Of a stretch of DNA of 64,000 nt, positions 1 through 64,000 are shown in pieces. The DNA is from Bradyrhizobium icense (GTDB taxonomy: Bacteria > Pseudomonadota > Alphaproteobacteria > Rhizobiales > Xanthobacteraceae), in the NCBI RefSeq assembly GCF_001693385.1, contig NZ_CP016428.1, positions 5,642,001-5,706,000 of the forward strand, read 5' to 3'. The notes under the pieces were generated by a model. It saw only the letters and a program-made list of their open reading frames with translations. It did not search any database and was not told the origin of the DNA. Both the position numbers and the translations under genes were made by a program. The first letter of the stretch is position 1. Each line of letters opens with the position of its first letter.

Positions 1-909
1 ACGGCGAAGCTCAGCCCAAGCGAGGGCAAGCTGGATTTTAACGTCAATTTTTACGAGCGCGGCCTATTTCCGCCGGGTGCCTATCACAGTGAAGGCCATC
101 AGGACGGGATGGGCGTGTGCCTTTATCTGGCACTCATGAAGCGTCTTTTCGGAGATCGCTTCACGCTTGCATTGCTCGACGACGTGGTCATGTCCGTCGA
201 TTCCGGACATCGCTATCAATTCTGCAAGCTGCTAAAATCGTATTTCCCCAATACCCAGTTTATCATTACGACCCACGACCGCCTTTGGGCGGAGCAGATG
301 CGCTCGGCAGGTCTGGTTACCACCAAGACATCGCTCGCATTTCACAGCTGGACCGTTGATACAGGTCCGCTTGTCGAATCAAATGAAGAAATCTGGGACG
401 AAATCGCGGCCGCACTTTCGCGCGGCAAGGTCGAAACCGCCGCCCATGGATTGCGGCGTCATCTTGAATATGCGTCTCGGCACCTAGCAGACCAGCTGGC
501 GGCGCGGCCTGCGTTCCGCAGCGACGGAAATTACGAGCTTGGTGAACTACTCCCGAGCGTTCTGGTTCGCATGAACGAACTCTGCGGCAAAGCTGCGGAT
601 GCCGCCCAATCCTGGGGCAATACCGCGGCAAAAGAGGAGGCTCTTAGCCGCAAGACGGCGCTATCCGAGTCAAACGGCGCACGCAGCGTTGAACAGTGGG
701 CCGTCAACAAGGCGGTGCATTACAACGAATGGGCCAATTTCGGCAAAAAAGATTTTGAACCCGTCATCGCCGCGTTCAAGAGCCTGCTCGAATGCTTTCG
801 CTGCGATGACTGCGGCTCGTGGCTTTACGCTTCGCCCAAACCAATCCCCGAGTCTCTGCGTTGCGCCTGCAACAAGGTCACCCTAAATCTCAAATCGAAA
901 CCCAAGTAG
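1..909 (+). CDS. SMC/RecF-like AAA ATPase, C-terminal part (5' end outside window)
   Basis: The reading frame is open from base 1, so the gene begins upstream of the window; the ATG at 109 is internal. Before it the frame reads SEGHQDGMG, which resembles an ABC-ATPase signature (SxGxQ), and after it LALLDDVVMSVD resembles Walker B, followed by IITTHD (H-loop). This is the C-terminal half of the ATP-binding head of an SMC/RecF-like ATPase. The tail (about residues 265-300 of the visible part) carries CFRCDDCG and RCAC, a probable zinc ribbon. Such ATPases often work in DNA repair or anti-phage systems. Next to a TIR-like gene 155 bp downstream a defence role is plausible, but this is inference. 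The N-terminal Walker A is not visible. Confidence 0.75.
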   Translation, partial: TAKLSPSEGKLDFNVNFYERGLFPPGAYHSEGHQDGMGVCLYLALMKRLFGDRFTLALLDDVVMSVDSGHRYQFCKLLKSYFPNTQFIITTHDRLWAEQMRSAGLVTTKTSLAFHSWTVDTGPLVESNEEIWDEIAAALSRGKVETAAHGLRRHLEYASRHLADQLAARPAFRSDGNYELGELLPSVLVRMNELCGKAADAAQSWGNTAAKEEALSRKTALSESNGARSVEQWAVNKAVHYNEWANFGKKDFEPVIAAFKSLLECFRCDDCGSWLYASPKPIPESLRCACNKVTLNLKSKPK

Positions 910-1064
910 ACGCGTATCTTTTTCGTAAACCATTGCCATCCTCATAATTCTCTATTTGGAACAATCACTTACGGAAGACACCAGGCCTTCACTTGCTCAA
1001 TTGCTGATCTCTCCGTTCAATATCGGGATTAGGTCATGCTGCGGCGTGATTCGCAGGAGCATCC

Positions 1065-2279
1065 ATGGGTTTCAAGATCAAGGGACTAGATGACCTTCAG
1101 CGCGAGATGACGCTTCTCAGCCAGGTCGCCGAAGCGCTGGACGGCAAGCTCACGACCGTCAACTTTGATCCCCATGATCAAACAAGCGTCGAGCGCGCCA
1201 TAGCCGACATGAAACTAGCGATTGACCAAAAGGTGAGCGGCTTTCGGAGCAGCACCATGGTCGATAACCTCGTGGCTGAGCTCAAGCAGAAATATGAAGA
1301 AGACATTCTAGCGCGTGCTGCAGCGGCGAGACTGGCGGACGGAGACAGGACGGTGGGTGGAAACGTGGACCAAGGCATTATGAGGCAGATCGAAAACACC
1401 GTGAACGACCTGCGCTCGGCCGAATTCAATACGTTCGACCGACACATCAAAAAGCTGTCGCGCCTGCTTCATTCGGAAACGCTCGAGCCGATTTCGAGCG
1501 CTCTGATTGCGGATATCGATCTTGATGCCTGGATCAAGTCAGGAGAAGCGACACAAGGTGGCATGGTCGGCAGCGCCACGCTGGAATGGCCGAGCGATCC
1601 GCAGAAAGAGCTCGGCTTGGTTATTCTCCTGATCGACAGATTCGCCCGGATCCCTGACGCGGCCATGGATTTCTCGCACACGTTTTACTATGCCGGGAAC
1701 AAGCTGACGGCCAATGTGCAGAACATGGCCGCACAGATGATCGTACCGTTTGCGCGAGATTACATCGAGCATGTCAAGAGGGCCACGGGTACGACAGAAG
1801 CCACTCTGCTGCCGGTCCGCTCTGGTCCGGCGGCACGCAAGGTCTTCATCGTCCACGGCCACGATGAGGGCGCGCGCGAGTCCGTCGCCCGATTTCTTGA
1901 ACAGCTCGAGTTCGAGGCGATCATTCTGCACGAACAGGCCAACCAAGGCCGCACCATCATTGAGAAGATTGAAGCACACGGCGAAGTCGGCTTTGCCGTC
2001 ATTTTGCTGACGCCAGATGACATCGGCGGCATGAAGAACAGGGATGATCTCCAGCCCCGCGCGCGACAGAACGTCTTGCTCGAATTAGGGTATTTCATCG
2101 GCCGCCTCGGACGAGCACGTGTCTGCGCGCTCAAGCGCGGCGATATTGAGGTGCCCTCCGACTTTGGAGGCGTTGTCTATGAACCATTCGATGCCGGCGG
2201 CGCGTGGAAACAGGCCCTGAGCCGTGAATTGCAGGCTGCAGGATTCGATATCGATTGGAATATCGCGATGAAGAAGTAG
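1065..2279 (+). CDS. TIR-like nucleotide-binding protein (PF10137-type effector)
   Basis: 404 residues. The N-terminal 250 residues are mostly helical and unrecognised, with possible coiled coil around 10-90. From about residue 259 lies the TIR-like domain: KVFIVHGHDEGAR, then ILLTPDD, then RQNVLLELGYFIG with the likely catalytic glutamate E340. This domain matches the family once called predicted nucleotide-binding protein containing a TIR-like domain, members of which act as NAD-degrading effectors in cyclic-nucleotide-triggered phage defence. AGGAG lies just upstream of the ATG. No cyclase gene is visible beside it, so it may be a stand-alone effector or work with the upstream ATPase; both ideas are inference. 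Confidence 0.8.
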   Translation: MGFKIKGLDDLQREMTLLSQVAEALDGKLTTVNFDPHDQTSVERAIADMKLAIDQKVSGFRSSTMVDNLVAELKQKYEEDILARAAAARLADGDRTVGGNVDQGIMRQIENTVNDLRSAEFNTFDRHIKKLSRLLHSETLEPISSALIADIDLDAWIKSGEATQGGMVGSATLEWPSDPQKELGLVILLIDRFARIPDAAMDFSHTFYYAGNKLTANVQNMAAQMIVPFARDYIEHVKRATGTTEATLLPVRSGPAARKVFIVHGHDEGARESVARFLEQLEFEAIILHEQANQGRTIIEKIEAHGEVGFAVILLTPDDIGGMKNRDDLQPRARQNVLLELGYFIGRLGRARVCALKRGDIEVPSDFGGVVYEPFDAGGAWKQALSRELQAAGFDIDWNIAMKK

Positions 2280-2338
2280 CTATGGCGGGCAAGTAGGGGT
2301 GCCAATGACCGCAAATCCACATTTGCGCAACTGCACCT

Positions 2339-3529
2339 TCACCGATCGAGCGCTTCATCGCGGGGAAATTTCTTCACTCTCGTTTCCGGGTTCGCCTTCG
2401 CATGCCGCGCCGACCATTGCCCGATAGTACGGAGCTTTACTCGTCGGTAGTCGCGAAATGGACCTCGCACAGCATCGAACTCGTCCACGTAAATGTGCGG
2501 GCCCTCAAACCACTCATCGCCTTTGTCGTCGATATCGATGACTGAATCGTACGGAAGTACAAGGTATTCCTCGAGCCAAGCCCTGTTTTTCTCCGGCAAC
2601 GCGTCCCAAATGGTCATAGCATTCGCACGAGCGGCCGCGAGTTGATTCACAAGCTTCTCGTCGTCCTCCGTGCGCCACGGATTGTTGTGCGGGGCGGAGT
2701 CGTCCATGCATTCCGCAAAATCCCAGGCCACGCCACCATCATCGATGAATGCGAGATGGCGGTGTCTTAGGACATGTAGTCCGTCATGGTGACAGCCTTC
2801 ATACCGATAGACGCACCATCGTCTCGCCCGGAGTTTCTCGCGCTGTGTTTCATCGGCATATGGATAGCGGTCATCACTGGCGTCTCTCACCAGAACTTCC
2901 AAACCGAAACTCTGCAGCAATCGCTGCGCCTTACGTTTGACGACGAGCTTTCGGCGCACCTCCGCGCTTAATGAACGCTGGCGGATCCGCTTTGACACTC
3001 CAAAGAACGTGAACAATACGTCGTCATTCTTGGGTTGGTAGAGCATGTCTTCCAGCTCGCCCTTGCCCCAAAGATATGCTTCCTGGAACCCAAGCTCCCG
3101 CGTCCTGGTTCGGAAAGCGTCGCGTGCCGCTTTGGAGAAATCACATGCGGCGGCGAAGATGATTCCATGGAGCTGTTGGCCGCGAGGAAGCGCATCCAGA
3201 TATGCCGCCATCTTTTTCGGCGGAATGGATTTTTCGCGTTTACATTGAATTAGCCAGACGCGGTCCTTTACGTCGCTATCGGTTCGGTTCTCACTGCCAT
3301 CATCATCGTCGTTGTCGCCATCAATTCCACCGTCGAAGTTACCCTGCACAGCTTCATAGCCGCGCGCGTCGAACCCTTCATCACTCCCGGTTCGCCCCGT
3401 AGCCTCAAGCTCACGCCATTGCCTGAAATCGTAGAGGAGACGGCGCACCAAGTCCTCAAACCGGCGGGGCTCCAGATCCTCGAAATGCAAGGGACCGGTC
3501 GTTTTCGTCGGAATCGACTTCGTCACCAT
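2339..3529 (-). CDS. Mrr-like restriction endonuclease-domain protein
   Basis: 396 residues. The N-terminal FEDLEPRRFEDLVRRLL is the typical entry helix of Mrr-type nucleases. D54 in GSDEGFDARG and Q96/K98 in LIQCKRE form a PD-(D/E)xK-type active site, separated by an acidic insert (about residues 65-85). The domain continues through a Rossmann-like part (GIIFAAACDFSKAAR). The C-terminal 190 residues, with several His and Cys, are not recognised and could bind a substrate. The gene starts only 4 nt after the Fic gene stop, so it is almost certainly the third gene of the mobile-mystery operon. Restriction of modified or foreign DNA is the likely role, inferred from the family. Confidence 0.75.
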   Translation of the reverse strand: MVTKSIPTKTTGPLHFEDLEPRRFEDLVRRLLYDFRQWRELEATGRTGSDEGFDARGYEAVQGNFDGGIDGDNDDDDGSENRTDSDVKDRVWLIQCKREKSIPPKKMAAYLDALPRGQQLHGIIFAAACDFSKAARDAFRTRTRELGFQEAYLWGKGELEDMLYQPKNDDVLFTFFGVSKRIRQRSLSAEVRRKLVVKRKAQRLLQSFGLEVLVRDASDDRYPYADETQREKLRARRWCVYRYEGCHHDGLHVLRHRHLAFIDDGGVAWDFAECMDDSAPHNNPWRTEDDEKLVNQLAAARANAMTIWDALPEKNRAWLEEYLVLPYDSVIDIDDKGDEWFEGPHIYVDEFDAVRGPFRDYRRVKLRTIGQWSARHAKANPETRVKKFPRDEALDR

Positions 3530-3533
3530 CCCT

Positions 3534-4133
3534 TCACGACCTCACGAACTTCATAAGCGGAGCGATATCGTGATTGTCCGCTGCCTGGAGGGCGGCGACA
3601 TAGGCGTCGCGCAATGCGCCAGTTTCGTGAATGGTGCCGCTGCCCCAAGTAAAGGCCTTGCCGCCGAGCTTTTCGATCAACAAATCGGCCATCATGCGCG
3701 CATGCCGGCCATTGCCGTTCGGGAAACCATGAATCTGCGTCAGGCGATGATGCAGCCGCACCGCGATTTCATCGGGCGGGAAGGTCTTATTTTCTACCCA
3801 GAAGCGTACGTTATCGAACATCACCGGCATTTCGGCGGCAACCAGATGCGGATCGATGCCGATGTTCAGTTCCTTCTGGCGATACTTTCCCGCCCACTTC
3901 CACACTTCGCCGAACATCTGCTTGTGCAGGTTCTTCGAGAAGCCTTCGTCGAGCAGCGCCTCGGCGCCGCCGCGGCGACGGCCTCCCCACACCGCTCCTT
4001 TCAGGATGTTTTCTTCCTCGGCTTCATTGAGGTCGGCGCGCGTTGTGACCCATGTCTGGATCAGGTCGCCGCGCAGCGCTGGATCGAGCGGCGTCGCGTC
4101 GTTCGGCTCCTGAAACAGATCAGTCTCGGTCAT
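3534..4133 (-). CDS. mobile mystery protein B (Fic domain)
   Basis: 199 residues. The Fic core motif HGFPNGNGRHAR spans residues 135-146. The family consensus is HxFx(D/E)GNGR; here N139 replaces the acidic residue that holds Mg2+ in AMP-transferring Fic enzymes, so the reaction may differ from classic AMPylation. An N-terminal region with a W-x-W (VWKWAG) precedes it, as in mobile mystery protein B. The gene overlaps the end of the upstream regulator gene by 14 nt and is followed by the Mrr-like nuclease after 4 nt. The pair A/B behaves like a regulator/toxin-like couple found on mobile DNA; the toxin idea is inference. Confidence 0.85.
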   Translation of the reverse strand: MTETDLFQEPNDATPLDPALRGDLIQTWVTTRADLNEAEEENILKGAVWGGRRRGGAEALLDEGFSKNLHKQMFGEVWKWAGKYRQKELNIGIDPHLVAAEMPVMFDNVRFWVENKTFPPDEIAVRLHHRLTQIHGFPNGNGRHARMMADLLIEKLGGKAFTWGSGTIHETGALRDAYVAALQAADNHDIAPLMKFVRS

Positions 4134-4584
4134 TCCAGAGATCCCGCTCCTTCACATTCTCACGGATATAGGCGTCAATCCGCTCGTCCGTGTTGCCGTC
4201 GGCCGTCTCCTGGGCTTCGAGCCTCATCGTGTGCGCAACCCGGCCGAGCTCGCGCTTTGCGATCTTGCGCGCCCGCCCGAGTACGGCGCCTTCAAGGGAG
4301 TCGTTTGGTACGAGCGCATAGACAAGCGTGCAGTCGAGGGCTTCTGCTGCGCGCCGCAGCGTCTTCAACTGAATGCTGCCACTCTCTTCCGATTGCTCCA
4401 ACGTCTCGACGCTCTGCGGCCGGACAGCGAGCCTTCGTGCAAATTGCACACCCGTCATGCCGAGGGCATCACGGATGGCGCGCACCCACCCTTTCGGTGG
4501 CGCATGGAACCGCTCCACGGGCTTGAGCCCCTGGAGACGATCGTCGAGCCTTTGTCGGGCGCGGTGACGTGTACCGGTTTTCAT
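4120..4584 (-). CDS. mobile mystery protein A (XRE-type regulator)
   Basis: 154 residues from the start MKTG, chosen because it matches the family and leaves room for a promoter; an upstream in-frame ATG at 4635 would run through the operator. An XRE-like helix-turn-helix lies around residues 35-80 (MTGVQFARRLAVRPQSVETLEQ). It is the usual partner of the Fic protein encoded just downstream with a 14-nt overlap. It probably represses its own operon through the inverted repeat at 4641-4664. Its job as antitoxin is likely but inferred. Confidence 0.85.
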   Translation of the reverse strand: MKTGTRHRARQRLDDRLQGLKPVERFHAPPKGWVRAIRDALGMTGVQFARRLAVRPQSVETLEQSEESGSIQLKTLRRAAEALDCTLVYALVPNDSLEGAVLGRARKIAKRELGRVAHTMRLEAQETADGNTDERIDAYIRENVKERDLWNDRD

Positions 4585-4640
4585 AGTATAGCCTGATTCC
4601 AGAAGACTATTCTCAGGTTCTAACCTTAGTCTCACGCCAT

Positions 4641-4664
4641 AATATCAGGGTCTAGGTTGATATT
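4641..4664. promoter_or_regulatory. inverted repeat, probable operator of the mobile-mystery operon
   Basis: AATATCA and TGATATT are perfect inverted arms of 7 bp separated by 10 bp. The repeat sits 57 bp upstream of the mobile mystery protein A start, in an AT-rich stretch unlike the surrounding DNA. Binding by the XRE protein is inferred from position and symmetry. Confidence 0.5.
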
Positions 4665-4710
4665 CTATGAATAAAATCAGGTCATGGCCTGCCAGCTAAC
4701 CCTTTGAAAT

Positions 4711-5334
4711 TCAAAAGGGGAGCTGGCTTCTGTCGATTCCAGCCGCGAACCTAAGAGCGTTCCTGGCCCAGACGTCCCCCTCACGCGCGGCCAGTTCCAA
4801 TGCCAACGGGCCAGTCAGCAGCCAGGATGGCAGCCGCGGCTGACCACGCTGGGCGGCATACTTCGCGCGGCATCCGGCAACGAAGCGATCCTTCCGCGCC
4901 ATCACGTCGGGAAAGGATTGCAGCTGTACCGCGGGATCGTAACGCATATGCGTGCGATACCGCAGATACACCGGTAGCCCATCAGAGAGCTGCCACGCCA
5001 CCAGTGGCATGGCGGCCGCCGCGAAGGACGAGCCGTGCGGCAGATAATGCGGCCCCAGATCGACAATCGTATCCTGAACCTCGACCCAGAAATGCGAGGG
5101 CTGGTCGCTACCGTAGCCAAATCCCTGCAGACCGGCTCGTTCCCCCGAGCGGGCAACAACGAACGCTACGAAATCCCCGCCGGCGAGGCAGGTGTCGAAG
5201 CCTTCATCCTGCAACAACGCAAACACGGCAAAAGCCGCATATAGGCAACGCTTGTCAAAATCATCCGCGAACTCACTGCGGAGCGTCTTGTCCACAATTG
5301 CCAGTGTTCGCACTATCGCGCTTTCGATTCGCAT
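4711..5334 (-). CDS. hypothetical protein, possible DUF2026-like / cysteine-hydrolase fold
   Basis: 207 residues, cytosolic, no signal peptide. A cysteine at the start of a helix (KRCLYAAFAVFALL, about C30), a later SHFWVE (H about 81) and DLGPHY (D about 91) form a Cys-His-Asp order seen in transglutaminase and papain-like enzymes. I think it belongs to the DUF2026 type, but that is from memory of similar sequences. It is transcribed divergently from the next gene. No substrate can be named. The last lines around residue 170 (LTGPLALELAAREG) are helical and unassigned. Confidence 0.6.
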   Translation of the reverse strand: MRIESAIVRTLAIVDKTLRSEFADDFDKRCLYAAFAVFALLQDEGFDTCLAGGDFVAFVVARSGERAGLQGFGYGSDQPSHFWVEVQDTIVDLGPHYLPHGSSFAAAAMPLVAWQLSDGLPVYLRYRTHMRYDPAVQLQSFPDVMARKDRFVAGCRAKYAAQRGQPRLPSWLLTGPLALELAAREGDVWARNALRFAAGIDRSQLPF

Positions 5335-5440
5335 CCTTCGAGTATAGCGCCGTACGCAGGTATTGGTCCGTTTTGAACGGACTCTTTGATGATGATCGTG
5401 CTGCCGTGACGCTATATGCTGGCCCCGATGACCGAAGACA

Positions 5441-6181
5441 ATGAGACGCCGCTATCGCAATGCGATGTGCCGCCTGAGCGAAGACCGGCTCTGGAGTCTT
5501 ATCATACGCCGTCTCGTCGATAGTGGCTCCGATGTTATTTCCCTGCGGCGCCTCATCAAGGATGTGCGGCGAAATTTCAATCTGTTCACGCGGGAAAACT
5601 ACGTCTGCCACGATGGGCTGCCCTACGACTATGCAGCGGTCCAACACAACGAAATGCTGGAGCGCGCGGGCTCCGGCGCGTTTTGGGGCCATACATCGGA
5701 TCCAAAGGCGTGGGGCACCTCGCAAATGGCCCACGAACAATTCGACAGACTGTCAGGCATTGCGTCGACCAACCGCAACCGCGAGGATCGATTGCCGTTA
5801 GCCCTCATCGATACGGTTGAAGGCTGGCTGAACAATAGCGGCGCGGACGAACTCGCGAAATGGAGCCATGCGTATCTTGCCCACGCCGGCACACCGCAGA
5901 AACGTGAAGAAGTGGCTCATCTGCTGGTTACAACGAATAAGATAACGAACGCGATTAAGGCGCTGGCGCGCGTTACCGAAGCGGTGTCCGCTTATATTCT
6001 GTTCGCGAGCGGGCGGTTGAACGGCCTGATGCCAACCGCACAGTTCGATCAGTTTGAAAAACTCGATCAATCGGTCATGCGCGCCGATCGCGTAGACCAG
6101 GCCCACATCCTCTGGGATAAGCTCAGCTCAGAAAGCGATTCCTGCCTTGAGGATGTTGGCCGCGATCTGACCCGGACCTAA
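5441..6181 (+). CDS. hypothetical protein
   Basis: 246 residues, soluble, helical in the second half (about 115-235) and without a known motif. The start codon is uncertain: the ATG at 5441 has no clear ribosome site, and another ATG at 5428 in a different frame is followed by a stop after 30 codons, so a frameshift near the 5' end is possible. It is divergent from the gene at 4711-5334, with about 100 bp between them. The helical make-up and the defence-type surroundings would fit an abortive-infection protein, but nothing in the sequence proves it. Confidence 0.55.
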   Translation: MRRRYRNAMCRLSEDRLWSLIIRRLVDSGSDVISLRRLIKDVRRNFNLFTRENYVCHDGLPYDYAAVQHNEMLERAGSGAFWGHTSDPKAWGTSQMAHEQFDRLSGIASTNRNREDRLPLALIDTVEGWLNNSGADELAKWSHAYLAHAGTPQKREEVAHLLVTTNKITNAIKALARVTEAVSAYILFASGRLNGLMPTAQFDQFEKLDQSVMRADRVDQAHILWDKLSSESDSCLEDVGRDLTRT

Positions 6182-6202
6182 GCAGGTGCCTGACCCCGCA
6201 AG

Positions 6203-6409
6203 TCAGCGGCTGGGCACGGTATGCGCGAACTGCGCCAGATCTGCGGGGCGCGCAGAAACTTGAGTACCCTCATTGAGCTTCATCGCCCAGTCACGCACCT
6301 GATCGGTAAAGGCCTTGTCCTCTTCGCCCGGCAGAGGTATGCGCCGAGCCTGGCTCCGCTTCTTTGTGCGATCTGGGAGTTGCGACAGGCGGAATGGACC
6401 GAGTTCAGC
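6203..6409 (-). pseudogene. possible C-terminal remnant of an unknown gene
   Basis: On the minus strand a frame without a start codon stays open from a TAG at 6410-6412 to a TGA at 6203. It encodes about 68 residues with normal-looking composition, including RRIPLPGEEDKAFTDQVRD and ending HTVPSR. No family is recognised. The rest of the 6182-6553 interval shows nothing else. Confidence 0.3.
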
Positions 6410-6553
6410 CTAGCTGATGGCAGAAGCGCGTACGGATGATGTGGTGGTGGGCGGACGAGCTCGACCGGCTAAGTGAGCACGGTCGTGTCATCAAAATGAT
6501 TGCCTGAGATAAAGGGGATTCAAAGTGGGGTGCTCCCTTAAGTCGCACCTCCA

Positions 6554-6736
6554 TTAGTTCGACATGTTGGTGTCAAGCAGCGCCAGAAGTGAGCGCACTA
6601 CTACTAGTCGCCGACGTCCGATCGTTGTCGTGACGATACGCCCAGCTCCTATCAACTCGCAAATCTTCGTGCGTCCCAAGCCGGTCACTTCGCATACATC
6701 GTCAATCGTGCAGGTGAGCCGCTGCGTGAATGGCAT
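6554..6736 (-). CDS. excisionase-like helix-turn-helix protein
   Basis: 60 residues from the start MPFTQRL. The order (CTIDDVCEVTGLGRTKICELI, then GRIVTTTIGRRRLVVVRSLLALL) is that of the MerR/excisionase-type HTH_17 family: a helix-turn-helix followed by a basic wing. The open frame extends further upstream to 7000, but only this part looks like a protein domain. It lies about 390 bp from a damaged tRNA-Glu, the kind of place where integrative elements insert, so it may be the recombination directionality factor of a lost or nearby element. No integrase is adjacent. Confidence 0.6.
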   Translation of the reverse strand: MPFTQRLTCTIDDVCEVTGLGRTKICELIGAGRIVTTTIGRRRLVVVRSLLALLDTNMSN

Positions 6737-7124
6737 CGTGCTCGGTTCTGCGCATTCGGAGCGGATAGACTGACTTGTGACTGTTATCCGCCAGTTTTCT
6801 CTCGTCGATTGAATCTCACATGGCCTCCTATTCGCACAAGGCTCGGACAGGACAAGAGTTGATGGTGGGACGAGCAACGTCAATTCGAACATCCGAGGGC
6901 GCTCGCGTACGGCAGCGCGCATCAGCGGCGGATTGAATATTTCCGGACACCAAAGGCGACGAGGAAATTTTTTGCGAATGCGCCAGCCACAGTGGGGCAT
7001 CGCACCGAGACTAGTCTATGTCGGCAGCAAATTTCCCAAGCGTTCGCCGCTGTTCACCAGCGTCTTATTCAACCATTATTCAACGAACGCGGCTGATGGC
7101 TACCTAAGTGCCTGAGTTTGCTGG
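6737..7124. other. non-coding stretch between excisionase-like gene and tRNA
   Basis: No convincing gene on either strand. Open frames here are short and lack domain-like sequence. The proximity to the tRNA suggests this could be a former element boundary, but no direct repeat of the tRNA 3' end was found by eye. Confidence 0.4.
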
Positions 7125-7193
7125 CGCTCCCTAGGGGAATCGAACCCTGTTCAGCCTCGAGAGGCCGCGTCCTGACCGCTAGACGAAGGGAGC
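7125..7193 (-). tRNA. degenerate tRNA-Glu (anticodon CUC)
   Basis: Read on the minus strand it begins GCTCCCT and ends AGGGAGC, a perfect 7-bp acceptor stem, with a normal D arm (GTCTAGCGGTCAGGAC) and TTCGATT T-loop. The total is about 69 nt, 3 short of a standard molecule. The anticodon stem CGGCC/GGCTG encloses only six bases (TCTCGA), and the T stem has CAGGG facing CCCCT, pairing at three positions. The missing bases fall in C, A and G runs, so this is either a decayed tRNA or a spot with homopolymer sequencing errors. Confidence 0.6.
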
Positions 7194-7304
7194 TAAACCA
7201 CTGAAATTGCGCCTAAACTTGCGATCTCATCAACTTCCTGCGTCTGGCACGTGGTAGATTACCACATCTAACCCATTGAACTTACACACACGGTTGGTTC
7301 ATTG

Positions 7305-7568
7305 GGGCCTATAAGCGTCCGACCGTTTTCGCATGACGGATGCGAGCGATGCCGGAAACCACCTCACAGAAGATGATCGGCGCGATCACCATCTTGATCG
7401 GCTTGATCAAGTCGTCGCCGAGTGCCTTGAACCAGTTATTAGTTGCGAGAGACGGCGACAGCAGCGACGAGGACACCGATCAGGATCGCGATCAGCACCT
7501 GGACATAAAGGAGGTTGTACGAAGGTCGAGACGCCCGCGCGGACCGCCGCAGTTTTCGATCTTGTCAT
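7305..7568 (-). pseudogene. dctA: 5' fragment of dctA (C4-dicarboxylate transporter)
   Basis: Minus-strand translation in shifting frames gives pieces typical of the DctA N-terminus: [17 protein letters not shown], then [16 protein letters not shown], then [16 protein letters not shown] and RHAKTVGR. A start ATG (7566-7568) with GGAGG upstream is present. Two stop codons and frameshifts interrupt it, and it ends after the second membrane segment. DctA imports succinate and malate, the main carbon source in nodules; a working copy must lie elsewhere if the strain is symbiotic. Confidence 0.6.
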
Positions 7569-7837
7569 GATTTCCTCCCCAAATACGAACTCGAATATCT
7601 GGTCGCCGCGCGTTGAGAGGCGACCGACATCACACGAGCGGCCACCTTGTCCGGTTCAGACGACGATGTCGGAAGTCCGACAATCGGCAACGTCATCCAA
7701 AAGCAGGCAGTTACGCGTGTTTTCTCGCCAAGCAAGGCGCTCACCAGATTCTGCGAGCGGCACGCCAATTGCTGGGATCAGGAGCAAACCCGCCGCAAGC
7801 CAAAGCGCTCGCAGCGGCCCCGTCTCAGGACTGCCCG

Positions 7838-8547
7838 ATGAGCCGCGCTCGATTGATCCCGATCAAAGCACTGATGCCGCTTATGCTCGGAAGTGAAAAC
7901 CGGCGAACATCAATGTCGCAGTTGCCGCCAAGTTCACCGAGCCGGCCGGGGACATCGCACCCTTCAACCAGAAATCCGGACAGAAGGCCGTGTTCGGCGC
8001 GAGCCAACAGCTTTCTAGCCAGATTACGCACTGCGGGTCGTGCCAAATGATTCTCACGGCCAACGATTCCCGCCCGAAGAAATTGGGCGAGGATATTCTC
8101 GCCGAACGTGAAAGCCGGCTCACCTACGCTAGCGGCAACCTGGTGCTCTGGAGCAGGACGGCGAAGTTCGTGAACGGCTCCGACACGTTCACGACGGCAT
8201 CTATCCTAAAATTGTCGATCTGCAACTCCGCCGCGGCGCTCTTTGGCGCAACTGCAGTGGAAGCGACGAAGGCCATCGACGTCTATGAGGGCATGCAACT
8301 GGAGCCGGTCGAGGGCGCCACCATCACGCAGGCCTACCAATTCGTCGGGACGGAATATGCCGAGCTCAGCGCCGCCCCGCTTCCGCAACTCGCAGACAGC
8401 AAGACCCGTTTCGCGCTGGCTCGTGCCGCAGGAGTTTGTGACCCGATCTCGCAGGACGTGGTGCGGTTGGAGACTGACGCAATAACCGAGCGACGCGCGC
8501 CTTCCGTAAGGGGCCCGGTAGTCTACGCAAGCATTGCGCGAGCATGA
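7838..8547 (+). pseudogene. modA: modA-like molybdate-binding protein gene, frameshifted
   Basis: Starting at the ATG at 7838, pieces in different frames read NINVAVAAKFTEPA, VFGASQQL and, from about 8050, TANDSRPKKLGEDILAERES and YASGNLVLWSR, ending in the ModA-like QFVGTEYAELSAAPLPQL. Intact ModA is a periplasmic molybdate-binding protein; here frameshifts separate signal, N-lobe and the rest. About 7762-8250 is also repeated at about 10600-11100, showing a duplicated mod locus. It stands directly before modB, its normal place. Confidence 0.65.
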
Positions 8548-8577
8548 CTGTATGCTCGAACGCTTAGGTTGACGCGC

Positions 8578-9255
8578 ATGGATGGCTTTTCACCAGAAAT
8601 CTGGCAGTCGCTCGGGCTCACGATCGAGCTCGCGAGCGTGACGACCGTGATCCTGCTGATCGTTGGCACGCCGCTCGCGTGGTGGCTAGCACGCTCGAAG
8701 AGCCTTTGGAATGAGGCGGTGGCCGCGATCATAGCGCTGCCGCTCGTGCTGCCGCCAACAGTACTCGGTTTTTATCTTCTCGCCCTGCTCGGCCCGGTCG
8801 GCCTTCTCGCCTCTCTCTGGGACGGGCGCACGCTAGCCTTCACCTTTGCGGGGCTCGTGGTCGGATCGGTTTTGTCCGCGCTGCCTTTGGTGGTGCAGCC
8901 CATCCGCAACGCCTTCGCTGCCATGGGTGACCGCCCGCTGGAGATCGCGGCCACTCTGCGCGCCTCACCGTTATATGCCTTCTTCACGGTCGCCCTGCCT
9001 CTGGCGCGACCGGGTCTTCTGACAGCCGCCGTGCTTGGCTTTGCGCATACGATCGGCACGTTTGGCGTCGTGCTGATGATCGGCGGCAACATTCCTGGGC
9101 GCACCAAGGTGCTGTCGGCTTTTCTCTTCGACTTTGTCCAAGAGTCGCGCTGGCGCGAAGCAAGCTGGCTTGCCGGCGCCATGGCGATGTTCGCCGTTGC
9201 GGTAGTCCTCACCTTAACCTTGATCGATAAATCCAGCAGAAGGAGGAGCACGTGA
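8578..9255 (+). CDS. modB: molybdate ABC transporter permease ModB
   Basis: 225 residues from the ATG at 8578; a TTG three codons earlier is also possible. About five membrane segments are visible, starting at [20 protein letters not shown]. The permease loop typical of the family ([20 protein letters not shown]) contacts ModC. It would form the membrane channel for molybdate import, needed for the iron-molybdenum cofactor. The stop overlaps the modC start by 4 nt. Both partners, ModA and ModC, look damaged, so the transporter may be non-functional. Confidence 0.9.
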
Positions 9256-10532
9256 GGACAGCCACACCGGGCCGGATTGAAATTGCCTTCAGCGGCAGTA
9301 TCGCTAGCTTTCCACTCGATACGCAATTCAGCGTACCGGCCAAAGGCGTGGCGGCGATTTTCGGCCCGCCAGGGTCCGGCACGACTGCGGTGGCGCGCTG
9401 CATCGCTGGCCTGGAGCGTTTGCCGGCCGGCTTCTGCGCCATCGATGGCGAGGTATGGCAGGACGAGACTACCTTCCGCCCACCGCATCTGCGTCCCATT
9501 GGCTATGTGTCTCAGGAGGCGGGTCTTTTTCCCCATTTGTCGGTCAGGCGCAACTTGCTTTACGGTGCGCCCAAACCCAAACCGATGCCGATCGCGTTTG
9601 ATGAGGTGGTCGAACTGCTCGACCTAGTGCCGCTGCTCGACCGCTCTCCCTCGCATCTCTCCGGCGGCGAGCGGCAGCGCGTCGCCATGGGTCGCGCGCT
9701 GTTGTCTCAGCCCAGACTGCTTGTGATGGACGAGCCGCTTGCCGGGCTCGACAGCTGCGCCAAACGTGAGATTCTGCCGTTCGTCGAGCGCCTGCCCGAG
9801 AAGCTCGCGCTGCCGATGATCTACATCGGCCATGACATGGCGGAGATCGAACGCTTTGCCGATTATCTCGTTATGATGGAGCGCGGCATGGTAACCGCGG
9901 CTGGGCCGCTGCATGTCTTGCAGAGCGATCCTGCGCTGCCGCTTGCGGCGAGCCGCGAAGCCGCCATCAGCCTTGATGCCGTGGTGAGCGGCTATGATGG
10001 GCGCTATGGGCTTCTTCTTCTCCGCCTCAAAGGTGCGCGCCTGTTGGTGCCGGCGCCGCCGCTTGCACTCGGCGTGCACCAACGGCTGCGCATCGCTGCC
10101 TGCGACGTCAGCGTCGCGCGCGAAGCGCCGCGCGCAGGCTCCATCCTCAATGTCTTTCCGGCGCGCATCAGAGCCTGTTTGCCGCTCGGCGCGACTGAGA
10201 TCACGCTGGTACTTGCTCTCGGCACCGGGGGCTCGGGCACGGAGATTTTGGCGCGCATCACGCGTTTCTCCTTTGATTCACTAGGGCTCAAGGATGGAGT
10301 GGACGTATTCGCCCAACTCGAGCGCGTCTCGCTGCTCTCGGCCTCTGAACCGCCATTGCAAACCATAGCGGCTTCCACACCAACAGCAGATCCTCGACAG
10401 GCAAGCGCCGCGGGTGAAACGAGAAGCTCGGCACGAGAGGCGAGCGGCGTCATCTTAAGCCTCCACTCTTGTCGTGCCACGCATGTCCGATTGAAGACGC
10501 CGTTATCGGAAGCTGACAAAGCGACCCCCTAG
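9252..10532 (+). CDS. modC: molybdate ABC transporter ATPase ModC with altered Walker A
   Basis: 426 residues, longer than the usual 350-370 because of a low-complexity tail after about residue 365. ABC domain: Q-loop SQEAG, signature [12 protein letters not shown], Walker [14 protein letters not shown]-loop GHDMAE. The Walker A reads GPPGSGTT (38-45): T44 stands where the ATP-binding lysine belongs. A TOBE molybdate-binding domain follows (about 280-355, [16 protein letters not shown]). The lysine loss would normally abolish ATP hydrolysis. With the broken modA this suggests a decaying operon. Confidence 0.85.
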
Positions 10533-10599
10533 CATTCCACGGGCACGCTGGCAGCTATGCGCTTTTCACTGTCGTCAACCAAGGCGCGCACCATGTTCC

Positions 10600-11590
10600 C
10601 GAATGGCACGCCGATTGCTGGGATGAGGAGCAAAGACCCGCCGCGGCCAAAGCCACCGCAGCGGCCCCGTCCCAGGAATTCACGATGACGCTTACCCGAT
10701 TGATCCTGATCAATTCAATTCTGACGCTGCTTATGGTCGGAAATGCAGAAGCGGCGGAGATCGATGTGGCGGTCGCCGCGAACCTCACCATGCCGGCCAA
10801 GGAGATGCAGCGTCGTTTAAGCAGAAGACCGGGCGAGGCCCCGTTGAGCTTTGGCGCGAGCGGACAGTTTTACGGCCAGATCGCGCAAGGGGCGCCGTTT
10901 GAGGTGCTTCTCTCGGCCGACGATGCTCGCCCGAGCAAACTGGTCGAGAACCGTCTCGCGCTTCCGCAAAGCCGCTTCACCTATGCGATCGGCAACCTCG
11001 TGCTGTGGAGTTCGACTCAGAAGTTTGTGAACGACGCGGAGACTTTTACAAAACCGTCGATCTACAATCCGGCCGCGGCGCTTTATGGCGCAGCCGCGGA
11101 GCACGCTGTGAAAGCGCTCGGCACCTGGGAGTCGACGCAGCCGGAGCTGGTCGCGGGATTCTCGCCTCTCTCTGGGGCGGAGGCACCCTCGCCTTCACCT
11201 TTGCCGGGCTCGTGGTCGGATCGGTTTTGTACGCTCTGTCTTTCGTGGTGCAGCCGCTGCCGAACGCCTCCGTGGCCAAGCTGGCTCGCCGTGGGCATGG
11301 TGATGTTCGGCCTTGCGGTAATCCTCACCGCAACGTTGATCGAGAAGTGCAGTGCAAGGAAAGCCCGTGAGGACAGCCACACCAGACCGGATTGAAATCG
11401 CCTTCAGCGGTAGGCTCGCTAGCTTTGCGATCGATGCGCAGTTCAGTGTACGGGCTAAATGTGTGGCGGCGATCTCCAGCACGGCGCGCATGACGCGCCG
11501 CTGCCTATGCGCTAAGGCTCAACTATGGAATGGACGTATTCGCCCAGGTCAAGGGTCGTCTGGCTGGTTCACGACCTCTGAACGCTAGGG
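10600..11590 (+). pseudogene. second, shredded modABC copy
   Basis: A run from 10685 encodes a ModA start with signal peptide (LILINSILTLLMVGNAEA) and mature DVAVAANLT, VLLSADDARPSKL, YAIGNLVLWSS. At about 11150 it jumps, in another frame, to the middle of ModB ([17 protein letters not shown]), then to the ModB end (AVGMVMFGLAVILTATLIEK). From 11367 a ModC start ([15 protein letters not shown]) follows and dies by 11590. The DNA is clearly homologous to 7762-9330, so this is a tandem duplicate that lost most of modB and modC. Confidence 0.7.
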
Positions 11591-11668
11591 CACCGCGCCA
11601 TCTACGCCAGCAGTAGATGCTGGACAGGCAAGCGCCGCGGTGTGAAACGATCCGAGAGGATTAAGCCT

Positions 11669-12220
11669 ATGATCGCCAACCTCGCCGAGATCGATCCCAA
11701 GCGCGTCGCGGCTATCCTCTACAGGCCGGAACAAGACGCGGATACACTGCTCGCCGACTTCACCCGGGATCTCGCGCGGCAAGGCGTGCGCGTCGGCGGC
11801 ATCGTCCAGCGAAACTTCAAGGGCGCAAACGGCACGAAAACCATGCTCGTGCTCGAGGTTGCGACGGGGCGCGAGATTCCGATCTGTCAGCCACTCGGCA
11901 GCAGCGCCATGTCCTGTAAGCTCGATACTAATGGGCTTGCCGATGCCGCAGTTGTCGTGTCCCGCGCGATCAAGCGGCACGTCGATCTCCTCGTGATCAA
12001 CAAATTCTCCAATCAGGAGGCATCCGGCCGGGGCCTGCGCGACGAATTTGCTGATGCGATCATTGCTGGCGTGCCGCTCCTCACCGCCGTCCCCGAAAAA
12101 TGCCGTGCCGCCTGGCGGACTTTCACCGGGAATGTCGGTACGACGCTGCTGTGCGAGCGCCAGGTCGTGGAGAGATGGTGGCGCGACATCGCCCTGCGCC
12201 TGCCGCGCATCCCCCGTTAG
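11669..12220 (+). CDS. DUF2478 family protein
   Basis: 183 residues from the ATG at 11669, preferred over a GTG at 11642 because AGAGGA lies 8 bp upstream. The sequence DADTLLADFTRDLARQGVRVGGIVQR and DLLVINKFSNQEASGRGLRD is typical of DUF2478, a P-loop-NTPase-like family often encoded near molybdate transport and nif genes. A role in molybdenum handling is suggested by that context only. It follows the decayed second mod copy and is the last gene of this block. Confidence 0.75.
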   Translation: MIANLAEIDPKRVAAILYRPEQDADTLLADFTRDLARQGVRVGGIVQRNFKGANGTKTMLVLEVATGREIPICQPLGSSAMSCKLDTNGLADAAVVVSRAIKRHVDLLVINKFSNQEASGRGLRDEFADAIIAGVPLLTAVPEKCRAAWRTFTGNVGTTLLCERQVVERWWRDIALRLPRIPR

Positions 12221-12631
12221 CGGCTATTTACCGATCATCAGATCCGACAGGCTGATCACGGGCGGGAGGGCATCGACAATTTGGCCCCGAGAACGTCCGC
12301 CGCGTCATTGGCATCGATCAAAACACCGTCAGTCCCAGTTCCCGCTCCACCTCAAATCAGCGGTTCTCGTGCGCGTCGTGAGGGCGATCAGTGGCTTGGC
12401 GGAACATTGCCGCGCGCTGGGTTTCATCTTAATCAAGCGCATTCTTTTGGCATTATAACAGACCCGAACAGTTGGCTTGAGCTAATCGTTCGAAGGCGCA
12501 CAACCGGTCGAGCACGGCATCAGTTATTGATGCAGGACGGCAGGACCATTCAATCGAAACCATGTTGTTGAGATGCCTCCACGACGAGCATCCGATTGTT
12601 GCATTTCCGCCAGTTGAACCGCGAGATCACC
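12221..12631. other. non-coding interval before ahpC
   Basis: No convincing gene. A short minus-strand stretch ending near 12228 (SLSDLMIGK) could be a gene relic but is too short to name. A CGT-N10-ACA sequence at 12488-12503 is one base off a NifA site and lies about 130 bp upstream of the -24 element; support for it is weak. Confidence 0.35.
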
Positions 12632-12647
12632 TGGCATATCGCTTGCT
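12632..12647 (+). promoter_or_regulatory. sigma-54 (-24/-12) promoter of ahpCD
   Basis: TGGCATATCGCTTGCT keeps GG and GC exactly 10 bp apart, matching TGGCAYG-N4-TTGCW at most positions. It lies 55 bp before the ahpC start. Control by NifA is inferred from the surrounding nif genes. Confidence 0.6.
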
Positions 12648-12701
12648 TCGCTTGAGGCCGGAATCATCTCTCTCCGCGCGAAGCAATCTTGTGAGGATAA
12701 A

Positions 12702-13256
12702 ATGCTTGGAATTGGAAGTAAGTTGCCGTCGTTCGAAATCACAGGCGTGAAGCCCGGTTTTCACCTGCACGAGGAGAACGGGCAGAGCGCGTTCGAGACG
12801 CTGACGGAGAACAGCTTCCCTGGGAAATGGAAAGTCATCTTCTTCTATCCTAAGGATTTCACCTTCGTCTGCCCAACCGAGATTGCCGAGTTTGCCCGGC
12901 TGTCGAAAGATTTTGCCGACCGCGATGCGGTCGTGCTGGGCGGCTCGACCGACAACGAGTTCTGCAAGCTCGCTTGGCGGCGCTCGCACAAGGACCTGCA
13001 CCATCTGCCGATCTGGCAGTTTGCCGACACCAAGGGCGGGCTGGTCGATGGCCTTGACGTGCGTTCGCCCGACGGCGTCGCCTATCGCTACACATTTATC
13101 GTCGACCCCGATAATACGATCCAGCACGTCTACGCGACCAATCTCAATGTCGGCCGCAGCCCGAAGGACACGCTGCGCGTGCTGGACGCGCTACAGACCG
13201 ACGAGCTCTGCGCCTGTAACCGCGAGATCGGCGGCGAAACCCTGAAGGTTGCTTGA
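12702..13256 (+). CDS. ahpC: peroxiredoxin AhpC
   Basis: 184 residues. The peroxidatic cysteine C57 is in FTFVCPTE; near the C-terminus LCACNRE provides resolving cysteines. This is the AhpC form that is reduced by AhpD, whose gene follows after 6 bp. It detoxifies hydrogen and organic peroxides in the cytosol, reducing them at C57. The sigma-54-like promoter upstream suggests expression together with nitrogen fixation, when high respiration meets oxygen-sensitive nitrogenase. Length and motifs are normal, so the gene is likely functional. Confidence 0.9.
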   Translation: MLGIGSKLPSFEITGVKPGFHLHEENGQSAFETLTENSFPGKWKVIFFYPKDFTFVCPTEIAEFARLSKDFADRDAVVLGGSTDNEFCKLAWRRSHKDLHHLPIWQFADTKGGLVDGLDVRSPDGVAYRYTFIVDPDNTIQHVYATNLNVGRSPKDTLRVLDALQTDELCACNREIGGETLKVA

Positions 13257-13262
13257 GGCATC

Positions 13263-13808
13263 ATGTCGATTGAACAGCTAAAGGACCAGATCCCCGATTT
13301 CGCCAAGGACGTGAAACTCAACTTGGCGTCGATGATGGCGGATGAGACGCTATCACCGCAGAGCAAATACGGGCTGTTGCTCGCCACCGCGATTTCGGCC
13401 CGCAATCCCGTGGTGATCGCCGCAATGGAATCTGCGGCGGCCGTCGTGATGACGCCGGCCGAGGTCGCGGCGGCGAAATCCGCAGCCTCTGTGATGGCGA
13501 TGAACAACGTCTACTACCGCTTCGTTCACCTCGCCTCCAATCCGGAATACAAGACGATGCCGGCGCGGCTGCGCATGAACGTGATCGGCAATCCCGGCGT
13601 GGACAGGGCCGATTTCGAGCTGTGGTCGCTGGCGGTAAGCACCATCAACGGCTGCGGCGCCTGCATGGACGCCCATGAGAAGGCGCTGCGGGAAGCCGGC
13701 GTCAGCTCGGCGGCCATCCAGACCGCGGTCCGCTTTGCCGCGATCGTGCAGTCGGTTGCGGTTGCGATCGAGGCGGCCGGCATGGGCGTGACCCAGGCGG
13801 TGGAGTGA
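13263..13808 (+). CDS. ahpD: alkylhydroperoxidase AhpD
   Basis: 181 residues, carboxymuconolactone-decarboxylase/AhpD fold, all helical. The redox motif [10 protein letters not shown] has C131 and C134 with H138, as in the mycobacterial AhpD active site. It recycles AhpC by thiol-disulfide exchange. The start lies 6 bp after the ahpC stop, clearly the same transcript. It is followed by a hairpin at 13878 and then by genes on the other strand. Confidence 0.9.
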
Positions 13809-13877
13809 TCCACCACTCCGCGCTCTTTGCCGAGGGTGTTCTGGAATCGAAATGCGGTTGATAATCCAACAACTTCA

Positions 13878-13899
13878 GGCGCATTTGGGAGAATGCGCC
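13878..13899. terminator. hairpin between convergent ahpD and E1-like gene
   Basis: GGCGCATT and AATGCGCC form an 8-bp perfect stem with a 6-base loop. It sits in the 211-bp gap between two gene ends facing each other, where a two-way terminator is expected, but no clear T-run follows on either strand. Confidence 0.35.
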
Positions 13900-14019
13900 C
13901 CCCTCAGCAATTTCAATAGCTTGGCAGCCCTCTCCAAAAGAAAATAGCGCGTCCGGCTGGAGCGCACGTTCGCGGCGCCTACCGTCAGGCGAGGCCTTCC
14001 AATAGTGATCAGATCGAAG

Positions 14020-15555
14020 TTAAGGAGCTCTGCAGCTTCGGTACTTTCGTCGGTATGCAGCTAAGAAGTCTTCGTCGGCGCAGATGCACCGTCCTGACGG
14101 ATCTTTTGCCTTGGGATCGTGAAGATGCGACGCTAGTGGACGAAGCAGGTTAATCCGTGTGCTTGTGGTCTGCAGGTTCAGAAGCCCGGAAGCATGCTTC
14201 ACGAGATCCGCCGCCAACATTATACCAGCGAGAGCCGACTGAAATGACATCGGCACAACGGCTCTTACAGACTGCGCTCCGTCTGTCAGGCGCATAACAA
14301 TCCCCCCGCAGATTGCCCGCTGGTGAAACGATCGGACGGACTGGCCGACAAACTCTTTAAGGGCTTCGGACGGGATGTCGAAGGCCTTGGCGACACGCTC
14401 GACGAATCCTACATCCACCGGCCTGTTCGTCTGAAGGAGATCCCGGATCTCCTGTTGAGCCTCCGGCATCTTCAGCTCCTCAGCCATCTTCTCGTCCTCG
14501 TCCTTTTCCTTCGCATGAGGCAAGTAAAGGCAGGCCAGACATGCCCGGCCGTCATCAAAGCCATGGCGCGACACTCCGAGATCAAGCTCCTGTGTCCAGG
14601 CGTTTACGATCCATTTCGGCAACGCCCCCTGCACGGCAATGCGGTCCGGAGCGTTGTCCAATCCGACAGCGACTCTTTCGAACATCCAATCGTTCCGGTC
14701 GCTCACATAGACGTCCCATTTGGCACAATGCGCCGACACTTCCAGCACCGTGTCCGCGAGCGCGGCACGCGCCAGATCCGCTTTTGGTGAACCAACATCG
14801 CACTGGCCGGCCAGCACGTATCGCTGCAGATTCGAAAGATCGACCTCCTCATGGTCCACCAGACGGAGCGATCCCTTAAGGCCCACTGCTCGAGCCAAGG
14901 CCCATATAGCGCCATTCCCGATCGCGCCGAGCCCGACGAGGTGAGTCTCGCCGATATCCGTTCCCTCAAAGCTCGGACCGGAGTCAGGGGTACCCTGGGC
15001 GTAGGTCAGCATTGATAGGTCGATAAGTTCGTCAGCGTCGCCCTGATCCAGCTGGTCGGCAAATACCGTCCGAAAGACATTGGCTGCGGCGAAGCATGAC
15101 GCAGCTCCCGCGCCAAACGGATTCATCGACTCGCCGGAGCCAATCAGACCGCGGCTCGAAAGCTTGGCTCTCCATCCGTCCGAGCCGATGAAAAAGGTCG
15201 GACACTTAGTGCGCGACGGACTGCTTCCAACGACCACGGAAACTGTGACGGCCTTTCTGGTCTTGGCCAGCTCGATCTCAGGATTTATGGACTTCGCCAG
15301 GAACTCCAGGATTGGAGCATGATCCTTCGCTTTTGCATCGAGCGGCAGCAGCGCGATCGTCGGATAAAGACGCGACAACAGCCTGATGATCATATCCAGG
15401 CTGGCCCTGCCTTCCGGCGACTGCACGGCTGCGCCGTCGAAAGACACTTCGATCACTTGCGCGGCAAGCCTGTCCTCGAACGCCGACACCTTGAAATTGG
15501 TCAGCACCCGCGACGCCGCCGACGCCGCACGGTCCATGAAGTTGGCCATGGCCAT
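14020..15555 (-). CDS. E1-like ThiF/MoeB-family adenylyltransferase of a ubiquitin-like system
   Basis: 511 residues. After a 200-residue N-terminal domain comes the ThiF/E1 core: nucleotide loop GLGAIGNG (208-215), the DHEEVDLSNLQRYVL stretch (234-248) with the ATP-contacting Asp, Asn and Arg, and K258. CLAC (C339/C342) and CIC (C490/C492) may bind zinc; C416 (RAICGG) is a candidate thioester cysteine. An E1 activates the C-terminal glycine of a ubiquitin-like protein as an adenylate, then passes it to an E2. It is the last gene of the Ubl-E2-JAB-E1 operon, starting 3 nt after the JAB stop. Zinc and cysteine assignments are inference. Confidence 0.85.
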   Translation of the reverse strand: MAMANFMDRAASAASRVLTNFKVSAFEDRLAAQVIEVSFDGAAVQSPEGRASLDMIIRLLSRLYPTIALLPLDAKAKDHAPILEFLAKSINPEIELAKTRKAVTVSVVVGSSPSRTKCPTFFIGSDGWRAKLSSRGLIGSGESMNPFGAGAASCFAAANVFRTVFADQLDQGDADELIDLSMLTYAQGTPDSGPSFEGTDIGETHLVGLGAIGNGAIWALARAVGLKGSLRLVDHEEVDLSNLQRYVLAGQCDVGSPKADLARAALADTVLEVSAHCAKWDVYVSDRNDWMFERVAVGLDNAPDRIAVQGALPKWIVNAWTQELDLGVSRHGFDDGRACLACLYLPHAKEKDEDEKMAEELKMPEAQQEIRDLLQTNRPVDVGFVERVAKAFDIPSEALKEFVGQSVRSFHQRAICGGIVMRLTDGAQSVRAVVPMSFQSALAGIMLAADLVKHASGLLNLQTTSTRINLLRPLASHLHDPKAKDPSGRCICADEDFLAAYRRKYRSCRAP

Positions 15556-15558
15556 CGT

Positions 15559-16047
15559 TCAATCCTTGATTAAAATCATCCGCGTAACCTGGCCAACCGA
15601 CAGGGGGCGCCACACTCCAGCCCCGTCAAGCCGGTACGATGCGACGTTCCTGAGATCGAAGGGCGCTCGCGCGAAGTCCGGCACGACCAAAGACAAGCAC
15701 CCCACCGTCGTGGCGATCGCGTACTCGTCGTCCGTGCTGGAATGATAGGCTCGGCCGGGATGACTGTGTATCTGGGCAATGAGCGCAAGCTTCTCCCGGT
15801 ACAGCCATACATTTATGCGATGCAGCTCTTCAGGTCCTGTTACGACGCACACCCCGTCGGCAGTACGTATGTGGCGCTGGGCGGGAATCAGAGTCCTATG
15901 TACCTGAAAATGGTGCCCCGTCTGACGGCCTACCCAAAGGCCGAGACCTTCATGACCTTCACGTCCCACTTTCCGCAAATGGGCATGGACTTCGTCCACG
16001 CAGCCACGCGGTACCGAAAGGACCGTAACGTCCGCGATCTGATTCAT
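15559..16047 (-). CDS. JAB/JAMM metallopeptidase, deubiquitinase-like
   Basis: 162 residues, a single JAB1/MPN domain. The metal site is complete: E33 (GHEGLGLW), H94 and H96 in IHSHP, S104 and D107 in HSSTDDEY, fitting E...HxHx7Sx2D. Such enzymes cut after the terminal glycine of ubiquitin-like proteins. Since the Ubl encoded here already ends in GG, the enzyme is more likely to remove it from targets than to mature it. The gene overlaps the E2 gene by 4 nt upstream and leads directly into the E1 gene. Confidence 0.85.
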   Translation of the reverse strand: MNQIADVTVLSVPRGCVDEVHAHLRKVGREGHEGLGLWVGRQTGHHFQVHRTLIPAQRHIRTADGVCVVTGPEELHRINVWLYREKLALIAQIHSHPGRAYHSSTDDEYAIATTVGCLSLVVPDFARAPFDLRNVASYRLDGAGVWRPLSVGQVTRMILIKD

Positions 16048-16667
16048 TCCGGTACGGCCAGTAATGAGGCCAGCACGTTTACCGCCGGGATCTGGACCTG
16101 CACCTGCACCTGATAATGCTCAATCGGTGATACCCCGTGGTGCCAGATCTTTTCGAGGATAAAAACTAAGGATCCTTCGCCAGAGCTTCGATGCATCAGC
16201 CAAGAATCACCGGTGTGAGCGGGATTGTCGTGGTATTCGCGAATGCCGGGAAGACAAATAAATGGCCGATCATCAGGGCTGTTGTACTGAATCATGTTTG
16301 TCACTTGCACCCCGCCCTGCTGGGCCAGCGCCCGAATGGTTTCGGGAGTTGCGCCGGGGATTGCCGCACGGCGAAGCATTTGCACCTGGAGCAATTTGGC
16401 GGGTATCGGTTCGCGCGTGAAAGGGTCCACGAACCTGACGGAGGGCGGCCGCAGATCGTAATCCGTAAAATTCAGCACGATGGCAGCGACGATCGGAGGC
16501 GGTCTCGGCTTAGTCGCCGCGAAAACCACGAAAATTTCCGGAAACTCTGCGTCAAGCAGGATCCAGCCCCTCTTGCGATAGGCCGATTCCATGCTCCGAT
16601 AGTTGGCAAGCTCCCGCTCGAACTTTACGCGCGAGACCTCGGGATCGACAGTTTGGAGATCAGCCAC
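16044..16667 (-). CDS. E2-like (UBC-fold) protein
   Basis: 207 residues with one cysteine only, C138, in FICLPGIREYHDNPAHTGD; the pattern Cys-Leu-Pro-Gly followed by EYH-x-x-PAH is typical of the bacterial E2-like families found next to JAB and ThiF genes. C138 would carry the ubiquitin-like protein as a thioester before transfer to a target. The N-terminal 30 residues are helical; the middle (WILLDAEFPEIFVVF) looks like the UBC beta-sheet. It overlaps the Ubl gene by 8 nt and the JAB gene by 4 nt, so expression is coupled. Confidence 0.8.
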   Translation of the reverse strand: MADLQTVDPEVSRVKFERELANYRSMESAYRKRGWILLDAEFPEIFVVFAATKPRPPPIVAAIVLNFTDYDLRPPSVRFVDPFTREPIPAKLLQVQMLRRAAIPGATPETIRALAQQGGVQVTNMIQYNSPDDRPFICLPGIREYHDNPAHTGDSWLMHRSSGEGSLVFILEKIWHHGVSPIEHYQVQVQVQIPAVNVLASLLAVPE

Positions 16668-16950
16668 CGGCCACGCCAGCCTTGAGACTCAGGAACAGCG
16701 TCACTTCATTGCCAAATCCAAACTCGCCTACCTTCGTGTCCGCATCCAACAGCTCGCCCGCTTCGTTCTTGATCTCCCAATTCTCGGGCGGCTGAGCCAG
16801 GTTCTTGGTCTCCTCCAGCGCCTTTTGGCGGACCACATGCAGCGGCTGCTGCTCTACGGCCTTAATGACGACAGGCTGACCGTTCACGACCATCGTGAAT
16901 TCGACGAAATCCGCGCCCTGATCACTTCCCGCCTTCTTCTCATTCTTCAT
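16660..16950 (-). CDS. ubiquitin-like protein (DUF2604-type) ending in Gly-Gly
   Basis: 96 residues from MKNEKK, chosen because AGGACC lies a few bases upstream; an earlier in-frame ATG at 17034 adds an unlikely basic tail. After a charged start (to about residue 20) comes a beta-grasp domain (FVEFTMVVNGQPVVIKAVE, then LHVVRQKAL and FGFGNEVTLFLSL). The C-terminus is GVAGG followed at once by the stop, exposing the diglycine needed for conjugation. It is the first gene of the operon, ahead of E2, JAB and E1. The protein is the likely modifier; targets are unknown. Confidence 0.8.
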   Translation of the reverse strand: MKNEKKAGSDQGADFVEFTMVVNGQPVVIKAVEQQPLHVVRQKALEETKNLAQPPENWEIKNEAGELLDADTKVGEFGFGNEVTLFLSLKAGVAGG

Positions 16951-17326
16951 TTTTGGTCCTTTTGTGTGTGGGCGGCGCTTGGAATCGATGCTGCCGATTG
17001 TATGCAGGGGACGAGGTGTTAAAAAAGGGAGCATGCCACAAGACGCAATCGAAAAGCCTTCATTTGGCGCGTGCGTACGCAGTTTTCAGGCGTTAGCGCT
17101 TTTTCGTCCACATCTCCGACCCGTTGCGGCTTAAGCCGCCCAGACCGGCGGCCCGCCAGTGAGCAACATCCGGAACACGTCGTCGCCACACTGGCGCATG
17201 TGGCTCAAGCTGGACAACCGATGCCTCGTGCCCTTCAACGGCTTTGCCAAATACGCACCGAACCGACCCCCGAAACGAAGAAGAAGGATGTCGTATGGTT
17301 CGCGCTAAACGAGGATCGGCCGCTCT
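16951..17326. other. upstream region of the ubiquitin-like operon
   Basis: No gene is supported. It should hold the operon promoter on the minus strand, but no clear -35/-10 or -24/-12 pair is visible. An antitoxin gene expected before yoeB is not found here. Confidence 0.35.
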
Positions 17327-17614
17327 GTGCCTGCGCTGGCATCGGGACCGAGTTCAGGGGCGACCGCGGCACCAAATCCAAGCCGTTCCCAATGGCAGAA
17401 GGAAGACCCAAAAATTCACCAAGCCATTAACGATCTAATCAAGGACATCAAGCGCAATCCACATAAGGGGCTCGGGAAACCGGAGCCCCTTAAGCATGAT
17501 TTGAAGGGTTGGTGGTCGCAGCGCATTACCGGAGAGCATCGACTTGTTTACCGCCTCATTGGAAAGGGCGAGACCCAGCAACTCGACATCGCTCAATGTC
17601 GATACCACTACTGA
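17327..17614 (+). pseudogene. yoeB: yoeB toxin gene, 5' end lost
   Basis: From about residue 22 the protein reads like YoeB: WQKEDPKIHQAINDLIKDI, KGLGKPEPLKHDL, and the C-terminal RYHY. The mRNA-interferase residues of the C-terminus (E in GEHRLVYR, R in LVYR, H and Y at the end) are kept. The N-terminal strand is replaced by unrelated sequence (MPALASGPSSG) and there is no yefM-type antitoxin gene upstream. YoeB cuts mRNA on the ribosome; here it is probably inactive. Confidence 0.6.
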
Positions 17615-17765
17615 GCTGCTGGTCCGCAATCCCGCCTTCCGAGACCTATTTCGGAGGCGTGCGCAAGCCGAAGTATAGATTGCTTAACGCTAAGCATACC
17701 ACAGACAGCCCTTGAAGGGGGCTGGTCTCGGTTTGTTGGGGGAAGTTATGAGGGCTTTAAACGGC

Positions 17766-17797
17766 GAAAGAGGCCCCCTAGTTCGGGAGCCTCTTTC
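17766..17797. terminator. strong hairpin, probable terminator
   Basis: GAAAGAGGC and GCCTCTTTC are a 9-bp perfect stem that extends inward with CCC/GGG. AAA and TTT at its edges would suit termination in both directions. It lies between the yoeB remnant and the HEPN-like gene. Confidence 0.55.
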
Positions 17798-17930
17798 AAA
17801 GATGTTTAGACTCAGGTAGCGGCCCAACGGCAAATGTCGCAACGCGCCATCACTCCCGGAGTGGTCAGGTTTATCGCTAATTCGTGCTCCCCTGTCAAGT
17901 TCCCTAAAAAAATAGTCGGTTGCAGCCTAA

Positions 17931-18748
17931 ATGCCAGATATCTCTTACGAATTTTTAACGAAGTTCTTTACCAACTATTTGCCCTTCTCCCCAACGCCGA
18001 GCCAGGTTGAGGATTTTCAGTCCGATTTGACCCTTGTAAGTCCCTACCTACTTGAGGCCTCCCTGATCGAAGTCAAGGAGGGAACCAAGGGTGAAATACT
18101 AAAATACCTCCCTAACGATTGGCGACCGGCGATCTTCTCCGTATATAACCGCAAAGTGGCTGAACACGCCCAGCTGTTCCCGGTCTTTCACTCTTTCGAG
18201 AACGCTTTGCGCTCAACTGTCGCAGTGACCTTAGAGCAGCACTACAAGCATCCACGGTGGTGGCGCGCCATTTACGAGGAGCTAAAGAAGGGCGGGAGGG
18301 CCAAGAATATTGCCCAGATCGGCGGCGTTCCACTCGCCCGCCATGCGGCCTTTAGAATCGGCACGGTCATCTTGGACATTGAGGGCAAGCAGTTCCCCAA
18401 TGGGCCGATTGATGCAATGGCGAACGGCTACGAGTTTATGCACGATTGTCATTTGGCCCACATACGGCAGCTTATTGAGGAACACTGGGCGGTATTCTCC
18501 CCAAAATTCCATCCGCTAAGTGCAGCCGACTTCACCGCCAAATTGAGAAGGTGCGGGAGGAGCGGAATGCGGTTTATCACCACCGATCACTATCGGGCAT
18601 GTCGGATGTTGTGTCGGCCGCCGAAGAGCTTTTGGACAAGCTCAATTTCTGCCTGAAATTCGTTCACGGCAAAGTCACAGACTGCGAGCCGACAAAACTT
18701 GCCTTTTCGGTCGAAGCCGAGAAGAGGCACCGCACTTGGGTAGTCTAA
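17931..18748 (+). pseudogene. HEPN-containing Abi-like gene with one frameshift
   Basis: The first frame (17931-18540) gives a normal-looking protein: a helical N-terminus, then HSFENALRSTVAVTLE and HHIR-type segments. At about 18540 sense is lost, and the next frame continues the same protein with IEKVREERNAVYHHRS. RNAVYH fits the RxxxxH motif of HEPN ribonucleases. Restoring one A in the run GCCAAATTG would rejoin the frames. Abi/HEPN proteins kill or stall phage-infected cells by cutting RNA. Whether the shift is real or a sequencing error cannot be told from the sequence. Confidence 0.6.
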
Positions 18749-18843
18749 TTTCAAACTGAGACACTACCTCCGAAGATCCCGAGAGCTGAGACGACGAACC
18801 GCGCCGTCTTGTTGTCCTGGCGAGGACGATCAGTTGGTGCTCA

Positions 18844-19602
18844 TCAAAAGATATATTCGGGCGCCAGCCATTTGTGTGGGACGCCGGTCGTCAGACCGCC
18901 ATCGATGACGATCTCGGAACCGGTAAGATAACTGGACTCGTCGCTGAGCAGGAACAAGACTGCCTGCGCCACTTCCTGCGGCCAGCCTGCCCGTCCAAGT
19001 GGAATGGGGAAAATGGAGGGATCGAAGCTCTCGGTCATCGGCGTGGTGATGAAGCCGGGATGGATCGAGTTGACGCGGACGCCCGAGGCCGCGGCCTCCA
19101 GCGCAGCAGACTTGGTTATGCCCCGCACGCCGAATTTGGAAGCGACATAGGCATGAAGCCCGGCAGTGCCCCGCAGCCCCTCGACGGACGAGACGTTGAC
19201 GATCGAACCTCCGCCCGCGCGCCGGATTGCGGGCAGGGCCGCCTGCATTCCAAGGAACGCACCGGTTAAGTTGACGGCAATAATCTTATTCCACTGATCG
19301 AGCGCGAACTGCTCGATCGGGGCCATGCTGACGATGCCAGCATTGTTAACCAGCCCATGCAGCGCGCCGAAGCTGCTCTCGGCGGTCGCGACCGCCCTGG
19401 CCCACTCCTCCGGCTGGGTGACGTCCTGACGCACATAGATGGCGGAAGTGCCCAGTTCAGCCGCGAGAGCCTCTCCTTCTGTATGAAGAATATCAGTGAT
19501 TACGACCTTGGCGCCCTCAGCGACAAGCAGGCGGGCATGAGCTGCACCCATGCCGCGAGCTCCGCCGGTCACCAGAATGACCTTTTCGTTCACACGTCCC
19601 AT
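18844..19602 (-). CDS. short-chain dehydrogenase/reductase
   Basis: 252 residues, classic SDR: cofactor loop VTGGARGMG, NNAG, active-site serine in NVSS and YVASK. D36 in VITDIL suggests NAD preference. The C-terminal half has PLGRAGWPQEVAQ and TGSEIVIDGG, typical of hydroxysteroid or 3-oxoacyl reductase-like members. The substrate cannot be told. It lies alone between the HEPN-like remnant and fix genes and is followed upstream by an unassigned reading frame. Confidence 0.85.
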   Translation of the reverse strand: MGRVNEKVILVTGGARGMGAAHARLLVAEGAKVVITDILHTEGEALAAELGTSAIYVRQDVTQPEEWARAVATAESSFGALHGLVNNAGIVSMAPIEQFALDQWNKIIAVNLTGAFLGMQAALPAIRRAGGGSIVNVSSVEGLRGTAGLHAYVASKFGVRGITKSAALEAAASGVRVNSIHPGFITTPMTESFDPSIFPIPLGRAGWPQEVAQAVLFLLSDESSYLTGSEIVIDGGLTTGVPHKWLAPEYIF

Positions 19603-20317
19603 GATGTTCCTTGCTCGCTTCGTTGATCAGTGGCGGTGCAGCGGGGCGATCAGCTCGAGCCCATCTTTCTCGCGTAGACCCAAACTGGACACCTTGACGA
19701 TCTCGCCGCCCGAAACTATGCGCGCCTTGTCATTCCAGAAGAACTCTTGATGGTACTCCATCAGTCGTTCGCCGACTTGGCCGCACGCCCGCTCTAGGGA
19801 AATGGAGGTCAGCAGTTCGTAGGTGCAAGTGGAATTTTCCTTGAACATGCGCCCCGCCGCGCATGACCTGCCATCCTTCGCCACGGGCATGGCTCCAGTC
19901 GCCGAACTGCTCCATCTTCTCGAAGGGACGACATTCTCGCCCGACAGTCCCGCCCTCCTTGATGAGATAGGCTGCTGCCGCCTACCGGCGCCGGCTCCCA
20001 CCAAACAGGCGTTCGCGGAGCCGCCTGCTGCGTTGGATCAGGCTTTGACGAGGCGAGGACAACGCACATGAGGTTCTCCGGCGTGCAGCGGCGGGAAGAT
20101 CCAGGTCCTTCTAATCAGCGCGCCAATGATGGCGCGCAGAAAAGCTTGGAAAATCTGATTGCGAGGCAAAGCTCCCGCGACCGTTCCGCGCGCCGGGCAC
20201 GTCACCAGCTACCGCCATTTGATACGGCCTCTCCGCACAAGCAGGGCGTGGAGACATGGATCTGCCGTGAGATCGTCTCAATAAAAGGGCGATCACACTG
20301 CGCCTGCCGTTCAGCTC
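19603..20317. other. interval with one unassigned minus-strand reading frame
   Basis: A minus-strand frame (19627-20004) ends in a natural-looking stretch (ERLMEYHQEFFWNDKARIV and LGLREKDGLELIAPL) just upstream of the SDR gene. Possible starts are at 19890 or 19848. The family is not recognised and the N-terminal part looks random, so it may be a gene remnant. Nothing is seen between 20005 and 20317. Confidence 0.3.
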
Positions 20318-20614
20318 TCAACCAAACTTGAACAACACACCATATCCGCCGCGCGGATAGCTCCATTCGATGTCGCCGGTGGGCTCGCCGATGACGCGGC
20401 AGGTGCCGCACTCAATACAGCCGTCGACGGTGACCTCGACCTGTCCCTTATCGTTAAGCTCATAGCAGCGCGCTGGGCACACCTTTAAAAGTGCAAGCAG
20501 CTGCGGGGACGGCTTCGTGTGTGCGCGCACTTTGATGTGGGGACGACCGACGTCAACGAGATAGCGGTTGTAGAACAGCTTGTCCTCGACGCGCACTGAT
20601 GTCTCGACATTCAT
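20318..20614 (-). CDS. fixX: ferredoxin-like protein FixX
   Basis: 98 residues. CPARCYE and [11 protein letters not shown] are the cysteine groups of the FixX Fe-S domain. FixX is thought to carry electrons between the FixABC complex and nitrogenase. It is the last gene of the fixABCX order, 32 bp after fixC, with normal length. Function needs FixA, whose gene here is broken. Confidence 0.95.
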
Positions 20615-20646
20615 ATTTCAGCTTCCTTGGCTTCGATTTTGGCTGG

Positions 20647-21954
20647 TTAGCGCCAGGCACGGGCGAGGCGGAATGCATCGCCAAATAGACCGGTCCAGGA
20701 CCGCGCGTTGACAAAGGATCTCAATGTCACCTTCTCTTTCTCAGCCTTCGGCGTACCGTCGACGCGTACATAGTTCTGCATCGCCCTGGAGACGAGCTGC
20801 GGATAGGTGAGAAAGAAGTTTTGCGAGTTGGTATGCATCAGCATCGGCATATCCCTGTGCTTCTTGAGATCCTTAATCACGAAGGAGTCGTCCAGCATCT
20901 TCTTGTAGACTGACAGATTTGCCGCGGTCATGGGTTGGCGGCGCGATTTCACCTGGACGATCGCTTCCGCCGCGATGCGGCCCGAAGTCATCGCGAGGTT
21001 AGAGCCCTCGCGATGAATGGCATTGTTGAGCTGCGCCGCATCGCCCACCACCACCCAGCCATCGCCATAGAGCTGCGGGATCGCCTTGTAGCCGCCTTCA
21101 GGGATGAGGTGCGCGGAATATTCCTTGACCTCCGAGCCCTCGATCAGGGGCGCCACGGATGGGTGACGCTTGAAACGGTCGAGCAGCCCGTATGGCGTCT
21201 CTCCGGTGCGCTGAAAGTCGGCGACGATACAGCCGATGCCGATCGAGATGCACTCCTTATTGGCATAGATGAAGCCCATTCCGGTCATGCCACGGGAAAT
21301 GGTGCCGGCCGCTTCGACAACGACGCCTTCGTCGCCCTTGAGATTGAAATGGGCCTCGATGGTCTCACGCGGCAAAAAGTGCATTTCCTTGACCGCGAGT
21401 GCCACCTTGTCGGGCTTGGGCCGCTCGCGCAGGCGCGCATGTGTACCGAGAAGGCCATTCACGCCTTCGGCCAGCACCACGACATCTGCGTGGATTTCGC
21501 CGTCGCGGCGATCCGTACGAACACCGATGACTTTCCCATGGGCGTCGCGCGCGAGCTCAGTGACGGTGGTCTCGCACAGCACGGTCGCGCCGGCCTCGCG
21601 CACTTTCGAGGAGAACCATTTGTCGAACTGCGCGCGGATGATGGTGTACCGGTTCGGCCGCTCCTCGTTGAAGTCTTCGGAGCGGTAGTGCACGCCGAAA
21701 TGGGAGCGATCGTCCATCATCCAGAACCGTTGCTCGACGAGATGACGTTCGAGCGGCGCGTCATCGCGGAAGTCCGGGATCAGCTTTTCGAGCATGTCGG
21801 CATAGAGGATTGCGCCCTGAACATTCTTCGATCCGGCATATTCACCGCGCTCGAGCTGCAGCACCTTCATGCCGCGTTTAGCCATGGTCAGCGCCGCCGC
21901 GTTGCCCGACATGCCGGCGCCGACCACGATTGCATCGAACTTCTCCTCGATCAC
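20647..21954 (-). CDS. fixC: FixC, flavoprotein quinone oxidoreductase
   Basis: 435 residues. The N-terminal dinucleotide fold ([20 protein letters not shown]) binds [19 protein letters not shown] is the second FAD contact. FixC resembles ETF-quinone oxidoreductase and passes electrons from FixAB to quinone and to FixX in a bifurcating reaction that drives nitrogenase. It is full length, 11 bp after fixB and 32 bp before fixX. No damage is seen. Confidence 0.95.
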
Positions 21955-21965
21955 AACAACCTCCT

Positions 21966-23075
21966 CTAGCTCGCGATCCGATCGCGCGAATGCGGCGAAA
22001 GCCGTGCACGAAATGCGGCCGTCAGCGCCGGTAACAAGTGCATAGCGTCGTTGACGACGCCGATATGGGCAAAGTCAAAGATTGGCGCGTTCTTATCGGT
22101 ATTGATCGCGACGATCAGATCGGCGCCCTCCACGCCGACCCGATGCTGGATCGCGCCGGAAATGCCTGCGGCGATATAGAGCTTTGGCCGGATGGTCTTG
22201 CCCGTCTGGCCGATCTGCCGGTCGGAGGTGACCCAGCCCTTTTGTACCAGCGGACGCGAACAGCCATATTCGGCGCCGAGCACGGCGGCGAGCTGCCGTA
22301 CCAGCTGGAAACTCTCCGGCGAGCCCAACCCCAGCCCGCCGGCGACGACGACGTCGGCATAGGCGAGATTGGATTTGGCCGAATCACGGTCCGGCACAAA
22401 GGACAGCACCTTGGTAACGATGTCTTCTTCGAGCAGGCGGAGCGGATGGATGATAATACGGGCGGCATCGCGCGCGACACGCTCTGGCATCGGCATCACG
22501 CGCGGGCGGACGGTTGCCATCTGCGGCCGGTAATTCAAGGTGTAGATCGTGCAAAGCAGCGATCCGCCAAAGGTCGGACGCGTGGCCGCAAGCGAACCAT
22601 CCGCGTCGACGTCGAGCTCGGTGCAGTCGGCGGTGAGACCCGTCAGTAGTGTGGTGGCTACCGAGCCTGCAAGATCGCGACCGAGCGTGGTGGCGCCCAA
22701 CAGCAGGATCTCTGGCTTGTAGGTATTGACGAGATCGGTCAGCGCCTTGGTGTAGGACTCGTTACGATACTCCGACAGCACATTCTCGGTCACGAGATAG
22801 GTTAGGTCGGCGCCGTAGCAGAAGGATTCGAGCGCGGCGTTGCGCGTGGTCTCGGCCTCCGGGCCGATGACGACCGCAGCGAGATCAACCTTCAGCTTGT
22901 CGGCAAGCTTGCGACCTGCACCCATGAGTTCCCAGGAGACGGGATGCACCTGGCCGCGCTCCTGCTCGACGAAGACCCAGATGTGCTTGTAGGCCTTAAA
23001 GCGCTCGGGCAATTCTTTTTTGATTCCTGCGCGGCCGCCCGCGGCCGGCGTGGGAGCTTTGGTGATGTTGCTCAT
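21966..23075 (-). CDS. fixB: FixB, electron-transfer flavoprotein alpha subunit
   Basis: 369 residues. The N-terminal half starts with [19 protein letters not shown]; the C-terminal half has the FAD-binding [14 protein letters not shown] and [17 protein letters not shown]. It pairs with FixA, moving electrons to FixC. The gene is intact and is spaced normally from fixC. The fixA gene just upstream carries a large deletion, so FixB would lack its partner unless another copy exists. Confidence 0.95.
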
Positions 23076-23090
23076 AGCTTTGAATTCCCC

Positions 23091-23639
23091 TCAGAACCTG
23101 CGCGGCTGCGCCACAAGATCGGTCTCTAGCTTGGGTTGGCCCTTCAAGATGGGTTTCATCAGCACCTCCATCGGCTGCTTGGCGGCTTCCACCAGCCCCG
23201 CCTTCTCGGCACGTGGCGACGGCGCAAAGGCGCACTTGACGATAGTCGGCGAGCCGGGCACGGCGCATTTCGAGACGTCTTCGACGCAGGCCTCCTGCGC
23301 GCTCCATTTCACAACCGGCCCCAGCGCCGCGCGCAGGGCGTCGGTCATGACGCCGCGGCAAATCTGGCTGGTCGCTCCCGCCATGGTTGACCCAGGCAGG
23401 GCAGCTTTGTGCGCAACATCTGCACGCCGCGTTCGGCGCGGCGCTCCGCCCGTCCACCGTGGTGAGCGCGGTGATCTTGCCGCCGAACTTGTCACGCAAT
23501 TGGAGCGCGGCCTCAAGGGCGAACAAGGCGTATCGGTTGATGATGCTCGCCCCCCCTGATGCACGATGGCGTTGGTCACGGGATTGACGCGAATCTGCGT
23601 GGAATCGGGAACCTGCTTGGTGCAAACGATACTGTGCAT
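23091..23639 (-). pseudogene. fixA: fixA (ETF beta) with internal deletion and frameshifts
   Basis: The start is FixA-like (CTKQVPDSTQIRVNPVT). Around 23550 the frame shifts and continues as INRYALFALEAALQLRDKF and ITALT, and then about 100 codons that hold the AMP-binding core are missing. The C-terminal part returns in the first frame (MTDALRAALGPVVKW, GSPTIVKCAFAPS, QPKLETDL). The total is 549 nt; a normal fixA is about 850. FixA is the ETF beta subunit and is needed with FixBCX to power nitrogenase. The rest of the operon is intact, which makes the loss surprising. Confidence 0.8.
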
Positions 23640-23669
23640 GCCTTCTCCAGAGGTAGCGTGGAACGCGAG

Positions 23670-23822
23670 TTACCCATTGGCGGTCATCTCCCGGTCAATC
23701 TCAGCCTCAATGGCATCAATGGCAACTTCGAACGGCATTAACGCGAGCGTGAGCCATAAGATGATGCCGGTGCGAGCGGCGAGCAGTAACGGCAACATGA
23801 TTGGTCTTGCTCCAAATCTCAT
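23670..23822 (-). CDS. small membrane protein ahead of fixA
   Basis: 50 residues from MRFGAR, with one hydrophobic stretch (PIMLPLLLAARTGIILWLT) and an acidic end (IDAIEAEIDREM). The start at 23822 is chosen because the longer frame would run through the sigma-54 promoter at 23879-23894. It is followed by fixA after 30 bp, so it is the first gene of the fix transcript. No family is recognised. A role in docking the Fix complex to the membrane is a guess. Confidence 0.45.
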   Translation of the reverse strand: MRFGARPIMLPLLLAARTGIILWLTLALMPFEVAIDAIEAEIDREMTANG

Positions 23823-23878
23823 CTCGGACGGCAACAATTCTGTGTAGTCGGCGCTAATGACCGACTTGGCCGGAGAAC

Positions 23879-23894
23879 AGCAAGTGTCGTACCA
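23879..23894 (-). promoter_or_regulatory. sigma-54 promoter of the fix operon
   Basis: Minus strand TGGTACGACACTTGCT has GG and GC 10 bp apart and matches TGGCACG-N4-TTGCW apart from one C-to-T. It lies 57 bp before the small ORF and 240 bp before fixA. No perfect NifA site (TGT-N10-ACA) was found in the 200 bp upstream. Confidence 0.65.
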
Positions 23895-24110
23895 GTTGGG
23901 GACATCAAAAATTAGACGTCCATTCAATGACTTGAGAAAATTGATCAAGACTGGCCGCTAACATCGCCGACAATACAATTCCGACATACGTCGCGAATGC
24001 GACAGCGCCGCTTCGCGCATTGCTGTACAGAGTTGATCTGGATGAAGAGAAATATGGCACAACGCACCACACCGACATGGCTTGAGGCAAATCTAAACTG
24101 ATGTGTGAGG

Positions 24111-24452
24111 CTATTTCAGCGAGCTCAACGGCACGAAGGCCGCCGGTTTCTTGGGCTCCGCGACCGCATCCTTCAAGACCTTGAACACCCGCTGGTCGAT
24201 CGGCGAGGACGCCACGAAGTCGGCATAAGCCTGCTCCAGCACCGCCTTGCACCGCGCCGTGACCTCGGTCTCCGCGCTACCTTCGAATTCTTCGTTGGCG
24301 AGATATTGTCCCATGCGCTTTAAGATATGCAGGCGCGCGACATTGACGATCTTGGGGTCGTAATCGACGCCAAGCAGCGCAAAAAAATCTTCGGCCGAGG
24401 AGGCCTTGTTGAGCCGATCCAGGATGCCGACTGCCGCCTGTGTGTTGCTCAT
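24111..24452 (-). CDS. nifW: nitrogenase-stabilizing protein NifW
   Basis: 113 residues. ILDRLNKASSAEDFFALLGV, the following VARLHILKRMGQYL and the C-terminal FVPLSSLK are typical of NifW, which protects the molybdenum-iron protein from oxygen. AAGGAG lies before the ATG. It is read in the same direction as nifV, 193 bp after its stop; that gap holds a short unassigned frame (24471-24656, with RPWEAICSAACAK). Length is normal. Confidence 0.9.
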   Translation of the reverse strand: MSNTQAAVGILDRLNKASSAEDFFALLGVDYDPKIVNVARLHILKRMGQYLANEEFEGSAETEVTARCKAVLEQAYADFVASSPIDQRVFKVLKDAVAEPKKPAAFVPLSSLK

Positions 24453-24645
24453 CGAAAAATCTCCTTTGGGTTAGGTCGCCGGCCTGTGGTCGGTCCGGCT
24501 GGTCATCTCCTTGCGACGCTGCTTCGCGCAGGCGGCGCTGCATATGGCCTCCCACGGCCTATGTCTTCGCGGATCAGCGAGGGCTTCCGCGGCACGCCGG
24601 CGGTTTCGAAGTGATCGGCAGTAATGATGCCGGACCATGGCCGCC

Positions 24646-25833
24646 TCACGCACCATTGGTCAACGAGCGCTCGCAGACGTCGCGCCAAATCGCCACCACC
24701 GTCTCGCACGCGACCGGCCGCTTGTGCTCGATGGCATGTTTGCGCACCCGCGACAGGATCTGTCTTGCCTCCTCGGCGCTGGCGGCGAGCTGCAATTCGT
24801 CAAGTAACGTGGTGATCGACGACAGCCCGGAATGCTTGCCGATCACAATACGGTTGGAGCGACCAAGCAAATGGGGGTCGAGCGACTGATACGTGCGTTG
24901 ATCCTTCATTAAGCCATGGACGTGAATGCCGGATTCGTGGGTGAACACATGCTCACCGACGATCGCCTTGTTCAGAGGAATCGTGCGTGCGGCCGCGGCT
25001 GCCACCAACGCGGCGACGTTCTCCAGCTCCGGCAACACGATGCCGGTGTCGCGCCCGTAGAGTTGTTTGAGCGCGACCGCGACTTCTTCCAGCGGCGCAT
25101 TGCCCGCCCGCTCGCCGAGCCCGATGATGGTCACCGAGGCATGGCTCGCGCCGCCCTTGATGGCGGCGAGCGTATTGGCGGTCGCGAGCCCGAGATCGTC
25201 ATGGCCGTGAAATTCGAGCTCGAGATCGGTGGTCGCGCGCAAACGAGCGATCAGCGCATAGGTGGAGTCGGGATCAAGCACGCTGAGCGTATCGGCAATG
25301 CGAAAGCGCCGTGCGCCCGCGGCTTTTGCGGTGGCGATCAGCGTGATGAGAAAATCGACATCTGCGCGGGAGGAGTCCTCGCCCCCGACGGCAACCTCAA
25401 GCCCCCGCTCGCGGGCATAACTGACCACCCGTCTCACCTGCTCCAGCGCCAGCTCGCGGTCACCACCAAGCTTGGCGGCAATCTGCACGTCAGAGGCCGG
25501 AATCGAGACGTTGACCATCGACACCTTCGCCTCGATTGCCGCATCGACGTCGACTTCACGCATCCGGCACCAGCCGATGCTGGTGAGCGGGAGACCGGCC
25601 TCGACCACGGCGCGGATAGCCGCGATTTCCTCGCTGCCCATGGCAGGCGTGCCCACTTCGATCTCGGGGACGCCGGCCCGCGCCAGGGCCTGCGCGATCG
25701 CCACCTTTTCGTCGGAGGTGAAGGCAACGCCAGGCGCTTGTTCGCCGTCGCGCAGCGTCGTGTCGTTGAGCACGATTGGACTTCCCCCTACCGTCTCGGA
25801 CCATAACGGTTTGGCAGAGGTGGCGGCGATCAT
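24646..25833 (-). CDS. nifV: homocitrate synthase NifV
   Basis: 395 residues from MIAATS, preferred because AAGGAGCC lies upstream. The entry motif [15 protein letters not shown] and the metal-binding [10 protein letters not shown] and HESGIHVHG mark the aldol-type synthase family; the best fit is NifV, which makes homocitrate from 2-oxoglutarate and acetyl-CoA for FeMo-cofactor. A sigma-54 promoter and NifA site lie just upstream, which argues for NifV rather than leucine or lysine synthesis. Many rhizobia lack nifV and take homocitrate from the plant, so its presence is notable. Confidence 0.92.
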
Positions 25834-25867
25834 GGGAGGCTCCTTGTTCTTGGCAAAGCAAGGCTTG

Positions 25868-25883
25868 AGCAACCCGCATGCCA
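25868..25883 (-). promoter_or_regulatory. sigma-54 promoter of nifV
   Basis: Minus strand TGGCATGCGGGTTGCT fits TGGCAYG-N4-TTGCW at every fixed position. It lies 35 bp before the nifV start. Confidence 0.8.
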
Positions 25884-25938
25884 CGCCGGCACCCTCCCAA
25901 GCCATTGAATAAGCGCGAAGTTTTCGGCACAGCCGGAT

Positions 25939-25954
25939 TGTCGCAAACGCGACA
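25939..25954. promoter_or_regulatory. NifA upstream activator site of nifV
   Basis: TGT-CGCAAACGCG-ACA is a perfect TGT-N10-ACA, 56 bp upstream of the -24 element of nifV. Confidence 0.75.
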
Positions 25955-26004
25955 GCCTCGCAAAGTCGACGCGCCGGCTTACCTCACGGCGCGATGGGAT
26001 GGCA

Positions 26005-26517
26005 TCAACTCCGCTTGCGGCTCAGATGGATGATCAGATCGACGCAGGAGACTTCGTGGCATGGCAGCGGCTCGGGCACATTCACAAGCAGGAGATCCGC
26101 ATCGGGAATATCGAGCAGGATATCCTCGCCGTGCAGATAATAATGCGGATGCGGCGTGGTGTTGGTGTCGTACAACGATTGCGACCCATCAAGACAGATC
26201 CGGCGCAACAGACCGGCTTGCGTGAACTGGTTCAAAGTGTTGTAGACGGTAGACAATGAGACCGGAAACCCGGTCTCGCGCGCCTCGGCAAATAGCATCT
26301 CTGCGGTGACATGCCGGGCGCCCCTGGCAAACAACAGCTTGCTTAAGATCAGGCGCCGGCGCGTTGGTCGCAGCCCGGCCTTGAGCAACACATCCTTCCC
26401 GCCGGCGTCGGGACATCGCCCGCTGAGACGGGCAGAGGCCGGTTCCACCTGCACCTCGTCGAAGCCCGTGCGATCCCCGGCGTCACGGGTCGGAAGTCTG
26501 GCCAACGGGCGATCCAT
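26005..26517 (-). CDS. irr: Fur-family regulator, Irr-like
   Basis: 170 residues from MDRPLA. LKAGLRPTRRRLILSKLLF, FPVSLSTVYNTLNQF and the C-terminal IDLIIHLSRK-like tail match Irr, the iron-response regulator of rhizobia. Irr senses haem status; the typical haem motif GCPW is here RCPD near residue 32 (CP kept), and the HHH haem/metal site reads PHPHYYL. It starts 20 bp after nifQ and may share its transcript. This is probably a second Irr-type copy that ties iron or haem status to nif expression, an inference from position. Confidence 0.8.
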   Translation of the reverse strand: MDRPLARLPTRDAGDRTGFDEVQVEPASARLSGRCPDAGGKDVLLKAGLRPTRRRLILSKLLFARGARHVTAEMLFAEARETGFPVSLSTVYNTLNQFTQAGLLRRICLDGSQSLYDTNTTPHPHYYLHGEDILLDIPDADLLLVNVPEPLPCHEVSCVDLIIHLSRKRS

Positions 26518-26536
26518 CCGATGTCGCTCACATTGG

Positions 26537-27244
26537 CTAAGTGCCGGCCGCAACCGGGACAGCCGCCTGCAGCAGAACCTCGCGCCGGCGCTCGGCCATG
26601 CGGCTCTCGCCGCTTTCATCGCCAAAGCAGAGGTTGAAGTCGTTGCATTGCGTGCACACCGGCGTCGTGCACATGACAAGGCCGTCGTCCTCGCACAGCC
26701 TGCGATAGAAGAAGCGCTTCCAGCGCATATTATTGATATTGCGCGCGGCCAGCGGCGCGAAATGGCGGCCTAGGAGCCGGGATAGTTCGCCACGACCGCG
26801 CAATCCGAGATCTTCCCACAAGTGATTTGGCTCGATCGCGCGACGCGCGATCATCCCAGCTAGCCAGTTGCCGATGTCCCCTTCGGTCGAGCGTTGTGCG
26901 AGCAGGAGATCACGCAATATTGCCGCCTCGTCGCTCTCATTGCGCTCGACACGCAAGAGCAACTCCTCGGCGTTTATCCGAATCGACGGGAAGTACTGCT
27001 CCAGCAACTCGGCCAGCTCATGGCCGGACAGACCGACCTTCTCGGAAACCAGACCACCATCCATCGTGGCGGCCGCCAGAATGGACGCCAGCACGTGGCG
27101 ATCGAAATTGCTGTCACTGGTTATGTCGGCATCTGCGGGGTCCGCCCCAGTGAGCAGGCGGTAGGTCGCAATTCCCCTATGCCGCTCACCGTTCGCTTCA
27201 GTCGCTCCGGCAGCCATAAGCGAAAACAATTGCGCTTCGAACAT
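26537..27244 (-). CDS. nifQ: NifQ, molybdenum donor for FeMo-cofactor
   Basis: 235 residues. The Fe-S motif C192-x4-C197-x2-C200-x5-C206 (CTTPVCTQCNDFNLC) is the NifQ signature; the middle has NWLAGMIARRAIEPNHLW and MRWKRFFYRRLC. NifQ carries a Mo-Fe-S cluster and hands molybdenum to the NifEN/NifH machinery. It lies 128 bp after nifH on the same strand. With a failing mod transporter nearby, NifQ would be important for using little molybdenum. Intact. Confidence 0.93.
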   Translation of the reverse strand: MFEAQLFSLMAAGATEANGERHRGIATYRLLTGADPADADITSDSNFDRHVLASILAAATMDGGLVSEKVGLSGHELAELLEQYFPSIRINAEELLLRVERNESDEAAILRDLLLAQRSTEGDIGNWLAGMIARRAIEPNHLWEDLGLRGRGELSRLLGRHFAPLAARNINNMRWKRFFYRRLCEDDGLVMCTTPVCTQCNDFNLCFGDESGESRMAERRREVLLQAAVPVAAGT

Positions 27245-27372
27245 GGATTGCCGACCTTTCCACAGTGATCAAGTATGCTCAGCTGCATCGTGATGCTGGT
27301 CACGACATCTTTCACCGGAACGCCGACCTCCTTATTGAGCATTGGGAAGGCCGGCCTCCGTCGGTGTGTCCT

Positions 27373-28398
<1,026 letters not shown>

Positions 28399-28419
28399 TC
28401 AGTGTTGCTGCATCCTGAT

Positions 28420-28435
28420 AGCAACCGCCGTGCCA
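28420..28435 (-). promoter_or_regulatory. sigma-54 promoter of nifH
   Basis: Minus strand TGGCACGGCGGTTGCT is a full match to TGGCACG-N4-TTGCW. It lies 163 bp before the nifH start, leaving a long leader. Confidence 0.9.
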
Positions 28436-28504
28436 ACCCTGTCCACGCTCTTTAAGTTTCTGATTACACTTTAGAAAATTCGTGAGCCGGTGGATGAAAC
28501 CAGG

Positions 28505-28520
28505 TGTTTTGAACGTGACA
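28505..28520. promoter_or_regulatory. NifA site 1 of nifH
   Basis: TGT-TTTGAACGTG-ACA, perfect TGT-N10-ACA, 70 bp upstream of the nifH -24 element. Confidence 0.8.
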
Positions 28521-28533
28521 GGATTCGTGCCGC

Positions 28534-28549
28534 TGTCAGAAGCCGGACA
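28534..28549. promoter_or_regulatory. NifA site 2 of nifH
   Basis: TGT-CAGAAGCCGG-ACA, perfect match, 99 bp upstream of the nifH -24 element and 29 bp from site 1, close to three helical turns. Confidence 0.8.
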
Positions 28550-28676
28550 AGGATCGCTAGCATCGAACGGGCAAAAGCCGGCCTGGCGCGGGCCATTTCG
28601 ATGCATTCATGCACGGAACGGAAATTGCTAACGCTCTTGCAAGCGCTTTATCGGAGCGATTTTCAGGAGAGCGACA

Positions 28677-29111
28677 GTGCAGATCGGTGTCGAAAGGTCG
28701 AAAGCAGTGGACCAGCGACGGGTGTTCGTGGTCGACGACGACGAGATCACCCGCGCGGCCTTGCAATTCATGCTGCATGACAAGATCGAGACGCACGAGC
28801 TTGCAACGCCGGAAGAGGCCTTTGCCGGGGGCGTCGATGGGTTGAAGCCGCATGTGGCGCTGCTCGGCGCCTCCTTTTTGAAGCTAAAGGGGCCGACGCT
28901 GATCGGTGAATTTGCAGCCCATTTTCCCGACGTTCGGATCCTGATCGTCTGCGACAAACACGACTGGCCCACCGCGGTCGAAGGCATCAAGGCCGGCGCG
29001 CAGGGCGCGCTGCTCAAGCCGCTGACCTTGGAAGCCGTCCGTAAGAAGGTAGATACGATTCTCCGACGTTGCGGCGCCCCGCCGATCGTGCAGCGCAGCG
29101 TGCGCAAATAG
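28677..29111 (+). CDS. receiver-only response regulator
   Basis: 144 residues from a GTG start with AGGAGA 8 bp upstream. FVVDDDEITRAAL gives the acidic pocket; GALLKPLTLEAVRKKV has the conserved lysine. The usual phospho-acceptor aspartate position reads PHVALLGASFL, with no clear Asp, so phosphorylation may be lost. No DNA-binding domain follows. It is divergent from nifH and 8 bp upstream of the next gene. A link to nif control is inferred. Confidence 0.8.
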   Translation: MQIGVERSKAVDQRRVFVVDDDEITRAALQFMLHDKIETHELATPEEAFAGGVDGLKPHVALLGASFLKLKGPTLIGEFAAHFPDVRILIVCDKHDWPTAVEGIKAGAQGALLKPLTLEAVRKKVDTILRRCGAPPIVQRSVRK

Positions 29112-29118
29112 GCGCGCC

Positions 29119-29532
29119 ATGGCGACGATCATTTTCTATCACAAACCCGGCTGCGCCACCAACGCGCGCCAGATGCAGGCGCTGAAGGCCGCGGGCCACC
29201 ACGTGATTGCCAAGGATATCTTGAAGGAGCCGTGGCGTGCGGAGGAACTGCGCCGCTTCTTCGGCAATACGCCGGTCGCATCCTGGTTCAACCGCGCCGC
29301 GCGGCGTATCAAGTCAGGCGAAATCAATCCCGACACAAGCGACGCGGCGAGCGCACTCGCGCTGATGCTGAGCGATCCGCTCCTGATAAGGCGCCCGCTG
29401 ATCAACGCCGATGGCGCAAGATGCGCGGGATTCGATCATGGGCCCGTGCTGTCGCTGCTTGGGCGGAGCATGCAAGATGATGTCGAGCGATGCTCGCGCG
29501 AGGGAACCGGGGGACACTGCCCGAGCGGGTGA
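29119..29532 (+). CDS. ArsC-like nitrogenase-associated protein
   Basis: 137 residues with an ArsC/Spx thioredoxin-like fold: FYHKPGCATNARQMQAL (C at the thiol position), ILKEPWRAEELRRFFGN and PLLIRRPLIN. This fits the nitrogenase-associated protein subfamily (TIGR01616 type), regularly found in nif clusters. The reaction is not known. It starts 7 bp after the response regulator, so the two form an operon. The end (about residues 115-137) looks ragged but plausible. Confidence 0.8.
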   Translation: MATIIFYHKPGCATNARQMQALKAAGHHVIAKDILKEPWRAEELRRFFGNTPVASWFNRAARRIKSGEINPDTSDAASALALMLSDPLLIRRPLINADGARCAGFDHGPVLSLLGRSMQDDVERCSREGTGGHCPSG

Positions 29533-29849
29533 GCTGCAGAGCTCGTAGCTGCACCGAGAGAGAAAGGAACGACGTTTCCCCCGCTCCCCATTCTTGACGG
29601 GCGCGAGAAGCAAAGCTCGCTGACGGCGGTCGGGCTCTACACGCGCGTACATTTGGGAGATTCAATGACACTTCGGGGTCCCACTTTCGGTCCACAGATC
29701 GTCTTGCCCCTGGAACGAGCGGGTCTCATGACGCGGCAACTCGGCTCGCCACAGCAACGAAATGCTGGTCGCTCCTGAGCAGCTATCCCTCTTGGAAATG
29801 CCAAACCAACCAATCAAAACCTCTGTGTCGAAGTACCAAGCAGGCGGTT
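29533..29849. other. non-coding interval
   Basis: Nothing gene-like on either strand. It joins the end of the nif block to IS remains. Confidence 0.4.
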
Positions 29850-29880
29850 GAAAAAGGCGCTCGCCGCCGACCGGCGAGCG
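29850..29880 (-). terminator. rho-independent terminator-like hairpin, minus direction
   Basis: CGCTCGCCG and CGGCGAGCG form a 9-bp stem with a 5-base loop. On the minus strand it is followed by CCTTTTTC. No minus-strand gene ends just before it, so it may be left from a lost gene or IS. Confidence 0.45.
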
Positions 29881-29896
29881 GGATTCATTGCCTCCG

Positions 29897-30127
29897 ATGA
29901 GATACGGAGATCGTTGCGTGCGCGGCGGCGACAATCGAACGGGCGAGCTGTTTAGCTACGTTGACCTGGAGGCGCGGGTGCGGAGTGATCACCCGCTGCG
30001 ATCATCCATCGTGAGCGAGGCACTTTCGGCGCTATAGCGCGAGCTTGCCGCGCTCTATTCGCCGATTGGGCGGCCGTCGATCCCGCCGGAGAAGCTGCTG
30101 CTGGCGATGCTGTTGCAGGCGTTCTGA
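29897..30127 (+). mobile_element. IS5-family transposase N-terminal remnant
   Basis: From ATG at 29897 the frame reads MRYGDRCVRGGDNRTGELF, YVDLEARVRSDHPLR, then a TAG, then ALYSPIGRPSIPPEKLL and AMLLQAF before a TGA. This is the N-terminal domain of IS5/IS1182-type transposases. One in-frame stop and the missing catalytic domain make it dead. Confidence 0.65.
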
Positions 30128-30485
30128 TAGGTGTACTACTCCCCTCTGCGACCAACTAGGACAGCACTCTGCGGTGGAGAAATGCGCGCATCGGCCTGCG
30201 CTTTCTACTCGATAAGCCTCCGCACGCAATGTGATACGAACGCCTTCGGCCTTATCGGAATGAGATCGGCGCGTCACGTGATCGGCGATAAATTCCAGCA
30301 CTGCAGCGCCAATTTCGGCAACTCGGCCGGTCGCCTCAAGGCGCCGAGCGCGGCGGCCACTGATCGCCGCCATGAGTTCGAGAATGTTTCAGCGGGATCG
30401 CTTCGCCGCCGAGCATGTAGCGATGTCCAGCACCTGCGCGCCCCATGGCAACGATAAGACCTTCGGCAACGTCGCGCACATCGGT
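30128..30485. other. non-coding interval
   Basis: No supported gene. A minus-strand frame at 30032-30373 contains no recognisable domain. Confidence 0.35.
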
Positions 30486-31004
30486 TCACGACGAATTCAA
30501 AGGGCCTTGCGGACGCTCGTCGATGATGATGGCGAGATCGCGCCGAAATCCGAGCACGATAAACAATTTCGCCATTACAAACATCGGTCCGAGCAACAGA
30601 TGGACCGGATTGTCGACCAGCGCCGGTCGGCGACGTTCGAACACCTGGTGTCCAATAACCTGCGATGTGCCGCCAATCACAATCAGGATAGCGGTAAGCG
30701 ACCACATTCCGGCAGTACTTGCCTGACCCACGATGATGGCGGCGGCCGAAAGCAATACGATCGCAGCCCCAAGGATCGCGGCCCCAAGCGCGAAGTCGAG
30801 CAAGAACCAATAGATGAGCACCGGTATAGCAGCAATGGTCGCCACACTGGTTTGGATCCCGAACACGGCGATGGACCATTGGCTGAGCGGAAGAACGGCA
30901 GCCAGGAACAGGAGCACGATGCCGAAGACATGCATGGCGCAATTCCAGGGGGCGCGATGATACTCAACATAGTCGGCAAGCTGCCGCCGAAAAAATGACC
31001 TCAT
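30486..31004 (-). CDS. Mpo1/DUF962-like membrane protein
   Basis: 172 residues from MRSFFRRQLADYVEYHRAPWN. The YHRxPxN start, several membrane helices (FGIVLLFLAAVLPLS, IAAIPVLIYWFLLDF) and GHQVFERRRPALVDNPVHL are typical of the Mpo1/YGL010w family; the yeast member is a 2-hydroxy fatty acid dioxygenase using His-bound iron. Here the histidines are kept, so a lipid oxidation role is possible. The gene stands alone among remnants and looks intact. Confidence 0.75.
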   Translation of the reverse strand: MRSFFRRQLADYVEYHRAPWNCAMHVFGIVLLFLAAVLPLSQWSIAVFGIQTSVATIAAIPVLIYWFLLDFALGAAILGAAIVLLSAAAIIVGQASTAGMWSLTAILIVIGGTSQVIGHQVFERRRPALVDNPVHLLLGPMFVMAKLFIVLGFRRDLAIIIDERPQGPLNSS

Positions 31005-31699
31005 GCGGCGCTCGCTTCGTATGTTGTATCGGCAGGCGCGGCAAAGCTCATCAGGCGCATCTGCTAGTCTCCGTCGGAAACGTCCCGGCACTTAAACGTG
31101 GGAATTGGTCTTAAGTCAAAGCGCGGCCACGTGAATGTTCGCTGTCCGTCGAGCGCGCGACACTGCCGCCAGCATCAAAGTCGTGCGCCCAATTCAGCGA
31201 CTAACGTCTACAAGGCTACATCATGAAACAGGTATTCGAAATGACCGCGCGACGCGCGGATTTTTCTCGCAGGTGTTACCATTCAGCCTCATCGTTGCGG
31301 CCACAGTTGATCCCGCCGGTCATTGAAATCTCCGCGTTTTGCATTGTGGTCCGCATGCCACCACGCGAGCAGCGCCGCAGTTGGCAAATCGCGACGGATA
31401 GCGAAATCGATCATCGAATCTATCCTTGCTCGGCCGGCAATTCTTGCTTCTATTCGTGCGCTACGGTCTGTCGCATTGACATGCATCAACCGACGCTCAT
31501 TATTCTTTGGAGACGCTTCCCAAGCGCTCGCACCTGCGCGCCGAGTACGTGACTCCAAATTTACTCGGTCCGTTATCGAGAGAACCCCAGAATTTGTGAC
31601 ACGCTCTTCTATGGGCGGATTAGAGCCCAACTCGGAATCCGGCGATGCGCCCCGCGATGCGATTCAGCTGGCGCCTCCTCAAACCAGGAGTGCAAGCCA
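31005..31699. other. non-coding interval
   Basis: Short frames on both strands without domain-like sequence. The right end grades into the degraded MFS gene. Confidence 0.35.
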
Positions 31700-32394
31700 G
31701 ATGAAATGCTCGATATGCGGGCGCCCAGGACCGGCGCGTCAGCGGCGGCCGCAGTGTCGTCACCAGGCTTCCCGTTATCGCCTACCCTACCTGCGGGAAT
31801 GGGCCGATGCGGCATGACGACAGCGATCCCTGCTGCTCGCTTTGGTCAATCGCGGCCAGGTCAGCGACAACGCGATCGCCATGAGGGCCTAGCAAATTAG
31901 GGTTGATGACAAAGCCTCAACGTGCAGCCAGCCAATGCGGTCATCGCGTCGAAGCCAACAAATTCGCCGATGCTGAATTGCACGTGAAAGCCGCACATCC
32001 GCGGACGCTTCGCTGCACGTTCCAGTTCGACCGCCTTGACATTCGCAGCGACGTCGAGCGAGCCGAGCGAGAGGCCGAAGGCAACCAGCGCGGCCCCGAG
32101 CGCCAGAGACGTACTGGCAACCGCGAGCCACGGCAGGATGAGCGCAATTCCGAAGGCGCCGATCAGGATGATCGGTTTGCTGCCGTAGCGCGCGCACAAC
32201 AAATCGCTCAAAAACATCGAGGCGACCAAGCCGACGCCCAGGCAGAGCAGCAGAAAACCGAGAACTCCGTCATCGACCGTCAGCCGCTGCTTCGCGAACG
32301 GTACCAGCAGCGCCCAGGCCGCAATGCCGAAGCCGGCGACAAAAAATGCAAGGCGCGTCGCGAGCCGGGTGGCCAGGCGATCGACGGACATCAT
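31700..32394 (-). pseudogene. MFS transporter, broken
   Basis: The N-terminal 140 residues are a good MFS transporter: FFVAGFGIAAWALLVPFAK, GFLLLCLGVGLVASMFLSD, ARYGSKPIILIGAF and LSLGSLDVAANVKAVELE. After FSIGEFVGFDAMTAL it goes out of sense and stops at 31897; further pieces (LLALMAIALSLTWPRL) follow in other frames to about 31700. At least half of the twelve helices are gone. The substrate is unknown. Confidence 0.65.
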
Positions 32395-32763
32395 CGGGGA
32401 ACCCCGGAGGAAACGTTGGTGGTTTCGTGTTTGGATAGGCTAAGGACATCACGGCGGAGCGTGAGCGGCTGCAACCGCGGTCGCAGTCGCTCGAACATGT
32501 TGTTTCATGTCGCCTCACAGCAAATTGGCGGGGCGGCCGGACGCCACCGAGGAAGTGCCGAGTCCGCTCTTACAGCACCCCCGCCTCCGCCCGGTGATGG
32601 TGCCCGAATGAAGCAAGCGGCGTTCCGATTTTGAAAGTTGGAGGTTCTACAGTCGCTTCGTACTGGGTGTGTGTAGCGTCAAGTCGCGGACATTGGTCTC
32701 AAAGCTGACAAACGGGCGCTCTCGTTCAGTGCGCCCGAAGGCTCTGCCAAATCTGTATCCCTA
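32395..32763. other. non-coding interval
   Basis: No gene supported on either strand. Confidence 0.35.
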
Positions 32764-33181
32764 TCAGCGCTGTGTGATCACGTCGGGGTTGTCGCCTGCC
32801 ATGTCGAGCAGCGTGTCCTCGACCATGCGGCAATCCACGCCATTGATCCGGACGCGGCGAGCATCGCCGGACCGGAATACAACCCAATCTCCGACATTGA
32901 CGTCCCAGCCGTGGAAATAGGTGCCGGTCTCCGGCTCATCCTTGAAGGCGGTCTTGCGCTTCTTGAGCACCAGGCCGACGGTGCCCTGCCAGACTGATTC
33001 CTTGGTCGCGCAGGTCGACAGGATGAGCCCGCTCTTGGTCTTCTCCGGCGCGATGTAGATGCCGACCAAGACCGTTGTTGTTCAGCAGCTCGATGCTGCG
33101 CAGAGCGCCAATGAGCTTCATCAGCTCGGCCTTCTGGTCCTCCGACTTCGAGCGCCGTTCCAGTGTCAAAACGCGTACCAT
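32764..33181 (-). pseudogene. phage-associated GroES-like protein, frameshifted
   Basis: Two overlapping frames make one protein: VRVLTLERRSKSEDQK and LIGALRSIELLNNN from 33181, then VGIYIAPEKTKSGLIL, WQGTVGLVLKKRKTAF and VGDWVVFRSGDARRV ending at 32764. The second half resembles the GroES beta-barrel as found in phage genomes. The frames meet at the AACAACAAC run near 33080, where one base too many explains the shift. A host-like chaperonin role is unlikely; it is probably a prophage relic. Confidence 0.5.
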
Positions 33182-33196
33182 CCCTTCCCTCTCCTG

Positions 33197-33391
33197 CTAC
33201 TCTTTCAGGATGTTCCATCGTCTCAGCGAGCACCGTGCGCGCCGGCGAGCCCCTTTCGGCACCCCCTCGCGCTGATACCGGCCCCAATCTGTGAGATTGC
33301 CGGACGTGATGGCGTCGATCGCCTTCTTATCCAGCTCATCCCGCTTGGCCTTAAGACGTTCGGCCAGCTTGGAGTCGATGGTGACGCTCAT
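33197..33391 (-). CDS. small phage-like protein
   Basis: 64 residues: VTIDSKLAERLKAKRDELDK, then GNLTDWGRYQRE, then a basic tail that looks out of frame. The first 45 residues resemble small conserved phage proteins encoded with the GroES-like gene, which starts 15 bp downstream. The function is not known and the C-terminus may be frameshifted. Confidence 0.4.
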   Translation of the reverse strand: MSVTIDSKLAERLKAKRDELDKKAIDAITSGNLTDWGRYQREGVPKGARRRARCSLRRWNILKE

Positions 33392-33462
33392 TTACAGCCC
33401 GCCCACTTGTTTCTCGAGCCAATTGCAGGGAGCGCCATGCGAGTCAGCGGGCATCTGACAAG

Positions 33463-33493
33463 AAAAAGGCCGCCTGCGTTGCCACAAGCGGCC
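33463..33493 (-). terminator. hairpin with T-run, minus direction
   Basis: GGCCGC and GCGGCC arms with a 14-base loop, followed on the minus strand by TTTTTC. It lies within the phage-like block. Confidence 0.4.
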
Positions 33494-33664
33494 GAAGTCT
33501 AGGGAGGAAACGCCCAAGGAGGGCAGGATGCAGCTTAGGATGATCGCCATCAGCAGCTCAATTGAACGCAGGTAATCGTCGAGCATCCAAAAGGTACGAC
33601 GGAACGATACGAAGGTTTATGCCGAGATCGGCAAGGGCAACGCCAAAATCACCGCTCGCCGCCG

Positions 33665-33814
33665 TCATCGGCCACCATATGCCGCACCAGGATCATTTCC
33701 GCGGTTCGCCTTGTCGCCGTACTCGAGAAGGCCCTCGCCGCTGCCGGCGCCATACTCCAGCTTGGGGGACGCCTTCACGCGGCCGCCGTTGGCAAGGCCG
33801 GCCTTGTTGCTCAT
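33665..33814 (-). CDS. small phage-like protein, 49 residues
   Basis: MSNKAGLANGGRVKASPKL, then YGAGSGEGLLEYGDKA and GAAYGGR. It is glycine-rich, hydrophilic and natural-looking, and lies on the same strand as the other phage-like pieces. The family is not known; it could be a minor virion protein. Confidence 0.35.
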   Translation of the reverse strand: MSNKAGLANGGRVKASPKLEYGAGSGEGLLEYGDKANRGNDPGAAYGGR

Positions 33815-34616
33815 CTTTTGGCGCTTTTTGCGGAGCGGCGGGCTGCATCACCCGCGTACTTGAGCTGTCGCGTCCCTTCGATGTGCCCCCAAGACATCCT
33901 CCAGACCAGCTCCACATGGTCGGCGGCAGCTGCAGTGCTGGCTCAAGATCGGCCGCAGTAGCTGCGCGGGTTGCGACAAGCGGAAGATTGTGGGCCCCCA
34001 AACAAGAACTTCAGATCGCATTTTAAAGACTCGGCTGCGCTTTTCCGGTCCACAACCGAACGCCTTGGCGGCGCCATCGGCGATGGCGCAGCGGATGAAG
34101 CAAGCGGCGAGCCGCCTGAAAAAGCTCGGCTGTCGTGCACGTGTGCGGGTCGGGTGCGTCATCTTCTTAATTGCATGCGCCTGCGCCACAAACTGCATGC
34201 CGCGCCATAGACGCCCAAGTGCAACAAGCCGAACCGCTTGGAGCCAGATGCGCGCCTTATGGTTGATCATTGACCAAAGTGCCGTAGACGCGGGCGTGGT
34301 CGATCTGATGTCGACAGTGACCTGCAACTGGCATGGGGTTTGTGTTGATCTTAGACGCGCGGCTTGGTTCAGCATCCAACGTTCTTGTCGCCTAGACGAC
34401 CATCGTGATCGAGAAACACGGGGAATGCGCATCGCGCTCCGTTTGGCATCGATTCTGCACACCACGAGCGCATAGGGAGTTGGAAGCAACGTTCACGGTG
34501 CTCTACGCGCAGAAGTCCGGTGCGGGTCTCTGGAGGAGACGCTAAACGCAGCTGCACAACGTTCGCGAAGTCAACGCTCGTGCTTCATCCCACACAACCA
34601 GAAGAGGTAATCGATC
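33815..34616. other. non-coding interval before the peptidase gene
   Basis: No gene supported. The last 200 bp must hold the promoter of the peptidase gene; no sigma-54 or FixK site was seen. Confidence 0.35.
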
Positions 34617-36931
<2,315 letters not shown>

Positions 36932-36935
<4 letters not shown>

Positions 36936-37310
36936 TAGAGCGGAAGAGCCATGGTGACTCGCCGCGTTCACCGACCGAGGAGTTCGCGGTGAGTTCAAAA
37001 GCTGGCGGGACAAGTACGCCAACACGCCGCAAGGCCGACTACGCCTGGACGACGATGGCGCGCCTGATGTCGTTCGCAAATGACCGCGGCATCATCGCGA
37101 CCAACCCATGCGAGCGAAGCGGCCGTCTCTACGCGGCCGATCGCAAAGACAAGAGTTGGTCCGAACAGGACATAGCCGCTGTCCGCTCGGTCGCATCTCT
37201 CAGGATCCAGTTGGCACTAACTATAGCGTTGTGCAGCGGGCAACGACAGGGCGACCTTTGCCGGCCGGCGCCCTTCAGCTAGAGGAAGCCGGAGAAATTT
37301 GGCGAACATT
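36932..37310 (+). pseudogene. tyrosine recombinase (phage integrase) fragment
   Basis: Pieces in two frames read KSWRDKYANTP and KADYAWTTMARLMSFANDRG, TNPCERSGRLYAADRKDKS, WSEQDIAAVRSV and ALCSGQRQGDL. This is the core-binding domain and the first part of the catalytic domain up to the first Arg region. The rest, with the tyrosine, is missing. It overlaps the end of the peptidase gene. Confidence 0.65.
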
Positions 37311-37408
37311 CCCGCGTCAATGAATTCCCGGGCATGCGCGGGGCATGACAGGCGGCGGTGCAACTTCGAGGCCCCTCGACCGCGCGTTCCGCTGCGGCTG
37401 GATTGTAT

Positions 37409-37456
37409 TAGAGCATGATCCGGAACGTGGAAACCAGTTTTCCGAGAAGATCATGC
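37409..37456. repeat. rhizobial palindromic intergenic repeat
   Basis: GAGCATGATC and GATCATGCTC are perfect 10-bp arms; the centre holds GGAAACC and TTTTCC. This is the type of palindrome spread widely between genes in rhizobia (RIME-like). A diverged copy lies at 38384-38422. Confidence 0.6.
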
Positions 37457-37563
37457 TCAAACACAATATAGAGCGGAATAACGCTTCGAAGAAACGTCAT
37501 CACGCTCTACGGCCGTGATCCTTTTGCAACGTTGCGACTTAATCGCGCCACGACCGCCCGATT

Positions 37564-37577
37564 TTGATCCGCATCAA
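37564..37577. promoter_or_regulatory. FixK/FNR-type box upstream of ompW
   Basis: TTGATCCGCATCAA is a perfect TTGAT-N4-ATCAA. It lies 72 bp before the ompW start, a suitable place for activation. Control by FixK2 under low oxygen is inferred. Confidence 0.7.
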
Positions 37578-37648
37578 ATCCTTCGACATCCCGCTGTGTG
37601 ACAGAGGCGTCGCGCGACTCCCGCGTTGATTTGGGAATGGAGAATTTG

Positions 37649-38377
37649 ATGAGAATAAGAACAATTCTGACGACGGCGTCACTGCTCGTGCTGGCGGCGG
37701 AGTTCGGTGGGGCCACCACGTCGGTACAGGCTGCGACGGCGACGCCTTACACCAAAGCGCCGCCGGTCGAATCGTTCAATCCCTGGATGGTCCGTCTGCG
37801 CGTGCTCGGCGTATTGCCGGATGCCGGAGGCAGCTCGGTCAATGTTCCCGGTGTCCCGCCCCTGTCGTCGCCGAATTCCGGGCTCTCGATCAGCGATCAA
37901 GTCATACCGGAGCTCGACATCACCTATTTCTTCACCAGGAACATCGCCGCCGAACTCATTCTCGGAGTGACCAAGCATCACATCGGCGGCACAGAGACGC
38001 TCCACGGGCTCGAGATCGGCGAAGCCTGGCTGTTGCCGCCGACGCTGACGCTGCAGTATCACTTCACCGATTTCGGCGCGTTCAAGCCCTATATCGGCGC
38101 TGGCATCAACTACACCGTATTCTTCAACCAGTCTGCAGCCAATACGCCGTTTGCCGGCCTAGCGGTGACGGATTTGCACGTCAGCAACCAGGTTGGCGCC
38201 GCGGTCCAATTCGGCTTCGACTACATGCTCGACAGTCACTGGGGCCTCAACTTCGACGTGAAGAAGTTGTGGCTGCGGCCGGATTATTCGGCGATCGTCA
38301 ACAACGCGATTCCCGTCACCGGGCGCGCCAATATCGATCCATGGCTGGTCGGCGGCGGCTTCACCTTCAAGTACTGA
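37649..38377 (+). CDS. OmpW-family outer membrane protein
   Basis: 242 residues from MRIRTIL, chosen because GGAGAA lies just upstream. A signal peptide (TILTTASLLVLAAEFGG to about VQA) leads into an 8-strand barrel: NPWMVRLRVLGVLPD, LDITYFFTRNIAAELIL, LQYHFTDFGAFKPYIGAGIN and the terminal GGGFTFKY ending in an aromatic residue. OmpW proteins form narrow hydrophobic pores. The perfect FixK box 72 bp upstream points to expression at low oxygen, as in nodules. Intact. Confidence 0.9.
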   Translation: MRIRTILTTASLLVLAAEFGGATTSVQAATATPYTKAPPVESFNPWMVRLRVLGVLPDAGGSSVNVPGVPPLSSPNSGLSISDQVIPELDITYFFTRNIAAELILGVTKHHIGGTETLHGLEIGEAWLLPPTLTLQYHFTDFGAFKPYIGAGINYTVFFNQSAANTPFAGLAVTDLHVSNQVGAAVQFGFDYMLDSHWGLNFDVKKLWLRPDYSAIVNNAIPVTGRANIDPWLVGGGFTFKY

Positions 38378-38383
38378 CGTAAG

Positions 38384-38422
38384 GAGCACGATCGGGCAAA
38401 GTGGAAACCCGATTTGCTCAAA
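38384..38422. repeat. diverged copy of the palindromic repeat
   Basis: GAGCACGATC..GTGGAAACC..TTTGCTCAAAC resembles the repeat at 37409-37456 in the same direction but with changed arms. The two copies bracket ompW. Confidence 0.5.
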
Positions 38423-38666
38423 CAAGAAGATCGAGCGAGCTGACGATTCGAAGAAGCGTCGTCTCTCTCAGCGCCGGGAGCCGGGCCCGGTGCCGCATCC
38501 GCTTTGGCTGTGAGCTATTGTGCGGAGCCAGCATGAGGTGACGGACGCGATCGAATTGGGTTAGTAATCGATTAGATCATTTTCTCATCTCGGCGCGCGT
38601 CGCGGAAAAGCACCACATGGACATCAAGGTCCACGGATTCAAACGGCACGCCGCTAGGGTGACAGC
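38423..38666. other. non-coding interval
   Basis: No gene. It leads into the phnA fragment. Confidence 0.35.
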
Positions 38667-38783
38667 GTCACGGGAATCAAGGACTTGAAGCTCAAAGGCT
38701 CGTCCAGGGTGATCAAGCGCGGCACCGTGATCAAGAACATCCATCTCACCGAAGATCCCGATGAAATAAGGCCACACCGATAA
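38667..38783 (+). pseudogene. PhnA-like protein fragment
   Basis: The frame reads [19 protein letters not shown] and [15 protein letters not shown] before a TAA, the C-terminal core of PhnA-type proteins. There is no start codon and the N-terminal zinc ribbon is missing. Its function in the parent family is not well known. Confidence 0.5.
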
Positions 38784-38947
38784 CTCAGGGCCTAGTGTTG
38801 CGCACGGATTTCTTGAAGAGAGGTGTGAGGTCATCACCACTCATCGTTCTGGCGATGAGGGCAATCCAACATTCCAGAGACGTCAGTCGTTGGACGCATA
38901 GGCCGCGCCGTACTTGATAGCCCGCGCAAGCGGCGCTAACCGAGCCT

Positions 38948-39295
38948 TTAGCTCCGCTTCAACACCATCACCAGGCGGTCGACACGTTTGCCTTCCTTAA
39001 GATGGGACTCGATGATTTCGTCGATATCGTCAGCCGTGGTCGGGCGGTACCAGACGCCGTCGGGATAGACCACCATCAAGGGTCCGGCGTTGCAAAAGCC
39101 GAGGCAGCCCGCCGCCGTGAAGCCGATATCGGTGAGCCCTTGCGCTTCGATCGCCTTGCTCATCCTGTCCCACAGGACTTGCGCGCCAGCCGCGCCGCAG
39201 CTGCCGTGCGGATGTGTGGGCGGACGCTGGACGTGGCAAGCAAAGACATGATGCCTGTAGAGTTGAGGAAGCTGGAATTCCGTTTCTGCGTTCAT
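38948..39295 (-). CDS. thioredoxin-fold [2Fe-2S] ferredoxin
   Basis: 115 residues. HVFACHVQRPPTHPHGSCG (C-x12-C) and AGCLGFCNAGP supply the four cluster cysteines of the thioredoxin-like [2Fe-2S] ferredoxins known near nif genes (Shethna/FdIII type). It follows the frameshifted bolA gene after about 20 bp on the same strand. A role in electron supply to nitrogenase or Fe-S protection is inferred from the family. Intact. Confidence 0.85.
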   Translation of the reverse strand: MNAETEFQLPQLYRHHVFACHVQRPPTHPHGSCGAAGAQVLWDRMSKAIEAQGLTDIGFTAAGCLGFCNAGPLMVVYPDGVWYRPTTADDIDEIIESHLKEGKRVDRLVMVLKRS

Positions 39296-39317
39296 GCGCC
39301 TGCCATGCTGGGTTCAT

Positions 39318-39568
39318 CTAAAGAGAGACAAGGTCCGAGTGCATCGCCCCTGGGACAGCGGTCATCAGCGCGCGCGCGTGAAGTTCGTCACCCATTGTCC
39401 CGTTGAGCGCCGCATACACAATCTGATGCTGCTTCGGCTCTTGACTGTGAAGGCACGCGGAATGACGCGCGCGCCATAATGATCGCCGTCGCCGGCATGA
39501 TCTGCCACGGACACCTCCGCCTCCGGAAAGGCCTTCCTGATCAGTGCTTCAATGCCTGGTCCCATCAT
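39318..39568 (-). pseudogene. BolA-family gene with frameshift
   Basis: The start is clear: MGPGIEALIRKAFPEAEVSV and DHAGDGDHYGARVIPRAF are BolA. Near 39450 the frame changes, and another frame gives PKQHQIVYAALNG, TMGDELHARAL and a stop at 39318. A single missing base in AAGAGCCGAAG would explain it. BolA works with monothiol glutaredoxins in Fe-S or iron control. The ferredoxin gene follows directly. Confidence 0.6.
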
Positions 39569-39879
39569 CGCGATCTTCCTTGCTCCCGCTTTGCTTGCTC
39601 CGCCATCTTGCTTCTCAATGCAAGCTTCGAACCAAGATGCGGGATGGCGTGCTTCTGCGCCGATCCTTCTCAATCTGCCGACGTGCAACCGCCAGTCATT
39701 GTCACGTTTGCTACAGCAGCGGTCTCTTCTGTTGCGGACGTGACAAACATCGAGCCGGACACGCGCGCCTCCAGCTTTTCCGCAAGCGAGGCCCAAAATA
39801 GCCGGAGCATCCCGGTCCTTCTGGATGGCCCGGCTCTTGCAATGTCATCTCAAGGATGAAGCGATCGCCATAACTGTCG
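39569..39879. other. non-coding interval
   Basis: No gene supported. Confidence 0.35.
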
Positions 39880-40236
39880 TCTTCTTGGAGGAGCCCATCA
39901 ATTCGGCGATCTTCCTGATGAGATCGACGCTTTGCTGCAGCAAGGCGTGATCGCCTACCGGCATGATCCGGCGCGAACCGAGCGCATCTTTCGGTCAGCG
40001 TTGGACCGTGCGACGAGGCGCGCGTGATCGCCGAGCGTGGCTTGCGCGAGATCGCAAGCCAAGCCGGCTAGGAGCCCGACTGGCGCCAATGGCAAACCGC
40101 AATCAGCGATGCCAGTGGCGCCGGCGCTTCGCGCTGTACACCTTGAAGGCGCTTGCCTTCAATCAGTTGATTCCTGGGGCGGAGACCTCGATTACAAGAC
40201 TACGATCAATGGATATGCCCTTTGAATTGCCGCGCG
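39880..40236 (+). pseudogene. nif-associated TPR protein, second copy, decayed
   Basis: Pieces read DALLQQGVIAYRHDPARTERI, stop, DEARVIAERGLREIASQAG, stop, EPDWRQWQTAISDAS, then RRFALYTLKALAFNQL. The layout matches the intact TPR gene at 59578-60114 (DDWRRVSATDAA, then RFYLFSLKAYAYLQM). At least two stops and a frameshift disable it. Confidence 0.5.
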
Positions 40237-40392
40237 TGACTGGGATTTGTAGCAGGGTTGTTCCCCCTCTTCCTGCACGCACGGCCAATCTGGTTTCAGC
40301 GAGTCTCAAAGAACTCCTGATACAGGATCGTTATCTCACCCTAACGGTCCTGTTACGTCTGGGTCTACATACCCCCTCCAGCCCAGACGGAG

Positions 40393-40430
40393 CCCTCGGC
40401 GGCGTTGTGGCCGCCGGGGGCTTTCTTTGT
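40393..40430 (+). terminator. rho-independent terminator
   Basis: CCCTCGGCGGC and GCCGCCGGGGG form a strong stem, followed by CTTTCTTTGTTT. No plus-strand gene ends right before it; the decayed TPR gene is the nearest. Confidence 0.55.
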
Positions 40431-40901
40431 TTCAAGCGCGCCTTGGATGTCACTAGCACCTGCTCGATCTCGGCGCCCTCCACAAGCGCGGGTGTCATCG
40501 GAAGCAAAGACCACACCCGGCTTCACCCGACCAAACAGTGCTGGCGTCGATGTTCGCCCGTTGCCGGCCCGCCTCACTCCGTAGACAGCATGGAACCGTG
40601 CAGCTCGCGCTCGCTCGCACCCGATTTGTGGATCTAGCAATATAGGGAGAGGCAGCTGCCAATTCTCCTAAAAGGACGCCGGCGTCTTATCGCAGGCCAA
40701 GAGAACGGAAAGGAAAAGGCAAGCGGGACTAGGTTATCAGCTTGCCGAGGATTGTCTTAGTGCAGCCATGCTTTCTCGCGAGCTGGAGCTGAGCAGAATA
40801 GAGATTGATGGACGCTTTGACCGGGCGGAGCGCGTCGCCCACAAGGCGGGCGCAGGGCAGCAGCTATCAAGAATCAAATACGAGCGTGCGTGGACGGCTT
40901 G
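40431..40901. other. non-coding interval
   Basis: Short frames only; nothing recognised. Confidence 0.35.
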
Positions 40902-41063
40902 CTATTGGTTTTCCTTGATGGGCGCTGCGAGGATTTCTTTCTTCAGCGCATGCGGCAGCGCTTCGGAGACTTGGTCCGGCGAGAACGCAGCCTTCGCAGA
41001 TCGCTCCGCTAGGTGCTTCCAGTGCCGCCGCATGGGCAGGCTTCTATGTGGTCCATCACTCAT
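40902..41063 (-). CDS. small conserved-looking protein, probably truncated
   Basis: 53 residues: MSDGPHRSLPMRRHWKHLAE, AAFSPDQVSEALPHALKKE, AAPIKENQ. The composition is natural, and I believe longer relatives occur in rhizobial accessory regions, from memory; no function is known. Here the C-terminus may be cut. It is divergent from the AbiE pair. Confidence 0.4.
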   Translation of the reverse strand: MSDGPHRSLPMRRHWKHLAERSAKAAFSPDQVSEALPHALKKEILAAPIKENQ

Positions 41064-41172
41064 TGCGCCTCCAATGTCAGAATTGGATGAGAGAAATACT
41101 GACAATGTCAAAATATTGGAACTTGGTTATGGATCATTTGCATAAGGTATCGAAAAATGATACTTTACGCAG

Positions 41173-41973
41173 ATGATTTCAGAAAATCGCTTGTATGCTC
41201 GAGATTACCTGACGCGACTCGCTGCCAGCGGGCGCTATCATTTTGAGTCCAGTGATGCCCAAAAGGCGCTTGGCGTCTCACCGGCGGCGGCGAAGCTGGC
41301 TCTGAACCGTCTCGCCAAGCAGGGTCTGATCGCGTCACCAGCCCGGGGCTTCTACGTCATCATCCCGCCCGAATACCAATCTCTGGGATCTCTCCCCGCA
41401 GACCAGTTTATCCCCGCACTCATGCAAAGGATGGGTCTGACATACTATGCGGGGCTGCTAACGGCCGCTCAGTATCACGGCGCGGCCCACCAACGTCCTC
41501 AAGAATTCCAGGTGATGCTGGCAAAAAGCCGACGCCCGCTCATCAGTGGTGCGGTTCGGGTCGCCTTTTTCGTCCGCAAGGACATCGCTGCGATCCCAAC
41601 CCAGAGCTTCAACACTCCACGCGGCACAGTGCTTGTTTCTACCCCGGAGGCTACGGCTGTCGATCTCGTCGGCTACCCCAACCATATCGGCGGCCTCGAT
41701 CAGGCCGCAACGGTCCTTGGGGAACTGGCGGAGACTCTAAATGCCGAAAAGCTCGTGGCGGCGGCTCAAACGGCGCCGATGCCCTGGGCGCAGCGGCTCG
41801 GTTATCTTCTTACGAAGGCAGGTGCAGGTGACCGTACTGAAGCCCTCAAGTCTTATGTCCGGCAGCATGCGCGGCAGTCCGCCGTGCTTTTGCCGACCGC
41901 GCCTCACGACGAGGCCGCCCGTGACGATGACTGGAAACTGATTGTCAATGCCGAAGTCGAGCCAGAGCTATGA
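41173..41973 (+). CDS. abiEi: AbiEi-type antitoxin
   Basis: 266 residues. A winged helix at the start (DAQKALGVSPAAAKLALNRL, KQGLIASPARGFYVII) is followed by the AbiEi domain (YYAGLLTAAQYHGAAHQRP and VSTPEATAVDLVGYP). This is the antitoxin/repressor of type IV AbiE systems and binds its own promoter. The stop overlaps the AbiEii start by 4 nt. AbiE systems give phage resistance or keep mobile DNA stable. Confidence 0.9.
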   Translation: MISENRLYARDYLTRLAASGRYHFESSDAQKALGVSPAAAKLALNRLAKQGLIASPARGFYVIIPPEYQSLGSLPADQFIPALMQRMGLTYYAGLLTAAQYHGAAHQRPQEFQVMLAKSRRPLISGAVRVAFFVRKDIAAIPTQSFNTPRGTVLVSTPEATAVDLVGYPNHIGGLDQAATVLGELAETLNAEKLVAAAQTAPMPWAQRLGYLLTKAGAGDRTEALKSYVRQHARQSAVLLPTAPHDEAARDDDWKLIVNAEVEPEL

Positions 41974-42785
41974 TTCCACGCGACTACATCTCGGAATGGC
42001 GGGCTCACGCACCCTGGGTGCAGGATATTCAGGTCGAGCAAGACCTCGCGATCTGCAGGGCGCTCGTCGAGATATTCAAGCATCCTGTACTTTCGAAAGC
42101 CCTCGCATTCCGCGGCGGCACGGCTCTCTACAAGCTCTACATCACTCCCGCTGCCCGCTACTCAGAGGATATTGATCTGGTGCAGGTCCGCGCAGAGCCA
42201 GCTGGCGCGGTCATGGAAGCCTTGCGCTCCGTCCTCGATCCGTGGCTCGGCACGCCCCGCTGGAAGCAAACCGAAGGTCGCGTCACCTTCGTGTACCGTT
42301 TTGCCTCCGAGGATACGCCGCCGATCAATATGAGGCTCAAAGTCGAGACTAATACACGGGAGCATTTTGCTGTCCATGGTTTCAAACAGGTGCCATTCAG
42401 CGTCAGTTCGCGTTGGTTTGAAGGAAAATGCGATATCTCAACTTACGAACTTGACGAGCTGCTTGGCACTAAGCTGCGCGCCCTCTATCAGCGCAAAAAA
42501 GGCCGCGACCTCTTTGATCTTGCGATTGCTCTTAAACGAGATGGGGTTGATCCAGAGCGCATTGTGAAAACCTTTGCGACCTACATGGAGCATGGCGGTC
42601 ATAACATCACCCGCGCTCTATTTGAGCAGAACATGCATCAGAAAATGACGGATGCCCAGTTCACCGCCGATATCAGCCCGCTGCTGGCGAATGAATATTC
42701 TTGGGACATGAAGAAGGCGGCTGATGAGATTGCAGCGGTCTTGATTCAGAAATTGCCAGGAGATCCTTGGAAAGGCGGAGGGTAA
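41970..42785 (+). CDS. abiEii: AbiEii nucleotidyltransferase toxin
   Basis: 271 residues. FRGGTALYKLY and ARYSEDIDLV are the nucleotidyltransferase motifs (GG..L and DxD) of AbiEii/AbiGii; LRALYQRKKGRDLFDLA is the conserved C-terminal motif. These toxins modify tRNA ends. The gene seems complete; its 3' end touches a truncated IS110 sequence, so the very end could be altered, but all motifs are kept. Confidence 0.9.
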   Translation: MIPRDYISEWRAHAPWVQDIQVEQDLAICRALVEIFKHPVLSKALAFRGGTALYKLYITPAARYSEDIDLVQVRAEPAGAVMEALRSVLDPWLGTPRWKQTEGRVTFVYRFASEDTPPINMRLKVETNTREHFAVHGFKQVPFSVSSRWFEGKCDISTYELDELLGTKLRALYQRKKGRDLFDLAIALKRDGVDPERIVKTFATYMEHGGHNITRALFEQNMHQKMTDAQFTADISPLLANEYSWDMKKAADEIAAVLIQKLPGDPWKGGG

Positions 42786-42990
42786 TCCCCAAGTTACGAA
42801 CTTCCCCGCCGCGCATCGCTTCGGCTACCGCAACCGAAATCGTCGCCTTGTGCACATCCAGCCCCACGAAAATGCTATCGTTCATCAGGCCCGCTCCCCA
42901 TGCTTGAGGCTCGGCGCCGGACCATCCGGCGCAACCCTCGATAGGAGCTTGCCGCGGGGCGGGCCGCCCGTCACCTCAGAGGGCGAACGT
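42786..42990 (-). mobile_element. IS110-family 5' remnant
   Basis: The start of an IS110 transposase (MNDSIFVGLDVHKATISVAV) runs from 42885 to about 42787; D9 in GLDVHK is the first catalytic acid. It breaks off at the abiEii end. Upstream lies the non-coding end with an 8-bp hairpin GCGCCGGA-CCA-TCCGGCGC (42914-42932), the place where IS110 elements encode their bridge RNA. The element also cuts the 3' edge of idi. Confidence 0.7.
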
Positions 42991-43812
42991 AGGGTCTAGG
43001 CGCCCGCCGCCACGTGGGGGCGACGCCGGCATCAACCGGCGGGCAGATGCGCCGAGGGCAACAAGCGCGCCTGACGCAACGCCGCCAGTCAGCCGAGCCG
43101 GTGCAGAAGCAGGCGACGGCCAACTGGCGGATGACGATCTCGAAATGGGCGACAACCGCCTCGGTGGACACCGTCGCCGCGCGCAGCACGCCGGCAGCCT
43201 GCCCGGCGATGTCCGGCCCAGGCGGATGGCCTTGGCCACGATCGGCACGCCCACGCTGCGCGCGGCGCGAGCGATCTGCGCCAGGACGCCGCGCCAGTCG
43301 CGGTCGCCCTCCGGCTGTACCGCTTCCTGCAGCGGATTGAGATGGACGATGAGTCCATCGGCCTCCAGCGCATCCACCGCCCGGCGCGCCAGGTCCAGGC
43401 CGTCGGTCTCGCGCAGTTGCGCGGCGCCGATATTGGCCAGCGAGGGAATGTCTGGGGCCAGGCGGCGCAGCGCGCGCGTCCGCCCCTGGGAGTTGCGGGA
43501 TTGCAGGCTCACGCCCTGCGAACCGACGCACATGGCGATCCCCAAGGCTTGCGCTGCCTCGCTCAGATGCCGGTTGATGGCCTCGGCGCGTGGCATGCCG
43601 CCAGTCATGGAGCTGATCAGCAGCGGCGCGCGCATGGTCTTGCCCAGCAGCGAGGCGCGCAGGTCGATCTGCGTCAGGTCCAACTCGGGCAAGGCGCAGT
43701 GTTCGAAACGGATGTACTCCCAGCCGGCAGCGACCGTGGCCGGCGCCGTTCGCCGATCCAGCACGATGTCCAGATGGTCGTCCTTGCGCCGGCTCAGGGC
43801 GGTGCCGCTCAT
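42971..43812 (-). pseudogene. idi: type II isopentenyl diphosphate isomerase, internal deletion
   Basis: From [18 protein letters not shown] the frame is a good FMN-dependent type II isomerase: [45 protein letters not shown] and PIVAKAI. Then about 65 codons, including the FMN phosphate-binding loop, are missing, and the C-terminus ([28 protein letters not shown]) continues in another frame. Idi would balance isoprenoid precursors for gibberellin. It is the last gene of the operon, 85 bp after ks. Confidence 0.75.
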
Positions 43813-43897
43813 GCTCGCTCCATCCGTCGCATCGGGCGACGGCGTTGCGTCGGATCGGACCGACGGCAGCGCGCGCACGCCGCCGCCTCCCGCGCGT

Positions 43898-46347
<2,450 letters not shown>

Positions 46348-46639
46348 GCGGGATGTTCCTTCTGCAGACGGTTGGCGAGAACCAGGATCGGGCAGACGCC
46401 GCGCACGTCGCCGCAGGCCCGTCGCGGCCCGGCGCATGGGCAGCGCCGGACGGCCGCCCTGCTCCGGCGCGGCGACGCGCCCGATGCTGACCGCCGGTCC
46501 GCCGCATAGGCTTGCGCGCAGCGCGCCGCGGCCGTGCCGGGCAACCGCTGCGATCGGCGCCGCGGACTCCGACACAGTGCAGCATGCACCGCCGGCCGAT
46601 CGCAGCGGCACAGGGGCGCCTCCATGCGGACGGGCGCGC
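46348..46639. other. 292-bp gap inside the gibberellin operon
   Basis: No gene supported. Its GC-rich frames are not protein-like. The genes on either side are intact, so this may be the scar of an insertion or a lost piece. Confidence 0.35.
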
Positions 46640-47647
46640 TCATGCGCATGGCGCGTGCTTAAACAGATACGCGTTGGCCCGCTGCAGGATCTGCGCCAAC
46701 CGTTCTGCACGCGGCCCGAGCGGGGCGATGGCCTCCCCGGCATCGCGCAACAGATCCGGCGCGAACTGGCGCGCTGCCTGCAGCCCCATGATCGACGCGC
46801 AGGTCGGCTTCTGCGCCGCCGCGTCCTTGCCGGGGGTCTTGCCCAGCGTCGCGGTATCCGCTGTCGCGTCGAGAATGTCGTCGATCACCTGCAACGCCAG
46901 GCCGAAACAGGCGCTGTAGCGATCGAGCGCACAGTACAGCGCAGCGTGCGCGGCATCCTCCGCGATGGCGCATAGCGCGCCCATGCGAACGGATGCGCGT
47001 ACTAGCGCTCCGCACTTCATCCGGTGCATCGCCACGATCCTGTCCAGCTCGACGTGCTTTCCAACCAGCGACAGATCCATCGCCTGCCCGCCTGCGGCAC
47101 CCTCGGCTGACACCGCCTGCGCCAGTTCGCGCACGAGCGCGATACGGTTGTCGCCCGGCGCATCCAGGCTCGCCAGGGTCAGGAAGGCGTGCGCCTGCAG
47201 CGCATCGCCGACCAGGATCGCAGTGGCTTCGCCGAATTTGACGTGCACGGTCGGAAGGCCGCGGCGAAGCACGTCGTCGTCCATCGCGGGCAGGTCGTCG
47301 TGGACCAGGGTACAGGCGTGCATCATCTCGATGGCGGCGCCGACGTCGTCGAGCATGTGCGCCGGCGTGTCGGCCAGTGCGCCGGCAGCCAGACAGAGCA
47401 AGGCGCGGGTGCGCTTCCCGCCATGCAAGGTGGCGTAGCGCATCGCCGCCATCAGCTCGGTCTCACCGTCGTCTTCGGCACAGAGAAGACGCGCCAGCGC
47501 CTGTTCGACCCGCTTTGCGCCGTCCTGCATCCAGATCTCCGGCAGCAGCCTGCTGGATGCGCCGCGCGCCTGCGCGCCCAATCCGCCGAGCGCGGAAACG
47601 CCAGTTCGGTCGTCGTGTAGCGTGGAACCGGTCTGCATGTTGTTCAT
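46640..47647 (-). CDS. ggps: geranylgeranyl diphosphate synthase
   Basis: 335 residues. First aspartate-rich motif DDLPAMDDD, second DDILDATAD, and GGKRTRALL: a full trans-prenyltransferase. It supplies GGPP to CPS. A second in-frame start (MQTG) lies three codons in. In many rhizobial operons this gene is damaged or replaced; here it looks intact. It is 145 bp downstream of cyp117. Confidence 0.9.
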   Translation of the reverse strand: MNNMQTGSTLHDDRTGVSALGGLGAQARGASSRLLPEIWMQDGAKRVEQALARLLCAEDDGETELMAAMRYATLHGGKRTRALLCLAAGALADTPAHMLDDVGAAIEMMHACTLVHDDLPAMDDDVLRRGLPTVHVKFGEATAILVGDALQAHAFLTLASLDAPGDNRIALVRELAQAVSAEGAAGGQAMDLSLVGKHVELDRIVAMHRMKCGALVRASVRMGALCAIAEDAAHAALYCALDRYSACFGLALQVIDDILDATADTATLGKTPGKDAAAQKPTCASIMGLQAARQFAPDLLRDAGEAIAPLGPRAERLAQILQRANAYLFKHAPCA

Positions 47648-47792
47648 GTCCTTGTACCTGACAGGAGACGGCCACGGCGAGCGGCGAGCCGCCGCGGTGT
47701 TGTCGGCGTCGCACCGAGCGCGCGCGCCGAGTGCAGCAATGCCGCGCGGCGCCGGCGCCGCTGCCTCGCCACACGGGGCATGCGATGCCAGC

Positions 47793-49136
47793 TCATGAGA
47801 ATCCGATGCGGATTGTCATGGACGGATGTGCGGTCGGGTAATAGCGCCGGCCTTTTTCGACGCCGCTCGCCAACCGCGGCCGCACCCCGGCCTTGTGCAT
47901 GGTCAGCGCCAAGGCGATGCAGAACTGCACCAGTTCCAGCCACACCAGGTGGTAGCCGATGCAGACGTGTGGGCCGGTACCGAACTGCAGCATGTCCACC
48001 GGCCGTATCGGCTCCGTGCGTTGCAGCCACCGCGCCAGGCGGAACTGATCAGGCGCCTCGTGCAGCAGCGCCGAGGTCGAGAAATGCAGCAGCGGGATGC
48101 ACAGATGGGTGCCCGCGGGAATGCGCCGTTGGCCGAGTTGCAATTCCTGCAGCGCGCGACGCGGCAGGAGCGTGGTCGCCGGATGCACGCGCAGCGTCTC
48201 GCGGAACAGCGCCTCGGCGACCGGACACTGCGCCAGGTCCGCGTGCCGGGTCGGCACCGCGCCCACGCGTTGCGCCTCCTCGACCAGGGCGTCCCACAGC
48301 CCAGGCTGCCGCGCCAGCTCAATCACCATCCAGGCCATCGTCGAGGCGGTGGTGTCGTGACCGCCAAGCAGCAGCAAGCGGATATTGGCGACCAGGACGT
48401 CATCGGAAAGCGCATCGTCGCTGCGATCGAAGGCGCTCACCATGTCGTTGATCAACCCGGTGCGCGCGGCATGTTCGCGCGCGTCGCGGACGAACTGGCG
48501 CAACTGCGCGTCGATCCAGTCGCGGGCGGCGCGGCCGCGCCGCAAGGGCAGTCCGGGCAGGTCGACCGGGGGCGCGACGATCAACTGCAGCAGTTGCCGG
48601 TACTTGCGATGCCATCCCGGCAGGTCCTGCGCGGGGATTCCCATGAGGCTGAAGATGAGCTTGAGCATCAAGTCGGTGGTTTCGCGCAGGATGGTTACGT
48701 CGCCGCGGTCGCGCCACGCCTGCACCCGCGCCCGGATGACGGGCGCGAACAGGTCGCCGATGCCGGCCTGGGTCAGCCCCTTGGGCAGGAACGCCGCCTG
48801 GATCGCATCGCGCGCCTGCCGGTGCGCGCCGCCGTCCTGGGCGACCAACGTTCCGCCAAACAATTCGGGCACGATCTCTTCGATCAGCGCCGAGGACACG
48901 TCCTTGTGCCGGAGCAGTGCGAACGCATCCGGATCCAGACAGGTCATCAGGTGTCCGGCAGGGCCGAAATCCAGCCAGAAGTGGCTGCCCAGCGTCCGTT
49001 CCGCGCGCCGCAGCAGGCGCGGCAGGTCGCAGACGATGGCGGGAAGATGCCCGACCAAGGGGAAAGCGCCGGGCACGACCGGGATGTCGTGCCGCAGCCG
49101 ATGCCGACGGTCCAGCGGGTTGAGCAGCATGTCCAT
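47793..49136 (-). CDS. cyp117: cytochrome P450 CYP117
   Basis: 447 residues from the ATG overlapping the SDR stop (TGATG). I-helix LLLGGHDTTASTMAW, ExxR in FRETLRVHP, haem loop FGTGPHVCIGYHLV. In the bacterial gibberellin pathway CYP117 oxidises ent-kaurene to ent-kaurenoic acid. The long N-terminal frame before this start is not protein-like. Intact. Confidence 0.92.
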   Translation of the reverse strand: MDMLLNPLDRRHRLRHDIPVVPGAFPLVGHLPAIVCDLPRLLRRAERTLGSHFWLDFGPAGHLMTCLDPDAFALLRHKDVSSALIEEIVPELFGGTLVAQDGGAHRQARDAIQAAFLPKGLTQAGIGDLFAPVIRARVQAWRDRGDVTILRETTDLMLKLIFSLMGIPAQDLPGWHRKYRQLLQLIVAPPVDLPGLPLRRGRAARDWIDAQLRQFVRDAREHAARTGLINDMVSAFDRSDDALSDDVLVANIRLLLLGGHDTTASTMAWMVIELARQPGLWDALVEEAQRVGAVPTRHADLAQCPVAEALFRETLRVHPATTLLPRRALQELQLGQRRIPAGTHLCIPLLHFSTSALLHEAPDQFRLARWLQRTEPIRPVDMLQFGTGPHVCIGYHLVWLELVQFCIALALTMHKAGVRPRLASGVEKGRRYYPTAHPSMTIRIGFS

Positions 49137-49981
49137 CAGCAGCGCGGCGACGCGGCCGCTTCGGCGGTCTCGCCAGCAGGCCGCGCGGCGCGGCTGTTGC
49201 CACCGTCGGCGTACGTCGGCACATGCGCCAGCATGCCGCCGTCGATGCACACGACCTGGCCGGTGATGAACGCAGCATCGTCGGAGAGCAGGAACGCCAC
49301 CAGCGCGGCCACGTCCTCGGGGCGGCCGACGCGCGGCAGGAGCTGGTGCCGGCGCAGATGCCGTTGCATGCACTCGTCCAGCTTGGCGAGGAGACGCTCG
49401 GTCATGATGAGACCCGGCGCAACCGCGTTGCAGCGGATCTGCGCATGACCGTACTGGGTGGCGAGCGAGGCCGACAGCATGTTCATCGCCGCCTTCGACG
49501 CGGCGTAGGACGTCTGCGCGGTGTCACCGCTGAGCCCCTGGCACGACGACATGTTGACGATCGCGCCACCGCCGCGGGCGATCATCCGTGGGATGGCCTG
49601 CCGGCAGCAGAGTAGCGTGCCGCGCAGATTGGTCGCCATGGTCTGATCCCAGACCGCCAGGTCCAGGTCGAGGATCGCGCGGTCGCGCGGAGTCAGATGC
49701 ATTGCGCTCGCGTTGTTCACCAGCAGGTCGACCCCACCGAAGTGCCGCTCCGCCGTCTCGAACAGCGCTGCCACCGCCTGCGCATCGGCGATGTCGATGG
49801 CCAGGGCCAGCGCGTGGCCCGCTTCGGCCGCGATCTGCGCGGTGCAGGCGATGGCCGCCGAGCCATCAATGTCGGCCACCACCACTCTGCCGCCCTCGCG
49901 CGCGATGGCGAGGGCGCATGCCTTGCCGATGCCGGCGCCGGCGCCAGTCACCACGGCCACCTTGCCTTCAAACCGTCCCAT
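49136..49981 (-). CDS. gibberellin-operon short-chain dehydrogenase
   Basis: 281 residues from MGRFEGK, with AGGAGG upstream. Motifs [21 protein letters not shown] and YAASK are all present. In the operon this SDR oxidises the GA12-aldehyde/C20 intermediates together with CYP112 (established for the bacterial pathway in outline). It overlaps the cyp114 fusion by 14 nt and cyp117 by 1 nt. Confidence 0.9.
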
Positions 49982-51566
49982 CGTGTCCTCCTGGATTGCG
50001 TTGGTCTTTCGCAGCATGCCGCTCGGCCTCCGCCGGAGAAGGCGCAGGGTCGGCGCTGGCGCGCCCGTCATCGCCAGCGTCGCTTTCGATGACCCGAATG
50101 GCGGCGACCGGGCACTGGCTGGCCGCGAGCCGCACGGCGGCGTGCAGCGCCTGCGGGACCGTCGCCCCACACACTTCGGCCACGCCGTCTGGTTCGCGCT
50201 GGCGAAAGGTGCCCGGCAGCGTCAGCACGCACTGCCCGGTGGTTCCGCACAGATCCTGGTCGACCACGACGCGCATCTCAGCCCCCTGCGCATGCAGCCG
50301 GACCGGCAGCGCGCGGAACGTCCTAAGGAACGCGGAGGGCTCTCGGGTCGGCTGCTCGGCCAATGCCAGCGTGGGGAAGCGCGCCTGGATCCGCGGCAGG
50401 CACTCGGCCAACTGCACCCGGGCCAGTTGCGCACCGAGGCAGAAGTGGATGCCGTGGCCGAAGCTCAGCATGATCTTCCCGTCGGTCGACATGCCCGGAC
50501 TGGTGCCGTAGAACCGCGCGGGATCGAAGCGGTCGGGATCGGCGAAGGCGTGCGGGTCGCGATTGCCGGCCGCGATCAGCACGCGCACGTCCGCGTTCTT
50601 CGGGATCACCACGCCGCCCAGTTCGATGTCGCGCTGGGCGATACGCGGAATGGAGCTGAACATGGCGGGCGCGTCGCAGCGCAGGACTTCTTCGACGAAT
50701 GCCTTCACCCCCACGGCGTCTCCCTGTAGCCAGTGCCGCTGTTCGGGATACGCCAGCATCGCCAGGACCGCATGGTCGATGGTCGCAGCAGTGGTGGCGA
50801 ACCCGCCCAGCAGCATGCCCCACAGCATGCTGATCAACTCCGCATCCGACAGTGTGTCGGCATCGTCGTCGTGTGCGCCGACCAGCATCGACACGATATC
50901 GTGGCGGGGACCGGTGCGCTTGCGCTGTATGAGGTCGCCGAAGTAGGCCTGCACCCTGGCGCTGGCCGCGTCCGCCGCGGCGAGCTGGGGATCGCTGGCG
51001 TGCGGGCTCAGGCCTTCCAGAATGGCGTCGATGCCGGCGGCGAGCCCGAACATGTCGTCCTGGGGCATGCCGAACAGTTCGGCGAAGACCAGCATGGGCA
51101 AGACCAGCGCGAATTCCCGATGCAGGTCCACCGCCTCCCCGCGCTCCAGCGCGGGCGCCATGCCGTCCAGGCGCGCGGCGACGATGCGCGCGATGCTCGG
51201 CCGCAGGTTGTCGATCTGGCGCATGGTGAAATCGCGCGAGATCAGCCGGCGCAGACGCGTATGCGTCGGTGGGTCCTTCATCGCTAGCGTGGACGCCAGC
51301 AGATTGAGCGACAGGCTGGTCGCCGCACGCGGGAAATAGCGCGCCAGTTCGCCCGGCGCCGGTCCCCGAAACGCATCGCCCGTGGCCTTGAGCGCCCAGT
51401 AGATGTCGGCGTGGCGGCTCAACAGAAAGAGGCCCGACGCCGCGCGATGCACCGGATCGTGCTCGCGCAACCACCGCATGAACGGATACGGGTCGTGGAT
51501 GCACGCTGGCGACGCCAGTTCGGCGAAGGCGTCCCGGCATGCTGCCGTGGTTTCTTGCACGTCCAT
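49968..51566 (-). CDS. cyp114: CYP114-ferredoxin fusion protein
   Basis: 532 residues. P450 part to about 410: I-helix [13 protein letters not shown], ExxR in [10 protein letters not shown], haem loop [15 protein letters not shown]. From about 425 a ferredoxin of the [3Fe-4S] type follows in the same frame: [15 protein letters not shown] and SQCPVAAI give the cysteines. The tail after 500 is low complexity. CYP114 contracts the B ring (kaurenoic acid to GA12-aldehyde) and uses this ferredoxin. In B. japonicum USDA110 the ferredoxin is, from memory, a separate gene, so the fusion is notable. No internal stop or start suggests two proteins. Confidence 0.92.
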
Positions 51567-51660
51567 CTTGGTTACCTGTTGGCTGGCTGATCTGACCGGC
51601 GCGCGCCAGGCGCGCCGGCAAATTGCGGAGCAGATCGCGATCCGCGGCGGCGTCCGCGCA

Positions 51661-52863
51661 TCACCAGAGCACCGGGAACTCCTCGAACCCGCCAGTGATG
51701 ATCTCCTTGCGCAACTTCAGTTCTTCGGGCGCCACGGCCAGGCGCAGCGCGGGAAAGCGCTGGAAGATCGAACCGAACACCGCCTTGAGTTCCAGCCTGG
51801 CCAGCGCCGCGCCGATGCAGGAGTGCGGCCCGTAGGAGAACGCGAGGTGCGGCTTTTCCTGGCGTCCGATGTCGAAGATTTCCGGGTCGTCGAAATGGCG
51901 CGGATCGAACGACGTCGCCGGCAGGCCGACCAGCACCTTGCTCTCCGCGGGAATATGCACGCCCGCGATGGTCACGTCGGTCCTCGGATAGCGCATGATG
52001 CCGTCCCAGCCCGCGCCCGGCGGGTACATGCGCAGGATTTCCTCCACCGCCTTGTCCACCAAGGATGGATCGCCGACCAGGCGTTCGCGCTGTTGCGGAT
52101 GGCGGAACATGGCCAGCAGGCCGAATTCGATCTGCGCGACGGTGCTCTCGTGCCCCGCCACCAGCATGCCCGCCGCCAGGCCGATCGCCTCTTCCTCGGT
52201 CGCCTTGCCCTGGTCGACCGCCGCGAGCAAATCCGTCAGCAGGTTGTCGCCTGGATCCTGGCGCTTGTCCCGCATCTTGCCGCGAATGTAGGCGCGCAGT
52301 TCTTCCCAGGCCAGGCGCGACGCGCTGCGCGGGCCGCTTTCATGCTGGTGCGTCATCACCTCGTCGGACAGCCCGGCGAAAAAGGCGTGATCCTCGTAGA
52401 GCACGCCCATCAGCGCGCTGATGACCATGGCCGGAAGCGGAAAGGAGAGGTGGCGCCGCAGGTCGGCGGGCTGGGGCTGGGCCGCCAGCGTCTCGAACAA
52501 CTGCGCGGCGATCGCCTCGACCTGCTGCGCGAGCAGCTTCACCCTGCGGTTGCTGAAGGCCGGCGCCACGATCGTGCGTAACCGGGCATGCTCGCCCCCC
52601 TCATGCGAGACCAGCCACCCCGGCGAACCGAGAATCACCGAATCCGGGGTGAATGCCGCCGGCGGCATTCCCGCGGGCCGGAACGCCGTGTCGGACAGCG
52701 CCGCCTTGGCCTCGTCGTAGCCTGTCACCCACCAGCCTTCGTGCCCGGACGGGAAGCGCACGCGGTGGATCGGACCGTTGGCGCGTAGCGCCAACATCTC
52801 GGGCGAGGGCTCGATGTGATCGACGCGCCACATCGGCAGCGTCGGCAAGGATTGTTCGGACAT
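51661..52863 (-). CDS. cyp112: cytochrome P450 CYP112
   Basis: 400 residues. I-helix [14 protein letters not shown], Exx[11 protein letters not shown], haem loop [18 protein letters not shown]112 removes C20 to give GA9 in the rhizobial pathway. It is the first gene of the operon. No cyp115 gene lies upstream, so the end product should be GA9, as in most alphaproteobacterial rhizobia. The 154 bp before it show no clear promoter. Confidence 0.92.
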
Positions 52864-53017
52864 GGTGGCACTTCACTCTCTAAGCGATGGAAGCGCGGAA
52901 GGTGACCGCAGGCGCTGCGGGCAGCGGCTTCACGTGCGCTTGCGTTCACTTCTGTTCGTCGATGATGATCGACGGGAAGGCGGCCGGACCCTAGGGCCTC
53001 AATCTGGCTTTAGCCAT

Positions 53018-54982
53018 CTACCGAATCTTGTAGTAGCCCCCTAAGCTAGAGAAGCCATACTTTTCGCGGCGAAGATTGAAGGCCGCCTTGCCGCCTTCCA
53101 TGATCCGTTCGATGGCTTCCCGCACGTTGGGAACGTCGATTGCGCCTTCGCCGGCAACGACGTCGCGCGACTGATCGCCTGAAGTCCTGTAGTCGCACCA
53201 AGCGACAAGTTCAGCGTCGCCATTGACGACAAGATTGGCGTTGTGGCTTGCAAAGATGATCTGCCTTTTCTGTTTGGCCTTCCAAAGCTGCTGTACGATC
53301 TCCAGCATCACGGGATTGTCGAGATCCTCTTCGGGCTGATCGATGATAAGAGGTGTTCCCACTTGGTTAAGCAGGGTCTTTAGCAGCGCGGTTGCCTGTT
53401 GGCCGGCGGACGCGTTGCCAAACGGGATGTATTCGTTCTCGCGCGTCCTGTATTCGAACACAGGTACGCTCGGGATCGGAATAAGCGACAGCGCCAACCA
53501 CTGGTCAGGCTAGAGGTTGCGCGCCAGACGATCGATTTCACCCGCGGTCAGACCGGCCGCAGAAAGCGATGGCGTTTCGGGACGTGGCGCGTTGCTCTCG
53601 TTCTCCGGATCGACTTCGGCGAGTTTTTCAAGATCGGCCAACACCGCGCTCCATTGGACGGCGCCATCGGCGGCGGTTGGAATGCCTTCCCCCAGCGATT
53701 CAATCTTGCCGCCGGAAATGTGCGATCCGCTCAAGAACTGACGTAGGCTGTTCACGAACTCGGAAGGATCGGCATACGGCTTAACATGCGCACGTATCAT
53801 TCCATCTGAACTAGCCGTGAGCGACGCGCATTGGGCCCGCATGAGCTCATCACGCTCTCGCCGTAAAGTCAGCCATGCTCGCCCTTTCGGTTTCATAAAC
53901 GGCCTCGGCGGTTTCTAGCCCGCGCAGTTCCTCGCGGAGGCGAGCAGTCTCGCGGACGTGTCGCGCGAGTTGCTCCTCGATCTGCCGCAGCTACGTCATC
54001 CTCTCGGCATGCGTCGAGGAGCGGGCGACCGCAGCATTGTAGTCTCCCTTGAAGGCAGCCAGAGAGGCAGCCCATTGGCGCCAAGGGCTGTCCGGCCCCA
54101 ATGACTCCAGGATGCCGCTTGCCTTCGCTCTCAGCGTATCAAGCGCTGTTTGGGCGTCGGCCAATAAGCTTTGCTGCTCGGCTCGCGCTGCTTGGAGCAC
54201 AGCCGCGTCTGGCTCGGCGGGTGCCGGTGCCGATTGAACGAGGCTGGACGCGACCGTGGTGCGGAGACCCTCAGCGCCGGATTTGACCGTCGCAATGCCG
54301 TCGCGCCAAGACTGAACCGCCTGGTCGGCGGCATCAAAGTTCTTGCCCTTGGCGATGATGGCACGGTCATCGTCGGATAAGGCCCCCAGTGAAGATTTGA
54401 TGGCCTCGGCCCGTTCGCTGAGGGAGCGCTCTTCGAGCGCCCCGCTGATCGAGGGTATGCGCGAGCGTGCGCTGGCGGCGGCGTGACGCAATAGCGATCG
54501 CGAAGATAGGTGCGCTCGTCGAGCTTGTCTTTGAGCTGCTTCAGCGAATGAATGTTTTGCAACCGCTCGACGTTGGCAGTTTTGGCGTCACCGTTCGGGC
54601 TCGGATTGATCGCAAGAGCCGTCATTGCCAACGAGAACAGGTCAGCCGGAAAGTCGGTATCGAAGATCAGTAGCGCTTGGCACGGAACGCCGAGCGTCAG
54701 CTCCATTCCGGGGAAAACGACGAGACGCTCTTGCTTAGGCAAGGGCGTTCCGCGCTCATCGGTTTCTTCGTCGGCGGCACAGCGAATGTATTCGACAAAC
54801 ACCATGTCGTGGTGATCGGTAATCGCAATCCCCTGCAGACCGCGCAAGCGACAGGCCTGGACAAGCTGGTTGGCGTACGATTGACGTTGGTCGTCGGCGA
54901 CGGCCCCGCCGCCCGTCCAATTTTGGTCACGCGGCGTATGCACTTGCAAATCGCAACGGTGGAAATGCGCTCCCTTGTCCAT
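53018..54982 (-). pseudogene. TrlF-type PHP domain/ATPase gene, multiply broken
   Basis: From 54982: PHP domain (HFHRCDLQVHTPRDQNW, IAITDHHDMVF, FPGMELTL), then in a second frame a coiled stretch (54491-53991), then in a third (53896-53510) MRAQCASLTASSDG. An in-frame TAG at 53510 is followed in the same frame by FGNASAGQQATALL (signature), TPLIIDQPEEDLDN (Walker B) and FASHNANL. The Walker A part is missing. Intact relatives are about 1000 residues; TrlF-like proteins are linked to defence. Confidence 0.65.
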
Positions 54983-55342
54983 CGGCTCCCCAAGACGCAG
55001 CTTCTCGTTGACTCAAAACCTAATGGATTCGCGTGGAAATCGCACCCCCACCGCTGCTGACGCGCGGGCGACGCTGCATGCCTACTGGTTTCCGGCGTTG
55101 ACTGCAAATAGGCTCAACCCGTTCAGTTCATCATCCACAATGGCTGGCTGCGCGTCTCGCTGTTCGAGTGTCCCCGTACCATTCATTCATCCCGGGCTAC
55201 AGGATGACTTCCGCCGGCGTGCCCGGCCCTTGATCTCTCACCAGTTCGAAAGCTGCGACAGGCGCAGGCCTGCGCCAATGTTCATGAGAACGACGGCGCT
55301 TTACCGAAAAACTCCGGAGCTACGGTCATGAGATCATGCCTG
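54983..55342. other. non-coding interval
   Basis: No gene. A partial match to the tts box core (TCGAAAGCT near 55243) was considered and not accepted. Confidence 0.35.
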
Positions 55343-55792
55343 TTAATCCGGATGGATCATGATGTCCATAGTTTCGTCGCCGTCCTCGAACGGATCGGGC
55401 AACCCGTTGTCCTCCACCAGCTTCACGCCACAAAGGCAGACGTCGCCGTCGACCACGGCGAGCGCGACCGGCTCAAGGGCTTTTCCATTGCAGGGGCCAT
55501 CGATGCAAAACCCGCTGTCGATCTCGAAAGTCGCACCGTGCCGGCCGCATCTGATAAAGGCGCGGTCCGACGAGAAAAATTCCCCGGAGCCGATGTTGAG
55601 CCAGACGCCGTCATGCGGGCAGCGGTTGACATAGCCGTGGTAGTCGTTTCCGAAGGTCCGCACCACGACAATCGGAAACGGCCGGCTCTCGCCGCTCTCG
55701 TCGATCCGCGACAGGCTAAAACCCTTCGCGTCGCCCCGCTCGATTGCATCGGCGTGACAGACGCTGAACACCTCAACCTCTTGGCTGCCCAT
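55343..55792 (-). CDS. Rieske [2Fe-2S] protein
   Basis: 149 residues. Cluster motifs CPHDG and CGRHGATF (C-x-H and C-x2-H) sit about 19 residues apart in a small Rieske domain. The start has VEVFSVCHADAIERGDAKGF; the acidic tail (DPFEDGDETMD) is unusual. It resembles ferredoxin subunits of oxygenases or NirD but stands alone near nif genes, so it may be an electron carrier there. Intact. Confidence 0.82.
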   Translation of the reverse strand: MGSQEVEVFSVCHADAIERGDAKGFSLSRIDESGESRPFPIVVVRTFGNDYHGYVNRCPHDGVWLNIGSGEFFSSDRAFIRCGRHGATFEIDSGFCIDGPCNGKALEPVALAVVDGDVCLCGVKLVEDNGLPDPFEDGDETMDIMIHPD

Positions 55793-56386
55793 GTTGCGGT
55801 GCTCCCTTGGCTCATGCTGTCGTCACGTTTTCCTGCCTGAAGGCATCGACGGCGGCACGGGTCAGCCGAAGCACGCCAATTCCACCGGCCAGCTCCTGGG
55901 AGGGCATCGACGGCCCGCTGAGACAATCAAACATTGGTGCGGCGTAAGGCCGGCCGGGCGCTCGTCAAGCTCGACCACGGTCCCGTTCAGGGAACATTAC
56001 GTGTTGCGAAGTCCATGTGCCTTCCCCGCCAAAGCTTGAAAGATACCCGAGCCGAAGCCGAAGAGCTCGATGATCATTGCTACCGGTTCCGAGCAACTTG
56101 ACTTCGGAGGCGAGCCGCAACTTGGAGGCGCCTCCTCCGATCATATTGAGCTTCTCATTCTCTTTGCGCGCCACCCTCGAGAGTTCCTTGCGGCCTTGCC
56201 GGACGAAATGTCGGAGGATCCGCGTTTGGTCTGCACTTGCATTTGTTTGGCATTGCGATCTCCGGGTTCTGCAGCACCGCCAAGAGTGATGTGGCCTGAA
56301 TGACCTCGATCATCTTGCCCCACGGTGAGACGGTGGCTGTCGACATTCAAGCCTTCCTTTTGCGTCCCATTGATGATTCCTCGGCT
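55793..56386. other. interval between Rieske and DegT-like genes
   Basis: Short minus-strand frames (56155-56346: GKMIEVIQATSLLAVLQNPE; 55965-56174: EKLNMIGGGASKLRL) look partly natural and could be pieces of one small decayed gene, but no family is recognised. No sigma-54 promoter was found. Confidence 0.3.
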
Positions 56387-57586
56387 CTAATAAATTGCTG
56401 CGCCAGCGCCGATGTTGATTGACGCGTCCTTCATCGTCTCCACGATGAAGTCGATCTGGTCATCGGTGAGGTGGGTGTGAAACGGCAGCGCCAGGGCGCG
56501 TTCGGCGATCTTTTCCGTGACCAGGAAATCGCCATGCCGATAGCCGAGGTCGAAATAATGCCGCTGCAAATGCAACGGTTGGCAATAGGCGGCGGCCTCG
56601 ACCTGCTCGATGCGCAGGTCATCGACGATGGCATCGCGGCTGGAGCGCGTGAAGCGCGTCCCGAGATGGACCAGATAGAGGAACCAGTTCACCTCGGTCG
56701 CATCGGGAGCCACATAGGGCGGCTTGATACCCTCGAAGGATTGCATATGGGCATTGTAGAGCTGTTCGGCGAGCCGGCGTCGCTCCAGGATTTCGTCGAG
56801 GCGCCTTAGCTGCGCAAGGCCCAGCGCAGCTGTGAGATCGCTCATGCCGGCCTGGTGGGGCGCTGCGCTGCTGACGACAACGGAGGAGCGCTCATCCAGC
56901 CGATGTGCGCGATGGCGACGCAAGCCAACGGCCAAGTCGATGTCGTCGGTCACCACCATGCCGCCTTCGCCGCAGGTCAGGGCCAGTGGCTGGGCGAAGT
57001 CGAACACGGCGATGTCGCCAAAGCGGCCGACGAGCTCGCCCTTGTATCGCGATCCGATCGCTTCGGTCGAATCCTCCAGGAGCGGCAGCTGATGGCGCTG
57101 CGCGATCGCGCGCAGCTCCGACCATGGCGCTGGATGGCCATTGGGGTTGGCACCAATAATCGCCCGCGTGTTGGCCGTGACACGCTCTTCGACCTTCGCC
57201 GGAGCCAAGGCTCCCGACCAATAGTCGACGTCGGCAAATTCGGCCCGTGCGCCCACGAGGCTGATAGCATGCACCGTCTCGCGAAACGAATAAGGCGAGG
57301 CGATCACCTCCTGCCCGGGTCCGATGCCGAGCGCTTTTAGCGCAAGCAGAAGCCCGATCGTGCCGCTGGGGACGGCAACGGCATATTTGCGGCCAAGATA
57401 GGCGGCGAAGGCTTTCTCGAAGGCGTCAGTGATCGGCCCATTGGAGATTCGCGGGGAACATAGCAGTGCTTCAACGGCAGAGAGCTCGGCGGAGGTGATA
57501 TCGGGATCGGAGAGCGGAATGAAGGATACGGCCTCGATCGCTTCTGTGCCATCATCGTGATCCTCTGCGAGTGCAATGCCGGTCAC
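56387..57586 (-). CDS. DegT/DnrJ/EryC1-family protein lacking the PLP lysine
   Basis: 399 residues with the fold-type I pattern: AVAVPSGTIGLLLALKALG, ASPYSFRETVHAI, LLEDSTEAIGSRYKG (the PLP-contacting Asp is kept) and GEGGMVVTDD. The lysine that binds PLP normally stands a few residues before GEGG (F-x3-K-x4-GEGG); here the stretch is FDFAQPLALTCGEGG with no lysine. It therefore cannot be a normal aminotransferase and may be a binding or regulatory protein. It is the last gene of the nifB operon. Function unknown. Confidence 0.8.
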   Translation of the reverse strand: MTGIALAEDHDDGTEAIEAVSFIPLSDPDITSAELSAVEALLCSPRISNGPITDAFEKAFAAYLGRKYAVAVPSGTIGLLLALKALGIGPGQEVIASPYSFRETVHAISLVGARAEFADVDYWSGALAPAKVEERVTANTRAIIGANPNGHPAPWSELRAIAQRHQLPLLEDSTEAIGSRYKGELVGRFGDIAVFDFAQPLALTCGEGGMVVTDDIDLAVGLRRHRAHRLDERSSVVVSSAAPHQAGMSDLTAALGLAQLRRLDEILERRRLAEQLYNAHMQSFEGIKPPYVAPDATEVNWFLYLVHLGTRFTRSSRDAIVDDLRIEQVEAAAYCQPLHLQRHYFDLGYRHGDFLVTEKIAERALALPFHTHLTDDQIDFIVETMKDASINIGAGAAIY

Positions 57587-57852
57587 CGTCCAGTACTCCT
57601 TGCCGCCAGCAAGATACCAGTCGCGCGTGCCGGATCGGCCGTGATCTGCACGCAGCGATCGCAGCCATCGATCAGATGCAGGTCGAAACGCGGAAAACTT
57701 CGGAACGGCCGCTCCGTCACGTCAGACGCATCACAGCGCGTGTAGGCGAGGTGCGGAAAGCGGCGCCGCAGCTCGGGGAATGGGCTTGCATCGGCCTCCG
57801 CCGCCGCGAGCACCCGTTCTATTTCGATCAGTTCGTCTTTGCCAAGTGCCAT
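57583..57852 (-). CDS. DUF6129-type nif-linked protein
   Basis: 89 residues from MALGKDELIEIERVL, preferred because GGGAG lies upstream of it; an ATG at 57879 is also possible. FPELRRRFPHLAYTRCDASDV and DLHLIDGCDRCVQI are typical of a small family seen only near nif genes. Function unknown. It overlaps the DegT-like gene by 4 nt. Confidence 0.7.
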   Translation of the reverse strand: MALGKDELIEIERVLAAAEADASPFPELRRRFPHLAYTRCDASDVTERPFRSFPRFDLHLIDGCDRCVQITADPARATGILLAARSTGR

Positions 57853-57886
57853 CGCGGCTCCCATATAACTGGTCCCCAAATCATCT

Positions 57887-58246
57887 TCATTGCCAGAACA
57901 GCCGCTCTGGATCCGTGTTCAAATCCTCGATCGCTGAGGTCAACCGGAGGTAAATGCTGTAAAACTCCCAGATCCCGTGCGCGTGGTTCATGCGAAACAG
58001 CTTCCACATCCCGCTCACCATGTCATAGTGGATCAGCGCGACATCGATCAGGCCGCCGTCCTTGTCGATATTACGAGAGCAGCAGGGACTCTCGATCAGA
58101 TAGCCACCCCTCACCGGCCTCACATTCGGCGAGACAAAGCGATAGCGCTTGCGCGAGCTCAAGGCGCGCTCGATCCGCTTGCGATCGAGCTCGTTCGGGT
58201 GAGGGATCAGTCCGGTGGCTAGTTTTCTCATCACCGCAGCATTCAT
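57887..58246 (-). CDS. DUF3024 family protein
   Basis: 119 residues. NELDRKRIERALSSRKRYRF, SPNVRPVRGGYLIESPCCSR and WKLFRMNHAHGIWEFYSIY are typical of the nif-linked DUF3024 proteins. Cys-Cys at about 55 could bind metal. Function unknown. It lies between the second nifZ gene and the DUF6129 gene. Confidence 0.72.
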   Translation of the reverse strand: MNAAVMRKLATGLIPHPNELDRKRIERALSSRKRYRFVSPNVRPVRGGYLIESPCCSRNIDKDGGLIDVALIHYDMVSGMWKLFRMNHAHGIWEFYSIYLRLTSAIEDLNTDPERLFWQ

Positions 58247-58261
58247 CGCGAACCGCCACCC

Positions 58262-58501
58262 TCAAAGCACTGCAATTTCTTCTTCAAGACAGCCGATGAC
58301 CAGCCGCTCGCCGAACTCGACGAGATAGATTGGCACGTTCGCTTCGGTATGCCTGCCGACCTGCACGATCTCGCCGATCCCTCCGGCGCCCACCAAGAGT
58401 CCATCGGACGGTGCATCCGGAAAGGACCCGTCGTTAATGAGGTCGATCGCCGCCTTGACGTGCTGGCCCCATTGGTACTTCGGCAGCCTCGGGTCGATCA
58501 T
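58262..58501 (-). CDS. second NifZ-domain protein
   Basis: 79 residues: KYQWGQHVKAAIDLINDGSF, GLLVGAGGIGEIVQVGRHT and GERLVIGCLEEEI follow the NifZ pattern (entry W/FG, ND-G, GxxG, C-x-EEE). It overlaps the first nifZ by 4 nt. In other bacteria both domains may form one NifZ of about 150 residues, so this could be a split gene. Confidence 0.75.
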   Translation of the reverse strand: MIDPRLPKYQWGQHVKAAIDLINDGSFPDAPSDGLLVGAGGIGEIVQVGRHTEANVPIYLVEFGERLVIGCLEEEIAVL

Positions 58502-58818
58502 GACGCAGCCTCTTCCGGCAACGGCAGGTCCTCAAGCTCCTCGCGCGCCACCGCCGGCACGAGCTCCTTGCGCTTCATCCCGACGCGGTTGCCGCTTTCG
58601 AGAAATTCGACGCCATAGATGTAGAACTGCTGCAGAAAAGTGCCGATTGAGACGACGTAACCCACCTCCCCCTTTTTAGCGAGGATCTCGCCAACTTCCT
58701 TGCCGGCATAGGTTCCGTCATTGCGGATGGTGCGGTTGGCCCGCACCTTTTCGCCGAAGCTGAAGAAAGGCGGCCCGGTCAGCTCGACGACCTCGCTGTC
58801 GCGAACGATGTTGCTCAT
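58498..58818 (-). CDS. nifZ: NifZ
   Basis: 106 residues. FSFGEKVRANRTIRNDGTY, KKGEVGYVVSIGTFLQQFYI and GVEFLESGNRVGMKRKEL match NifZ, which helps form the second P-cluster of the MoFe protein. It overlaps the LRV gene by 4 nt upstream and the second NifZ-domain gene downstream. Intact. Confidence 0.88.
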   Translation of the reverse strand: MSNIVRDSEVVELTGPPFFSFGEKVRANRTIRNDGTYAGKEVGEILAKKGEVGYVVSIGTFLQQFYIYGVEFLESGNRVGMKRKELVPAVAREELEDLPLPEEAAS

Positions 58819-59588
58819 GTCCCACTCTCTCTCGGTCGTTCGGGCCGGATGGCCACGCGCTCGCGGGCGACTTCCTGCACCATCGAGTCCTCGTCCTCGG
58901 TCAGCTCCGCCAACTCGGCCGCCGTAATGCGGCTTGCCACCTCATAGCGGACGCGCCAATCCGGATCGCGGCGCAGCACGCTGAGCGAAACCGGAGACAG
59001 CCGCCGTGCGATCTCGAGCCGCACGGTCGGATCGCGATCATTGACCATGCCGAGCAGCCAGTCATAGGGAATGCGGAGCGCAACCACGCGGCGCACCTCG
59101 GGCTCGTCATCGTTCATGAGACGCCCAAGCAGCGCCGGCGCGATCCGGCTCGCCACCACCAGGCGGACGTAATAGTCCTGATCCGACATCATCGGCGCCA
59201 GCGCCTCGCCTTCCAGCAAGGTCGCAACCCGCATTCTCACCTCCCGATGCGGGTCGCTGCGCAACCGCAGCACAAAGCGCTTGGGAAGGCGGCGCGCCGC
59301 GTTCCAGCGCACGGTTTCCTCAGCATCGTCGAGCAGCATCGGCAGCAGGAACAGGTTGGCGTGTTTGGCCGCGATCGCGCGCACCTCGACATGCGGATGT
59401 GTGATGTAAGCGTCGGCCAGCGCCGGATTCCAGTTGAAGAAGCGGTCGATGCGGCGGGCATAGCGGTCGTTGACGCAGGCTTGCATCAAGCGGCAGCCGC
59501 CGCTGGCCCTTAGCCCGAGATGCGTGCAGGTGCCGCAGTCGACCTCGTTGCCTAACCAGTCGCGGGCCTCATCGATGTCATCGGTCAT
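58815..59588 (-). CDS. leucine-rich-variant repeat protein with Fe-S domain
   Basis: 257 residues from MTDDIDEARDW. The N-terminal CGTC-x10-CRLMQAC supplies four cysteines for a [4Fe-4S] cluster; then come about seven repeats of the LRV type (HPHVEVRAIAAKH, DPHREVRMRVATL, DEPEVRRVVALRI, DPTVRLEIARRL and more). Such proteins occur in nif operons (first known from Azotobacter). Function unknown, perhaps scaffold. Overlaps the TPR gene by 11 nt. Confidence 0.88.
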   Translation of the reverse strand: MTDDIDEARDWLGNEVDCGTCTHLGLRASGGCRLMQACVNDRYARRIDRFFNWNPALADAYITHPHVEVRAIAAKHANLFLLPMLLDDAEETVRWNAARRLPKRFVLRLRSDPHREVRMRVATLLEGEALAPMMSDQDYYVRLVVASRIAPALLGRLMNDDEPEVRRVVALRIPYDWLLGMVNDRDPTVRLEIARRLSPVSLSVLRRDPDWRVRYEVASRITAAELAELTEDEDSMVQEVARERVAIRPERPRESGT

Positions 59589-60114
59589 CGTCCTGTCCCA
59601 TCCGCTCCAGCACGTCCAGGAGCACCTTGGCGCCGATCTTGTCGGTCGGGTCGAGCTCCACGAGCTTGCTGGCGGCCGCGTGCCCTTCACCGAGATCGCC
59701 GAGCCGCATCTGCAGGTAGGCGTAGGCTTTCAGTGAAAATAAATAGAAGCGCGGCAGGCTGTTCTCGTAGCAATCGAAAGCAGCATCGGTCGCGCTGACC
59801 CGCCGCCAGTCGTCTAAGAGGCCGTTTTCACGCGCTGCCTTAGAAATACAGAGCTTTGCGACCTCCAACGCTTCGGCCAAGCGAGCCTTGTAGAAATAGA
59901 AGCGGTAGAGTCCGATCAGGACGGCGGCGTGTCCCGGCGCCAGCGCCTGCGCTTCGTGCAGGTGTTTTTCCGCGATCTCGTCCAGGTGATAGGAGAGCCC
60001 GGCCTGCCACAGATGATCCTCGGCTTCGCGCGGCAGGCCGTCGCCGAGTAGCGTGTGCGCGATGAGCGCCCCTTCGCTACCGGACAGCGGATTGCCTGCC
60101 CCATCGAGGTTCAT
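59578..60114 (-). CDS. TPR-repeat nif-linked protein
   Basis: 178 residues from MNLDGAG. Helical repeats: AEDHLWQAGLSYHLDEIAEK, HLHEAQALAPGHAAVLIGLY, ARLAEALEVAKLCI and RFYLFSLKAYAYLQMRLGD resemble TPR units. The start overlaps the HesB-like stop by 4 nt. A decayed relative lies at 39880-40236. Protein-protein docking in nitrogenase assembly is a guess. Confidence 0.75.
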   Translation of the reverse strand: MNLDGAGNPLSGSEGALIAHTLLGDGLPREAEDHLWQAGLSYHLDEIAEKHLHEAQALAPGHAAVLIGLYRFYFYKARLAEALEVAKLCISKAARENGLLDDWRRVSATDAAFDCYENSLPRFYLFSLKAYAYLQMRLGDLGEGHAAASKLVELDPTDKIGAKVLLDVLERMGQDDDR

Positions 60115-60452
60115 CGGCAGCTTTCCTCTTCTAATGGGCAGACTTTGCGGTGTTGCTGGAGCAGCACACCTGCTTCTGGGAAGATCAGCCCGGTCCGCGC
60201 AGCGGTGTCGGTCAAATCGATCGTGAGACCCCCTAGCCTTAGCTGGTTCTCGCCATTGAGAAGCAACTTCAGGCCGTTGCGCTCGACGTCTTGCTGTCCG
60301 GGCCGAGATGCCAGCGCAACACCTATATTGGCGGACAATCCCGAGCAACCATCTGCCGTGACGGCGAGACGGACGCTGGCGCCAGCGGTGCCATCGGTGC
60401 GCAGCAGGAAACTCGTGAGTTTTTCAGCGGTGGGCGCCAGGGTGAAGGTCAT
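60111..60452 (-). CDS. HesB/IscA-like protein
   Basis: 113 residues from MTFTLAPTAEKL. Three cysteines at C36 (DGCSG), C105 and C112 follow the A-type Fe-S carrier layout, but the last two are spaced by six residues instead of one (CGC in IscA). It would carry Fe-S clusters to nif proteins; the wide spacing marks the nif-linked branch. It lies between frxA and the TPR gene. Confidence 0.78.
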   Translation of the reverse strand: MTFTLAPTAEKLTSFLLRTDGTAGASVRLAVTADGCSGLSANIGVALASRPGQQDVERNGLKLLLNGENQLRLGGLTIDLTDTAARTGLIFPEAGVLLQQHRKVCPLEEESCR

Positions 60453-60478
60453 GGGCTCGAGCCTATTTACGGCCGCGC

Positions 60479-60691
60479 CTAGTAGCGCGGCAATGAGGTG
60501 TCGATGACGCATGTGTTATCGACCGGGCACACCGCGACGCATTGCGGCTCTTCGAAATGGCCGATGCACTCGGTGCATTTCTTCGGGTCGATGACGAACG
60601 TCCCGCCTTTCTCCGAGATTGCGACATTCGGACATTCCTGCTCGCAAGCCGAGCAGCTCGTGCATTGCGAGGCAATGATCTTGAACGGCAT
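60479..60691 (-). CDS. frxA: 2[4Fe-4S] ferredoxin
   Basis: 70 residues from [22 protein letters not shown] and [18 protein letters not shown] bind two clusters; the long spacing in the second motif is typical of the nif ferredoxins FrxA/FdxN. It lies 11 bp after nifB and probably feeds electrons to NifB or nitrogenase. Intact. Confidence 0.9.
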
Positions 60692-60702
60692 CGACGTCTC
60701 CC

Positions 60703-62265
60703 TCAAGCAGCCGAAATCAGCGCGCCCTGCCGGATCGCCGCCTCGCCCCTCTTGACATGCTGGATCTCGCCGCTTTGCACCCTCTCGAGATAGGACTTGA
60801 ACCAGGCGATCGCTGATTTTTCGATGAACTCATGGGCGTATTGGTCGACTGGCTCGATCCCGGCCTTCAACAGATTGCTCTTCGGACAGCCGCCGATCTT
60901 GGCCACGAACACCGCATGGCAGTCGTCGATGGCGCGGATGATGGTGGCAAGGCTCTCCTCCTCGCCATAACCGCCCCGGCAATAGTGATCGACGCGGCGA
61001 TGGCCGACGAATTTGGCGCCCGTAGTGGAGAGTTCGTACACTTGGAACTCCTTGGCATGTCCAAAATGCTCGTTGATCAGGCCCGAGCCCTTCGTCGCCA
61101 CCGCAACCAAGAGCTTGACTCCGCTCATTTCGCTGGCGAGCTCGGCGAGCTCTTCCTGCTCGGCAGCAACCTTGGCGACGCGCTCCACCTCGACCTTGGC
61201 CTGATAGGCCTTGCGCATCTCCAGGTCATATTTGACGTCCATGGTCATAACCTTCTCGGTAGTGAACTCCGCGCTGCGGTCCTCGCCGAGCAGGCCGACG
61301 GCGTCGGCGCGGCACTGCCGGCAGTGCCGCATCATGTTCATCTCGCCTTCGCAGACATCCTGCAGTGCCTTCAATTCCCGCGCGGTCGGACCCCGCTGGC
61401 CGCTGAGACCGAATAGGGTGCCGTGCTCGGGCGCGGAGATCAGTGGCATGATGTTGTGTAGGAACGCGCCGCGCGATTTGACCGCCTTGTTGACCTCGAG
61501 CAGATGCTGGTCGTTAATGCCCGGGATCATCACCGAATTGATTTTGCAGAGGATGCCCCGCTCGGTAAGCATCTCGAGGCCTTGCAGCTGGCGGTCGTTG
61601 AGAATCTTTGCGGCTTCGAGGCCGGTGTAGCGCTTGTGGTTGTAGAAAATCCACGGATAGATTTTGGCGCCGATTTCGGGGTCGACCATGTTGATGGTGA
61701 TGGTGACATGGTCGATCTTGAAGCGGGCGATCGTGTCGACATAGTCGGGCAGCATGAGGCCGTTGGTCGACAGGCACAGCTTGATGTCGGGAGCGGCCTT
61801 GGCCACCAGCTCGAAGGTCTTGAACGTCTTTTTCGGATTGGCCAGGGGATCGCCGGGCCCCGCGATGCCGAGCACGGTCATCTGTGGGATGGTGGAGGCG
61901 ACCGCCACCACCTTTTTCGCTGCCTGCTCCGGCGTTAGTTTTTCGCTCACCACGCCCGGGCGCGATTCATTGGCGCAATCATATTTGCGATTGCAGTAAT
62001 TGCATTGGACGTTGCAGGCGGGCGCGACCGCAACATGCATGCGGGCGTAGTGATGATGCGCTTCTTCGCTGTAGCAGGGATGGTTCTTGACCTTCTCCCA
62101 GATCTCGGTTGGCAGCTCACCCTGGCCAGCTTGCGAGCCGCAGCTCGCCTTGCCGCTGCCGCCGGACGTGCCGCAGCCCTTGTGCTCGGCGATCACCTGC
62201 ATGGTCTCGCCGATGTCGACGGCGCTCCCTGCCAAGCTTGCTTCGTCCAGCGCTGATACGTCCAT
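60703..62265 (-). CDS. nifB: NifB, FeMo-cofactor precursor synthase
   Basis: 520 residues from MDVSALD. Radical-SAM motif [14 protein letters not shown] at about 90-103; extra cluster cysteines in HCRQCRADA; a C-terminal NifX/NafY-like domain from about 380 ([20 protein letters not shown]). NifB makes NifB-co, the Fe-S-C core of FeMo-cofactor, from two [4Fe-4S] clusters and SAM. It has a canonical sigma-54 promoter and a NifA site, and heads the operon to the DegT-like gene. Intact. Confidence 0.97.
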
Positions 62266-62305
62266 CCTTTCATTCTCCCTGCAGGCGGAAACTGAAAAGG
62301 AGATT

Positions 62306-62321
62306 TGCAACTCGCGTGCCA
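62306..62321 (-). promoter_or_regulatory. sigma-54 promoter of nifB
   Basis: Minus strand TGGCACGCGAGTTGCA fits TGGCACG-N4-TTGCW fully. It lies 41 bp before the nifB start. Confidence 0.88.
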
Positions 62322-62342
62322 TGGCCGGAACGGCGAGCAATT

Positions 62343-62356
62343 TTGATCTAAGTCAA
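62343..62356. promoter_or_regulatory. FixK/FNR-like box between NifA site and nifB promoter
   Basis: TTGATCTAAGTCAA keeps TTGA-N6-TCAA. It lies 22 bp upstream of the nifB -24 element, an unusual place for a FixK site at a sigma-54 promoter. Confidence 0.5.
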
Positions 62357-62417
62357 AAAGTGAGCCCGCCTGCCGCGGTTGGCCGTGGAAGCGAAGCCTT
62401 CTGCACGACATTAGAAA

Positions 62418-62433
62418 TGTTCGAAGTGTGACA
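62418..62433. promoter_or_regulatory. NifA site of nifB
   Basis: TGT-TCGAAGTGTG-ACA, perfect TGT-N10-ACA, 97 bp upstream of the -24 element. Confidence 0.8.
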
Positions 62434-62539
62434 GGCGTCTCGATCCTGACATGGAAATGAGCGCAGGCACCCTGGCGCGAAACGCAAGACAACTCGCGTG
62501 CGCCCGCACGCGAGCAACATCGACCCCTATCAAGGTCTG

Positions 62540-63403
62540 TCAGCCGGCGAGCAGGATCTCGATCGCGCGCGGGAGCGGGATCGCAAGCGGCGTCAGGTCC
62601 TGTTCGACCAAAAAGCGCAGCTCATTCCTGGACAGCACATCCGGCTCCACGATGCCGTAATGAACACCGGCCGAGCGCTTGGTGAGCTGCCGCGCATAGG
62701 TTCGCAGCAGCTGATCGTTGAAGCGGCAGCCGATGAAGAGAAATCTTCGGCCATTGCGCCGCTCTTTCACCACATCGGGGATCGGCGTCTGAATGTCGAT
62801 CTCGGTCAGCACCTCGACATAGTCGGCGTCAGAGATCAGGAAGTTCCTGGCAGGCAGCACGCCGCCGTGCGGCTTGTAGAGGACCGTGGTCCAGCTCTGC
62901 GCCACAGCGCGATCGACCTCTCTGCCCTCCGCATCATAGAAGCGATACCAGCGGTCCTCGCCGATGCCGGCGCGGCTAATGCCCTGCAGCTCGCCCCACC
63001 CATGGTGCTTGCCAAGCGCCGCACGCATCGCGCCGTCATACCAGGCATCGACGATGAGAGGCGGTGATAGGGCGGCGAGATGATGATGCAGTGGCGTCGG
63101 CTCGACCGGCGCAGCAAAGGCCTGCGCCATCAATGCCGTCACGGTGGAGCGATGCTTGTTGCTCTCGATGTGCTGCGCCGACGCCCAGACATTGCCCTTG
63201 GCCCGGCGCGGCAGCGCTACCTTGGCAGCGAAGAAGCCAGCCAAGGCCTCCGGCGTCATCGGCGCATCCGGATTCGACAACGCGGCGAGGCCAGGTCCGA
63301 GATAGGGAACAATGCTGCCGGCACGCAGCCTAGTTGCTACGTCAGTGAGAATCGCCTCCGCATCGGCCGCGTTAACAAAGTCGATTTGCGGGGCCCTCTT
63401 CAT
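62540..63403 (-). CDS. SIR2-like protein in nif cluster
   Basis: 287 residues. [12 protein letters not shown] resembles the SIR2 nucleotide loop; LYKPHGG keeps the catalytic-like histidine; [20 protein letters not shown] is the second Rossmann contact. The family (SIR2_2 type) occurs next to nifB in Bradyrhizobium; its role there is unknown, with NAD hydrolysis or ADP-ribosyl chemistry possible. It overlaps nifT by 4 nt, so it belongs to the nifS-nifT transcript. Confidence 0.8.
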
Positions 63404-63624
63404 CGCTCATCCGCGCCCCCACCACGCTTCCTGGCATTTACCGTGATCGGGAGCGGCGTATCGCTCGCCATCTCGGGCAGATCGAGCACCCAGCCATTGG
63501 CTATTCTGATCCAGCCGCCCCACAACATCTCGTGCTCCGATTCAACGATCGGCTCCTCGAGATCTTTTTTCGGCACGTAGATCGACAGGCCTGCCTCCGG
63601 AGAGCGGCGAATCATGATTTTCAT
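63400..63624 (-). CDS. nifT: NifT (FixU)
   Basis: 74 residues: [44 protein letters not shown]. This is NifT, a small beta-barrel protein of nif operons whose role is not settled. It lies 16 bp after nifS and overlaps the SIR2-like gene. Intact. Confidence 0.9.
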
Positions 63625-63640
63625 CAGATCAACTCGTGTA

Positions 63641-64000
63641 TCAGGGCGAATTGCTGGCGTGATTGGGATGCTCTCGTGATATGGTGCGCAGGTGAGCCAG
63701 AATGCCGGGCACTATTCGGACGACCTGATCGACTTCTTCGACGGTGGTTTCACGCGACAAGGAAAAGCGCACCGCGCCGCGTAGGATCCTCGGAGGCACG
63801 TTCATGGCGCGCAGCACATGAGACGGCTTCATTGAGCAAGAGCTGCAAGCTGATCCGTGCGAAGCGGCAATGCCCGCGCGATTGAGATGGTGGACGATTG
63901 CTTCGCCTTCGAGATCTTGGAAGGCGATGTTAGCCGTATTCGGCAGCCGGTTGCTGACATCGCCGAGCGCTATGCAGCGGCAGTTGTGCAAGATCGCCTG
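63641..64000 (-). CDS. nifS: cysteine desulfurase NifS, C-terminal part (5' end outside window)
   Basis: The frame is open to the window edge, so the gene continues to the right; about 119 residues are seen. RLPNTANIAFQDLEGEAIV, GIAASHGSACSSCSMKPSHV (catalytic cysteine loop) and GAVRFSLSRETTVEEVDQVV are typical of NifS. It takes sulfur from cysteine with PLP for Fe-S clusters of nitrogenase. The PLP lysine lies outside the window. It is followed by nifT. Confidence 0.95.
   Translation of the reverse strand, partial: QAILHNCRCIALGDVSNRLPNTANIAFQDLEGEAIVHHLNRAGIAASHGSACSSCSMKPSHVLRAMNVPPRILRGAVRFSLSRETTVEEVDQVVRIVPGILAHLRTISREHPNHASNSP

Follow-up and report, generated by a model that had tools for sequence, protein, structure and literature searches.

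The window analysed here, a stretch of 64,000 nucleotides from the chromosome of Bradyrhizobium icense, carries on its minus strand, between positions 16950 and 14020, four genes that encode in this order a ubiquitin-like protein (Ubl), an E2 with a single cysteine, a JAMM peptidase (JAB) and an E1. The Ubl and E2 genes overlap by 8 bases, the E2 and JAB genes overlap by 4 bases, and a gap of 3 bases separates JAB from E1. The operon is part of an insert of about 6.4 kb between ahpD and fixX, where it is accompanied by the gene for a YoeB-type toxin, an SDR gene and a split gene. The features of the site, with the operon genes named after their Bil counterparts, are as follows:

12702..13808, plus strand: genes resembling ahpC and ahpD, which bound the insertion site on the left and are convergent with the operon (PF00578, PF02627)
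13837..20237, no strand: insert between ahpD and fixX, approximate, from the breaks in homology to loci L119 and L120
14020..15555, minus strand: bilD-like gene, 511-aa E1 (683 bits to BilD chain 8tyz_A, residues 1-507)
15559..16047, minus strand: bilC-like gene, 162-aa JAMM peptidase (228 bits to BilC chain 8tyx_B; PADLOC BilC 1.5e-16)
16044..16667, minus strand: bilB-like gene, 207-aa E2, Pfam 'Metal_CEHH' (PF14455, 2.5e-107; 239 bits to BilB chain 8tyz_C)
16660..16950, minus strand: bilA-like gene, 96-aa Ubl of the DUF2604 family (PF10790, 5.3e-33; 120 bits to BilA chain 8tyx_A)
17327..17614, plus strand: ORF for a toxin of the YoeB family, in the same insert, upstream of the Bil genes and on the opposite strand (PF06769, 5.6e-28)
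20318..23075, minus strand: genes resembling fixX, fixC and fixB, which bound the insertion site on the right (matches to PF05187, to FAD-dependent oxidoreductase families and to ETF)

The setting in a symbiosis island, proposed in an earlier note made from the sequence alone, is confirmed by nifH (27427-28245) and the fixBCX-like genes within the window and by nodA, 400 kb distant on the same chromosome. The order E2-JAB-E1 is kept in all 86 loci that were retrieved, with the Ubl gene preceding in 84 of them, and since all four genes in addition have Pfam matches, the arrangement is not a product of chance. In NCBIfam, none of the four proteins has a match above a model's cut-off.

Judged by the matches of the four proteins to the solved chains of BilD, BilB, BilC and BilA (8tyz, 8tyx) and by the retained catalytic residues, the operon is BilABCD. 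We take the PDB entries 8tyx, 8tyy, 8tyz and 8tz0 to be the Ensifer aridi BilABCD of Chambers et al. 2024, and 'type II' to be the label for this arrangement. The homology of the four proteins to those of E. aridi extends along most or the whole of each protein (68, 57, 62 and 60% identity for Ubl, E2, JAB and E1 at the LMR001 locus), and gene order and catalytic residues are shared; the operon differs in its diverged sequence, in the residue that follows the conserved glycine of the Ubl and in its chromosomal site between ahpD and fixX. Four hallmarks of type II BilABCD can be read from the sequence, namely a Ubl-E2-DUB-E1 operon, a CEHH E2, an E1 with two adenylation domains and a cysteine in the CYS domain, and a JAMM DUB. 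Four genes with these residues amount to a full conjugation-deconjugation set of the Bil type, as the earlier note had it.

The E2 is read from a GTG start and contains C138 as its sole cysteine (codon 16256-16254). Together with E144, H146 and H151 this residue makes up the CEHH set, matching the published BilB numbering, and it is the counterpart of the catalytic Cys138 that the available text of PMC11354881 gives for BilB. All four residues are kept in 85 of the 86 loci, the remaining one showing a gap at C138, so that the cysteine on which the conjugation reading had been made to depend is indeed conserved. The reading of the CEHH protein as metal-binding was rejected on account of its homology to the solved BilB chain and its catalytic cysteine, which mark it as an E2. 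In the JAMM peptidase (Prok-JAB, 1e-7) the residues E33, H94-x-H96, S104 and D107 are all found; E33, H94, H96 and D107 are kept in 86, 85, 85 and 83 of the 86 loci, the position of S104 being occupied by Ser in only 18 and by Thr in 48 of them. The E1 matches Prok-E2_C in its N-terminal region (7.6e-43) and ThiF in an adenylation domain (7.4e-15) with GLGAIG at 208, and its alignment with 8tyz_A over residues 1-507 would span the inactive and active adenylation domains as well as the CYS domain. C416 (codon 14310-14308), kept in 84 of 86 loci, aligns with BilD C417, the cysteine named in the same portion of PMC11354881. A conserved CxxC (339/342) and CxC (490/492) probably form a zinc site.

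The start of the Ubl is uncertain, as an in-frame ATG at 17034 would give 124 instead of 96 aa; a length of 96-97 aa is seen in the seven closest homologues from named Bradyrhizobium, and one of 119-123 aa in four from metagenomes. The match to the solved BilA chain (120 bits) would suit a beta-grasp fold, as expected of a Ubl. Its conserved glycine is G95 (codon 16668-16666), after which G96 is the single tail residue. The protein thus does end in two glycines, as had been remarked, but as a functional motif the pair is misleading: all 116 homologues compared share a single conserved glycine followed by 0-6 variable residues, and only 14 of them terminate in GG. We therefore rejected the diglycine as the mature end.

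Type I Bil, with its two-domain BilA, reportedly provides phage defence, findings that are ascribed to Millman 2022 and Hor 2024. It has the same four functions, and the PADLOC Bil models, which we infer to stand for type I, match the E1 (BilD, 4.8e-16) and the JAMM peptidase (BilC, 1.5e-16), with the E2 reaching only 2.8e-4 (BilB); the Ubl, in contrast, is here one 96-aa domain and is matched by no PADLOC model. The Cap2/Cap3 pair of type II CBASS has the E1, E2 and JAB chemistry in common, but the E2 is a separate gene here and not part of an E1-E2 fusion, and Pfam detects no cGAS-like cyclase or nucleotidyltransferase among ten flanking ORFs. A sulfur-carrier pathway of the ThiS/ThiF kind, without protein conjugation, might be considered in view of the ThiF adenylation domain, which resembles MoeB. 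The separate CEHH E2, the JAMM peptidase, C416, the homology to BilB, BilC and BilD over nearly the full length of the chains and the lack of any sulfur-metabolism gene among the same ten ORFs (Pfam) make this extremely improbable.

The branch had been called DUF2604-type and far less studied, a description that does not hold, as it lies within Bil, has solved structures and belongs to an operon type described in 2006. According to the accessible text of Iyer et al. (PMC1779556), this is type 6c, with its prototype on the NGR234 megaplasmid; it shares the E1-like and JAB genes and has two further conserved genes, one of them predicted to be metal-binding. We find a four-gene Bil copy on pNGR234a. 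The same text located an E2-like domain at the N-terminal end of the E1, whereas solved BilB identifies the 'metal-binding' protein as the E2. Pfam retains both old names, Prok-E2_C for the E1 N-terminal region and Metal_CEHH for the E2.

Against 15 Bradyrhizobium loci, dN/dS is 0.07-0.38 for E1, E2 and JAB, which shows selection on these enzymes (six loci, L032, L033, L036, L038, L041 and L044, were left out of the E2 set for pooled values). For the Ubl, comparisons of the window with one locus at a time, each with few changes, yield 0.08-1.73, and 11 pairs pooled yield 0.70; on these values we suggest weaker selection on the Ubl here. For the E2 of B. murdochi we rejected positive selection, since its part from about residue 92 differs at a saturated synonymous level too (residues 91-150), which fits better with recombination.

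Homology to L119 ends at 13836 and resumes at 20238, and that to L120 ends at 13823 and resumes at 20317. Among 26 genomes compared, 19 have no insert between ahpD and fixX and two carry other cargo there, HipBA in one and a group II intron maturase in the other; the site is an insertion hotspot. The insertion sites of Bil differ among the retrieved loci. Another possibility is that Bil helps an island or plasmid to persist, or excludes rival mobile elements, rather than acting on phages. On three plasmids of Sinorhizobium it lies beside a toxin-antitoxin pair of the VapC/StbC type, and YoeB is near here, although toxin-antitoxin genes are commonplace on symbiosis islands and plasmids. Bil shares its replicon with nodA in the near-closed nodA-positive genomes tabulated, and Iyer et al. 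2006, in the text available (PMC1779556), proposed addiction or a shield against invasive replicons. We consider this explanation unlikely.

Strong E2 matches fall mostly in nodA-positive genomes. In Bradyrhizobium nodA is present in 21/22 Bil-positive genomes versus 118/243 others (Fisher p 8e-6, without correction for phylogeny), and in Mesorhizobium in 54/56 versus 47/90 (p 2e-9, likewise uncorrected); with nine weak Bradyrhizobium matches added the counts are 27/31 versus 112/234 (p 3e-5). The E1 tree contains four well-supported rhizobial clades, and on a plasmid of S. numidicum Bil lies about 3.4 kb from nifB. This enrichment, the rhizobial clades and the copies on pNGR234a and near nifB would suit a role in symbiosis, Bil being kept in the islands because it modifies proteins of the bacterium itself within nodules, for instance in bacteroids. 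Yet E2, JAB and E1 also occur in Bacteroidota, Acidobacteriota, Gemmatimonadota, Actinomycetota and Methylobacterium, and Bil copies in B. nitroreducens and a few nodA-negative rhizobia. Moreover, the 650 bases ahead of the Ubl gene contain no NifA UAS (TGT-N10-ACA), and no -24/-12 sigma54 element upstream of it is better than two mismatches, whereas nifH in the same window, our positive control, has an exact -24/-12 element and two UAS upstream; NifA control by the operon's own promoter was rejected on these grounds. Strict patterns found no -24/-12 element at the other Bil loci and four isolated TGT-N10-ACA matches. With the differing insertion sites and a copy on R. etli p42a that adjoins TIR and caspase genes, a symbiotic role appears quite improbable. 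The main text of an RNA-seq paper on NGR234 bacteroids (PMC3732241) contains neither 'y4q' nor 'ThiF', and 'ubiquitin' solely in its references.

Other copies also have possible defence genes nearby. In L108, L109 and L110 HTH-M78 genes with CapH/CapP matches, outscored by PADLOC RmrA models, lie upstream of Bil, and in L106 an NsnA/PD-T4-2 match is found near it. This survey covered 116 chosen of 227 neighbours, without matched control regions; when 20 neighbours were scanned one by one, 14 had no PADLOC match. A phage-borne origin was rejected: phage records contain no E1 match, and in viral contigs 48 pattern matches included no confirmed relative of the E2.

Owing to the absence of a NifA/sigma54 signal, the non-symbiont homologues, the defence genes near several copies and the insertion hotspot, we favour defence cargo. 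The operon is probably a complete type II BilABCD that sits in a small symbiosis-island insert and serves there as an accessory module for defence, and defence cargo of symbiosis elements, which would protect the cell or the mobile DNA from phages, is the most likely role of Bil, with phage targets and defence itself proposed by analogy. Defence or symbiosis, the alternative left open by the earlier note, formally remains, yet is narrowed toward defence cargo. Going by solved homologues, the BilC-like JAMM peptidase would trim G96 off the Ubl and expose G95, which the E1 would adenylate before holding the Ubl as a thioester on C416; the Ubl would then pass to C138 of the E2 and onto lysines of target proteins, from which the peptidase would also strip it. 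If other Bil operons are a guide, these targets would be structural proteins of phages, and defective virions would be released. Bil is said to interfere with phage assembly by tagging virions (reportedly Hor et al. 2024), and defence is reported to have been published for other Bil operons only.

The Bil family itself is already described and the operon is a further member; its setting on symbiosis elements may be the new part. No paper in the literature searched was recognised as treating Bil in symbiosis islands, nor do the available portions of the reviews PMC12687455 and PMC12355090. Two labels are corrected, the 'metal-binding' CEHH protein of Pfam being an E2 and the terminal GG not a conjugation motif. 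A structurally solved bacterial Ubl pathway is now tied to nodule-forming bacteria, where its role is testable. More speculative, and in our view doubtful, is that rhizobial symbiosis elements specifically keep type II Bil, which would guard nod/fix DNA or the plant-bound host against phages or rivals, or tag proteins of nodule bacteria, so that Ubl conjugation would aid the legume symbiosis. If Bil does guard or serve symbiosis elements, Ubl tagging would belong to the ecology of nitrogen fixation.

Four closely spaced genes on the minus strand, running from 16950 to 14020, make up the operon:

Ubiquitin-like protein (Ubl), minus strand, 96 aa, Pfam DUF2604
E2, minus strand, 207 aa, Pfam Metal_CEHH
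JAMM peptidase (JAB), minus strand, 162 aa, Pfam Prok-JAB
E1, minus strand, 511 aa, Pfam Prok-E2_C and ThiF

The Ubl and E2 genes overlap by 8 bases and the E2 and JAB genes by 4, while 3 bases separate JAB from E1. When compared at sequence level with proteins of solved structure, the E1 matched BilD (8tyz_A, 683 bits, residues 1-507), the E2 BilB (8tyz_C, 239 bits, residues 1-206), the JAB BilC (8tyx_B, 228 bits, residues 2-160) and the Ubl BilA (8tyx_A, 120 bits, residues 10-95); an E2 relative (P0222) bears the UniRef name 'E2(BilB)', Ensifer aridi. The Pfam families and these near-full-length matches confirm the four-gene Ubl-E2-JAB-E1 set that the earlier note had claimed. The active residues are listed as Cys138, Glu144, His146 and His151 for BilB and Cys417 for BilD (PMC11354881); the window E2 has C138, E144, H146 and H151, and C416 of the E1 lies at the position aligned to BilD Cys417. 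Across 86 retrieved loci, the E2 catalytic C/E/H/H residues are kept in 85, JAB E33 in 86, H94 and H96 in 85 each, D107 in 83 and E1 C416 in 84; the Ubl has G95 in 85/85. The catalytic-residue misses are gaps (L053, L095 or L098) and substitutions at D107 (L100, L105). The JAMM serine S104 is variable (Ser in 18/86, Thr in 48/86). The operon group that Iyer et al. (2006) prototyped on the NGR234 megaplasmid is described as an E1-like protein and a JAB plus a pair of uncharacterised proteins, of which one is predicted to bind metal (PMC1779556); we retrieved the pNGR234a copy, which shares all four genes with the window operon. The window operon belongs to an established type, type II Bil; its genes are intact, and conjugation chemistry is very likely.

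The Ubl had also been described as diglycine-ended. It does end in G95-G96, but across 116 DUF2604 homologues, with tails counted from the LFLSL-type strand, only one glycine is universal (the sixth residue after the strand, 116/116) and the tail beyond it varies, with no residue in 19, one in 65 and 2-6 in 32. The single residue is A in 27, V in 15, G in 14, E in 7, and H and D once each; in the window's own Bradyrhizobium group it is G in 12/12 rows. Because BilA is described as trimmed by BilC so that its Gly is exposed (review, PMC11354881), the mature Ubl likely ends at G95, with G96 being the residue removed. Many homologues measure 119-167 aa and carry extra N-terminal sequence ahead of the ubiquitin-like domain; in one group the tails are longer and end in GR.

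E1, E2 and JAB are under purifying selection, with dN/dS against 15 Bradyrhizobium loci of 0.15-0.24, 0.07-0.38 and 0.07-0.20, respectively. Selection on the Ubl is weaker in the window strain: pooled dN/dS is 0.32 for 55 pairs drawn from 11 relatives and 0.70 for the 11 pairs that include the window, single pairs against the 15 loci spanning 0.08-1.73 with few changes each. In B. murdochi (L044), the E2 from residue ~92 looks to have been swapped by recombination for a divergent version, with Ubl, JAB and E1 still 89-97% identical to their window counterparts; the retrieved E2 proteins include no close donor.

Homology to the Bil-free locus L119 ends at ~13836 and restarts at ~20238, and homology to locus L120 ends at 13823 and restarts at 20317. 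From these breaks, the insert between ahpD and fixX measures ~6.4 kb and carries the Bil operon, genes for a YoeB-type toxin and an SDR protein, and a split gene. We compared this site in 26 nodA-positive Bradyrhizobium genomes (1-4 contigs each) that lack a strong E2 match; one of them, G198, has a distant match (1.7e-41). The ahpD-fixC spacing is 550-597 bases in 19/26, space for hardly more than fixX; of these, G033, G034, G098 and G200 have a broken or partial ahpD. Two genomes hold other cargo: 3.5 kb with HipBA in G191, and in G210 6.4 kb encoding a group II intron maturase and an unknown 622-aa protein. In 5/26, ahpD was not found beside fixC. Among 17 Bradyrhizobium loci (from 80 kept of 106 confirmed), ahpD-ahpC lies immediately downstream of Bil in 11 (L032-L041, L044); fixBCX is visible upstream in six of these, four others have at most 3.3 kb of upstream sequence, and fixBCX is absent from the 8.6 kb upstream in L036. 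The remaining six loci show no ahpD-ahpC or fixBCX neighbours. Probably a single old insertion has moved with the symbiosis island and was rearranged in L036.

At the fixX-ahpD spot of a Bradyrhizobium other than the window strain (L118 1775-3643), a 622-aa protein without a Pfam or PADLOC match is encoded near a group II intron maturase. In the window, the gene at 17931-18748, upstream of Bil, is split across two frames: a 241-aa ORF weakly matches PADLOC PDC-M34B (2.7e-5), and the other frame holds a stretch, unmatched in Pfam, with an R-x4-H motif as in HEPN proteins.

A strong E2 match (E <1e-70) occurs in 22 of 265 Bradyrhizobium genomes and a weaker one in 9 more. nodA (E <1e-60; 24 genomes with weaker nodA matches alone left uncounted) is present in 21/22 Bil-positive versus 118/243 other Bradyrhizobium (Fisher p 8e-6), in 27/31 versus 112/234 with the weak E2 matches added (p 3e-5), and in 54/56 Bil-positive versus 47/90 other Mesorhizobium (n=146; 3 weak or partial E2 matches not counted; p 2e-9), p values that overstate independence given the kinship among genomes. 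Bil lies 156-573 kb from nodA in six single-contig Bradyrhizobium genomes, with nifH at 11-105 kb in five of the six among the matches listed. In 14 near-closed Mesorhizobium genomes, 16 copies lie 19-451 kb from nodA; two further Mesorhizobium genomes have both on the same contig, and one closed genome that carries Bil lacks nodA. In an E1 tree of 62 rows with several long branches, rhizobial copies form four well-supported clades; Methylobacterium rows set one (including R. etli p42a) apart from the rest, and the other three and a sphingomonad row meet at a fork that the tree leaves unresolved. A Mesorhizobium plasmid with nolL carries a second ubiquitin-like system (multiubiquitin protein and ThiF) ~8 kb from type II Bil (L117 1-1791), and the same VapC/StbC-type toxin-antitoxin pair precedes Bil on three Sinorhizobium plasmids (L112, L114, L115).

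The 650 bases upstream of the window Ubl contain no TGT-N10-ACA (UAS), and the closest approach there to a -24/-12 element differs at 2 positions and is missing the GC; nifH in the window has an exact -24/-12 (28435-28420) and two upstream sites. Strict patterns gave no -24/-12 at the other Bil loci and four isolated UAS matches (L095, L100, L106, L109). This lack of NifA/sigma54 elements ahead of the Ubl counts against nodule-specific control of Bil. A one-mismatch -24/-12-like element at 12632-12647, 55 bases ahead of ahpC-ahpD, suggests that this peroxiredoxin pair may be under nitrogen-fixation control.

Its distribution also speaks against nodule-specific control: copies of the operon are found in Methylobacterium, Bacteroidota, Acidobacteriota, Gemmatimonadota and Actinomycetota, some of them in metagenome-assembled genomes, and nodA is absent from 7 of 50 genomes checked (chosen from the 80 loci). 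TIR and caspase genes adjoin Bil on R. etli p42a, an NsnA/PD-T4-2 match lies near one actinobacterial copy, and in three Bacteroidota copies an HTH-M78 gene on the opposite strand lies upstream (best PADLOC match RmrA, also CapH/CapP). CapH and CapP are described as governing immune operons following DNA damage, and five Bil operons are reported next to the related CapK/CapS (PMC13373217). In a pooled scan of 116 neighbours selected from 227 listed, the models for Pycsar cyclase, ZorA, ThsB and SoFic were each matched by a single neighbour, as seen in the 25 families shown out of 198. The survey covered Bil neighbourhoods only, and 14 of 20 singly scanned neighbours had no PADLOC match, so these neighbours are only suggestive of defence. 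No published account of Bil concentration in nodA-positive genomes or of the fixX-ahpD hotspot was found in the literature searched, and both may be new. The operon's role is best read as defending the cell or the symbiosis element.
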